Shown: positions 1 through 39,400 of the stretch, one piece after another | How the letters are laid out: the number at the start of each line of letters is the position of its first letter | How positions within the stretch are numbered: the stretch's first letter is position 1 | Origin: Fibrobacter succinogenes | Lineage (GTDB): Bacteria; Fibrobacterota; Fibrobacteria; Fibrobacterales; Fibrobacteraceae | Reading direction: 5' to 3' | DNA: 39,400 nucleotides | Assembly (NCBI GenBank): GCA_902767785.1 | Contig: CACXIR010000033.1 | Coordinates: 1-39,400, forward strand | Notes under the pieces: model-generated | What the model was told of the DNA's origin: nothing | The model's database searches: none | Seen by the model: the letters and a program-made list of their open reading frames with translations, nothing else | Position numbers and translations under genes: made by a program

Positions 1-2
1 CT

Positions 3-626
3 GGTTCCTTGAATCGTGTTCAGTTGTCTGCGGTCCGCGAAAAATTGGATTCCTTGATGGCAGGGCCAGGAGTGTTCTTTTTCTTGAATCTGGAAAATGT
101 CCATTTTTCTGTGGACGACTACCTGGAAATGTTCTTAGACCTGTTGAACCGGGTTAAGGAGCGGAATTCCACCATGGTTCTGATTTTCCGTAACGAAGAA
201 CAGCTGGAATACTTTTACAGGTACCGCAACATTTTCGAGATATACGATAGCCGCGAATCTTACAAGAATTCCGGGCTTTCTAAGCAGTTGAAGCAAGTGG
301 GTGTCTATTATGGAAAAAAGACAGGCTTGCGGTTAAGCCCCAGCGTTGCAATTGCTGCCGCTGTTCTGATAACGGGCTGGATTGTTACTTTGTTCTTGAT
401 AATTGCCGCCCAGGGAAAAGATATTGCTGACAAGCAGGCTCAAATCATGGTACTCCAGGGACAGCGGGAACGCTACATCCAGGAAATAGATAAGCTGGAA
501 TCCTCTATTGGCCCCTTAAAGAAGCTAGGCGTAGTTGAAGATACGGCAAGGTTGAATTCTTTTGGTGCGATTCGGGATTGGGTGAGTTATCTGAAACACT
601 TGGAGAATACGCGACGTGAAGAATAG
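3..626 (+). CDS. STAS-like membrane protein, 5' end outside window
   Basis: The frame is open from the window edge, so the N-terminus is probably missing; the first in-window start is TTG at 9. Counting from that TTG, residues about 1-82 alternate short hydrophobic strands and helices in the pattern of a STAS domain (LNLENVHF, then a helix, then TMVLIF). Residues 111-135 form one clear membrane helix, and 136-170 look like a charged coiled coil. The STAS match is by eye and moderate. STAS domains usually bind partner proteins or regulate transporters; MlaB is one example, and mlaC lies three genes downstream, but a link is inference. The stop overlaps the next gene by 11 bases, so the two are probably cotranscribed. 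Confidence 0.6.
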   Translation, partial: GSLNRVQLSAVREKLDSLMAGPGVFFFLNLENVHFSVDDYLEMFLDLLNRVKERNSTMVLIFRNEEQLEYFYRYRNIFEIYDSRESYKNSGLSKQLKQVGVYYGKKTGLRLSPSVAIAAAVLITGWIVTLFLIIAAQGKDIADKQAQIMVLQGQRERYIQEIDKLESSIGPLKKLGVVEDTARLNSFGAIRDWVSYLKHLENTRREE

Positions 627-1302
627 TCTGCGGCTTTCTACGCCCATGTCCGTGTTCATTTTTGCGCTGATTACGGCAGTCCTTTTTTCTTTTGTCGTGT
701 TTTGGGGATTGCAAAGAAAGGAATTGGAACAACTTTCAAAAGAAGAACTCGCCCTAAGTTTGGACGTAGAACAACTAGGCGTTATTGGCAACTGGACCCT
801 GGAATACGTAAAGATAGACAAGGCGGTAGACTTCCTTTCGGAAAAGAAGTTGTCGAAGGACGCCCGCCGCCGCTTAACGGAACAACTTTGGCAAATTTCC
901 CATACCTATTCCATAGACCCCCTGATGATTTTGGCGGTCGTGGCGCAAGAAAGCCATGGCAACCCCAATGCCCGAGGCCGCATGCAATCTGGCGCTTATT
1001 CGGGTGCGCTGGGCCTTATGCAGATCAAGTTGGAAACGGCAAAGAAAATGGCCTGGCGTTTTGGACTCCGTGTGGAATCCGAAGAGGATTTGTTCAAGCC
1101 GGAAGTGAACGTGACGGTGGGTACGGCCTACCTGATAAGGCTTATTGGCAAGTATGGTTCCTGGAAAGAGGCCCTGGTCGCATACAACTTGGGGCATTCT
1201 GCCGTTGACCGCATGCTGGAACGGGGGCAGCCTTTGCCCTTGCGTTATTACGAGCGTGTTATTTCAAAATACCAGGTGCTGGTAAACCGCTCTTTTTTAT
1301 AA
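616..1302 (+). CDS. Membrane-anchored lytic transglycosylase (SLT domain)
   Basis: Predicted to cleave the MurNAc-GlcNAc bond of peptidoglycan in the periplasm, forming 1,6-anhydro ends. A signal-anchor helix lies at residues 12-31. The SLT/goose-lysozyme-like domain covers about 95-225. Visible motifs are QESHGNP with the likely catalytic Glu112, GLMQ at 133-136 and AYN at 189-191, in the usual order for family 1 transglycosylases. The start is GTG at 616, overlapping the upstream gene by 11 bases; ATG at 646 is an alternative that keeps the membrane helix. Ten bases separate it from the TolC-type gene, so it may open the wall for an envelope-spanning export complex, which is inference. Confidence 0.88.
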   Translation: MKNSLRLSTPMSVFIFALITAVLFSFVVFWGLQRKELEQLSKEELALSLDVEQLGVIGNWTLEYVKIDKAVDFLSEKKLSKDARRRLTEQLWQISHTYSIDPLMILAVVAQESHGNPNARGRMQSGAYSGALGLMQIKLETAKKMAWRFGLRVESEEDLFKPEVNVTVGTAYLIRLIGKYGSWKEALVAYNLGHSAVDRMLERGQPLPLRYYERVISKYQVLVNRSFL

Positions 1303-1312
1303 ATTTAAGTTG

Positions 1313-2668
1313 ATGAAACCGTTTTTGCTTTTCATGGTTTGCGCAGGGCTGGCCGTAGCTGGAGAAATCCGCTACGATTGCTTGCGTTTTGTGGAAGCAG
1401 CCCTGGCTAGTGACCCTACTATTGCAGAAGCCAGGTACGGAACGGTAGAAAAAAGGGAAAAGATAGAGGCCTTGAAGGCCGATGTCATTTTGCCTACTTT
1501 GAACGTGGCCATGATGGTGGGACCCGCTCCCGGCCTTAAGGAGTCTGTGGACAGCTGGGGCGATACGGTGGACGTGTACGACTTTTCCAGGATGGGCCCG
1601 TTTTGGGGCGTGCAGGCTAAATTTGTGCAGCCATTGAATCTGGGCCAGTACCGTACCGGAAAGAGGGCCTTGGAAGCGGATTTGCAGCAGAAGACCTTTT
1701 CTATCGAAAATCAGCTTTTGCGGAAAGAGGTGGAACTGCAGACTTACTACTACAATTACTTGCTGGCACTGGAAATGAAGCGCTTGGCAGAAGATGCGAA
1801 GCGGCAGGTAGACAAGGCATATGACCAAATGGAAGAGGCCTTGGATGACGACGACCCCAATGTGACGCAGATGGACTTTTTGAATCTGAAGGCGAAAATG
1901 CATACGGTGAAGGAGGGGGTTACCGAGGCGGACCTGGGAATGAAACGGGTACTCTTGGCCATTCGCTTTTCATTGAATTTGCAGGAGGGAGATGTCTTTG
2001 TTTCTGAAGATACGGTCCTTGCCCCCCGCACGGAAAAGCTGCCGCCTTTAGACGAAATACGCCTTATGACCTTGCAGAGCAACCCCGAATTGAAGCAGCT
2101 TTCGGCAGGATTGATTGCCAAGCGGAACAAGATGGACTTGGCAGAGGCGAAGCTTGCTCCGGAGTTCTTTGTAATGGGCGAGTTCGAGTACGTGAAGAGC
2201 TGGGCTGGCAACCGCAGCGTTTTGCAGAAGAACGCCTTTGCCGAAGATGCTGTGAACAAGCTTTCTGGCGTTATTGGCATTGGACTCCGTTACCGCTTGA
2301 ATTTCTGGAAGTACTGGTCTGATTTCCGTTCGGCAAGAATAGAGTACCGTGGCTTGAAAATGAAAGAGGCCTATGCGGCGGAGGGCCTGATGGCCAAAGC
2401 AGAGGAGCAGTATTACCAGGTGGTGGCCGCCCGCGAAAAGATGGATGCACTCAAGGAAAGCCTAAAAGCCTCGGAAGCGATTCTGAAGGGGGCGGCCATG
2501 CAGTATGACCTGGACAAGTCCAAGACGGGGGAATTGGTTTCTGCCTACACTCAGAACGTGAACCTGCAAAAGGATTATCTGTTTGCCGTTTGCAAGTACA
2601 ATGTGGAATTCGCAGAACTTATTGCCCGGATGGGTTGGACCCTGAAGGACTACCGAAGCAGGTATTAA
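1313..2668 (+). CDS. TolC-family outer-membrane efflux protein
   Basis: Predicted outer-membrane channel of a tripartite export system. ATG 1313 gives an N-terminal signal peptide (MKPFLLFMVCAGLAVAG). The remainder is mostly long amphipathic helix with the duplicated TolC pattern: two helical halves of roughly 200 residues, with proline-rich and beta segments between. Length (451 residues) is normal for the family. A TTG at 1310 is also in frame but less likely. A TAAATTTA box ends five bases before the ATG. The next gene is MlaC, so the substrate may be lipid rather than drug; no inner-membrane pump or adaptor is visible here and these may lie upstream of the window. Confidence 0.82.
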   Translation: MKPFLLFMVCAGLAVAGEIRYDCLRFVEAALASDPTIAEARYGTVEKREKIEALKADVILPTLNVAMMVGPAPGLKESVDSWGDTVDVYDFSRMGPFWGVQAKFVQPLNLGQYRTGKRALEADLQQKTFSIENQLLRKEVELQTYYYNYLLALEMKRLAEDAKRQVDKAYDQMEEALDDDDPNVTQMDFLNLKAKMHTVKEGVTEADLGMKRVLLAIRFSLNLQEGDVFVSEDTVLAPRTEKLPPLDEIRLMTLQSNPELKQLSAGLIAKRNKMDLAEAKLAPEFFVMGEFEYVKSWAGNRSVLQKNAFAEDAVNKLSGVIGIGLRYRLNFWKYWSDFRSARIEYRGLKMKEAYAAEGLMAKAEEQYYQVVAAREKMDALKESLKASEAILKGAAMQYDLDKSKTGELVSAYTQNVNLQKDYLFAVCKYNVEFAELIARMGWTLKDYRSRY

Positions 2669-2682
2669 AAGGAGAGAAAAAG

Positions 2683-3261
2683 ATGATGAGGAAACTGTTT
2701 GTTCTGGTGGCTTGCCTTTCATTGCTTGCCTTTGCTGCCGAGGACCCTGTGGCGGCTATCAAAAAGAAGGATGCAGAGCTGCAGACCCTGGTGAAAAAGA
2801 GCAGTCACTCCGCAAAGGAAAAGGAGCGGATCAAGGCGCTTCTGGGCGACAGCTTTGATTTTGGACTCCTGGCCAAGAAGAGCCTTTCGACAAAGGACTG
2901 GGATGCCCAGGATGCGGCTTCCCAGGAAAAGTTCGTTACGGAATTCCAGCGCATGGTCCGCAATTCCAGCGCAAAGCGCTTGGAACTATACAAGGCGGAT
3001 TCCACAATCTATGAACCCGCCAAGATGAAGAAGGATAACGAAGCCCGCGTGGTGGCTCACCTGTGGAACCAGGGCAAGGAAACGGTTCTGGAATACAAGA
3101 TGAGCCTGGTAGATGGCAAGTGGATGGCCTGGGACTTGGTTATCGACGACCTTTCTACGGCAAGGAATTACAAGGACCAGTTTTCGCAAATCCTGAAGAC
3201 CAAGTCCTTTGCGGACCTTATTGACATCATCAGCAAGAAGGCTGACGAAGCGGACAAGTAA
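2683..3261 (+). CDS. mlaC: MlaC/Ttg2D-type periplasmic phospholipid-binding protein
   Basis: MlaC proteins shuttle phospholipids between inner- and outer-membrane Mla complexes. ATG 2683 is preceded by AGGAG eight bases upstream and gives a signal peptide ending near FAAEDP. The family signature is clear: FDFGLLAKKSL after the first helices, then QEKFVTEFQRM, an antiparallel sheet with VLEYKMSL and KWMAWDLVIDD, then NYKDQFSQIL and a C-terminal helix. At 192 residues the length fits. No mlaD, mlaE or mlaF lies nearby. The partner here appears to be the TolC-type protein upstream, an arrangement seen in some non-proteobacterial lipid exporters. Its stop shares one base with the next start. Confidence 0.85.
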   Translation: MMRKLFVLVACLSLLAFAAEDPVAAIKKKDAELQTLVKKSSHSAKEKERIKALLGDSFDFGLLAKKSLSTKDWDAQDAASQEKFVTEFQRMVRNSSAKRLELYKADSTIYEPAKMKKDNEARVVAHLWNQGKETVLEYKMSLVDGKWMAWDLVIDDLSTARNYKDQFSQILKTKSFADLIDIISKKADEADK

Positions 3262-4196
3262 TGGGAACCTTTACCCTGGTTCTGATTGTTGTTCTTGTTT
3301 TTTTAGCAATCGCATTGCTGTTTCCCTTTGTTTTTTGGGTGGAATTCCACGCTAACAAAACTGGCGCGGAGGTAAAGCTATTCTTGTTTAAGCGCCTGCT
3401 CTGGACTTATGAAAAGGTCTGGAAGGAAGATTCCGCCGAAGACTTGCCGGTGGATGAAGAGATAAAGGCTGCGGATGAAAAGGCTGAGACTGCGGAAAAA
3501 GAAGTGGAGAAACCGGTAGTTGCGGAATCGCCAAAACCTGCGGTAGAACCCAAAGCGAAGCCCGTGTCTAAGCCTAAAGAAAAACCTGTACAGGAAGAAC
3601 CTAGGGCTGCGTCACTGAACGAACAAAAAAACGAACCGGAGGCCGCACCGCAAGTAGAGCCTAAGGGCGAATCTAAAGAAGAGTCAAAGGTCGCTCCTGA
3701 AAGTACGCCTAGGGATGTTCCCGAAGAAACGCCCGAAGAAGAGAAGAAAAGCCTGACGGAACGGGAGTTTTGGACCTTGCTCTTGACTCCCGATTTTGAC
3801 GAGCGGGGGCTGGGTTATGCAAAGAAAATTCTGGGCTGCTTCATGAAGGTGTTCTGCGTGCGTTTTGTGGACTGCTATGTAGAAGGAATTCGCATGGACT
3901 ACGAGTCCATGGGCTATGGCGCAGCCGTGAACGCAATGATGAAGGGATACCCGTTCCTGAAGGATTGGGACGTCCGGATGGACTGGACTCATGACCATGA
4001 TTTGCAGGCGGCAGGGAAGATCCGTGCTGACCTGAACCTGTGCAGGACTTTTGCTTTCCTGTTTGTGAGTTCCGTACGCATAGGCGTCATGGCTTTGATA
4101 TTCTGGCGACGCCGTGCTGCAGTACTCAAAACGGGGCAATTGCCAGAATTGGGCTACGTCCGCAAAAAAATACTGGATTGGCTTGTGGAGGAATGA
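3261..4196 (+). CDS. Membrane protein with charged linker, DUF2953-like
   Basis: Function unknown. Residues 5-27 are a membrane helix followed by WVEFHANKTGAEVKLFLFK, which resembles the N-terminus of DUF2953 proteins. Residues about 60-165 are a low-complexity linker of Glu, Lys, Pro and Ala, likely disordered. The C-terminal 145 residues are folded, with a Cys-containing helix (GCFMKVFCVRFVDC) and a second hydrophobic segment near 265-283. The DUF2953 assignment is tentative and rests on the N-terminus and general layout. The ATG overlaps the mlaC stop by one base and the end overlaps the next gene, so translation is probably coupled through this operon. Confidence 0.72.
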   Translation: MGTFTLVLIVVLVFLAIALLFPFVFWVEFHANKTGAEVKLFLFKRLLWTYEKVWKEDSAEDLPVDEEIKAADEKAETAEKEVEKPVVAESPKPAVEPKAKPVSKPKEKPVQEEPRAASLNEQKNEPEAAPQVEPKGESKEESKVAPESTPRDVPEETPEEEKKSLTEREFWTLLLTPDFDERGLGYAKKILGCFMKVFCVRFVDCYVEGIRMDYESMGYGAAVNAMMKGYPFLKDWDVRMDWTHDHDLQAAGKIRADLNLCRTFAFLFVSSVRIGVMALIFWRRRAAVLKTGQLPELGYVRKKILDWLVEE

Positions 4197-4900
4197 TGCC
4201 TGCTTTGACCGTCGAACGTTTGCTAGCCTCCATCGGCTTCGGAAGCCGCAAGGAATCAAGGGCCTTGGTCCGCATGGGCTTGGTGGAATTGCAGGGTCGT
4301 TTGGTGGAGGACCCCTTCGAGGAACTTCCAGCACGGCCGGAATTCATTACGGTGAACGGGGAGGAAATCCCCACGGTGGAAAAGCTCTACGTTATGCTTT
4401 ACAAGCCTGTGGACGTGGAATGCAGCCACAATGCTCGAGACCACCGCTCGGTCTTTGAACTGGTTCCTGACCGCTTTACCGCCATGGGCATCCAGACGGT
4501 GGGTCGCTTGGATGCCGATTCTACGGGCCTGTTGCTGATGTCCAACCAGGGGGACTTTATCCACAAGGTGGAAAGCCCCAAGAAGGGCCTTCTGAAAAAA
4601 TACAAGGTGACCCTTGCCCGGCCCTTTACCGAAGAGCAGCGGGCAGAACTGCTGTCGGGAGTGATGCTGAAGGATGAGCGTCGTCCGGTAGACGCCAAGG
4701 AGATTGTTGCTGACGAAGGTTCGGTGACCATTTCCATAGGGGAGGGCCTGTACCATCAGGTCCGCCGCATGTTTGCCGCCGTAGGGAACCACGTGGAGAC
4801 TCTGGAGCGGGAATCCATAGGACCTGTGGTGCTGGACCGGAGCTTGGGCCTTGGGGGCTGGCGCTTCTTGACTGAGGATGAAATAAAGGCCCTCTCCTAG
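4196..4900 (+). CDS. 16S/23S rRNA pseudouridine synthase, RsuA/RluB family
   Basis: Converts specific uridines of ribosomal RNA to pseudouridine. An S4-like RNA-binding domain covers about residues 4-60 (ERLLASIGFGSRKESRALV, then VNGEE). The catalytic domain has the family motif GRLDADSTGLLL with catalytic Asp106, then a KKYKV strand and HQVRRMFAAVG near the C-terminus, both typical of RsuA/RluB/RluE/RluF. Which rRNA position is modified cannot be told. ATG 4193 and ATG 4196 are adjacent; 4196 leaves better spacing from GGAGG at 4187-4191. It is the last gene of the operon and its stop codon lies inside a terminator hairpin. Confidence 0.9.
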   Translation: MPALTVERLLASIGFGSRKESRALVRMGLVELQGRLVEDPFEELPARPEFITVNGEEIPTVEKLYVMLYKPVDVECSHNARDHRSVFELVPDRFTAMGIQTVGRLDADSTGLLLMSNQGDFIHKVESPKKGLLKKYKVTLARPFTEEQRAELLSGVMLKDERRPVDAKEIVADEGSVTISIGEGLYHQVRRMFAAVGNHVETLERESIGPVVLDRSLGLGGWRFLTEDEIKALS

Positions 4901-4925
4901 GAGAAGGCCTGCTTTTGCTTTTATT
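4888..4925. terminator. Bidirectional intrinsic terminator
   Basis: GGCC and TCTCC at 4888-4897 pair with GGAGA and GGCC at 4900-4909, with one internal C/A mismatch. A-rich sequence lies on the left and T-rich sequence on the right. It sits between convergent genes (pseudouridine synthase and HU) and can serve both; the stop codon of the left gene is in the loop. Confidence 0.7.
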
Positions 4926-4938
4926 TTGTGCTTCGGTA

Positions 4939-5298
4939 TTAGGCTTCCGGAGAACCCGCCACAGATTCCGTCTGTGCTTCGGGAAGGCTTTCCGCTTCAG
5001 TAGCAATGGCTTCCAGGGTGTTGATCCTGTCCTTGATGTCGTTGCTGAACTTGAAGGTGGGCACCAGGCGTTCTTCGATGAGGACGGTCTCGCCGGTGCG
5101 GGGGTTGCGGGCGGGCCTGGCCTTGCGGGGTTTGCAGGCGAAGGTCCCAAAACCGCGAATTTCGATGGTGTTGCCGTCGATGAGCCTTTCCCCGACCAAG
5201 TCCAGGAACTGTTCCACGACGACTTTGATGTCGTTACGCGCAAGCCCGGTGGACTTGGCGATATCTTGAATAAGAGATTGTTTTGTTACGTTAGGCAC
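4939..5298 (-). CDS. HU/IHF-family DNA-binding protein
   Basis: Small nucleoid protein that binds and bends DNA as a dimer. The fold is unmistakable: two N-terminal helices (KQSLIQDIAKSTGLARNDI), the strand motif IEIRGFGTFACK, and the DNA-binding arm RKARPARNPRTGE, with Pro at its tip. The body is about 92 residues, as in HU/IHF, followed by an extra acidic, Ala/Glu/Ser-rich tail of about 27 residues that is unusual for the family. The start is GTG 5298. A TATATTTA box ends four bases upstream and there is no Shine-Dalgarno, so the transcript may be leaderless. HU and IHF subfamilies cannot be separated with confidence. Confidence 0.93.
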   Translation of the reverse strand: MPNVTKQSLIQDIAKSTGLARNDIKVVVEQFLDLVGERLIDGNTIEIRGFGTFACKPRKARPARNPRTGETVLIEERLVPTFKFSNDIKDRINTLEAIATEAESLPEAQTESVAGSPEA

Positions 5299-5302
5299 GA
5301 CT

Positions 5303-5310
5303 TAAATATA
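5303..5310 (-). promoter_or_regulatory. Promoter -7 box, TATATTTA, for the HU gene
   Basis: Near match to the Bacteroidota-type TAnnTTTG element, four bases before the GTG start at 5298. It supports a leaderless GTG start; the last base deviates (A rather than G). Confidence 0.45.
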
Positions 5311-5472
5311 GGATTAACAACGAATTAGCGTATAGGTCAAAGCAAAATTAAATATTTTTTTCGGGTTCTCGTTGCGGACATTTTGTGGATAAATGTGGTA
5401 AGAATGTTGAAAACTGTTGAAACTGCCGGCAAGGGCGAAAAATCCTTGAAAACATCGTTCCGTTTGCGAGAT

Positions 5473-6558
5473 ATGGAAGTGTTTCCCAACACCATTCTTA
5501 GCCCCATGGACGGGGTGACGGACGCCCCTTTCCGCAGGCTCTGCCGCGTTTTGTCGGGAAACCGCATGGGGCTTTTGGTATCGGAGTTCGTGCCTACCGA
5601 CGGCGATGCGGTTTTTTGCCTGGATGGTCACAAGCAGTTGAAGTTTTTCCCGGAAGAGCGACCTTTTGGCGTTCAGATTTTTGGGCGGTTCCCGGACAAG
5701 ATGGCGGTGGCGGCCCAAAAGATTGCAGAGGCCTTAAGGCCCGACTTTATAGAGGTGAATGCCGGCTGCCCCGCCCCGAAGGTGGCGGGGAAGGGGAGCG
5801 GATCTGGCCTGCTTCGGGACTTGCCTCGCCTGCAAGAGATTCTGCACGAGGTCCGCGGGACCCTGGATTCCTGCTCCGTGAACTTGCCCCTGACGCTCAA
5901 GTGCCGCATTGGCTGGGACAGTGACAGCATCAACGTGATGGAAACCCTACGGATTGCCGAGGGCGAAGGCGTGGAGATGCTGACTGTGCATGGCCGTACC
6001 CGTTTGCAAGGGTACAACGGCCTTGCCGATTGGGACTGGATCGGCAAGGTCGTGGCCGCGGCCAAAATACCCGTAATCGGGAACGGCGACGTGAACAGCG
6101 TGGAGGTTGCACGTGAGCGGATTGAAACCTATGGCGTGGCTGGCGTGTCCATTGGCCGCGGCGCCATGCACAACCCGTGGATCTTCGGGCAGATCGCGGA
6201 CGCCTGGGAAGGGAAGCCCGCCCATGAAATTACCGCAGTGGAGGCCCTGGATGTGTTCCCGTTGTACTACAAGTTTAAGTTGGAAGATGGTTCCACGGAA
6301 CTGGGTGCATTGGGAAGGCTCAAGCAGTTGGCCGCAAGGCTGTGCAAGGGTTTTTGTTTAGACGGTTCTGATGATGCCGCCATGCAGGTGCGGCAGGCAT
6401 TGCTCACGGCACAGACCGCCGGTGAATTCTTTGACCGCTTGCAAACGCTCCGTGAAGGAGTGGCCCGTGACATGCACTACGACCCGGGCCGCCTTGTGAA
6501 TTTGAATGGAGCGAAGGAAACAGAGCTTCGGTTCGGCGATCAGTTTTTAGGTCGCTAA
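5473..6558 (+). CDS. dus: tRNA-dihydrouridine synthase (Dus family)
   Basis: FMN enzyme that reduces uridine to dihydrouridine in the D-loop region of tRNA. The TIM barrel starts with TILSPMDGVTDAPFR. The active-site motif NAGCPAPKV carries the catalytic Cys. TVHGRTRLQGYNG, PVIGNGDV and GVSIGRGAMHNPW are the usual FMN and substrate motifs. ATG 5473 (MEVFPNTI) places the barrel close to the N-terminus as in other Dus proteins; in-frame ATGs at 5383 and 5404 would add a poorly conserved leader and have no good ribosome site. The DusA/B/C class was not resolved. It converges on the radical SAM gene with four bases between stops. Confidence 0.92.
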   Translation: MEVFPNTILSPMDGVTDAPFRRLCRVLSGNRMGLLVSEFVPTDGDAVFCLDGHKQLKFFPEERPFGVQIFGRFPDKMAVAAQKIAEALRPDFIEVNAGCPAPKVAGKGSGSGLLRDLPRLQEILHEVRGTLDSCSVNLPLTLKCRIGWDSDSINVMETLRIAEGEGVEMLTVHGRTRLQGYNGLADWDWIGKVVAAAKIPVIGNGDVNSVEVARERIETYGVAGVSIGRGAMHNPWIFGQIADAWEGKPAHEITAVEALDVFPLYYKFKLEDGSTELGALGRLKQLAARLCKGFCLDGSDDAAMQVRQALLTAQTAGEFFDRLQTLREGVARDMHYDPGRLVNLNGAKETELRFGDQFLGR

Positions 6559-6562
6559 AAAA

Positions 6563-8068
6563 CTATCCCTTTATTGTCGGGGCTTGTCTTGCCACAGGAG
6601 CAAGCTCTCCGTGCTTGCGGAACAGGTGTTTTACCAAAGTCTTGAATCCGCGGAACACGCGGTAGCGTTCACGGGGATTCTTGATGGCCATGATTCCCTG
6701 GTGGAAAATGTAGCTGGGCCGCAAGTAGAATTCCCGGCGGGCCTTGTCGCAAAAGTCCACCAGCATCTGGCTGGTCAGTTCGCCTCGTTGGATGGTGGTG
6801 CGGTGGAATCCGTCTTTGTCCAGCCACTGTCCGTAATCCCTGGACTTTAGCGCGCCGCTCTCCAAAGCCTCCTTGTATGCCTCGGTACCGGGGTAAGCCA
6901 TGATGGGGTAGAACTGCGCCGTATTGGGGTTCAACTTCTTGGCGTAGTCAAGGGTCTGGCGCAGGGTCTCTGGAGTGTCGCCGGGGTTGCCAACCATAAA
7001 GCAGCCGTGGACCAGCAGGCCCGCCTTGCGGGCGTTCTTGGTGAATTCGATTGCCTTGTCGGTGTTCTTGACACCCTTGTGGATGCGTTCCAGGACCTCG
7101 GGACTTGCGCTTTCAAAGCCCACGCACATTTCGCGGCCGCCCGCCTTTTTCATGAGCTTGAGCAGGTCCAGCGGAACGTCGGCACGGGCGTTGCAGCTCC
7201 AGGTAATCTTGAGGCCCCGTTCCAGAATCAGATTGCAGATTTCACGCACGTGTTCGTGACTTGCAGTAAAGGTGTCATCTTCAAAGAACACTTCGCCCAG
7301 GTCCTCGAAGTTTTCCTTGATGTACTGCAGTTCGTCCACCACGTCTTTAGGCGTGCGGCGGCGGAACTTGTGGCCGTTCAGGGTTTGCGGAATCACGCAG
7401 TAGCTGCAACGGTTGGGGCACCCGCGTCCGCTTAGAATCACAATCAGCGGGTTCAGGTTGGCTCCGTAGAAATACTTTTTGTAGCAGGTGTACAGGTACT
7501 TGCGGTAGACCTTGGACACCCAGGGGATTTCGTCCAGATTCTCGATTTTTGGGCCTTCGGGCTGGAAGTCTACGGTGCCGTCGGCCTTGCGGAAGGCGAG
7601 GCCCGAAATGCTTGCAATATCCTTGATGTCTCCCCGCAGGAATCGCACCAGGTTCCTTGAGGTGTAGTCTGCCTCGCCGATAATTACGAAGTCTAGAGAA
7701 GGTTCCATCTCCATGGATTCCAGAGGTTCCGCCGTGGCGTGGGTCCCCATGATGGCCACCTTCGTGTCTGGCAAGGCCTCCTTGATGGAGTGGACGACCT
7801 TGAGGTCGTTCAGGATGCTGGGGGTGCTGGTGCTGCAAATGACAAGCTGAGGATTGAAAGCCTTCAGTCCGTTCAGGGTCTGGGGAAGGTCTAGATCCAT
7901 GGCGGGGCTGTCGATGAGCTGGATTTCGTTGTCGTCCGCCTCTACAGTGCCTGCGGCATAGCTTAAAAACATGGGCCAATAAAGGGTGCTGGACTTGGTG
8001 ACGCACGGACTACGGGATTCCCGGCTGAACATGGGAAAAAAGGGCGGATTTAAAAAACTGACGCGCAT
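6563..8068 (-). CDS. B12-binding-type radical SAM protein
   Basis: Residues about 1-150 resemble a cobalamin-binding Rossmann domain (NPPFFP near the start, ICSTSTPSI, IMGTHATAEP, VIIGEAD). The radical SAM core follows, with CPNRCSYC at about 217-224 binding the [4Fe-4S] cluster through Cys217, Cys221 and Cys224, then EVFFEDDTFT, WSCNARAD, CVGFESASPEVL and FMVGNPGDT. The organisation is that of the BchE/HpnJ-like class. HpnJ-like enzymes act on hopanoids and others on porphyrins or antibiotics; the substrate here is unknown. ATG 8068 (MRVSFLNPPF) is preferred over TTG 8080 because family members begin just before the NPP motif. It is divergent from the next gene across 51 bases. Confidence 0.85.
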   Translation of the reverse strand: MRVSFLNPPFFPMFSRESRSPCVTKSSTLYWPMFLSYAAGTVEADDNEIQLIDSPAMDLDLPQTLNGLKAFNPQLVICSTSTPSILNDLKVVHSIKEALPDTKVAIMGTHATAEPLESMEMEPSLDFVIIGEADYTSRNLVRFLRGDIKDIASISGLAFRKADGTVDFQPEGPKIENLDEIPWVSKVYRKYLYTCYKKYFYGANLNPLIVILSGRGCPNRCSYCVIPQTLNGHKFRRRTPKDVVDELQYIKENFEDLGEVFFEDDTFTASHEHVREICNLILERGLKITWSCNARADVPLDLLKLMKKAGGREMCVGFESASPEVLERIHKGVKNTDKAIEFTKNARKAGLLVHGCFMVGNPGDTPETLRQTLDYAKKLNPNTAQFYPIMAYPGTEAYKEALESGALKSRDYGQWLDKDGFHRTTIQRGELTSQMLVDFCDKARREFYLRPSYIFHQGIMAIKNPRERYRVFRGFKTLVKHLFRKHGELAPVARQAPTIKG

Positions 8069-8105
8069 AAGCCCCCACAAAATACATAATCATGGCTGAT
8101 AAAGC

Positions 8106-8113
8106 TACATTTG
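8106..8113 (+). promoter_or_regulatory. Promoter -7 box, TACATTTG
   Basis: Exact TANATTTG, six bases before ATG 8120, with no Shine-Dalgarno between. It supports ATG 8120 over the TTG at 8111, which lies inside the box. Confidence 0.55.
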
Positions 8114-8119
8114 AATTTA

Positions 8120-8719
8120 ATGAAAGGGCTTTTTTTTGCAAGTCTGTGCCTGTTGATGGTGGCGAACTCCGCCTTGTCCAAGGAAATACCCTTGGATACC
8201 GTCCGTACTTTGTTTTCGGATAGCTCCGTTGCGCGAATCTATACGGTTCAAAAGGGGACGGACACCAAGGAAGGGTGGTCCATGTCGTATCATCCCGATG
8301 GAAAATTGGCCGTGAAGGCTTTCTACAAGGATGGCCTTTTGGATGGAACTTTTTCCAGTTATTACGGAAACGGAAAACCCTGGCAAGAAATCGCTTACGA
8401 GGCCGGCGTGGAAAATGGTCTATCCATGAGTTATTATGAAAATGGTCTGAAAAAATCCAGGGAAGATTACAGGCGGGGCGTCCTGGAAGGGGTTTCTGAA
8501 GAATGGGATGAAAGGGGTACGTTGCGTAGGCGGATCCCCTATTTCCATGGGCAGATCCATGGCGTGGCTAAGCTTTATGACGATTTGGGCGCCCTCAAGG
8601 AAGAAATGACCTTTGAAAGGGGTGTCCGCCATGGCAGCTACCGCCGTTACGAAAAGGGCGTCAAGGTGCTGGAAGCGGAATTCCAGATGAATCGTTGTGT
8701 CAGGAATTGCGATTTCTAG
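8120..8719 (+). CDS. Secreted MORN/YwqK-like repeat protein
   Basis: A signal peptide (MKGLFFASLCLLMVANSALS) precedes repeats of about 22 residues in the MORN_2/YwqK style: SMSYHPDGKLAVKAFYKDG, SSYYGNGKPWQEIAYEAG, SMSYYENGLKKSREDYRRG, then three weaker copies to about residue 185. The family is often labelled an antitoxin component, but the label comes from one pair and no toxin lies next to this gene. It is probably a periplasmic or surface beta-repeat protein. Two Cys near the C-terminus (CVRNC) could form a disulphide. Function unknown. Confidence 0.82.
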   Translation: MKGLFFASLCLLMVANSALSKEIPLDTVRTLFSDSSVARIYTVQKGTDTKEGWSMSYHPDGKLAVKAFYKDGLLDGTFSSYYGNGKPWQEIAYEAGVENGLSMSYYENGLKKSREDYRRGVLEGVSEEWDERGTLRRRIPYFHGQIHGVAKLYDDLGALKEEMTFERGVRHGSYRRYEKGVKVLEAEFQMNRCVRNCDF

Positions 8720-8795
8720 TTCATAATTCGTTTTTTCCTTTGTAAAGGCCTTCACAATATGTATATTTTTATAAATGGTATGATGGGGTTTGAAA

Positions 8796-9461
8796 ATGAA
8801 TAGACTGTTCGTTCTTTTGTGTGTGACGGGATTTCTTTCTGTTTCCCTTGCGGCTCCAGTAAGAGGGGTTGTTAAGGACAACCGTGACGGAAAGACATAC
8901 AAGACTGTTAAAATTGGCGATCAGACATGGATGGCCGAAAACCTCAACTTGCACATGGACGAATCCTGGTGCTATGAGCAGAAAACCGACAACTGCAAAA
9001 AGTATGGTAGGCTCTATACTTGGAAAAAGGCCCTGAAGGCTTGCCCCACGGGGTGGCATCTTCCCACTATCGGGGAATGGAGAACCTTGGAATCGTATTT
9101 GACCCAAGCTTCCCGGGAGAAGGTAGGAAATGTATTGAGGGCGAAGGACGGCTGGAAGGTCAAGAAGCGCAAGAAGAAAAAGTACGACGAGAAGACGGGA
9201 GAACCTATTTACCTTGACGAATACGAGACCATTAACGCGGGAACGGACAATTACGGCTTTTCGGCACTCCCTGCGGGTTATGTCGACCATAAGGGCAAAT
9301 TTGTCAAGATTAAGGAAAATGCCGTTTTCTGGAGCGCAACCAAGGAAAAAGGCAAAAGCAAAAAAGTGCTTAACCGCCAGTTGGAATATGGGAGCGACAC
9401 CTTTTACGAAAGCAGGAATTCCATGGACAGCGGATTCTCGGTCCGCTGCGTAAAGGATTAG
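8796..9461 (+). CDS. FISUMP-domain secreted protein
   Basis: A signal peptide (MNRLFVLLCVTGFLSVSLAA) is followed by one FISUMP domain: DNRDGKTYKTVKIGDQTWM, AENLN, GRLYTW, ACPTGWHLPTIGEW, then a C-terminal FWSAT and a final GFSVRCVKD. This paralogous family was named for its abundance in Fibrobacter and is also found in Bacteroidota; it resembles a C-type-lectin or sulfatase-modifying fold, but no activity is established. A basic insertion near residues 125-135 (VKKRKKKKYDEKTG) is unusual. The start is ATG 8796, with a G-rich stretch at 8784-8787 as a possible ribosome site; TTG 8790 is also in frame. Confidence 0.88.
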   Translation: MNRLFVLLCVTGFLSVSLAAPVRGVVKDNRDGKTYKTVKIGDQTWMAENLNLHMDESWCYEQKTDNCKKYGRLYTWKKALKACPTGWHLPTIGEWRTLESYLTQASREKVGNVLRAKDGWKVKKRKKKKYDEKTGEPIYLDEYETINAGTDNYGFSALPAGYVDHKGKFVKIKENAVFWSATKEKGKSKKVLNRQLEYGSDTFYESRNSMDSGFSVRCVKD

Positions 9462-9466
9462 GATCC

Positions 9467-10201
9467 TTAGTTCGTTTTATTCTTTGCGGGTTTTACCGCA
9501 TTCCACACCATGTAACCGATGAACAAGGCGCCGAAGGCTAGCAACGCGATGGCCAGCTCGGAGTTGTATTTTTCGATGATGTCTTTTTGCCCGTGGGCGA
9601 GATAGCCGAGCAGGGCTAGTACGCAGTTCCAGATGGTGGCACCCAGGAAGGTGTAGAGGGTAAAGGGCAGGAGCTTCATGTTGGATAGGCCTGCCGGTAT
9701 GGAAATGAGCTGGCGGATAACGGTGATGAGCCTGCCTACAAAGGTAGATATGGCGCCATGATCGCGGAAGTAGTTTTCTGCCCGCTCCACCTTAGTGCCG
9801 TCCAACAGCAGAAAGTGTCCTAGGCGGCTGTCTGCAAATTTGTACACAATGGGGCGGCCCAAGAACTTGGCAAGGAAATAGTTGATGAAAGCTCCCACCA
9901 GGGCGCCCAGGCTCGCGAATACCACGATGAGGACAATGCTCAGTTCTGAACCGGGCTGCAGAGCCTTGTAGGCTGCTGGCGGAACCACCAGTTCCGAAGG
10001 GAAGGGAATAAAGGAGCTTTCCACTGCCATGAGCAGGGCGATGGTTCCGTAGTTCAGGTTGTCGTTGTACCAGTCAATGATTTGTGTGTAAACGCCGCGG
10101 TCGCCGCCTTCAGTCGTTGAAGGGACTTCTGCTGCCGGTTGGGCCAGGGAAAAGGTGCAAAAGAAAGAAAGTAATAGAAGGAGGTGCTTAAGGGTCTTCA
10201 T
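9467..10201 (-). CDS. DedA-family membrane protein
   Basis: DedA/SNARE-associated proteins are inner-membrane proteins linked to undecaprenyl-phosphate or phospholipid translocation. A cleavable signal-like N-terminus and a short periplasmic stretch come first, which is unusual for DedA. Then come the family motifs: ESSFIPFPSELV in the re-entrant loop, GALVGAFINYFLAKFLGRP, FRDHGAISTFVGRLITVIRQ, and SIPAGLSNMKLLPF with the conserved Arg and Gly. About five hydrophobic segments are visible. It is the last gene of the minus-strand envelope operon, 11 bases after the barrel protein, and may supply or flip lipid carrier for it, which is inference. Confidence 0.88.
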   Translation of the reverse strand: MKTLKHLLLLLSFFCTFSLAQPAAEVPSTTEGGDRGVYTQIIDWYNDNLNYGTIALLMAVESSFIPFPSELVVPPAAYKALQPGSELSIVLIVVFASLGALVGAFINYFLAKFLGRPIVYKFADSRLGHFLLLDGTKVERAENYFRDHGAISTFVGRLITVIRQLISIPAGLSNMKLLPFTLYTFLGATIWNCVLALLGYLAHGQKDIIEKYNSELAIALLAFGALFIGYMVWNAVKPAKNKTN

Positions 10202-10212
10202 GGCCTACGCTA

Positions 10213-11787
10213 TTACTTCTTCTTTTTGCCCTTGGATTTCTTGGGAGCCTTCTTGTTCTGCTTGGGTGCAGGAGCTTCTTCCTCGGTAGTGCCGGTCTGG
10301 ACCTCGATCATGGAGGGTGCAGAGGCATCGGCGTTCTGGAGTGCGGCCTTGGCCTCTTCCACAAACTTTCCTTCGGGGAAGCGCTTCAGGTAGATCTCGT
10401 AGTCTTTCAGTCGACCACTGCCCTTTACCAGTTCAAAGATTCCTGCTTCTGCTTCGTCGCGGAAGGCACCATTGGGATTGTCGTTCAAGTAGGTGAGGTA
10501 GGCCTTGAAGGTGTTCTGGGCCTGAATCTCCCTAAACTTGTGGTACTCGCTCAAAACTTTCAGCTTGGCTTCCACTTCGGCACGGTGGGGAGAATCCGGA
10601 TAGTATTCCAGGTACATTTCCAGCATTTCGGGATCGTTGCTGGCCATGACTTGATCGAAACGAGAGTCTTCCTGCTTGGTCTGGTATTCTTTCAACTGAA
10701 CCTTGCCCGTATCCAGGGTGGCGTACAGCTTTTCCTTGGTAGCCAGGTCCGCCGGGTGGCAGAAGGCCAGGAAGCTTTCCAGCACGTCGGAGAACTGAGT
10801 CTTGGTGAAGGATTCGCTCATGTCGGGCAGGTTGCCGTCTTCGTCCAAGAAGAACCGGTAGTCGCGCTCGATGGCCATGCAGTCCCAATCTGTGAGGGTG
10901 TCCTTGACTTCGCTGTTCTTGCGGAGCACGTCGTCGCGGTCGTGGAGCACGTAACGCATGCGGCGGTCCCTGCGGCTTTCGCGACCGAAGTCCAGAGAAA
11001 GCTCGATGCCAACCCGCACAGGCAGCTTGTAAGAAATTTTGTCGAATTCGATTCCGGAGAATCCGGGAGGCAAGCCGCCTCCAAGTTTTGAAACATCCGG
11101 GGCTTTGTTTGTCGCCTTGACATCCTTGTAGGCAAGGAAGTCCCTACGGACGTTTACGCCGATCTTGAAGTCGATGTCCTGGAAGAGTTCGCCAATCCTG
11201 TATTCCAGGGCTCCGGACACAAATGCTGTGGGGGTGATGGAGGTGGTCTGGTTGGTATTTCCCAAGATGTCGTCGTAGAAACTGAAGAAGTGGAAGCCGT
11301 AACCGCCCAGGATCCTCATGTCCAAATCGCCAATAAGGTTGAAGGAAAATCCGCCCACCACGGATGGGGCGTAAGAGAGGAAGGACAGGGTTTCGTCGCG
11401 TCCGGCATCGCCGCAAACGCCCTCTTCGCCCTTAGGACCGCAACTATTCCCCTTGAAATAATAGTTAGGTTCTTTCGCAATCTCGCCGAATTGGATGGAG
11501 TTGACCTCAAGGCCTAGCCAGAGGGTAAAGGGAATGTCTGCCTTGTAAAAGGGAGTGACCAGGGGGCTGATGAGGAACCCTGCATTGATGGGGAAGGTCA
11601 TCAGTTTTTTGTCAATCTTTTGGGTTTCCCTATTTTGGTTGACCAAAAGCTCGGGGTCGCTGTCCTGGAATCTGAGGAAGGCGACTTCACCCTGCACATA
11701 GAGCTGCATCCTCCAGTTGGAGCGCTCAAAGTCGGCAGCCATGGCGGCCACCGCAAAAATCAAGGAGAGGAGTAAAACTTTACGCAT
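10213..11787 (-). CDS. Predicted beta-barrel protein with C-terminal helical repeats
   Basis: Not recognised as a named family. A signal peptide (MRKVLLLSLIFAVAAMAA) is followed by about 260 residues of alternating amphipathic strands with aromatic ends (FTLWLGLEVNSIQFG, MRILGGYGFHFFSFYDD, VRVGIELSLDFG), as in an outer-membrane barrel. From about residue 320 it turns helical with TPR-like units (MLEMYLEYYPDSPHRAEVE, FKAYLTYLNDNPNGAFRDE, YEIYLKRFPEGKFVEEAK). The last 20 residues are Lys-rich. A barrel joined to a soluble repeat domain suggests an outer-membrane anchor that recruits partners. ATG 11787 lies seven bases after a TAAATTTG box with no Shine-Dalgarno. Confidence 0.75.
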   Translation of the reverse strand: MRKVLLLSLIFAVAAMAADFERSNWRMQLYVQGEVAFLRFQDSDPELLVNQNRETQKIDKKLMTFPINAGFLISPLVTPFYKADIPFTLWLGLEVNSIQFGEIAKEPNYYFKGNSCGPKGEEGVCGDAGRDETLSFLSYAPSVVGGFSFNLIGDLDMRILGGYGFHFFSFYDDILGNTNQTTSITPTAFVSGALEYRIGELFQDIDFKIGVNVRRDFLAYKDVKATNKAPDVSKLGGGLPPGFSGIEFDKISYKLPVRVGIELSLDFGRESRRDRRMRYVLHDRDDVLRKNSEVKDTLTDWDCMAIERDYRFFLDEDGNLPDMSESFTKTQFSDVLESFLAFCHPADLATKEKLYATLDTGKVQLKEYQTKQEDSRFDQVMASNDPEMLEMYLEYYPDSPHRAEVEAKLKVLSEYHKFREIQAQNTFKAYLTYLNDNPNGAFRDEAEAGIFELVKGSGRLKDYEIYLKRFPEGKFVEEAKAALQNADASAPSMIEVQTGTTEEEAPAPKQNKKAPKKSKGKKKK

Positions 11788-11794
11788 TTGGATG

Positions 11795-11802
11795 CAAATT
11801 TA
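11795..11802 (-). promoter_or_regulatory. Promoter -7 box, TAAATTTG
   Basis: Exact TANATTTG, seven bases before ATG 11787, within the 38-base gap inside the minus-strand operon. It suggests an internal, possibly leaderless promoter for the barrel and DedA genes. Confidence 0.5.
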
Positions 11803-11825
11803 GTTTTTTTTGATTTGCGGGCGTG

Positions 11826-13376
11826 TTAGAAGGATATGAAAAAGCCAATTCCGAGCATAAGTACGCCGGCCCCTATCAAGGAAAGCCCGATGGCGTTCTC
11901 GCGGTCCCCTTGCTTGACCCGGTCCTTGTTTTTCTTGACCTTGTGGCGGTAGGAGTCTCCGCCAGCAGTGGCCACCTGCTTCAGGTCGTCCCGGATTTCT
12001 TCGGCTTCGTCATAGTCCAGTTGTGCCAGGTAGGTAAAAATGGCCCCGACCACAATAGGAGCAATGGATGCTCCCATGAGCGTGTGGCCCACGAACCGTT
12101 TTTTCTGGTCCTTGGCCCACTGTTGCTGTTCCTTCATCTCGTCGAACCGTGTCTCGGACTGGAGATGGATGTTTACCGTGGTGTCGGATACGGGCGGGAC
12201 GAACACGGTGACCAAGGTGTCTCTGAAACCGAATTTCCTGAGCTTGAATTTTACAACTCCCGGCTCAGAGATGGGGAACCGGTCAGGGGTGGTTCCCAGG
12301 GAGGAACTTTTGGGAGTGATGGGCTTGGTTCCGGGGAAAATCTGGGCGCCGTCCGGGTGGGAAATGATTCGGAGTTCAGGGCTTACGGGTTTCAGTTTCA
12401 AATACCTCTTGATGGTATCTCCCATCACTGGGTGCAAGGATACTTGAGTTCCCCAAAGTCGTTTGTCTACGTTCCAGTAGGCATACAGCTCCAGGGAGGC
12501 TGTGTCTGTCACGGGGAAGGTGCAGGGAGACCTGCAGAGGGCGTTTTCGTCGGCTAAAGAAAGGGTGGCACCTTCGGGGTCAGTCTCAATGTAGACGTAG
12601 CCTTTCTTTTCTTTGAGGTCTGAGGCGTCTAGTCCGCTGGCCTCCATGAGGAATATGCGGAAATTGTCTTTGGAAAGGGCTTCGCTAAGGGCCTTCCCCC
12701 TGGAGAGGGTTATCTTGTTCTTGTAGATGGTTGGGAGGTCTTCTTCGTCTTCGTACAAGATGCTGGTGAGTTCGACGGTGATGGAGTCCTTCTTTTCCAC
12801 GGGGGTGATGGTACCCAGGTAGACCTTCTTCGCCCCCAGCTTTCCCAGGTATTCCTGGAGGCATATGTTGTCGTCACAGTCGGGAATGTTGTTGCGGCGT
12901 ATGGCATGGACCTTCTGGCCACTTTCCAGCAGGAACCTTAGGGTAAGGGCGTCTATCTGGAGGGCTAAGGTGGAGTCCGCAATGGAGCTTTCGTAACCTA
13001 CGTATACGGTGGTTTCCAGGAGGGAATCCAGGCGGACGGGTTCTGGCCGGGCAGCCTGTTCCTGCACGTTGTTCGAATTGGCCAGGGAGTCTGCCGGATT
13101 AACGCCGGCGGTGTCGACGGCAGCCTCTGCGGGGTGCAGGTAGTCGGCACCTGCGGAATCGGTAATGCTCTTGAACTTTTCCCTAGGGAGCTTGACCACA
13201 AAAAACTTGTTGTTGATGTATCCACCCAGCTGGACCGTGTCCTGCTCAATGCCCAGGAACTGGGCCCGCTGCTTTGTTCCCGATACAAGCTCCACGTTTA
13301 CCATGGGTCCGCTCTTTTCTTGGGCGAACAGGCTTAGGAACATGCAAAGGATGAATATGGGTGTTAAGGACTTCAT
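11826..13376 (-). CDS. PEGA-domain envelope protein with C-terminal membrane hairpin
   Basis: A signal peptide (MKSLTPIFILCMFLSLFA) comes first, then a small beta domain (NVELVSGTKQRAQFLGIEQD) and a mixed domain of about 130 residues with CDDNIC, reminiscent of TolB- or CsgG-type N-terminal folds. Two PEGA-like domains follow: GYVYIETDPEGATLSL near residue 265, and LRIISHPDGAQIFPG near 345 ending KFGFRDTLVTV. The C-terminus has two hydrophobic helices flanking a charged coil (VGHTLMGASIAPIVVGAIFTY and LIGAGVLMLGIGFFISF). PEGA domains are surface or periplasmic beta domains of unknown ligand. The C-terminal hairpin resembles that of the next upstream gene, so the two are partial paralogues. 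Confidence 0.78.
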   Translation of the reverse strand: MKSLTPIFILCMFLSLFAQEKSGPMVNVELVSGTKQRAQFLGIEQDTVQLGGYINNKFFVVKLPREKFKSITDSAGADYLHPAEAAVDTAGVNPADSLANSNNVQEQAARPEPVRLDSLLETTVYVGYESSIADSTLALQIDALTLRFLLESGQKVHAIRRNNIPDCDDNICLQEYLGKLGAKKVYLGTITPVEKKDSITVELTSILYEDEEDLPTIYKNKITLSRGKALSEALSKDNFRIFLMEASGLDASDLKEKKGYVYIETDPEGATLSLADENALCRSPCTFPVTDTASLELYAYWNVDKRLWGTQVSLHPVMGDTIKRYLKLKPVSPELRIISHPDGAQIFPGTKPITPKSSSLGTTPDRFPISEPGVVKFKLRKFGFRDTLVTVFVPPVSDTTVNIHLQSETRFDEMKEQQQWAKDQKKRFVGHTLMGASIAPIVVGAIFTYLAQLDYDEAEEIRDDLKQVATAGGDSYRHKVKKNKDRVKQGDRENAIGLSLIGAGVLMLGIGFFISF

Positions 13377-13383
13377 GGATTAC

Positions 13384-14025
13384 CTAGAAAGATAAAAAGA
13401 CTCCGATGGAAAGGATTACTCCGCCTGCCACAAGGGATGTTATGGATACTTTCTTGGCGGTTTTGGCGTTGTCCCTGTATTCCTTAAAGTCCTTCTGGTT
13501 CTGTTTGTAATTTTTTCCGTTGGTAAAGACCGAATTGTCTAGAACTTTTTTGCAGTCTTCTGCCTTGTGGATTTCATAGGCCGTAACCCCTGCCGCAATC
13601 CCGCTTGCCAGGAGCGGGACTACAGCGGTTTTTATCAGGCGCGTTCCCAGGGATTTGCGGCTTCGGCGGTTCAGCTGGTCTTGCTGCTCTTTCAGCAGGG
13701 TTTCGCTAAAGGCGGGTTGCAAGGCTACAATTAGGTAAGATGTGTCCCTGTCCGAAAGAGTCACCTTCAAGGTGGTGTCCTTGAATTCAGGTTTGAACAA
13801 CGTTATCCGTACCACGGAATCGTTGGGTGCTACAGAAATAAAGGCGGGCAGTCGGTAGTCGGGGGCCTTCGAAAAGTCGGGGAATTTGGAGCTGACGTAT
13901 GCATCGGCCCCGGAAGGATTGGTGGAAACGTGAAGGTAGCGGTTCCGTTGCGGAGTGTCTTCGGCAAAGGAGTTGCTGGCAAACAGCATTAGGAGGAGGC
14001 TCAGTAGCATCAGAGGTTTTACCAT
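13384..14025 (-). CDS. Short PEGA-like envelope protein with C-terminal membrane hairpin
   Basis: ATG 14025 has a strong AAGGAGG just upstream and gives a signal peptide (MVKPLMLLSLLLMLFASNSFA). An in-frame start further upstream at 14091 lies inside the preceding gene and is rejected. Residues about 28-105 form a PEGA-like beta domain (YLHVSTNPSGADAYVS, then ITLFKPEFKDTTLKVTL). Two hydrophobic segments follow: VVPLLASGIAAGVTAYEI and VAGGVILSIGVFLSF, separated by a Lys-rich helix with one Cys. This is a trimmed version of the neighbouring 516-residue protein. It overlaps the upstream lipoprotein gene by seven bases, so the two are probably translationally coupled. Confidence 0.8.
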   Translation of the reverse strand: MVKPLMLLSLLLMLFASNSFAEDTPQRNRYLHVSTNPSGADAYVSSKFPDFSKAPDYRLPAFISVAPNDSVVRITLFKPEFKDTTLKVTLSDRDTSYLIVALQPAFSETLLKEQQDQLNRRSRKSLGTRLIKTAVVPLLASGIAAGVTAYEIHKAEDCKKVLDNSVFTNGKNYKQNQKDFKEYRDNAKTAKKVSITSLVAGGVILSIGVFLSF

Positions 14026-15431
14026 GAGTCCTCCTTTGGAACGAAGGGCCCGGAAATCCGCAGGGAGTCTTTTCCCGGTTCGAGCTTCCAATACATTTCT
14101 GTGTTACGGTTCTTGGCGTTGTCGGGAATGGGGATCTTCAGCTTGCACGTCCTGTGGCATGGATTTTCAAAGGAGATAATGGAAGATTCATACACGGCGC
14201 CAACGGTGTCGTAGTCGGCCACGACAATTTTTTTCTGTGCCTGGCTTATTCCAGAACCATTGTCCATGAAATAGAATTTGACGCTATCTGTTGGGGCGAA
14301 GGCTGTTTTTACGGGAGCCGCCTTGGGGGGAACCTTGTCTACAAAGACAATGCTGTCTGCCAGGCGAACCTTTGTCCTTGCAGGAACGTCTATAGTGACG
14401 GGATTAGCCTCGTAATCGGTCTGTTTGGTTTCGAAGGCGTAGATACGGAGTCCGCTTTGGGGTTTTACCTTGATGTTTAATGGCTTTCCCGGTGTGTCGT
14501 AGGTAAGCGATTTTAAGGTGTCGCCAAGGGCACTCAATAGGACAATCTTGGTGGAAATGGAAGTTCCCGTCACGAGGCTTGTATAGACGGGTTTGATTTG
14601 AATAATGGAGGAGTCTCCTCCAAGGAAGAGCGTGTTGAATGCGGATACGTCCGTATCGACTTCCTGGAAACCATTGCTGGTGTAGGCGGTGGCTTTTACG
14701 CCCCAGTAGATTGTAAGGGAGGAATCACGGAGGTTGATTCCGTAATTTTGGAGCCATAGCTCGGAAATGAGGGGTCCCTTGAGCCGTATGCCGCTCTTGC
14801 AGTCGTTGGCATCCAGGAAACTGACAGAATCCAAGATGTCTATCCACCGGGTGCTTGGGGCTATGGGAATGTCGTCGGATACGGCAGCGTAAACGACGCA
14901 TTCGGATTTTTCCCAGGGGTCAATTCCTGAAACATCCCAGTTGAGTTCTATGTAATCGCTGGAAAGGGGTTCAACGCTGGATTGCAGGGGTGGCGTCACT
15001 AGGGATATTTTTAATGGAGTTCCCACAAAGATATGGACGGTGTCCTTCAGGGTGTCCCCGGCAAAATCGACGGTTTTCAACACGCAGGTGTGGTAACCAA
15101 CGGAATCAAATTGGTACTCGGCGGAGTATGTGCCTATGGTGTCGCCTTCTATTTCCCAATAGTGGCTGTTGTACAGGTTGATGGCGCTGTCCTGGGACAC
15201 GGTTGTTCCGTTCAGCGAGTATCCGGCGGTAAAGAGGACGGTTTCTCCTTGATTGATGTAGAGGGTGTCGACCTGTTCGGTATGGCGGATGTAGTTTTCC
15301 GTCCAGGTGGTTGTGAGGATCCCTTGCTGCAAGAATTGTAAATCCTTGGGAGATATCAAGGCTTCTTCCCTGCAACTTGTCAAAAGCAGGAGCAAACAAA
15401 GGAGTGTGGTATGGGAAAAGAATCTAGCCAT
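14019..15431 (-). CDS. PKD/Ig-like surface lipoprotein (second of a tandem pair)
   Basis: A lipoprotein signal (LLLLLTSC, lipidated Cys at about 19) begins a 470-residue beta-rich protein. A PKD-like domain runs near 65-135 (HYWEIEGDTIG, VGYHTCVLKTVDFAGDTLKD). A fibronectin-like stretch follows (YIELNWDVSGIDPWEKSE), then strands resembling Ig folds to the C-terminus. The upstream gene is also 470 residues and shares the PKD core pattern Gly-Tyr-His...Cys...Asp-x-x-Gly-Asp-Thr-Leu-x-Asp-Thr, so the two are diverged tandem copies. The function is not known; cell-surface binding or scaffold roles are inference. It overlaps the upstream gene by eight bases. Confidence 0.8.
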   Translation of the reverse strand: MARFFSHTTLLCLLLLLTSCREEALISPKDLQFLQQGILTTTWTENYIRHTEQVDTLYINQGETVLFTAGYSLNGTTVSQDSAINLYNSHYWEIEGDTIGTYSAEYQFDSVGYHTCVLKTVDFAGDTLKDTVHIFVGTPLKISLVTPPLQSSVEPLSSDYIELNWDVSGIDPWEKSECVVYAAVSDDIPIAPSTRWIDILDSVSFLDANDCKSGIRLKGPLISELWLQNYGINLRDSSLTIYWGVKATAYTSNGFQEVDTDVSAFNTLFLGGDSSIIQIKPVYTSLVTGTSISTKIVLLSALGDTLKSLTYDTPGKPLNIKVKPQSGLRIYAFETKQTDYEANPVTIDVPARTKVRLADSIVFVDKVPPKAAPVKTAFAPTDSVKFYFMDNGSGISQAQKKIVVADYDTVGAVYESSIISFENPCHRTCKLKIPIPDNAKNRNTEMYWKLEPGKDSLRISGPFVPKEDSW

Positions 15432-16836
15432 CTGTACCCTCCCCGCTGCTAGAGGATGCGTCTTCTTTCGGTTTGGGCATTTCCATGGAGGGCCTTATCG
15501 CGTAGGTCCTGGAATTCTGATTGTCGCTGTTGTCGTAGGCGTTGATGGTCAACAACTGGTAGGTCCAACTTTTATAAGTGGCGGGCAGGGTGATTTTCAA
15601 AGTGTCCCCAGTCCGGGATTCGTTGAAGAAGGGGTGCCAGTAGTCGTTGTTCAATTTTTGCCCGTTGAAATAGATGTGGTAGTAGGGGTTTTGGCCCTTG
15701 TCCATGACGTAGAACCTGAGGGTGTCCCTAAAATCCAGGGTGTCCAAGTCTGACAGGGTCCCCTCTGGGGAAAGGTAGTTGTTGGTAGGGGGAATGGTGT
15801 CCCGTGGAATCAAAGTGTCTGCAATGGAGACCTCGCCGGGCCGGACAATGACGTCCGTAGTGTCAGGAACAAAATCCTCCAAATCATCAAAGTTGGCAAC
15901 GAGTTTGTACTTGCCGGGCTTTAAGGGGCTGACAATGACGAATGCGGTGTCGGCAGAAAAAACCTTCTGGGCGACGGGACTGGAATTAGAATCCAGGACG
16001 TTCAGGTTCATGTGGTAAGAACTGGAACAATACCTTTGGCTAGCTGCAGAGACGAACGCTTGTATGCCGCCCTCGTTGCCGTGTCCGCCGGTAAAGAAGT
16101 CCCCCTGGATTAGGGTGTCGGATTCCAGGCCGAATTCGTTGATGGCGTAAACTTCCCACGCATAGTACTTCAGGTTACCCATGCGGTGGTAAAAGTTCGG
16201 ATTGTCCCAATAGGTAAAAAAGGGCTCGGTTAGGATGGTGTCCATGATTTCGTCTGAGTAGAGGGACCATCCGCGGAGGTCCTGGCCTTGCCTTCGAGGT
16301 TCCCTGATGACCAAATGGAATTTGACCTTCGCGAGAGAGTCGGGGTCGTAGCCGTTCCAGGCAAAGGAAATTCCCTCTTGGGGCGAAAGTCCCTGGGTTC
16401 TCCGAGCTGGGATAAAATGTTCCGTGTCTATTATGGGGCGGTTGACAACCCAAAGCCGCAGGGTGTCTCGCAGGGTATCTCCAAAGTTGTCCAGGACCAC
16501 GAAACAGACCTCGTGGTAGCCTGGCTTTGTGACGGGCTTGCGGAAGTTCATGTCGTTTGAAAAGTCCTTGCCGTCCAAGGTCCAGTAGTATTCCCGATAG
16601 CGAGCCTGCCGGCTGGGGCTGATTTCCCCGATAAAGACCAAGGTGTCCAGGGCGGTTATGGTGTCTTCCCGCACTCTAAGTGAATCAATCTCGTAGGCTA
16701 GGGCCATTTCGGCGTGTACTTGGAGAACGATGCCGTCTTCTTCGTCATAGAGGAGGTTATCGCTGTCGCTACAGGCGTAAAGCCCAAAGAGGGGCAGGGC
16801 GAGCGCTGCAAGGATTGTGTACAGGAGGCGTCTCAT
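15424..16836 (-). CDS. PKD/Ig-like surface lipoprotein (first of a tandem pair)
   Basis: Lipobox LYAC at about residues 19-22, then an acidic start (SDSDNLLYDEEDG) typical of exported lipoproteins here. A PKD-like domain spans about 60-130 (YYWTLDGKDFSND, PGYHEVCFVVLDNFGDTL). A fibronectin-like region follows (ISFAWNGYDPDSLAKVKFHL), then a carboxypeptidase-regulatory-like strand set (PLKPGKYKLVANFDD), another Ig-like region, and a disordered Ser/Glu tail (EDASSSSGEGTDG). The order of domains parallels the next gene. It overlaps the gene before it by four bases (ATGA) and the one after by eight. Function unknown. Confidence 0.8.
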   Translation of the reverse strand: MRRLLYTILAALALPLFGLYACSDSDNLLYDEEDGIVLQVHAEMALAYEIDSLRVREDTITALDTLVFIGEISPSRQARYREYYWTLDGKDFSNDMNFRKPVTKPGYHEVCFVVLDNFGDTLRDTLRLWVVNRPIIDTEHFIPARRTQGLSPQEGISFAWNGYDPDSLAKVKFHLVIREPRRQGQDLRGWSLYSDEIMDTILTEPFFTYWDNPNFYHRMGNLKYYAWEVYAINEFGLESDTLIQGDFFTGGHGNEGGIQAFVSAASQRYCSSSYHMNLNVLDSNSSPVAQKVFSADTAFVIVSPLKPGKYKLVANFDDLEDFVPDTTDVIVRPGEVSIADTLIPRDTIPPTNNYLSPEGTLSDLDTLDFRDTLRFYVMDKGQNPYYHIYFNGQKLNNDYWHPFFNESRTGDTLKITLPATYKSWTYQLLTINAYDNSDNQNSRTYAIRPSMEMPKPKEDASSSSGEGTDG

Positions 16837-17510
16837 TTGGCTGCCTCCAGGGTATCAACCACATAGAATTTGACAAAGGGAAGGGAATCCATGTCCCCTT
16901 CGGAGTCCACTACGATGACCCGGAAAAGGTGTATTCCCGGTGCAAGCCCCGACTGCTGTATTTTTTCCAAGGAACCTACGGGATAGACGGTGGTGTCGAT
17001 CTCCAGGGTGTAGTTTAGAACGTCGTCCTCGATGTCTACGGCATTCCAGCTAAAGGTAAAGGGAGTGTTCTTTGTCCCGTACAAGTCCGGGTAGAATCCG
17101 GGAGCACTATTGACGGTAATCTTGAATTCGACGGAAATGGAGTTCCCCTCCCGATCTTTCACCACAAGCTTGTTGGGTATTTCACTGTCTTCTGGGTCAG
17201 ATGGAATCCTATAGGAGGACTTTTCCCCGAGGAGGGCGTTCCGGTACCAACTGAACTTGAGTTCGGGTTCCAGGCTTTTCGGAAATACTTCGGCCTTTAG
17301 CGTTGCCGGGTTTTCGGGGTGGATTTTTAGCAGCGTAGAATCGCTCTTGTCTTTTTGGGTGATGTATACTGAAATGCGAAAATCTGCAATTTCGGGATTT
17401 GGCGAATCGGGAATGTCCAGACAGGCGGCAAGGAGGGCTAGCGCCGTCAACCCCACAAGGAGACGGACCTGTGAAAAAAACGGAAACCTATGCCAGTGGC
17501 CAAGATACAT
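16833..17510 (-). CDS. Ig/PKD-like lipoprotein, first gene of envelope operon
   Basis: The lipobox is LLAAC, followed by LDIPDSPNPE. The mature part has two beta domains: about 40-120 (AEVFPKSLEPELKFSWYRN, KLVVKDREGNSISVEFKI) and about 130-215 (FTFSWNAVDIEDDVLNYTL, GIHLFRVIVVDSEGDMDSL), both resembling PKD/cadherin-like folds. ATG 17510 is chosen because TACATTTG ends six bases upstream; the in-frame TTG at 17519 overlaps that box. It heads a seven-gene operon running to the DedA gene. It may act with the two larger lipoproteins that follow, all of which carry the same kind of domain. Confidence 0.78.
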   Translation of the reverse strand: MYLGHWHRFPFFSQVRLLVGLTALALLAACLDIPDSPNPEIADFRISVYITQKDKSDSTLLKIHPENPATLKAEVFPKSLEPELKFSWYRNALLGEKSSYRIPSDPEDSEIPNKLVVKDREGNSISVEFKITVNSAPGFYPDLYGTKNTPFTFSWNAVDIEDDVLNYTLEIDTTVYPVGSLEKIQQSGLAPGIHLFRVIVVDSEGDMDSLPFVKFYVVDTLEAAK

Positions 17511-17516
17511 GTCTCG

Positions 17517-17524
17517 CAAATGTA
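17517..17524 (-). promoter_or_regulatory. Promoter -7 box, TACATTTG, for envelope operon
   Basis: Exact TANATTTG, six bases before ATG 17510. Only two bases separate it from the opposing box for xseB at 17527. Confidence 0.55.
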
Positions 17525-17526
17525 AC

Positions 17527-17535
17527 TATATTCTG
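17527..17535 (+). promoter_or_regulatory. Promoter -7-like box, TATATTCTG, for xseB
   Basis: Variant of TAnnTTTG ending four bases before ATG 17540, with no Shine-Dalgarno. Back to back with the minus-strand box at 17517-17524. Confidence 0.4.
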
Positions 17536-17539
17536 GGTC

Positions 17540-17761
17540 ATGAGTGCAGAAAATCTCGAATACAAGAACTCCATGGACAAGCTGGAAAGCATTCTGGAGC
17601 GTATCGACAACTCGGAAATGGGTATCGACGAGCTTTCGGACCAGGTCCGGGAGGCTACGGATTTGCTAAAGAAGTGCCGCCAGATTCTGTTGAAAACAGA
17701 ACAGAGCATCCAGGAAGCCCTGGACAGCCTGGACCAAGGGGCGGACAAGGAACAGGGTTAA
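17540..17761 (+). CDS. xseB: Exodeoxyribonuclease VII small subunit
   Basis: Small helical subunit of exonuclease VII, which degrades single-stranded DNA with XseA. The 73-residue length and the helical hairpin match the family: LEYKNSMDKLESILERIDNSE, then IDELSDQVREATDLLKKCRQ, then LKTEQSIQEALDSLDQ. XseA is not in the window. ATG 17540 follows a TATATTCTG box by four bases; longer in-frame starts would run into the divergent lipoprotein gene. Nine bases separate it from the ABC ATPase, so the two are likely cotranscribed. Confidence 0.9.
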   Translation: MSAENLEYKNSMDKLESILERIDNSEMGIDELSDQVREATDLLKKCRQILLKTEQSIQEALDSLDQGADKEQG

Positions 17762-17770
17762 GGTTTCCCT

Positions 17771-18577
17771 TTGTCCGAAAATATCGAAAAACCGGCATTG
17801 GAGGTGAAGGACCTGATGGTCCGCTTTCCTCGCCGTGGCGGAGTCCTGGGGAAGGTCCAGGGCTACTTTACAGCAGTGGACGGAGTCTCCTTTGTGCTGC
17901 CCCAGGGAAAAATCCTTTCGGTGGTGGGGGAGTCTGGCTGCGGAAAGACCACCCTGGTAAAATCCCTGGTGGGGCTTGTGAACTTTGACTGCGGTGAGTT
18001 TCGCATTTTTGGAGAGAAAGTGGTCAAGGGGCGCCTGGAACCTTCGGGCAGGCGTGTCTCAGACCTAGTGCAGATGATATTCCAGGACCCGTTCAGCAGC
18101 TTAAACCCACGGCAGACCGTAGCAGAAATATTGATGGGGCCGCTGCTTCATCGGGGTGTGAAGTTCCAAGATGCAGAGTCCCGCGCAAAGGAACTTTTGG
18201 ACCGGGTGTCCTTACCCGCGGAGTCCCTCCAAAAGTTCCCCCACGAATTCTCGGGGGGGCAGCGGCAACGGCTTTGCATTGCCCGCAGTTTGATGTTGCA
18301 ACCCAAGATCCTTCTGTGCGACGAGGTTACCAGCGCTCTGGATGTTTCGGTCCAGGCCCAGATTTTGCACTTGCTCTCCGATTTACGCAAGGAGCTGAAC
18401 CTGTCCATCTTGTTCATTAGCCACGACATGCAGGTGGTGCGGGCCTTGAGCGACTTGGTGCTGGTTATGTACTTCGGAAAAATCGTGGAACGAGGCGAGG
18501 CAGGCACGGTGCTCACGGACCCAAAGCACGAATATACCCGCAAGCTGCTGGATTCCGTGCCTACCATCCGGCGTTAG
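17771..18577 (+). CDS. Oligopeptide/dipeptide-type ABC transporter ATPase (OppF/DppF-like)
   Basis: Cytoplasmic ATPase of a peptide or nickel ABC importer. Walker A is GESGCGKTT at 53-61, the Q-loop reads [11 protein letters not shown], the signature is SGGQRQR, Walker B is [12 protein letters not shown], and the H-loop is FISHDMQVV. The C-terminal [15 protein letters not shown] is the usual OppF/DppF ending. The start is TTG 17771, since no ATG precedes the first strand. No permease or OppD partner is adjacent; the peptide-binding lipoprotein at 31878 is 13 kb away and may or may not belong with it. The 3' end is followed by the queF promoter. Confidence 0.88.
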
Positions 18578-18584
18578 TTTTTTC

Positions 18585-18592
18585 TACATTTG
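18585..18592 (+). promoter_or_regulatory. Promoter -7 box, TACATTTG, for queF
   Basis: Exact TANATTTG just after the ABC ATPase stop. With start spacing of about 4-7 bases it predicts a transcript beginning at about 18596-18599, at the foot of the first leader hairpin. Confidence 0.5.
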
Positions 18593-18596
18593 GCGC

Positions 18597-18661
18597 AGTC
18601 AGTTCGAAATTCCATCCTGACTTTAGGCGGCATGTGCCGGCCTATAAACCAAAACTAGGAG
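18597..18661 (+). promoter_or_regulatory. Structured queF leader, candidate translational switch
   Basis: Hairpin 1 pairs AGTCAG (18597-18602) with CTGACT (18617-18622). Hairpin 2 pairs TAGGC (18624-18628) with GCCTA (18640-18644), with GGC/GCC stacked inside. CCTA (18641-18644) can instead pair with TAGG (18656-18659), which is part of the Shine-Dalgarno AGGAG at 18657-18661. TCCT (18615-18618) is a second possible anti-Shine-Dalgarno. The alternatives are mutually exclusive. The A-rich stretch before AGGAG resembles the tail of preQ1-I riboswitches, but the loop does not fit that class as I remember it. A ligand such as preQ1 or preQ0 is inferred only from the genes downstream. Confidence 0.5.
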
Positions 18662-18666
18662 ACTCC

Positions 18667-19143
18667 ATGCGTTCAGAAGCTGAACTGGAAGGCGTGACCC
18701 TGCTGGGAAATACCGCCACCCAATACAAGACCACCTACAGCCCCGAAGTGCTGGAAAAGTTCCCGAACAAGCACCCCGGCAACGACTACATGGTCACCTT
18801 CAACTGCCCGGAATTTACCAGCCTTTGCCCCAAGACGGGTCAGCCCGATTTTGCGGAAATCAAGATCAACTACATTCCAGACCTGTTCTTGGTTGAATCC
18901 AAGTCCCTCAAGCTGTACCTGTTTTCCTTCAGGAACCACGGGGATTTTCACGAAGACTGCGTGAACATCATCATGAAGGACCTGGTGAAGCTCCTGGACC
19001 CCAAGTACTTGGAAGTGGAAGGAATCTTTATGCCCCGCGGCGGAATTTCCCTGTACCCCTTTGCCAATTACGGCAAACCCGGTACCGAGTTCGAAGGCCT
19101 TGCCAAGTCCCGCTTGTTTACCGCCATAGACAGGAGGAAGTAA
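18667..19143 (+). CDS. queF: NADPH-dependent 7-cyano-7-deazaguanine reductase (QueF)
   Basis: Reduces preQ0 to preQ1 in queuosine tRNA modification. This is the short, unimodal (YkvM-type) QueF of 158 residues. Active-site residues are visible: Cys54 in [13 protein letters not shown] with Asp61, the QueF motif [16 protein letters not shown] at about 78-92, and [11 protein letters not shown] 18667 has AGGAG five bases upstream; the GTG at 18634 lies inside a leader hairpin and is rejected. Three bases separate it from a queuosine precursor transporter, so the pair forms an operon. Expression may be controlled by the structured leader. Confidence 0.94.
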
Positions 19144-19146
19144 CCT

Positions 19147-19866
19147 ATGCCCTTCCAGAACGAAATCATTTTGGTGGCCTCCATCTTTGTCTTCTTTGGA
19201 GCCCTTGTGGCCTTTTTCCGCTTCTTTGGAAAGCAAGGCGTTTTTGCCTGGACCGTCATCTGCACCATTGCTGCCAATATCGAGGTGCTCATTCTGGTTC
19301 ATGCCTTTGGTCTTGATACCACGCTGGGAAACGTCCTCTTTGCCTCTACCTTTTTGGCCACCGACATCATGAGTGAAATCTTTGGGAAAAAAGAGGCTAG
19401 CCGTTGCGTAAAAATCGGCATTCTGGCCAATGTCACCTTTATCTTGATTTCTCAGAGCTGGTTCCTGTACATTCCCGCCGAAGGGGATTCCATGGCGGAA
19501 CCAATCCGCACCGTGTTTGCCAATACTCCTCGCGTGATGCTGGCTAGCCTATTCGCCTATGCCGTGTGCGAAATATTTGACGTGTGGGCTTACCATGCCT
19601 GGTGGAAATGGACCGAAAAGAAGTTTGGGAACAGGAAACGGTTCTTGTGGGTCCGCAACAATGGATCCACCTTGTTGAGCCAGTTGGTTAACGTGGTGGC
19701 GTTCAACCTGCTGGCTTTTGCGGGAGTTTTCCCCTGGAACACCATCGTGGAAATTTTGATATTCGGCTACGGAATCTTTATCGTGACGTCGCTAATGGAC
19801 ACGCCCTTTGTGTACTTGGCAAGGCGTATTTCCGAAAAGCATCCGGAACTGCTGAAAGACGGCTAG
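19147..19866 (+). CDS. yhhQ: Queuosine precursor transporter (YhhQ/Vut_1 family)
   Basis: Inner-membrane importer of preQ0 or preQ1. Six or so hydrophobic helices are visible over 239 residues. Family motifs are FASTFLATDIMSEIFGKKEA and, after the middle helices, VRNNGSTLLSQLVNVVAF; a conserved Asp near the C-terminus lies in TSLMDTPFVYL. Together with queF directly upstream, it allows the cell to take up and reduce preQ0. AGGAGG lies just upstream, overlapping the end of queF. It converges on the next lipoprotein gene with a four-base overlap. Confidence 0.92.
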   Translation: MPFQNEIILVASIFVFFGALVAFFRFFGKQGVFAWTVICTIAANIEVLILVHAFGLDTTLGNVLFASTFLATDIMSEIFGKKEASRCVKIGILANVTFILISQSWFLYIPAEGDSMAEPIRTVFANTPRVMLASLFAYAVCEIFDVWAYHAWWKWTEKKFGNRKRFLWVRNNGSTLLSQLVNVVAFNLLAFAGVFPWNTIVEILIFGYGIFIVTSLMDTPFVYLARRISEKHPELLKDG

Positions 19867-20447
19867 TTGAATTCCCCGTCGTAGCCAGGCTGTTTGTTGC
19901 CCGAGTCCTCTTTTGAGGCTGGGGCAATTTTTTTTATGCAATCTTCAAATTCCGCCTGGCTGTTTTTTAAGCTTGCAGGGGTGTCTGTAGATTCCTGTGG
20001 ACATTGGTCCACAAAGGACATAGGGAAGCTTAGCCCGCAGGCAATGCTGCCCGAAGAAAGGCTGACTTTAAGGGTGTCCTCGGTCCCCTGGACTTTAAAA
20101 CTGTACTCTGCTCCACTGAGCCTGAAAATCATGGAGGACTTGGTCTGGGAGGCTACCTCTATGCCATATTTTTCAATTTTCTGTTGTACGGTGCGGGTGT
20201 CTTCCTTGAATAGTCCCAGGGGGTCGACCTTTGGTTCCCCTTTCAGGGATTCAAGGATTTGGGACATCAAGGTTGAGGAAGTGTAATTTTCGGTAGGCTT
20301 TGCCTGGTTTGAAGCACAACCCATTTCGGTAGAATTGGTGTTGGAGGAGTTGTCGCCTCCACAGGCTACGAATGCCAGGAGCGTAGCGCAAAAAGCCCCC
20401 CGGAGGAGGGGGCTTCTTGCGAGAACGTTTTCTTTCTTGGTTCGCAT
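19863..20447 (-). CDS. Hypothetical lipoprotein with hairpin in signal-peptide codons
   Basis: Function not recognised. ATG 20447 gives a basic start (MRTKKENVLAR) and lipobox FVAC, followed by GGDNSSNTNS. The mature part is about 165 residues, with helical and beta segments and four Cys. No other start lies between the hairpin and the lipobox, so the strong hairpin at 20388-20420 must be translated as residues about 9-19. Its ATG is four bases after the stop of the next lipoprotein gene, so both share a transcript. It converges with the queuosine transporter gene. Confidence 0.72.
   Translation of the reverse strand: MRTKKENVLARSPLLRGAFCATLLAFVACGGDNSSNTNSTEMGCASNQAKPTENYTSSTLMSQILESLKGEPKVDPLGLFKEDTRTVQQKIEKYGIEVASQTKSSMIFRLSGAEYSFKVQGTEDTLKVSLSSGSIACGLSFPMSFVDQCPQESTDTPASLKNSQAEFEDCIKKIAPASKEDSGNKQPGYDGEFN
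20388..20420 (-). terminator. Terminator-like hairpin inside lipoprotein coding sequence
   Basis: On the minus strand GCAAGAAGCCCCC pairs with GGGGGCTTTTTGC around a seven-base loop, with one G-T pair. The short T run is in the 3' arm. It lies after the stop of the gene at 20452 but within codons of the gene starting at 20447, so it may act as an attenuator. Confidence 0.5.
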
Positions 20448-20451
20448 GGAA

Positions 20452-20967
20452 CTAGAAGAGCTTCTTTGCCGAGCAGACGGATTTCTTCACGTAGACTTCG
20501 TCTTCGCCGTTCTGGTCGAACAATTTTCCGTTCAAGTACAGGGTGTCGTTGCTAACCTTTGCCTTGAAGGAGAATTTTTTAATGCTTCCGTCGGCGTGTT
20601 CCTGGTCGAAGGTGAGGTTTTCGCCACTGAGGGCGTAGGTCCCTTCGTAGTAGCCTGTGGGCCTGTTCTTGATTCCGTTGCCGAAATCGGTGGGGTTCTT
20701 GAACTCGATAATGACATCGCCGTTCGTGTTTTGGGTGCTGTGCCAAAATCCCAGGAGGCAGTCGATGGAAATGCCGTTGTCGCAGGTCACATCGGGCTTG
20801 GTCTTGCCGATTTCGGTGGGACTCACCATGTCACCGTGTTCGTTCAGGTCGTATTTATGCAGCGAGCAGTAGTTGGCGGACGTATCCACCGTATCTGAAC
20901 TGCTGCTGTCGTCGCCGCAGGCGACAAAGGCCAGACCGAACATGGCGGTCAGTAGTAGTTTTTTCAT
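20452..20967 (-). CDS. Hypothetical lipoprotein
   Basis: Signal peptide MKKLLLTAMFGLAFVAC with lipobox FVAC, then GDDSSSSDTVDTS, a Ser/Asp-rich linker common after the lipid anchor in this genome. The rest (about 140 residues) is predominantly beta: GYYEGTYALSGENLTFDQE, FSFKAKVSNDTLYLNGKLFD, a lipocalin-like or META-like rhythm, with Cys at both ends (ANYCSLHKY and SVCSAKK). AGGAG precedes ATG 20967. It lies between two other lipoprotein genes, 21 bases after one and 4 before the other. Function unknown. Confidence 0.8.
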   Translation of the reverse strand: MKKLLLTAMFGLAFVACGDDSSSSDTVDTSANYCSLHKYDLNEHGDMVSPTEIGKTKPDVTCDNGISIDCLLGFWHSTQNTNGDVIIEFKNPTDFGNGIKNRPTGYYEGTYALSGENLTFDQEHADGSIKKFSFKAKVSNDTLYLNGKLFDQNGEDEVYVKKSVCSAKKLF

Positions 20968-20988
20968 ATTTTCTCCTTGCTTATTGAA

Positions 20989-21345
20989 TTACTTGCCCAC
21001 TTTGGCGAGGCACTTTTCCAGCGGATCCCTGGTCTTTTCGCCGGTGGCGGAGCAAGAGGTCTTTTCTTCCTTGTCCTTGATGAACTTGGTGACGGCGACC
21101 TTCTTGCCATCGACTAGGAACTCGAAGTTTCCGTGCTTCATGCCCTGGTGGCAGGTTCCGCTCACGTCTAGGGCGAGGCCGTTGTCGTCGGTGAAGTGCC
21201 ACTGGGCATTTTTCATGTGGAGCCCGGTACAGTCAAGAGGCTGGTTCTGCTGCTCCGTGGTTTGAGTTTTGGCAAAGTGGCCACCGCAAGCGGTGAGGGA
21301 AAGGGCCATGGCGGCCAACAGGGGAAGAATAATTTTTGTTTTCAT
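20989..21345 (-). CDS. Small hypothetical lipoprotein
   Basis: Signal peptide with lipobox LTAC at about residues 17-20, then GGHFAKTQTTEQQNQP. The mature part is about 98 residues with strands reading MKHGNFEFLVDGKKVAV, similar in rhythm to MORN/YwqK units, and Cys at CTGLH, GTCHQG, TSCSATG and EKCLAK that could form two disulphides. It is first of three lipoprotein genes on this strand and divergent from the methyltransferase gene. A TATATTCC element at 21358-21351 may be its promoter. Confidence 0.8.
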   Translation of the reverse strand: MKTKIILPLLAAMALSLTACGGHFAKTQTTEQQNQPLDCTGLHMKNAQWHFTDDNGLALDVSGTCHQGMKHGNFEFLVDGKKVAVTKFIKDKEEKTSCSATGEKTRDPLEKCLAKVGK

Positions 21346-21371
21346 AATTTTGGAATATAGTTTATTATCGC

Positions 21372-21380
21372 TATATTTTG
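21372..21380 (+). promoter_or_regulatory. Promoter -7-like box, TATATTTTG
   Basis: Variant of TAnnTTTG with an extra T, four bases before GTG 21385; no Shine-Dalgarno. It overlaps the divergent promoter region of the lipoprotein gene at 21345. Confidence 0.4.
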
Positions 21381-21384
21381 CCCC

Positions 21385-22230
21385 GTGGTGTACGAACTTT
21401 CCATAGAAAAGCTGGTGCAGGGGGGCGAGGGACTGGCCCGCCTGCCCGACGGCCGCGTGTGTTTTGTCCGAGGGGGCCTTCCCGGGGAACGCTGCCGCGT
21501 GGAACTGACCAGCGGCAAGAAGGACTTTGCGCGGGGTCGTGTTCTGGAAGTCTTGGATAGGAGTGTAGACCGTACCCGACCCTCATGTTTGCAATTCGGT
21601 AGATGTGGAGGCTGCAGTTTGCAGCATTTGGAGTCCAGCCGCCAGGCACCGTATCTGGAATATGCGGTTCGGGAAAATTTCCGCAGGATGTGCCGGGGAG
21701 AACTGCCCGAAGGCTTTGTTATCCATCAGGGAGAACCCTGGGGCTACAGGAACCGTGCCCGGGTGGTCTACCTGGGGGAGCGTGACGGTCGGTGCCGCTT
21801 TGGTTTCCGCAAGCAGGAGAGCAACGGCGTGGTGGCCGTGGAAAGCTGCCCGGTCTTGACGCCGGCATTGAACGACTTTTTGAAAAATACGACCGTTCAA
21901 GAATTGTTCGGCGGTGCCGGCGATGCCGCTTTCAAGGGGGCTGCCACCGGGTCCAAAGGCGTGCCCAAGGACCTGGAAATAAACCTCTTTGACAATGGGT
22001 CGGGCAAGATCAGTTTTTTTTACAAGGGTATGCCTCCCAAGTTGCGGGATGCCCGCTGCCCCGCACAGGTTGAAATTCAAGGCCGCATCATCCAGAGCGA
22101 CGCTTCGGTATTCTTCCAGAGCAACCTGTCCTTGCTGCCGCAGTTGGTGCAGTCGGTACAGCAGGCTGTAGACGAGGGAATAGCCTCGGGAGCGGCTACC
22201 GACGAATGGTTAATTGATCTTTTTCCTTAA
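21385..22230 (+). pseudogene. RlmD/TrmA-type RNA methyltransferase, N-terminal part of broken gene
   Basis: Homologous to SAM-dependent uridine-C5 methyltransferases of rRNA (RlmD/RlmCD) or tRNA (TrmA). A TRAM domain lies at residues about 1-55. The [4Fe-4S] ligands CLQFGRCGGCSLQH and a fourth Cys in VESCPVL are present. FFQSNLSLLPQLV matches the usual FFQ-x-N helix. The frame ends at WLIDLFP, exactly where the next residues should be SAM motif I (Gly-x-Gly-x-Phe). The continuation lies in another frame from 22214. About 28 residues are missing in comparison with E. coli RlmD as I recall it, so a small deletion plus frame change is likely. GTG 21385 and 21388 are the possible starts. Confidence 0.8.
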
Positions 22231-22555
22231 GTATGCAAAGATTAATTTGTCTGAAACCGACGGCGTTGTGGAAAACGTCGCAGTATCGGCAGAAGAATGG
22301 CTCGCTAAAAACGTGGTGGACAAGCCTGCCACCTTGATTGTAGATCCTCCCCGGACAGGGCTTCCGCCAGAGGCCTTGGCGGCAATCGTAAAGAGTTCCG
22401 TGCAGCGCCTGATTTATGTGTCTTGCGATCCGGTGACGCTTTTTAGGGATTTTGCCAAGTTTCGTGCAGCGGGCTTTGAACTCAAAAAAGCGGAAGGTTT
22501 TGCCTTTTACCCACAGACGCCCCACCTGGAAATGATGTTCGTGCTAGGCCGGTAG
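22214..22555 (+). pseudogene. RlmD/TrmA-type RNA methyltransferase, C-terminal part of broken gene
   Basis: Continues the methyltransferase in a shifted frame. YAKINLSETDGVVENV corresponds to the helix after SAM motif II. LIVDPPRTGL is the conserved substrate-side DPPR motif. LIYVSCDPVTLFRDF holds the catalytic Cys that attacks uracil C6, and FYPQTPHLEMMFVL holds the C-terminal Glu base. Only the segment with SAM motifs I and II is absent. The part retained is well conserved, which suggests a recent lesion or a sequence error. It cannot be active alone. Confidence 0.78.
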
Positions 22556-22604
22556 TCTTTTCGCGGGCGTTTTTTCTAGATTGTGGCTGTAAAAAGAGGC
22601 GATT

Positions 22605-23042
22605 ATGAAAAAATCATTTTTTATTGCTTTGGCCGCTTTGGCTTTGCTCCTTGGTGCTTGTTCCGTGGAGGATCCTGCGGTGGTTTGCGGCAGGGACTGG
22701 AATCCCGGTGCCCAGGTGGTGGCAGATACCGCAAGCGAGTTTGCGCTGAACGACCCCCTGCTGGTGCAGTTCCGCTATGGCAAGAATTTCGACTTTACCA
22801 AGTTGACCATCACCTTTTACGAGGGAACCCTGGCAAGCAAGGGCAAAAAGATTTGGGACCGCGAAGTGGCGGTGAACGAGAAGTTGGGTTCTTACACCCT
22901 GCAAGGAAAGTCCAAGAGCGGGGGCCACATGTCTGCCCGTGAGCTTACGCGGCAAAAGCAGCCCGGTTCCGTGGTGGTGGAGTTCAGCACCGAGGGTCGT
23001 GTCCTTGCCTCTAAGGAACTGACCCTGGCCAAAAACAAGTAA
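22605..23042 (+). CDS. Hypothetical lipoprotein
   Basis: Lipobox LGAC follows MKKSFFIALAALALL; the mature protein starts SVEDPAVVCGRDWNPG. About 120 residues of beta-rich sequence follow (DPLLVQFRYGKNFDFTKLTITF, GSVVVEFSTEGRVLASKELTL), similar to a small Ig-like domain. AGAGG lies eight bases before ATG 22605. The next gene starts nine bases after the stop and is also a lipoprotein. Function unknown. Confidence 0.82.
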   Translation: MKKSFFIALAALALLLGACSVEDPAVVCGRDWNPGAQVVADTASEFALNDPLLVQFRYGKNFDFTKLTITFYEGTLASKGKKIWDREVAVNEKLGSYTLQGKSKSGGHMSARELTRQKQPGSVVVEFSTEGRVLASKELTLAKNK

Positions 23043-23050
23043 GGATGTGC

Positions 23051-23986
23051 ATGAAGTTTTTTGATTTTTGCAAGGCGACCGCGGCTGTTTTTGGCCTGTT
23101 GCTGTTGTCGGGTTGTAACGATGCCCCGGTGACGGTGAGCTACAAGCTCTCCGCGCCTGTGGATTTGGAACTGTATGCTGAAAGTTATTTCGCCACTATA
23201 GATATGAACGGTGAAGAGCGGATGGGTACCATCACGGCGGCATACGACGACTTGAACTATTCCTCTAGTGGTGACACCGTGAAGGTGAAGCGCAAATATG
23301 TGATGGACAAGTCCCGGGGTTACCTGAAAAATTTTATGCCCTCGGAACTGGCCTTCCGCATTAAGGAAGTGGACCTGACTGCCGTGGATCGTGCCGTGAT
23401 TTCTCTGGAAGGAATCGACGACGGTTACGATTCCCTTTTGGCCCGCATCCCCATGCCGGAACGCTGGCGCAAGCAGTTGCTGAATCCAGAGTACAAGCCC
23501 CACCTGAAGCGCCTGGAAAAACACCGCTGGGAAATGACCCACTTGCTCAAGGGAGAGGTCCCTTCCAAGGGGAACATCACCAAGTTGCTGCAAGACCAGG
23601 GCCGCTTGAACTTTGCCTTGATAAAGATTGATTCCGTGGTGGTGAAGGGCTTTGAGAATCGGGACCACCGCCGTTGCCTGGACTATGTGGTGTACTTGAC
23701 CGAGACGGAAAGCTTCCCCTATTACATTTGGGAGCAACACGTGAACAGCAACATCATTCCCGAAAAGTACCAGGCCTACAATTCTGGACTCAAGGCGGAA
23801 TACAATACTGCCTTCGAGGTGATGATGGAACCGGAAACGGGAATCCCCTGCCAGGAACGTGAGGTGAAGGTGGGCAAGCACACTATGGTGCATCCTATCA
23901 CCAAGGACACCGTGGTCTTTGAAAGCCACATTACCAACGAGAGGCTGTTCAACCTGAAACGTCACGAAGAGGGGAGCGCCGAATAA
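23051..23986 (+). CDS. Hypothetical lipoprotein
   Basis: Lipobox LSGC after MKFFDFCKATAAVFGLLL; about 290 mature residues with no family I recognise. The N-terminal half is beta-rich (VTVSYKLSAPVDLELYAESY), and the middle is helical and charged (MPERWRKQLLNPEYKPHLK, KHRWEMTHLLKGEVPSKG). A beta region with paired Cys follows (RRCLDYVVYLTET, GIPCQEREVKVG). ATG 23051 sits six or so bases after AAGGA; ATG 23045 is in frame and overlaps that site. Its stop shares a base with the next in-frame ATG. Confidence 0.78.
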   Translation: MKFFDFCKATAAVFGLLLLSGCNDAPVTVSYKLSAPVDLELYAESYFATIDMNGEERMGTITAAYDDLNYSSSGDTVKVKRKYVMDKSRGYLKNFMPSELAFRIKEVDLTAVDRAVISLEGIDDGYDSLLARIPMPERWRKQLLNPEYKPHLKRLEKHRWEMTHLLKGEVPSKGNITKLLQDQGRLNFALIKIDSVVVKGFENRDHRRCLDYVVYLTETESFPYYIWEQHVNSNIIPEKYQAYNSGLKAEYNTAFEVMMEPETGIPCQEREVKVGKHTMVHPITKDTVVFESHITNERLFNLKRHEEGSAE

Positions 23987-24039
23987 TGCTTTTTGCGGGG
24001 TGCGGAATGGCGGGTGCAAAAAACTTTAGGGGGGACCTA

Positions 24040-24468
24040 ATGGTTTTCCTGGGGCTTGCCATACTTGCTCTTTTCTCTGGCTGTGCCAATCACCCCTCGC
24101 CTCAGCAGACTATGGTGGACGACCGCTACCTGGTGTACGAGCAGACTTACAAGGCCTATGCCGAGGCCGAGAAGAAATACTTGAACCTGTTGTTCAATAT
24201 CGAGAGGCTTCCCGAAGAGGAAGAACTCTGGATTATGAAGCGGGACCAGATGCTGGAGCTTTTGCAGTTGCGGGACCTGATGCTGCAGGCCCGGGCGGAA
24301 CTGGACGATGCGGTGCAGGACTGGGAAAAGCATTTGCAAGATGTCCAGGCCGATGTAAAGCAGGCCCAAATCAAGCAGTACAATCCCAATTTTCCGGGTC
24401 GTGATGGCCAGCGGACCAGCCCGGGCCAGTTGCTCCCTGGCGAAGTCCAGAGCAAGAACCGATACTAG
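24040..24468 (+). CDS. Small coiled-coil lipoprotein
   Basis: ATG 24040 is preceded by AGGGGGG and gives a lipoprotein signal with lipobox FSGC. ATG 23986 is in frame and overlaps the preceding stop, but adds a second, odd hydrophobic leader. The mature part (residues about 20-115) is a long helix with heptad character (AEAEKKYLNLLFNIERLPEEE, MLELLQLRDLMLQARAEL), then a Gln/Pro/Gly-rich tail. Likely a periplasmic spacer or partner of the two lipoproteins upstream. Eleven bases precede the MetH-like gene. Confidence 0.75.
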   Translation: MVFLGLAILALFSGCANHPSPQQTMVDDRYLVYEQTYKAYAEAEKKYLNLLFNIERLPEEEELWIMKRDQMLELLQLRDLMLQARAELDDAVQDWEKHLQDVQADVKQAQIKQYNPNFPGRDGQRTSPGQLLPGEVQSKNRY

Positions 24469-24479
24469 CGGGTGCGGCC

Positions 24480-24905
24480 ATGAACCTCTCCAAGTCCTAT
24501 CAGGAGCTTATCTCTTGTTGTAACCACCAAATCATGGTTATGGATGGTGGATTTGAGACCGTGCTGTGCCAGCAGGGCTTGACTGAGGCGGATTTCCGCG
24601 GCAAGATGTTCGCGGACCACTTTGTGGACCTGAAGGGCGACAACGACGTGCTTTGCCTTACTGCTCCTGAAAAAGTGAAGGAAGTCCATCTGGCTTACTT
24701 GGATGCGGGCGCGGATTTGATAGGGACAAATACGTTTGGATCTACAAGTTTTGGCCAGGCCAAATACCGCTTGCAGCACATGGCATACGATATCGCCAAG
24801 GCGGGTGCCCAGGTGGCTCGGACCGCCGTATGCGAATATAATGTCCGGCGTAGTGCATTGGGTTTACGCCGAACAGGTGCGGGGCTTGCTGGATGGCGGT
24901 ATTGA
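24480..24905 (+). pseudogene. MetH-like protein, N-terminal homocysteine-module fragment
   Basis: Matches the start of cobalamin-dependent methionine synthase: IMVMDGGFETVLCQQ, TEADFRG, DLKGDNDVLCLTAPE, AGADLIGTNTFGSTSF. After CEYN at about residue 120 the homology leaves this frame and the ORF ends at 24905. The normal Gly-Pro-Thr-containing segment of about 40 residues is missing, and homology resumes in the +1 frame at VYAEQVRGLLDGG. The end of this ORF past 24840 is out-of-frame translation. The best reading is a gene with an internal deletion and frame change. Confidence 0.8.
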
Positions 24906-26970
24906 CGTGCTTTGGGTTGAAACGGCAGGCCACATGCTGGACTGCAAGGCCGCCCTATACGCCATTTGCAAGGAATGCGAAAAGCGGAGGGAGCTTTTCC
25001 CCATTATGGTTTCGGGGAGCATTCAGAATGCGAAGACCCTGTGGCACAGCGTTTCCAGTTTCCCGATTTTTAGCGTCGGGTTCAATTGCGGTTCTGACGA
25101 AGAGCAGTTGCGGCTCCGCCTGCGGGACCTATCCGATGCACACGTGCGGGTAAGCGTTCATCCCGATTCTTCTGCCTGCACGGCAGAATGGGTCCGGAGC
25201 CTTGCCGAGGAACCTTTGGTAAACATTGTGGGTGGCGGTAGCGGTACCACGCCCGAAACCGTCCGGCTTTTTGCCCGGGGTCTTGCTGGACGTACGCCCC
25301 GAAACGTCTCTGCCCGCAAGCATGACCTGCTCTTGAGCGGGTATGAACCACTGGCGGTAAAGCCCGACAGCCCCTTCGTGAAAATCGGTTTCGGCATGAA
25401 CATGACGGGTTCTGTGAAGTTTGCTAGGCTCATCCGCGAAAACCGTTGTAAAGAGGCTCTTTCCATAGGGGCGGCACAGCTCCAGGAAGGCGTTCAGGTT
25501 GTAGGTGTGAACCTGGACGATGGCCTTATGGATTCCCGCGAAACCATGATTGCGTTTTTGAATTCCCTGGCTGCAGATCCGGTCCTTGCCCGCTACCCTG
25601 TGATGATAAGTTCCTGTAGGTGGGAAACCTTGCTTGCGGGCATGGAATGCGTGCAGGGCAAGGGAATCGTGAATTCCATAAGTTTGGAAGAAGGGGAGGA
25701 GTCTTTCTTGGCAAAAGCCTCTGAAATCCACCGGCACGGGTTTGCTGTAGTTTGCAAGGCCGTGGACGAGCGGGGCTGGGCCTCTGACTTTGAAAAGCGT
25801 GTGGAGGTTGTTGGACGCATGTACCGCCTGCTGGTGGGGCGTCTGGACTTTTTGCCCGAAGACATTCTGTTTGACCCAAACATCTACCCTCTGGGAGCTG
25901 CCATAGAGAATTGCCCTGATGCCGCCAAGGACTTTATGGAGGTCTGTCGCTATGTGAAGGAGAATCTTCCCCATGCTCATGTTGTGGGGGACCTGTCTTT
26001 TTTAAGTCTTGCGTTTAGGGGGAATCGAAATCTTCAAGAGAGCATGCAGGCGGTGTTTTTGTACCACGCCCAACGTGCCGGCATGGATTTTGGCATAATG
26101 GAATCCCCTGCGCTGCCAGCCTACGAAGAAGTTCCCTTTGAATTGCGGCGCCTGTTGGAGGACTTGATTTTCAACCGCGAGCCTTCCGCCATTGGCAACT
26201 TGTTGCAGCATGTCGTAGCAGCCGACGATGGGGAATGGCGTGGCCTCCCTGCCGGGGAAAGAATCCGCCATGCGTTGCTCAGGGGGGACGACCAGTTTAT
26301 CGCCGACGATTTGGAGGAATGCCTCAAGGCCGTGGACAGCCCGGTGCAGGTGGTGCGCGGCCCCTTGATGGACGGCATGACGGAAGTGTACCGCCTCTTT
26401 GCCGAAGGCAAGCTCTTTTTCCCGCAGGTAGAAAAAAGCATTGCCGTGCTGAAGAGGGTGGTATCTGCGTTGCTGCCGGGCATCGAATCCGAGAGGCGAA
26501 GCGTTGCCGCACCCTCTGCAAGGGTGGTCCTTGCATCCGTGGATTTTGGCATCCATGATATTGGCAAAGAAATTTTGGCAGAGTTCTTCCCTTGCTTTGG
26601 CTTTTCCGCTACGGACCTGGGTAGCGGGTGTTCTTGGGAAAAAATAGTGGAAGATGCTTACCGGGAACAACCTGACGTGGTATGGCTTTCGGGCTTGTTC
26701 GTGTCCAGCTTGGACAAGATGGTGCGGGTGGCCAGGGAATTCAAGTCTCAGGGAATCGAAATCCCGCTGGTCCTTGGGGGCGTTTCCACTTCGGCTATGC
26801 ATACGGCGGTGAAGGTGGCACCCGAGGCCCTTGGCCCCGTGGTTTACGCCTCGGATCCCGGAAAAAGCATTCTGGTGGCGGAAACCCTTATAGATACTTC
26901 CAAACGGGGGCCGTTTTTTGTGGCGTTGAAAAACCATCAGGACAAATTGCGGACTCGCGTTAGGCCTTAA
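24841..26970 (+). CDS. Degenerate MetH-like protein (Hcy, folate and B12 modules, no activation domain)
   Basis: Open for 2.1 kb and alignable by eye to MetH from the second half of the homocysteine module to the end of the B12 module. Key residues differ. The Zn ligands Cys-Cys of the Gly-Gly-Cys-Cys-Gly-Thr motif are Gly-Ser (VNIVGGGSGTT), though the first ligand remains in VGFNCG. The folate site reads VMISSCRW where Asp-Ser-Ser is usual, and GDLSFLSLAFRGN where Asn is usual. The cobalamin motif Asp-x-His-x-x-Gly reads GIHDIG, keeping His but not Asp. Scaffold stretches such as GKGIVNSIS, LFDPNI and GPLMDGM are conserved. The C-terminal SAM-dependent activation domain is absent. ATG 24841 at the break is a possible restart without a clear ribosome site. 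Confidence 0.75.
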   Translation: MSGVVHWVYAEQVRGLLDGGIDVLWVETAGHMLDCKAALYAICKECEKRRELFPIMVSGSIQNAKTLWHSVSSFPIFSVGFNCGSDEEQLRLRLRDLSDAHVRVSVHPDSSACTAEWVRSLAEEPLVNIVGGGSGTTPETVRLFARGLAGRTPRNVSARKHDLLLSGYEPLAVKPDSPFVKIGFGMNMTGSVKFARLIRENRCKEALSIGAAQLQEGVQVVGVNLDDGLMDSRETMIAFLNSLAADPVLARYPVMISSCRWETLLAGMECVQGKGIVNSISLEEGEESFLAKASEIHRHGFAVVCKAVDERGWASDFEKRVEVVGRMYRLLVGRLDFLPEDILFDPNIYPLGAAIENCPDAAKDFMEVCRYVKENLPHAHVVGDLSFLSLAFRGNRNLQESMQAVFLYHAQRAGMDFGIMESPALPAYEEVPFELRRLLEDLIFNREPSAIGNLLQHVVAADDGEWRGLPAGERIRHALLRGDDQFIADDLEECLKAVDSPVQVVRGPLMDGMTEVYRLFAEGKLFFPQVEKSIAVLKRVVSALLPGIESERRSVAAPSARVVLASVDFGIHDIGKEILAEFFPCFGFSATDLGSGCSWEKIVEDAYREQPDVVWLSGLFVSSLDKMVRVAREFKSQGIEIPLVLGGVSTSAMHTAVKVAPEALGPVVYASDPGKSILVAETLIDTSKRGPFFVALKNHQDKLRTRVRP

Positions 26971-26987
26971 CCGCCGGCCTTTGTTTT
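26962..26987 (+). terminator. Weak terminator after MetH-like gene
   Basis: AGGCC (26962-26966) pairs with GGCCT (26976-26980), followed by TTGTTTT. The five-base stem is short and the stop codon lies in the loop. Confidence 0.35.
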
Positions 26988-26989
26988 AC

Positions 26990-26997
26990 TATATTTG
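26990..26997 (+). promoter_or_regulatory. Promoter -7 box, TATATTTG, for yceD-rpmF-plsX
   Basis: Exact TANATTTG, seven bases before TTG 27005, with no Shine-Dalgarno. It supports a leaderless TTG start. Confidence 0.55.
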
Positions 26998-27004
26998 CAC
27001 CGCT

Positions 27005-27535
27005 TTGAAAATTGAACTTGTCAAGACTCTCGCCGAACCCGAGGACCGCCGCACGGTCTGGTCCAGGAGCGACGCCCCCGAACTGTTCGATGAACTGCAC
27101 TTGGTGGGCGAGCTCGTGGCCGAACTGCTGGTGAGTCCCGAAGGCGGTGACCGCTTTCTGCTGACGGGCAAGCTTTCTGGTACGCAGAACCTGACCTGCT
27201 CCAGGACGCTTGAACCCTTCGACCGCCCCTTCTCAACCGAGATGGTGGTGGAGGTGACCCGCTGCCAGGTGGCCTCCCAGGAGCTTGACGAGGAGGACGC
27301 CGACGTGTACGCCTACCGGATTCCCCAGAATCAGGAGTTCGTGGAGGTTTCGGAGTGCGTTCGGGAGCTTGTAATCCTGCAAGAACCGCAGGCTCCCGTG
27401 AAAAATCCCGAAGAAGATTTTATCTTTGTATCAAACAATCAAGCCGACGAAGGTGACCCTGGTGCCGAAAGTCCCATGGACCCCCGTTGGGAAAAACTAA
27501 AAGCTCTAAAGAGCAAAATGGAAAATAGGAGTTAA
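27005..27535 (+). CDS. yceD: YceD/DUF177-family protein
   Basis: YceD proteins precede rpmF in many bacteria and are linked to 23S rRNA processing or ribosome assembly. The typical layout is present: an N-terminal beta domain, [21 protein letters not shown] with a conserved Cys, then an acidic helix and a C-terminal [12 protein letters not shown] like other family members. TTG 27005 ([12 protein letters not shown]) is chosen because TATATTTG ends seven bases upstream; the in-frame TTG at 26981 overlaps the promoter. Two bases separate it from rpmF. Confidence 0.88.
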
Positions 27536-27537
27536 AA

Positions 27538-27726
27538 ATGGCCGTACCTAAAAGAAAGACCTCTACCGCCCGTCGTGACAAGCGCCGTACCCATTGGAAG
27601 ATGGAAGCTCCGGCTATGGCTACTTGCGATCATTGCGGTTCCGTGAAGCGCCCGCACCGCGTGTGCCCGGTCTGCGGTTTCTACAATGGCGTAGAAGTTG
27701 TTGACATGAAGGGTGCCGAAGCCTAA
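27538..27726 (+). CDS. rpmF: 50S ribosomal protein L32
   Basis: Small ribosomal protein of 62 residues. The N-terminus [19 protein letters not shown] is characteristic. Cys30, Cys33, Cys43 and Cys46 form the zinc ribbon (ATCDHCG and RVCPVCG), so this is the zinc-binding form. AGGAG lies six bases before the ATG, inside the end of yceD. The yceD-rpmF-plsX order is widely conserved. Confidence 0.97.
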
Positions 27727-27759
27727 TTGTTCTAAATTAAACGAAAACGGGAGGTTTCC

Positions 27760-28743
27760 ATGATTCGTGTAGCTCTGGATGCTCTGGGTGGCGATTTCGC
27801 CCCCGATGTGGTTGTTGAAGGCGCCGTCAATGCGGTGAACAAGAACCCCAATGTCCACGTTGTCCTTTGCGGCCCCGAGGCCGTGGTCAAGGAGAAACTG
27901 GCAAAGCTCGGCTATGCGGGTCAGGGAATTTCTGTCGTCGATGCCCCCGATCCGGTGGCCATGGACGAACATCCTGTCCAGGTTCTCAAGAAGAAGCCCC
28001 ATTCCGGTCTGGTGACCTGCGTGGCCCTCCAGAAGAAGGGCATGGTGGACGCCTCCGTGAGCGCCGGTAACTCCGGTGCCATGATGGCCAGCTGCCTCAT
28101 GCTTCTGGGCAAGTCCAGCGAAAAGTTCAGCCGTCCGCCTATCGGCTGCGTGATTCCTACTGCCGACCGTCCCATCATCTTGGTGGACGCCGGTGCCAAC
28201 GTAGACGAACGCGCCTCTACCCTGGTGGACTTTGCCATCGCGGGTTCCGCTTTTGCCGAGACCTATTTCGGTTACCAGAATCCGAAGGTTGGCCTCTTGA
28301 ACATGGGCGAAGAGGAACACAAGGGCCCGGCCGTGCTTCAGGAAGCACACCAGCTGTTGAAGTCCGCCCCGGTGAACTTTATCGGTAACATCGAAGGCGA
28401 GACCCTTATCATGGGTGCTGCCGACGTGGTGGTGACCTCTGGCTTTACGGGCAACGTGGTTCTGAAGATGCTGGAAGGCTTCTTCGAACTGCACCAGAAG
28501 ATGTTCGGGACCATCGATACCGAAGCGGGCCGTCGCTTTGCCGAGATGTGGGATTACCGCATGACCGGTGGCGCCTTGCTCCTGGGCCTGAACGGCACGG
28601 GCATCATTGCCCATGGACGCTCCGATGCTCTCGCTATCGAGAAGGCTGTGGAAGTGGCCGCCAAGTATGCCGAGAAGGGCGTGTCCAAGAACGTGAACGA
28701 ACGCCTGGCCGCCATCAAGGACGACCCTGCCGAGGCCAAGTAA
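27760..28743 (+). CDS. plsX: Phosphate acyltransferase PlsX
   Basis: Makes acyl-phosphate from acyl-ACP for phosphatidic acid synthesis. Start motif VALDALGGDFAPDVVVEGA, then VSAGNSGAMMA, ILVDAGANVD and VVTSGFTGNVVLKMLEG are diagnostic, and the 327-residue length is normal. GGGAGG lies seven bases before ATG 27760. In many genomes fabH follows; here a terminator follows and the next gene is fabD. PlsX needs PlsY, which is not in the window. Confidence 0.96.
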   Translation: MIRVALDALGGDFAPDVVVEGAVNAVNKNPNVHVVLCGPEAVVKEKLAKLGYAGQGISVVDAPDPVAMDEHPVQVLKKKPHSGLVTCVALQKKGMVDASVSAGNSGAMMASCLMLLGKSSEKFSRPPIGCVIPTADRPIILVDAGANVDERASTLVDFAIAGSAFAETYFGYQNPKVGLLNMGEEEHKGPAVLQEAHQLLKSAPVNFIGNIEGETLIMGAADVVVTSGFTGNVVLKMLEGFFELHQKMFGTIDTEAGRRFAEMWDYRMTGGALLLGLNGTGIIAHGRSDALAIEKAVEVAAKYAEKGVSKNVNERLAAIKDDPAEAK

Positions 28744-28781
28744 CCGGCGTTTGCTAATTTGTCTATAACAGGCTTTTAAGG

Positions 28782-28810
28782 ACGGAGTTGAAAAGCTCCG
28801 TTCTTTTTTT
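28782..28810 (+). terminator. Intrinsic terminator after plsX
   Basis: ACGGAG (28782-28787) pairs with CTCCGT (28796-28801), followed by a T-rich tract. It separates the yceD-rpmF-plsX unit from fabD. The remaining gap to fabD holds the fabD promoter box and a leader hairpin. Confidence 0.8.
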
Positions 28811-28912
28811 TAACGCTGTGTCCTGACCTTACGAAAACATTCCAATATGCTTTTATTTGCAGGGAATTCGAGGTTTTTGCCTGTTTGCCCTAGGAAAGGC
28901 ACGGTTCTTTTT

Positions 28913-28920
28913 TAAATTTG
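28913..28920 (+). promoter_or_regulatory. Promoter -7 box, TAAATTTG, for fabD
   Basis: Exact TANATTTG, 39 bases before ATG 28960; predicts a short leader that includes the hairpin at 28937-28950. Confidence 0.5.
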
Positions 28921-28936
28921 GAATGTAACAAGAAAT

Positions 28937-28954
28937 CGCGGTATTCCGCGGAGG
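28937..28954 (+). promoter_or_regulatory. Leader hairpin abutting the fabD ribosome site
   Basis: CGCGG (28937-28941) and CCGCG (28946-28950) pair around TATT. The Shine-Dalgarno GGAGG begins at 28950, so its first base is in the stem. It could tune fabD translation; this may be only a fortuitous stem. Confidence 0.35.
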
Positions 28955-28959
28955 TTGTA

Positions 28960-29880
28960 ATGTCTAAGACGATTCTGCTTTTCCCTGGTCAGGGTGCCCA
29001 GTATGTGGGTATGGGCCAGACCCTCGCATCCACTTTTGAACCGGCCAAGAAGATTATGATGCAGGCCGACGAGATCCTCGGCTTCTCGCTTTCGAAGCTC
29101 ATGGCCGAAGGTCCGGAAGATGTTCTGAAGAGTACCGACAATACCCAGCCCGCCCTGTTCACCGTGTCTGCCATGGTGATGGAACTTTTGAAGTCCGAAG
29201 GCTTTGCCTTTGACTATGTGGCTGGCCACTCCCTGGGTGAATATTCCGCCATCTACGCCGCCGGTGGCTTCAGTTTTGAAGATGGCTTACGCTTGGTGCG
29301 TACCCGCGGTGAACTCATGGCCAGCGCGGGCTCCAAGAACCCCGGCGCCATGGCTGCCATCATGGGCCAGGACGAGGCCAAGATTCTGGAACTCTGCGAA
29401 GCGGTAAAGGATGCCGGCGTGGTGGTTCCGGCCAACATCAACTGCCCGGGCCAGATTGTGGTGTCCGGTGCTGTTGCTGGCGTGAACAAGCTTGTGGAAA
29501 ACTGCGGTGCCGCAGGCATCAAGGCCATTCCGCTGGCCGTTTCGGGAGCTTTCCATAGCCCGCTGATGCAGTTTGCTCAGGCAGGCCTTGCCGAGGCTAT
29601 CGCAAAGACCACTTTCAAGGATGTAGAAAAGCCGGTGATTGCCAACGTGGTGGCTGAACCTGTTACCAAGGGCAGCGAAATCGCCGACCTGCTGGTACGC
29701 CAGCTGGTAAGCCCCGTTCGCTGGAACGACTGCATGAACAAGGCCATTTCCTTGGGCGTGACCCAGGGGGTGGAAGTGGGCTCGGGCAAGGTGCTTATGG
29801 GCCTCATGAGGAAGATTAGCCGCGAAGTGAAGGTCACTCCGGTGGAAACCATTGAAGCCTTCCAGGCGCTGAAAGGTTAA
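28960..29880 (+). CDS. fabD: Malonyl-CoA:ACP transacylase FabD
   Basis: Transfers malonyl from CoA to acyl carrier protein for fatty acid elongation. Motifs: LFPGQGAQYVGMG at 7-19, the nucleophile Ser91 in GHSLGEYSA, the conserved Arg in VRTRGELM, and the catalytic His in SGAFHSPLM. ATG 28960 has GGAGG five bases upstream; the in-frame start at 28918 lies in the promoter box and is rejected. A palindromic repeat and then fabG follow. Confidence 0.96.
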   Translation: MSKTILLFPGQGAQYVGMGQTLASTFEPAKKIMMQADEILGFSLSKLMAEGPEDVLKSTDNTQPALFTVSAMVMELLKSEGFAFDYVAGHSLGEYSAIYAAGGFSFEDGLRLVRTRGELMASAGSKNPGAMAAIMGQDEAKILELCEAVKDAGVVVPANINCPGQIVVSGAVAGVNKLVENCGAAGIKAIPLAVSGAFHSPLMQFAQAGLAEAIAKTTFKDVEKPVIANVVAEPVTKGSEIADLLVRQLVSPVRWNDCMNKAISLGVTQGVEVGSGKVLMGLMRKISREVKVTPVETIEAFQALKG

Positions 29881-29887
29881 GACTGGG

Positions 29888-29967
29888 CGTCATCCTGAGC
29901 CGGAGGCGAAGGATCCAGACCCGAATTCTGACCTGGATTCTTCGAGGCTTCGCCTCTCAGAATGACG
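29888..29967. repeat. REP-like palindromic intergenic repeat
   Basis: CGTCATCCTGAG (29888-29899) is the near-perfect inverse of CTCAGAATGACG (29956-29967). Inside, CGAAGGATCCAG pairs with CTGGATTCTTCG. The 80 bases form one long imperfect hairpin between fabD and fabG. Similar TCATnCTGAG elements are frequent intergenic repeats in many genomes; only one copy was seen here. Confidence 0.7.
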
Positions 29968-29997
29968 AGTGTTAAATTGCAGACAAGAAGGATTATT

Positions 29998-30738
29998 ATG
30001 GGTAAACTTACAGGAAAAAAAGCAATCGTTACAGGAGCTTCCCGTGGAATCGGGCTTGCCATTGCCACCGAACTTGCCCGCGAAGGCGCCGACGTGGCCA
30101 TCCTCTCTACCTCCGTCAAGGAGGACCTGGCCGCCAAACTTTCCGCCGAACTTGGGGTGCAGGTCAAGAGCTATGCTTGTGACGTAGCTAACTCCGAAAC
30201 GGTCCAGAGCGTGTTCAAGCAGATCATTGCCGACATGGGGACGGTGGACATTTTGGTAAATAATGCCGGAATTACCCGGGACGGCCTGCTGATGCGCATG
30301 AAGGACGAGGACTTTGACGCCGTGATTGCCACCAACCTGCGTTCCGTGTTCCTGTGCACCCGCGCCGTCAGCCGTACCATGATGGGCAACCGCAGCGGCC
30401 ATATTGTGAACGTGTCCAGCATTAACGCCCTTAGGGGTCAGGCTGGACAGTCCAACTACGCCGCCGCCAAGGCGGGGGTCATTGGCCTTACCCGCACCAA
30501 CGCCATGGAACTGGCCCCCAGGGGCATTACGGTGAACGCCGTGGCCCCCGGATTTATCGATACGGACATGACCGCCAAGTTGGGTGCCGAAATTCGCGAA
30601 AAATACGCATCCCAGATCCCCCTGGGACGCCTGGGCCAACCCGAAGATGTGGCGAAATTGGTGGTATTTTTGGCATCTGACGATGCAAAGTACATCACGG
30701 GCCAAATAATTGGCGTGGATGGGGGCTTGAACGCCTAG
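29998..30738 (+). CDS. fabG: 3-oxoacyl-ACP reductase FabG
   Basis: NADPH-dependent reduction of 3-ketoacyl-ACP. A classical short-chain dehydrogenase: GASRGIG at 13-19 for cofactor binding, NNAG at 88-91, and the catalytic Ser140, Tyr154 and Lys158 (NVSSINALRG, SNYAAAKAG). PGFIDTDMTA and the C-terminal GQIIGVDGGLNA are typical of FabG. ATG 29998 has AAGGA seven bases upstream. The preceding repeat may separate it from fabD, though no terminator was seen. Confidence 0.95.
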   Translation: MGKLTGKKAIVTGASRGIGLAIATELAREGADVAILSTSVKEDLAAKLSAELGVQVKSYACDVANSETVQSVFKQIIADMGTVDILVNNAGITRDGLLMRMKDEDFDAVIATNLRSVFLCTRAVSRTMMGNRSGHIVNVSSINALRGQAGQSNYAAAKAGVIGLTRTNAMELAPRGITVNAVAPGFIDTDMTAKLGAEIREKYASQIPLGRLGQPEDVAKLVVFLASDDAKYITGQIIGVDGGLNA

Positions 30739-30749
30739 CCAATAATTTC

Positions 30750-30757
30750 TAAATTTG
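30750..30757 (+). promoter_or_regulatory. Promoter -7 box, TAAATTTG, for acpP
   Basis: Exact TANATTTG, 28 bases before ATG 30786, between fabG and acpP. A GGAG lies downstream of it as the ribosome site. Confidence 0.5.
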
Positions 30758-30785
30758 AACCAAACAATTCCAAATGGAGTAAACA

Positions 30786-31031
30786 ATGACACAAGAAGAA
30801 ATTTTTAAGAAGATCACCGACGTTATCGTGTCCAAGCTGGAAGTGAAGGCCGAAGACGTGAAGATGGAGTCCGAGTTCAGCAACGACCTGGGTGCTGACT
30901 CCCTGGACCGCGTTGAACTGGTGATGGCTCTCGAAGACGAATTCGAAGTCGAAATCCTCGACTCCGACGCCGAAAAGTTCCAGAAGGTTGCCGACGTGGT
31001 TGCCTTCCTGGAAGCCAAGAAGAACGCCTAG
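30786..31031 (+). CDS. acpP: Acyl carrier protein
   Basis: Carries growing acyl chains on 4'-phosphopantetheine at Ser39 in the motif GADSLDRVELVMALE. Acidic four-helix protein of 81 residues, the usual size. The ATG follows GGAG. A separate promoter box lies upstream, consistent with the high level needed for ACP. Two hairpins follow the stop codon. The fabF gene, which often follows acpP, is absent here. Confidence 0.97.
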   Translation: MTQEEIFKKITDVIVSKLEVKAEDVKMESEFSNDLGADSLDRVELVMALEDEFEVEILDSDAEKFQKVADVVAFLEAKKNA

Positions 31032-31043
31032 TTCTGTTTTTTT

Positions 31044-31062
31044 CGCCTGCAGGTGTCAGGCG
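31044..31062 (+). other. Hairpin after acpP
   Basis: CGCCTG (31044-31049) pairs with CAGGCG (31057-31062). T residues lie before rather than after it on the plus strand. Possibly a 3' stability element for acpP mRNA. Confidence 0.35.
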
Positions 31063-31075
31063 GAAGGTTTTGATT

Positions 31076-31105
31076 CCCCGGTTTCGGCCGGGGTTTCTTA
31101 TTTTT
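31076..31105 (+). terminator. Intrinsic terminator after acpP
   Basis: CCCCGG (31076-31081) pairs with CCGGGG (31088-31093), followed by TTTCTTATTTTT. It explains why an in-frame upstream start for rnc at 31070 is unlikely. Confidence 0.8.
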
Positions 31106-31138
31106 AAGGCACCAAACACTAAGCCAAAAGGAGAAAGC

Positions 31139-31894
31139 TTGGCCGAGAAGAATCTGCTCCACAAACTTTTGAAACTCTGGTTTCGCCAGAAGTCCGGTGG
31201 CGGGCTTGAGGCGAAGCTCGGGTACCGGTTCAAGGACCCCGAATTGCTGGCCCACGCCCTGGTCCACAGGTCCTTTATGATGGGCAAGGACATGCCCTAC
31301 GAAAGCAACAACGAGCGACTGGAATTCCTGGGGGATTCGGTGCTCAATATGCTGACCACCGAGTATTTGTACAGGACCTACCCTGATGACCCGGAAGGGG
31401 AACTTTCCAAGCGCAAGAGCGCCATCGTCTCTGGCCACGCCTGTGCCCAGTCCTCCAAGGAATGGGATCTCAGCGAGTATGTGAAGCTGGGGAAGGCAGA
31501 GGCCAAGATGGGGGGCCGCGGCAAGGAGAGCATTCTGGCGGATGCATACGAGGCGGTGCTGGGGGCGGTGTACCTGGACGGCGGCCTGGAAGAGGTCCGA
31601 GCCATATTGAACAAGTTCCACTTCCCCAGGGTCAAGGACATCATCGTAGCCGAAGACTTTGTGAACCACAAGAGCGCCCTGCTGGAATACCTGCAGGGCA
31701 AGTACCACACCTCGCCGGAATACGTGCTGGTGGACGAGTCCGGGCCCGAGCACCAGAAGGTGTTTACCACCGAGGTCCACGTGAATGGTAAGGTTTACGG
31801 GCGGGGCCAGGGCGGCAACAAGAAGAAGGCCGAGCAGGAGGCCTCCCGCGTGACCCTGGAAATGCTTTTGAAAGAGAATGAAAATGAAAAATGA
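31139..31894 (+). CDS. rnc: Ribonuclease III
   Basis: Cleaves double-stranded RNA in rRNA and mRNA processing. The start is TTG 31139, with AAGGAG five bases upstream. The signature NNERLEFLGDSVLNM at about 57-71 holds catalytic acidic residues, and ADAYEAVLGAVYLDGG the second set. A double-stranded RNA-binding domain lies at about 178-250 (HKSALLEYLQGKYHTSPEYV, GKVYGRGQGGNKKKAEQEAS). The end overlaps the next gene by 17 bases, an unusual pairing with a transport lipoprotein. Confidence 0.95.
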   Translation: MAEKNLLHKLLKLWFRQKSGGGLEAKLGYRFKDPELLAHALVHRSFMMGKDMPYESNNERLEFLGDSVLNMLTTEYLYRTYPDDPEGELSKRKSAIVSGHACAQSSKEWDLSEYVKLGKAEAKMGGRGKESILADAYEAVLGAVYLDGGLEEVRAILNKFHFPRVKDIIVAEDFVNHKSALLEYLQGKYHTSPEYVLVDESGPEHQKVFTTEVHVNGKVYGRGQGGNKKKAEQEASRVTLEMLLKENENEK

Positions 31895-33689
31895 AAAATT
31901 AAAAATGACGATTTTTGCGTCGGTGTTCTTTGCCGTCGCCTTTGCCCTTACGGCCTGTAACGAGTCCGGCGCATCGGGTGCCTCCAAGGCGAAGTCTGCG
32001 GAACTGAACTGCCCCGAATTGCCAGTGGACCCCGAAGCCACGGGCGAATTCGACCCGGTGGCCTCCAAGGATGCCCGCCCCTGCGGGACTATTACCTTGT
32101 GGGGTTCCGCCATGCCCAAGTCCTTCAACATGTGGGAGGACTACAACAGCTTCTCTGCGGAACTCATGGGCATGATGTTCGAACCTCTGGTGAGCTTGCA
32201 TTCCACCGAGGACCGCGAGGTGGGCGTTCTGGCGGACAGTTGGAGCGTGAGCGAAGACGGCAAGACCTTTACCTTCCATGTGGACCCGCGGGCCAAGTGG
32301 AGCGACGGCAAGCCCATCACCGCCGAGGATGTGCAGTTCTACTACGATGTCATTATGGACGAGAAGAACCTGACGCCCATTTTCAAGGTGGGGCTTAGCC
32401 GCTTTGACCGCCCCGAAGTGGTGGACAGCCTGACGGTAAAGATGACCGCCAAGGAATCCCACTGGGGCAACTTCTGGGAAGCGGCGGGCATGCTCGCCTT
32501 CCCGAAGCACGCTTGGGCGGGGAAGGACTTCAACCAGATCCGTTATGAATTCCCCGTGGTCTCGGGCCCTTACATTATCAAGACCTTCCGCGAAGACCGT
32601 TACGTGGAGCTTGCCCGCCGCGGCGATTGGTGGGGCTTCAAGAAGAACTGGAACCGCGGCAAGTACAACTTTGAAAAGATCCGCTACCGCTTTATGAATG
32701 ACCAGACCAAGGCACTGGAAGCCTTCAAGAAGCAGGACTTTAATGCTTACGCCATTTACACCAGCAGCATCTGGATGAAACAGACGGACTTTGATGCCGT
32801 CAAGAAGGGCTGGGCGGTAAAGCAGCGCATTTTCAATAAGGAACCCATCGGTTTCCAGGGCATGGCTATAAACCTGCGCAAGCCTCAATTCCAGGATGTG
32901 CGGGTGCGTCGCGCCCTCAACATGCTCCTGAATCGGGAGGCCATGAACGAAAAGTACATGTTCGGCCAGTATTTCTTGCAGAACAGCTACTACCCCGACC
33001 TGTGGGAGAATAACCAGAATCCCACGGTGCCCAACTACAAGTTCAATCCGGACAGTGCCCGTGTCCTCTTTGCAGAGGCGGGCTACAAGGTGAATGCCCA
33101 GGGGGTCCTTGAAAAGGACGGCAAGCCCTTTGCTATCAACTTTATCACCAGCCAAGAAGACCTGCGGCACTTGACGCTGTTCCTGGAAGACTTGAAGAAG
33201 GTAGGCGTGCAGGCTTCCATTGAGCAGATGAGCCAGAGTACGCTCCGCAAACGCCTGGATGACTTGGACTTCGACCTATATTGGGTAAACTGGGGTGCAG
33301 GCCGCCTTCGCGATCCGGAAGCTAGCTGGTCTTCTGCTACCGCACTGCAGAAGGGCACGAACAACCTTGCTGGCGTGCAGGACAAGATTGTGGACAGCTT
33401 GATTGACCTGCAGAAGACGGAGTTCGATCTGGCCAAGCGCAACGAAATCCTGAAGGCTTTGGACAACCGCCTGGCTGAAATCGTACCCTACGTGCTGATG
33501 TGGCAGTGCGACCACCACCGCATTCTCTACTGGAATCGCTATGGCACGCCCGAAAAGGTCTTGGACCATTTCAACCGCGAAGATGCCATCCCGGTTTACT
33601 GGTGGCTGGATCCGGAAAAGTCCAAGAAGCTTGATGCCGCGATGAAGTCCGGCGAATCGCTCCCGATACCCGAATACGACGTGAAGTGA
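31878..33689 (+). CDS. Peptide-type ABC transporter substrate-binding lipoprotein (SBP family 5)
   Basis: Periplasmic binding protein of the OppA/DppA/YejA type. Lipobox LTAC near residue 27, then a Ser/Ala-rich linker. Family features: AELMGMMFEPLVSLHS, LADSWSVSEDGKTFTFHV, AKWSDGKPITAEDVQFYYD, then GPYIIKTF, QDVRVRRALNMLLNREAM and a second lobe with DLYWVNWGAG. About 600 residues is normal. ATGs at 31878, 31884 and 31905 are all in frame and give workable signal peptides. No permease is adjacent. The OppF-like ATPase at 17771 is a candidate partner, but distance makes that inference weak. Confidence 0.9.
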   Translation: MKMKNEKLKMTIFASVFFAVAFALTACNESGASGASKAKSAELNCPELPVDPEATGEFDPVASKDARPCGTITLWGSAMPKSFNMWEDYNSFSAELMGMMFEPLVSLHSTEDREVGVLADSWSVSEDGKTFTFHVDPRAKWSDGKPITAEDVQFYYDVIMDEKNLTPIFKVGLSRFDRPEVVDSLTVKMTAKESHWGNFWEAAGMLAFPKHAWAGKDFNQIRYEFPVVSGPYIIKTFREDRYVELARRGDWWGFKKNWNRGKYNFEKIRYRFMNDQTKALEAFKKQDFNAYAIYTSSIWMKQTDFDAVKKGWAVKQRIFNKEPIGFQGMAINLRKPQFQDVRVRRALNMLLNREAMNEKYMFGQYFLQNSYYPDLWENNQNPTVPNYKFNPDSARVLFAEAGYKVNAQGVLEKDGKPFAINFITSQEDLRHLTLFLEDLKKVGVQASIEQMSQSTLRKRLDDLDFDLYWVNWGAGRLRDPEASWSSATALQKGTNNLAGVQDKIVDSLIDLQKTEFDLAKRNEILKALDNRLAEIVPYVLMWQCDHHRILYWNRYGTPEKVLDHFNREDAIPVYWWLDPEKSKKLDAAMKSGESLPIPEYDVK

Positions 33690-33705
33690 CACGACCTTTG
33701 GTCGC

Positions 33706-33739
33706 AAAAAAAAAGCGTGCTTTTCGGCACGCCTTTTTT
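33706..33739. terminator. Bidirectional intrinsic terminator
   Basis: A run of nine A, GCGTGC (33715-33720), a six-base loop, GCACGC (33727-33732), then CTTTTTT. Serves the convergent peptide-binding and outer-membrane protein genes. Confidence 0.85.
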
Positions 33740-33758
33740 GATTTGTTCGATAACCAAA

Positions 33759-34562
33759 TTAGAAGAAGAATTCGGCGCCGACGTAGATGCCGCTGGCGTC
33801 GCCATCGTCAACCTTGCCGCTGCGGATAAAGAGCTTGGCGATCAAGTCCAGCTGGTTGGGAATCACGAAGTAGTCGCCACCCAACCAGATGTTGATTTGC
33901 TTGTGGCCGTCGTCGTTGGCACCATACATCTTTCCGTCACCGCCTTCGGATTCACTTTCGGTCAAGCGGTACTTGATTTGCAGGCCCACAAAGGGAGTCA
34001 CGCCCACGTCGGGTACGGTGTAAGCCAATTCGCCACCCAAATGGATGTCAAGTCCGCGCTCCCAGTTGTCGTGTTCAAAGCCCCAGAGGATGCCGGCTTC
34101 GGTACCGAACTTCATGCCGGGAACCTCGTTGATGGGCATGCTGAACTGGGCACCGCCGTAAATGTAGATTTCGTCACTGCCGGGCGTGCTTGTTCCGTTT
34201 CCGTCCCATTCGTCCTTACCGATAGGGAGATTCACGTCTACAAAGGCGGTAATCATGGGGGCGATTCCATAGCGGGCGCCGATGATCAGGTCGCGGAGGC
34301 CGTCGCCGCCGTTGGCACAGCCGTTGCAATCCGTTTCGCCCCAAAGTTGGTAACCCCAGCTCTGCAGGGACAGTTCGAGGTTCTGGATCAGACTGTAACG
34401 GGCGCCCACCTTGAGGCCAGCCTGTGACCAGTCGTGGTCCCAGTCGTAGTAGAGTCCTGCAGCGGCAGAACCCTTACCGGCTTCCAGAACGGGATAGTAG
34501 TCCCAAGTGGCGAATGCGGCGCTTGCGGCGAGAGCCGCAGCCAATGCAATTTTCTTAAACAT
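33759..34562 (-). CDS. Outer-membrane beta-barrel protein
   Basis: A signal peptide (MFKKIALAAALAASAAFA) is followed by about 245 residues of alternating strands with aromatic girdles (GLKVGARYSLIQNLELSLQ, TPFVGLQIKYRLTES, IWLGGDYFVIPNQ) and the C-terminal YVGAEFFF ending in Phe, the outer-membrane insertion signal. Ten to twelve strands are likely. A CNGC loop may be oxidised. AAGGAG lies eight bases before ATG 34562 and overlaps a palindrome in the leader. Probably a small porin or structural protein; the substrate is unknown. Confidence 0.85.
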   Translation of the reverse strand: MFKKIALAAALAASAAFATWDYYPVLEAGKGSAAAGLYYDWDHDWSQAGLKVGARYSLIQNLELSLQSWGYQLWGETDCNGCANGGDGLRDLIIGARYGIAPMITAFVDVNLPIGKDEWDGNGTSTPGSDEIYIYGGAQFSMPINEVPGMKFGTEAGILWGFEHDNWERGLDIHLGGELAYTVPDVGVTPFVGLQIKYRLTESESEGGDGKMYGANDDGHKQINIWLGGDYFVIPNQLDLIAKLFIRSGKVDDGDASGIYVGAEFFF

Positions 34563-34569
34563 GCTTGAA

Positions 34570-34590
34570 CTCCTTGAAAATTTTTCAAGG
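34570..34590 (-). promoter_or_regulatory. Palindrome over the ribosome site of the outer-membrane protein gene
   Basis: CCTTGAAAA and TTTTCAAGG form a nearly perfect 19-base palindrome at 34572-34590. The Shine-Dalgarno AAGGAG (34575-34570 on the minus strand) overlaps its 3' arm. It could be an RNA thermometer-like hairpin or a repressor site. Confidence 0.5.
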
Positions 34591-34591
34591 G

Positions 34592-34599
34592 CAAATTTA
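34592..34599 (-). promoter_or_regulatory. Promoter -7 box, TAAATTTG
   Basis: Exact TANATTTG, 29 bases before ATG 34562. Predicts a leader that starts just before the palindrome at 34572-34590. Confidence 0.55.
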
Positions 34600-34626
34600 G
34601 TAAATGAGGGAGGGGTGTGAAAGGGG

Positions 34627-35826
34627 TTAACCCTTGAACTTGGCGAATTTTGCCAGGTATTTCGCTGTCTGTATGGGCGTCTTGAGGAACGCTGTCTTTT
34701 TGTACCCGCTGAGGGCGAATCCTTGCAGCACTTTGTAAAGTCCTACCTGCTCTTCGCGGTTCAGGTGCAGCAAGAACTTGCGGAACTTGAACTCGAAATC
34801 GTGGGTCTTGCCGAACCGCTTGTAGCATTCCTTTTCGTAGGTCTTGAGGAAAGCCGCCGAAAGTTCACCACGTTCCAGGCCCTGGTGTACGGTATTGGCA
34901 CAATACCGTCCGGCCCGCATGGCCGCCGCGATGCCGCCTCCGGTAAGGGGGTTGGTGTGGTGCGCGGCATCGCCCACCAGGGCAAAGCGGTCAAGAGTGT
35001 AGCTTTGCAGCGTGCTGGAAACGGGTACCAGCCCGCCAACCACCTTGTTCACCTTGGAACCGGGGAACAGCTTGTCCAGCCATTCCTGGGTGGTTTCCAG
35101 AATATTCTTTTGGTGCTTGCCGCCAAACAGGAATCCTGCGCCGAAGTTGGTGACGTTCGATTTTTGCTTGGGGAAGCTCCAGATGTAGCCGTCGTTGATA
35201 AAGTCATGTCCCTGCCAGAAGGTAAGGTAGTCTGGCTTTGTGAGCAGGCCTTCTACCTGGATGTCTACGCCGGTGCAGGTCATGGTGGGCTTTTGCAGGC
35301 AGGGAATTCCCAGGCTCCGCCCGATGCGGGCTTCTACGCCTTCTGCCGAAATGACCATTTTGGCCCGTACTTCGGAAACTTTTTCCGTGGGGCCGTTGCC
35401 TTCTACAATGCGTACTGTCCGGAATTCGCCACTGCCCTTGCCTTCTATGCCGCCTACGGAATCCACACGGGCGAGCGTCACCAGTTCCACTCCGTCGTTT
35501 TCTGCCAGGTGGGCGAGCATGGGGTCGAACTTCTCGCGGTTCAGCATGATTCCCGTACCCGGCTTAGGAACCTCGATGTTCACGCCGTTGGGGCCGTAAA
35601 TGTAGATGCCGTTGATGATGGTCTCGATGCAGTCTTCGTCGATGGGACCGTAGCTTTCCAGGTCAGAGAGGTTGGTGCTGGCCTCGCCGCAACGCACGGG
35701 GTAGCCAATGCGTTCCCGCTTTTCCAAAAGCAGCACGGTCCAGCCCTTTTGCGCAAGTTCTCGGGCGGCAACGGAACCGCCGGGGCCTGCCCCAATGACC
35801 ACCACGTCATACTGTTCACGTAGCAT
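34627..35826 (-). CDS. Geranylgeranyl reductase-family flavoprotein
   Basis: FAD-dependent oxidoreductase that usually saturates isoprenoid double bonds. N-terminal FAD motif VVIGAGPGGSVAARELAQKG, then YPVRCGEA (family Cys region), MVISAEGVEARIGR and the second FAD motif FALVGDAAHHTNPLTGGGI. The C-terminal 80 residues are helical and basic. Length of 399 fits. The start overlaps the ferredoxin stop by 11 bases, so ferredoxin is the likely electron donor. Candidate substrates include menaquinone side chains or another polyprenyl lipid; the sequence alone does not decide. Confidence 0.87.
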   Translation of the reverse strand: MLREQYDVVVIGAGPGGSVAARELAQKGWTVLLLEKRERIGYPVRCGEASTNLSDLESYGPIDEDCIETIINGIYIYGPNGVNIEVPKPGTGIMLNREKFDPMLAHLAENDGVELVTLARVDSVGGIEGKGSGEFRTVRIVEGNGPTEKVSEVRAKMVISAEGVEARIGRSLGIPCLQKPTMTCTGVDIQVEGLLTKPDYLTFWQGHDFINDGYIWSFPKQKSNVTNFGAGFLFGGKHQKNILETTQEWLDKLFPGSKVNKVVGGLVPVSSTLQSYTLDRFALVGDAAHHTNPLTGGGIAAAMRAGRYCANTVHQGLERGELSAAFLKTYEKECYKRFGKTHDFEFKFRKFLLHLNREEQVGLYKVLQGFALSGYKKTAFLKTPIQTAKYLAKFAKFKG

Positions 35827-36010
35827 CGGCCACCTCCTGCAGTGTAAGGGCGCCTACGGGGCATCCCTTGGTGCAAAGCCCGCAACGGGTGCACTTTGCA
35901 TTATCGATTTGCAAGTCCAGATTGTACATGTCCAGTGCCATGGCGGGGCAAACGCCCACGCATCCGGCACATTCCAGGCACTTGCCTCTGTCGTGAACCA
36001 GTTTTTTCAT
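35816..36010 (-). CDS. 2[4Fe-4S] ferredoxin-type protein
   Basis: 64-residue electron carrier with two C-x2-C-x2-C-x3-C clusters: Cys 11, 14, 17, 21 and Cys 40, 43, 46, 50 (CLECAGCVGVCP and CTRCGLCTKGCP). ATG 36010 is chosen because TATATTTG ends five bases before it; the in-frame start at 36076 lies inside the upstream gene. It overlaps the geranylgeranyl reductase gene and probably feeds it electrons. Confidence 0.9.
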   Translation of the reverse strand: MKKLVHDRGKCLECAGCVGVCPAMALDMYNLDLQIDNAKCTRCGLCTKGCPVGALTLQEVADAT

Positions 36011-36015
36011 ATTTT

Positions 36016-36023
36016 CAAATATA
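36016..36023 (-). promoter_or_regulatory. Promoter -7 box, TATATTTG
   Basis: Exact TANATTTG in the 22-base gap upstream of the ferredoxin gene, five bases before ATG 36010, with no Shine-Dalgarno. The ferredoxin-reductase pair thus has its own promoter. Confidence 0.55.
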
Positions 36024-36032
36024 AAAAAGTGT

Positions 36033-37481
36033 CTAGGAGTCCGACTGGGAGGGGGCTCCAGGACTGTTGTCGACAACTTGTTCGGCTTCTTCCCTTTCCC
36101 GTTCCAGCTTGTCTTCGGCCCGTTTCAAGAGGCTCCGAGCCTGCACTGCCAAAATGTCTCCATCGCCAAGTTCCAATACTTTTTTGAGTCTCGCTATGCC
36201 CTGCTCCATGTCCCAGTTCCGAACAACCCGGATTTCGCCGATGTTGTAGAGTGCCCGTCTGGCGAGGGTGGGGTTTGTTTCCATGAACAGCCCCTTTTCC
36301 AAAAGCACCAGGGCGGAATCCATGCTGTTCTTGGATTTTGCCACTTCGCCCCACTCCAGCCACTGGGCGCTGGGTACTTCGATGAACACGCTGGGGCTTG
36401 TCATCTGGTCGGCCAGTTTTTTTACGGCAGGAGCGTCAATGGGGTGTTCTTGCAACATCGCTGTCAGCGCTTGACTTAGGAGCCGTTGTGCCGATTCGTA
36501 GTGGGCCTTTTGTGCTTCTTCCAGACCCTTGTCTATCAAGGCTCTATTGTGGGCCTTCCGCTCGGCAAACAGGTTGGCTCCGGCGTTTTTCTTGAGGCGT
36601 TCCGCCAGCTGGTCGGCCTGGACTTCCTTGACGGTCTTGAGCCGCTGGGGAATCTTTTGCCCTGCTACCACGCCAAGCCCGAAGGCTACCAGGCTGACTA
36701 GACCTACGGCACCATAAATACCTCCGTTCAGCACCCAGTTTACCACCACGTCCAGGATCAACCCTGCAAAGGCGGCAACCTTTGCCGCAAATGAGGCGGA
36801 ATCTTTTTTGGGGCCAAAGGCTGCGGCGCCCAGCAAAAAGCACAGGGCTATGCTTGCACCCATGTAGCGGTCCACGGCGTAATGGTCAAAGAACGAGGTT
36901 CCCGTGCAAAGGGCGACAAGGATTCCTCCAGCCAGGGCGAGCCCCGCGAAAACGGGAACCGTAATAGCGATGCCCCAGCGCTTGGAGAGCTGCACGTAGG
37001 CAAAGCAGAAGAATCCCGCAAATATCAGGAAGCTCAATACGCCGGGGAACAAAATCCAGCAGGTGAGCAGACGGTCGTATTCCTCTTCGGCGGGGACGAA
37101 TGCCCAGCGATAACGCAGGTGCTTGTCGGTGTAGACCTTGATCCACTTTCCCTGCTCCCGGGCAAAATCTTTTTCTTTGGGGTAGTAGTTGTGCTCCTTG
37201 ATGAATTCTTCCTTGCCGCCCTTGATTTCCCACCATTCCCGGAACTCCTTGCGCATGGCCTCCACGCGGGCTTCTACATCGGAGTTGCCGTTCTCCTTCA
37301 GGTAACGGTCCCGGAATTCACCCAACTTTTCGTTCCTAATGCGCTGCCTTTGCTGGATTTTGGGGTACAGTGCCGTGAAGGCATTGAAACCGCCAATGGC
37401 AAGCACCAAAGCGAAAACGATGTAGTGGTGGACCTTGAGTCCCTTGAAGGTTTCCTTGATTGTTTTCAATAAGTCTTCCAT
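36033..37481 (-). CDS. Multi-pass membrane protein with C-terminal TPR-like domain
   Basis: Function not recognised. A membrane helix lies near residues 20-40, then about 110 charged residues, then five hydrophobic helices between about 145 and 290 (ILFPGVLSFLIFAGFFCFAY, ITVPVFAGLALAGGILVAL, MGASIALCFLLGAAAF and others). The last 190 residues are helical with TPR-like spacing (AHYESAQRLLSQALTAML, DSALVLLEKGLFMETNPTLA, ARLKKVLELGDGDILA). ATG 37481 is preferred, with AGGTGAG upstream; ATG-like 37517 lies inside the kinase gene. Five bases follow the kinase gene, so the two proteins probably act together. Confidence 0.78.
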   Translation of the reverse strand: MEDLLKTIKETFKGLKVHHYIVFALVLAIGGFNAFTALYPKIQQRQRIRNEKLGEFRDRYLKENGNSDVEARVEAMRKEFREWWEIKGGKEEFIKEHNYYPKEKDFAREQGKWIKVYTDKHLRYRWAFVPAEEEYDRLLTCWILFPGVLSFLIFAGFFCFAYVQLSKRWGIAITVPVFAGLALAGGILVALCTGTSFFDHYAVDRYMGASIALCFLLGAAAFGPKKDSASFAAKVAAFAGLILDVVVNWVLNGGIYGAVGLVSLVAFGLGVVAGQKIPQRLKTVKEVQADQLAERLKKNAGANLFAERKAHNRALIDKGLEEAQKAHYESAQRLLSQALTAMLQEHPIDAPAVKKLADQMTSPSVFIEVPSAQWLEWGEVAKSKNSMDSALVLLEKGLFMETNPTLARRALYNIGEIRVVRNWDMEQGIARLKKVLELGDGDILAVQARSLLKRAEDKLEREREEAEQVVDNSPGAPSQSDS

Positions 37482-37486
37482 AACAC

Positions 37487-38584
37487 TCACCTGTTGTATT
37501 CCCTGAGTTGGTTCCACAGAAAGTCCGTGTTCACGTCGCGGTAGCCCAAGGCGTTCACTTTTTCCCTTAACTTGTGGGCGATTTCGAAAAGGTTGGGGCA
37601 GCTCTGCATGCGCTCGAAACTATCAAAGATGGTAAGGCGGTCAATCCATTCCCGCAGCTCGGGAAATCGGGGGTCCTGGAACTTGTTTTCCCGCCCGGTT
37701 TTCAAGTATTCCAGGTAGCGGTCCGTAATGCGGTATCCGTCTTCAGTAAAGATGTCCATGGCCCTGGGGAAAAGCTTCTCTCCGGTCAGGTATTCGTGTA
37801 CGATGATGCCGAAGCTGAAATAGTCCACGGAAGGGGAGAGGTTCTCGCCCATAATGGCCTGTTCGGGGGCACTGTAGCAGGGAGTGAGCTGTCCGCCGTA
37901 TTCGTTTACGGTCTCCCGCAATTTCGCCTGGGCGTAACCGAAATCGCAAATCAGAATCTTGTGGTTGTTCTTGTGCAGGGGGTTCTGGCACAGCAACAGG
38001 TTCTTGGGTTTCAAGTCCTTGTGGATGACTTGGTAGTAGTGCAGCTGGCTGATGGTGTTGGCCAGGTAGGCAATCTGGGCGATGCGGTGGAGTACCTCGA
38101 CGTCTTCCAGTTTTGTCTTGAACATCTTGTCCAGGGAGCAACCCTTGATAAATTCCATCTTGAGGTAGGGGTGCCTGCCGGCAAGTCCACCGCCAAAGCT
38201 CTGGACCACGCCTTCGATGTTGGTGGCGCGAATCAGGTTGTTGATGCGGATTTCGTCTTGGAAGGCACTGAGCAGCATGTTCAGGCGGTGGAGCCTGTTC
38301 TTGCCCGGGGCCGCCCAGAACTTGCAGATTTTGACGACGATTTCACGCTCGCCGTAGCGGTCCTGGATTCCAGGGTGTTGCACCCAGAAGTTGGCACGGT
38401 ACAGGTTGTTGGTACCCTCCAAGGTAAGGGGTTCCAGCAATTGAATCTTTTCCATGGCACCGTTGTGCAAAAATTCCGGGTTTTGGTCAAACCACCTCTG
38501 GTATTCTTCCATGGTGTATTGGGGGCGTAGCGCAAGGTTGCGGGAAACCCGGTCCAGAGTCTCGGCTAGGATGTTTCGCAGCAT
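37487..38584 (-). CDS. Ser/Thr protein kinase (Hanks type)
   Basis: Cytoplasmic eukaryotic-like kinase without membrane helices. The kinase fold spans about 45-340. Lys85 (IVVKICK), the catalytic loop HKDLKPKN with Asp190 and Asn195, DFG at 214-216, APE-like SAPE at 238-241 and Asp254 in SVDYFSFG are all present, so it should be active. No Gly-rich loop is evident; the region before Lys85 (EGTNNLYRANFW) is atypical. An N-terminal extension of about 45 residues precedes the fold. TACATTTG ends four bases before ATG 38584. It is cotranscribed with the membrane TPR protein downstream, a plausible substrate or receptor. Confidence 0.9.
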   Translation of the reverse strand: MLRNILAETLDRVSRNLALRPQYTMEEYQRWFDQNPEFLHNGAMEKIQLLEPLTLEGTNNLYRANFWVQHPGIQDRYGEREIVVKICKFWAAPGKNRLHRLNMLLSAFQDEIRINNLIRATNIEGVVQSFGGGLAGRHPYLKMEFIKGCSLDKMFKTKLEDVEVLHRIAQIAYLANTISQLHYYQVIHKDLKPKNLLLCQNPLHKNNHKILICDFGYAQAKLRETVNEYGGQLTPCYSAPEQAIMGENLSPSVDYFSFGIIVHEYLTGEKLFPRAMDIFTEDGYRITDRYLEYLKTGRENKFQDPRFPELREWIDRLTIFDSFERMQSCPNLFEIAHKLREKVNALGYRDVNTDFLWNQLREYNR

Positions 38585-38588
38585 ACTC

Positions 38589-38596
38589 CAAATGTA
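38589..38596 (-). promoter_or_regulatory. Promoter -7 box, TACATTTG, for the kinase gene
   Basis: Exact TANATTTG in the 24-base gap after the LOG-family gene, four bases before ATG 38584; no Shine-Dalgarno between. Confidence 0.55.
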
Positions 38597-38608
38597 GATA
38601 AAAGGAGC

Positions 38609-39364
38609 TTATTCCATGGTCTTTTCCAGGGCCTTGGTAATCACGTCGTAGGCATCGTCCACCGTGTCGCAGAAATGGAACAGCTTGATGTCGTCCTTGT
38701 CGATCATTCCCGTTTCGGCTAGGTAGTTCCAGTTGATGACCTTATTCCAGAACTTGGTTCCGAAAATCACCACGGGCATGCGGTCGCCGTATTTTTTTGT
38801 CTGGATGAGGGTCAACAGTTCGAACATCTCGTCCAGGGTGCCAAACCCGCCGGGGAACACCACCAGGGCCTTGGCCATTTTCAAGAACCAGTACTTGCGG
38901 ATAAAGAAGTAGCGGAACTGCAGGTTCAGATCGTCGTCGATGTAAGGGTTGGGGTGCTGCTCGAAGGGCAGCTTGATGTTTAGCCCGATAGAGGATGTTC
39001 CCACGTCGTTGGCTCCGCGGTTGCCCGCTTCCATGATGCCGGGGCCGCCGCCAGTCATCATGGCGAAACCCCTGTGCTGCTTGTTGGCCCAGCGGCCCAG
39101 CTTTGCGCCCAGTTCGTGTGCGGCGTCGTAGTATTCCGCCACGGTTTCCAGGCGTTTTAGGCGGGCCAGTTCCTTCTTGTTCTTGCAGCCCTTCATGCGT
39201 TTCTTGATTTCGCTCATGGGCAGTGTACGAGCAGACCCGAAGAACACGATGGTGTTCTTTACGCCTTCTTGTTGGAAAATTTGGTAGGGACCCATGAATT
39301 CGGCGATAATCCTGATGGGGCGGCCCACGTCGCTGTCGATGAAGTCCATGTTGTGGTAGATCAT
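38609..39364 (-). CDS. LOG-family protein (possible nucleotide 5'-monophosphate phosphoribohydrolase)
   Basis: Rossmann-fold protein of the LOG/TIGR00730 group, many of which hydrolyse nucleoside 5'-monophosphates; some are called lysine decarboxylases in error. Key motifs: VFFGSARTLP, MMTGGGPGIMEAGNRGA with the conserved Gly, Glu and Arg-Gly, and the family motif PGGFGTLDE. Length 251 is somewhat long for the group owing to a basic helical insertion (KKRMKGCKNKKELARLKRL). ATG 39364 is the first in-frame start; ATG 39349 is an alternative. It lies 24 bases upstream of the kinase gene. Confidence 0.88.
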   Translation of the reverse strand: MIYHNMDFIDSDVGRPIRIIAEFMGPYQIFQQEGVKNTIVFFGSARTLPMSEIKKRMKGCKNKKELARLKRLETVAEYYDAAHELGAKLGRWANKQHRGFAMMTGGGPGIMEAGNRGANDVGTSSIGLNIKLPFEQHPNPYIDDDLNLQFRYFFIRKYWFLKMAKALVVFPGGFGTLDEMFELLTLIQTKKYGDRMPVVIFGTKFWNKVINWNYLAETGMIDKDDIKLFHFCDTVDDAYDVITKALEKTME

Positions 39365-39400
39365 CTTGCCGGGAATCGTCGAAATAGCCTTTTTATTTTT

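Follow-up and report, generated by a model that had tools for sequence, protein, structure and literature searches.

We identified in Fibrobacter and its sister genera a conserved core of five envelope genes encoding three lipoproteins (L1, L2, and L3) and two PEGA-hairpin proteins (P1 and P2), i.e., proteins with a signal peptide, PEGA or PEGA-like domains, and a C-terminal helical hairpin. The core consists of these five genes, in the order L1-L2-L3-P1-P2, and is not one seven-part unit together with the beta-barrel and DedA genes that follow it in the DNA analyzed here. A new result of this analysis is that the barrel co-occurs across genomes with P2', a paralog of P2 encoded at another locus. 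The core is an undescribed envelope system of the main fiber-degrading genus of the rumen, about whose surface biology little is understood.

The window, i.e., the whole stretch of 39,400 nucleotides under analysis, is contig C33 of a 2.5 Mb draft genome (G000) whose close relatives are Fibrobacter. All seven genes lie on its minus strand. L1 (16833..17519, likely ATG start at 17510) is a lipoprotein of about 225 residues, Ig/FN3-like, with the lipobox ..LLAAC, and is followed by L2 (15424..16836) and L3 (14019..15431), two paralogous lipoproteins of 470 residues with tandem Ig/PKD-like domains. P1 (13384..14025, read from an ATG, with a TTG at 14091) has a signal peptide, one PEGA-like domain, and the hairpin, ending in ..GVFLSF. 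P2 (11826..13376) has a signal peptide, an Sm-like domain (residues 25-73), a CsgG/LpoB/TolB_N-like domain (123-246), two PEGA domains (259-331 and 334-404), and a hairpin (411-515), ending in ..GFFISF. The optional barrel gene (10213..11787) encodes an OmpA-like beta-barrel (25-267), a putatively periplasmic helical-repeat domain (272-485), and a Lys-rich tail, and the last gene (9467..10201) encodes a DedA/UptA-like protein with a VTT domain. The open reading frames overlap by 4 (L1/L2), 8 (L2/L3), and 7 bases (L3/P1), and the remaining gaps are of 7 (P1/P2), 38 (P2/barrel), and 11 bases (barrel/DedA), which confirms the seven genes, overlaps, and gaps given in a preliminary description of this DNA. 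The protein types named there (lipoproteins, signal-peptide PEGA proteins, barrel, and DedA) were recovered as well, by inspection of the lipoboxes of L1-L3 and of the signal peptides of P1, P2, and the barrel, and by Pfam, hhalign, and Foldseek. Pfam matches above cut-off were restricted to PEGA in P2 and VTT in DedA; L1, L2, L3, P1, and the barrel of the window gave nothing above the Pfam cut-off. The PEGA assignment thus stands for P2 (PF08308, 22.4 bits for a cut-off of 20.8; found in all 15 P2 orthologs searched), but for P1, which lacks a Pfam PEGA match, it comes only from profile comparison with P2.

The order L1-L2-L3-P1-P2 was found in 20/20 of the first loci of the genus and in 72 full-set loci of the genus, an identical recurrence that places the gene set far beyond chance. 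The same order occurs in the genera g16, g18, g19, g20, g22, g23, and g24, and in g21 it is kept as far as the end of the contig. In two early-branching genera, g15 and g17, the locus is minimal, with a pair of short lipoproteins, a single short P2, and neither P1 nor barrel. Spacing in the relatives is nearly always tight from L1 to P2, looser for the barrel (57-90 bases), and of 15-169 bases for DedA. Neighborhood conservation, which the preliminary description had put forward as a check, therefore applies to the core in Fibrobacter and most sister genera but not to the whole set, as the barrel is patchy and DedA lies elsewhere in g19. That description also suggested that the gene set could be peculiar to the phylum and knew of no named system that it matches. 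Consistent with this, profile searches with P2 and L3 outside the family returned essentially no full-length relatives, so that the set is essentially confined to Fibrobacteraceae, and we found no named counterpart. Weaker relatives of P2 occur in families f2, f5, f10, and f12. In f5, f10, and f12, a co-directional gene for a PKD or Ig lipoprotein comes next downstream, at 58, 215, and 15 bases, respectively. The recurrence of this pairing suggests that the two kinds of proteins are paired beyond this operon and, with three loci only, is the best evidence that PEGA-hairpin proteins and lipoproteins may act together. In other families, P2-like genes are followed immediately by genes for large lipoproteins with PKD repeats and a C-terminal Fib_succ_major domain (L205:9168-12761 and L207:2029-4935).

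By profile comparison, L1, L2, and L3 are mutual paralogs (hhalign 1e-12 for L1 and L2, 2.6e-25 for L2 and L3). In the same type of comparison, P1 aligns with positions 346-528 of the P2 profile, i.e., the second PEGA domain and the hairpin (hhalign 2.5e-21), and is in this sense a repeat of the C-terminal half of P2. Hence, the five-gene core is built from two ancestral genes, each duplicated. A CarboxypepD_reg-like domain was found in 2 of 16 L2 orthologs and PKD_4 in 1 of 17 L3 orthologs, the SusE match of L1 in the profile search was weak and under the cut-off, and a sequence search of the PDB gave no meaningful relative of L2. In L1-L3, acidic residues follow the Cys, which is loosely like the export signal described for surface lipoproteins of Bacteroidota (PMC5080379), and an outer-membrane or surface location would be expected from such rules, taken from other phyla. 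The Sus-like systems of Bacteroidota also have several lipoproteins per operon (PMC5080379). Unlike them, the set studied here has no SusC/TonB-dependent barrel and no SusD (profile searches found no SusC/SusD pair among the seven window genes), and its SusE match is limited to the sub-threshold one of L1. The median pairwise identity is 32-37% for the lipoproteins, 42-44% for P1 and P2, 71% for the barrel, and 75% for DedA. This gradient looks as if the lipoproteins were the most exposed proteins, and fast evolution has other possible causes as well.

In the AlphaFold2 model of P2 (mean pLDDT 79), an Sm-like barrel precedes an alpha/beta domain and two PEGA domains, and the chain closes with a helical hairpin that reaches the last residue; how the domains are arranged is uncertain given the pTM of 0.41. 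In Foldseek, TolB and PelC come up for the alpha/beta domain and Hfq-like folds for the N-terminal region. Distant relatives of P2 match CsgG (PF03783, 2e-10) and LpoB (PF13036, 6e-6) above the Pfam cut-off and also hit TolB_N (PF04052), which gives sequence support for a fold of this type in P2; the P2 of the window has no Pfam match of its own for these three families, and a PDB sequence search gave no relative of it. Residues 123-246 of P2 have the fold of a superfamily that includes the curli exporter CsgG, the PBP activator LpoB, the N-terminal domain of TolB, and PelC. Unlike CsgG, P2 has a plain signal peptide without lipobox, and its model shows no CsgG transmembrane beta-hairpins; in contrast with the superfamily as a whole, the domain is fused to Sm-like, PEGA, and hairpin parts. 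Among the folded parts of P2, it also varies more than the Sm-like domain (majority fraction 0.51, against 0.78). P2 and its orthologs share the PEGA domain with the PEGA-domain cell-surface proteins (PF08308; PMC2447325).

The hairpins end in a very constant way. The last residue is Phe in all 73 distinct P1 and all 86 distinct P2-type sequences, with Gly at -6 in 72/73 and 84/86 of them, respectively, and a hydrophobic residue at -3. Terminal Phe is also found in 26/26 P2' and in the P2 relatives from other families. To our knowledge, the description of PEGA proteins includes neither a helical hairpin at the end of the chain, closed by an invariant Phe, nor a pairing of such proteins with lipoproteins. 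The hairpin segments have a hydrophobic character (Kyte-Doolittle about 1.6 and 1.9) and are helical in the model. The mean charge just before the first helix is +4.2 in P1 and +2.5 in P2, and since this positive stretch must be exported, a simple inner-membrane hairpin violates the positive-inside rule. The universal Phe thus raises the question of which membrane the hairpin enters and what reads its end. The C-terminal signature of P1, P2, and P2' resembles that of beta-barrel outer-membrane proteins. Given this and the charges, one might propose that the three represent a novel kind of outer-membrane protein, alpha-helical in nature. The hairpin would be guided into the outer membrane by a C-terminal signal like that of OMPs (Gly at -6, hydrophobic residue at -3, Phe), and its loop would face the surface beside the lipoproteins; we regard this as rather improbable. 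The terminal Phe is a lead, and shared descent alone could preserve such a residue. Phe is likewise the last residue in 46 of 48 relatives of the MORN_2 protein encoded near the operon (window 8111-8719), which ends in ..RNCDF and has no hairpin.

The barrel model is of moderate quality (pLDDT 67), with strands at residues 25-267 and helices at 272-483. Its best Foldseek matches are OmpA, Ail, OmpT, and OpcA, and 5 of 15 orthologs match OMP_b-brl (PF13505). It has in common with OmpA-type two-domain proteins (PF13505) a small N-terminal barrel and a C-terminal, presumably periplasmic domain. The latter consists of helical repeats rather than a peptidoglycan-binding domain (no OmpA/MotB match in Pfam among 15 barrel members) and is followed in most members by the Lys-rich tail. 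The repeats are better conserved than the strands (majority fraction 0.89-0.91 against 0.74). No relative of the barrel was found by sequence search of the PDB, and its relatives outside the family are weak matches to the repeat domain in f10 only. The preliminary description counted the barrel as a member of the set: it is indeed contiguous with the core in the window and most Fibrobacter, but one well-supported Fibrobacter clade lacks it, as do g15, g17, g20, g22, and g24, and it tracks the unlinked P2'. In g16, it is on a separate contig.

P2' is encoded in the genome of the window at C17:20463-21872 (L229). It keeps the Sm-like domain, PEGA, and the hairpin, and an acidic linker replaces the CsgG-type domain. 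The presence or absence of barrel and P2' agrees in 106 of 111 genomes. The five exceptions are three incomplete genomes without the operon (G112, G156, and G163), one that also lacks the gene next to P2' (G123), and one in which P2' is short and divergent and a contig break interrupts P2 (G161). A Fisher test that ignores kinship gives 1.7e-23. On the P2 tree, barrel and P2' each change five times, on the same branches, and 4/4 independent pairs are concordant (sign test, p = 0.125, the lowest value that four pairs allow). As controls, the methyltransferase gene beside P2' persists in g20, g22, and g24 and, like the MORN gene near the operon, in the Fibrobacter clade without barrel; hence neither gene follows the barrel/P2' pattern. 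The changes on the same branches suggest that barrel and P2' probably work together, and a functional link between them is likely from these sequence comparisons. They are thus a concrete, testable pair of proteins from separate loci. We also considered a charge pairing between the Lys-rich tail of the barrel and the acidic linker of P2', which is unsupported: the barrels of g18 have no tail and their P2' keep the linker.

The DedA gene is well assigned by its VTT domain (2e-19, 70.6 bits for a Pfam cut-off of 33.9). Its best NCBIfam match is UptA, with 102.7 bits, which misses the equivalog cut-off of 300. Membership of DedA in the system, as initially described, was rejected. The 12 family genomes tested have exactly one VTT protein each, and in the complete genome G159, of sister genus g19, L1-L2-L3-P1-P2-barrel lies near 492-499 kb, away from its usual flanks and without DedA, which is found near 1,657 kb, about 1.2 Mb apart. 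There its neighbors are, as in the window, the MORN and radical-SAM genes, which indicates that these are its stable partners. The family is known for undecaprenyl-phosphate flippases (PMC11474028, PMC12893004). The window gene has the VTT domain in common with these DedA/UptA flippases (PMC11474028), but is here a neighbor and not a component; by analogy, it probably acts separately as an undecaprenyl-phosphate flippase. The radical-SAM/B12 and MORN_2 genes (together at window 6563-8719) and DedA (9467-10201) form a stable neighborhood, found together in G159 though the operon is elsewhere. Between the MORN and DedA genes, the window has a gene for a Fib_succ_major protein (PF09603; 8790-9461) that is highly similar at this place in a few close relatives only.

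The reading that we favor, tentatively and at somewhat less than even chances, is a scaffold of lipoproteins in the outer membrane that PEGA-hairpin proteins hold from the periplasm, with the barrel and P2' as an optional module. L1, L2, and L3 would be outer-membrane lipoproteins whose fast-evolving Ig/PKD arms probably point outward, on display at the surface. P1 and P2 would be exported, with the PEGA domains and the Sm-like and CsgG/LpoB-type domains of P2 in the periplasm, and fixed to a membrane by the C-terminal hairpin; in contact with the lipoproteins, they would hold them in a scaffold. In genomes that have it, the OmpA-like barrel could be an extra outer-membrane anchor, with its conserved helical-repeat domain docking P2'. 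The preliminary description saw in the seven genes a single trans-envelope assembly: an assembly is plausible given the conserved envelope gene set, but one that excludes DedA and has the barrel as a part-time member. One obligate complex of all seven genes is highly improbable since, despite their contiguity in the window and most Fibrobacter, DedA has its own neighbors elsewhere in g19 and the barrel was lost in whole clades.

The match of P2 to TolB and PelC, and the above-cut-off matches of its distant relatives to LpoB and CsgG, are also what one would expect of an envelope-integrity or peptidoglycan-linked complex like Tol-Pal or LpoB, in which P2, through its TolB_N/LpoB-type domain, would contact an enzyme of the cell wall or a Pal-like protein, with the lipoproteins as ties between outer membrane and wall. 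The presence of the core in every genus of the family fits such a housekeeping role. Yet, the set has no beta-propeller, OmpA-C, LysM, or SPOR domain, and the domain on which this explanation depends is variable in P2 and missing from P2'; we regard this explanation as unlikely. The ubiquity of the core argues against a surface adhesion apparatus, where the Ig/PKD lipoproteins would bind plant fiber or host glycans and P1, P2, and the barrel would merely anchor them. Adhesion would account for the Ig/PKD domains, the fast evolution of the lipoproteins, and the occurrence of PKD and Fib_succ_major lipoproteins next to distant relatives of P2, but there are no matches to carbohydrate-binding or enzyme domains in the window set or in L2/L3 orthologs, and published expression data could not be linked to these genes. 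We thus find it an improbable explanation, and the earlier idea of cellulose adhesion is unsupported. The fold matches to PelC and CsgG could also indicate an export system, in which P2 would form a collar in the periplasm and the barrel would be the exit. PelB is a barrel preceded by TPRs, which the fusion of the barrel to helical repeats recalls, but the order is reversed here, the barrel is like small OmpA/Ail/OpcA-type barrels, and it is dispensable. The set has no ATPase, synthase, or obvious cargo, and profile searches found no polysaccharide-synthesis gene, Pel genes included, among the seven. We regard export as very unlikely.

Finally, published proteomics of F. succinogenes S85 report a 'PEGA protein', FSU_1783, of 20.24 kDa with a GRAVY of -0.45 (PMC4619616), and a 'LpoB, LptE' lipoprotein, FSU_1784, which is down on cellulose (PMC6851124). 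At first sight these resemble P1 and P2. The P1 orthologs, at 22-25 kDa and GRAVY of -0.25 to +0.07, depart from the values of FSU_1783, and the link is not relied on here. The genome of the window also encodes, at C63:8976-9389 (L001), a 179-residue exported double-PEGA protein without hairpin (19.3 kDa, GRAVY -0.29), which is a candidate counterpart of FSU_1783, inexact but a better fit than P1.
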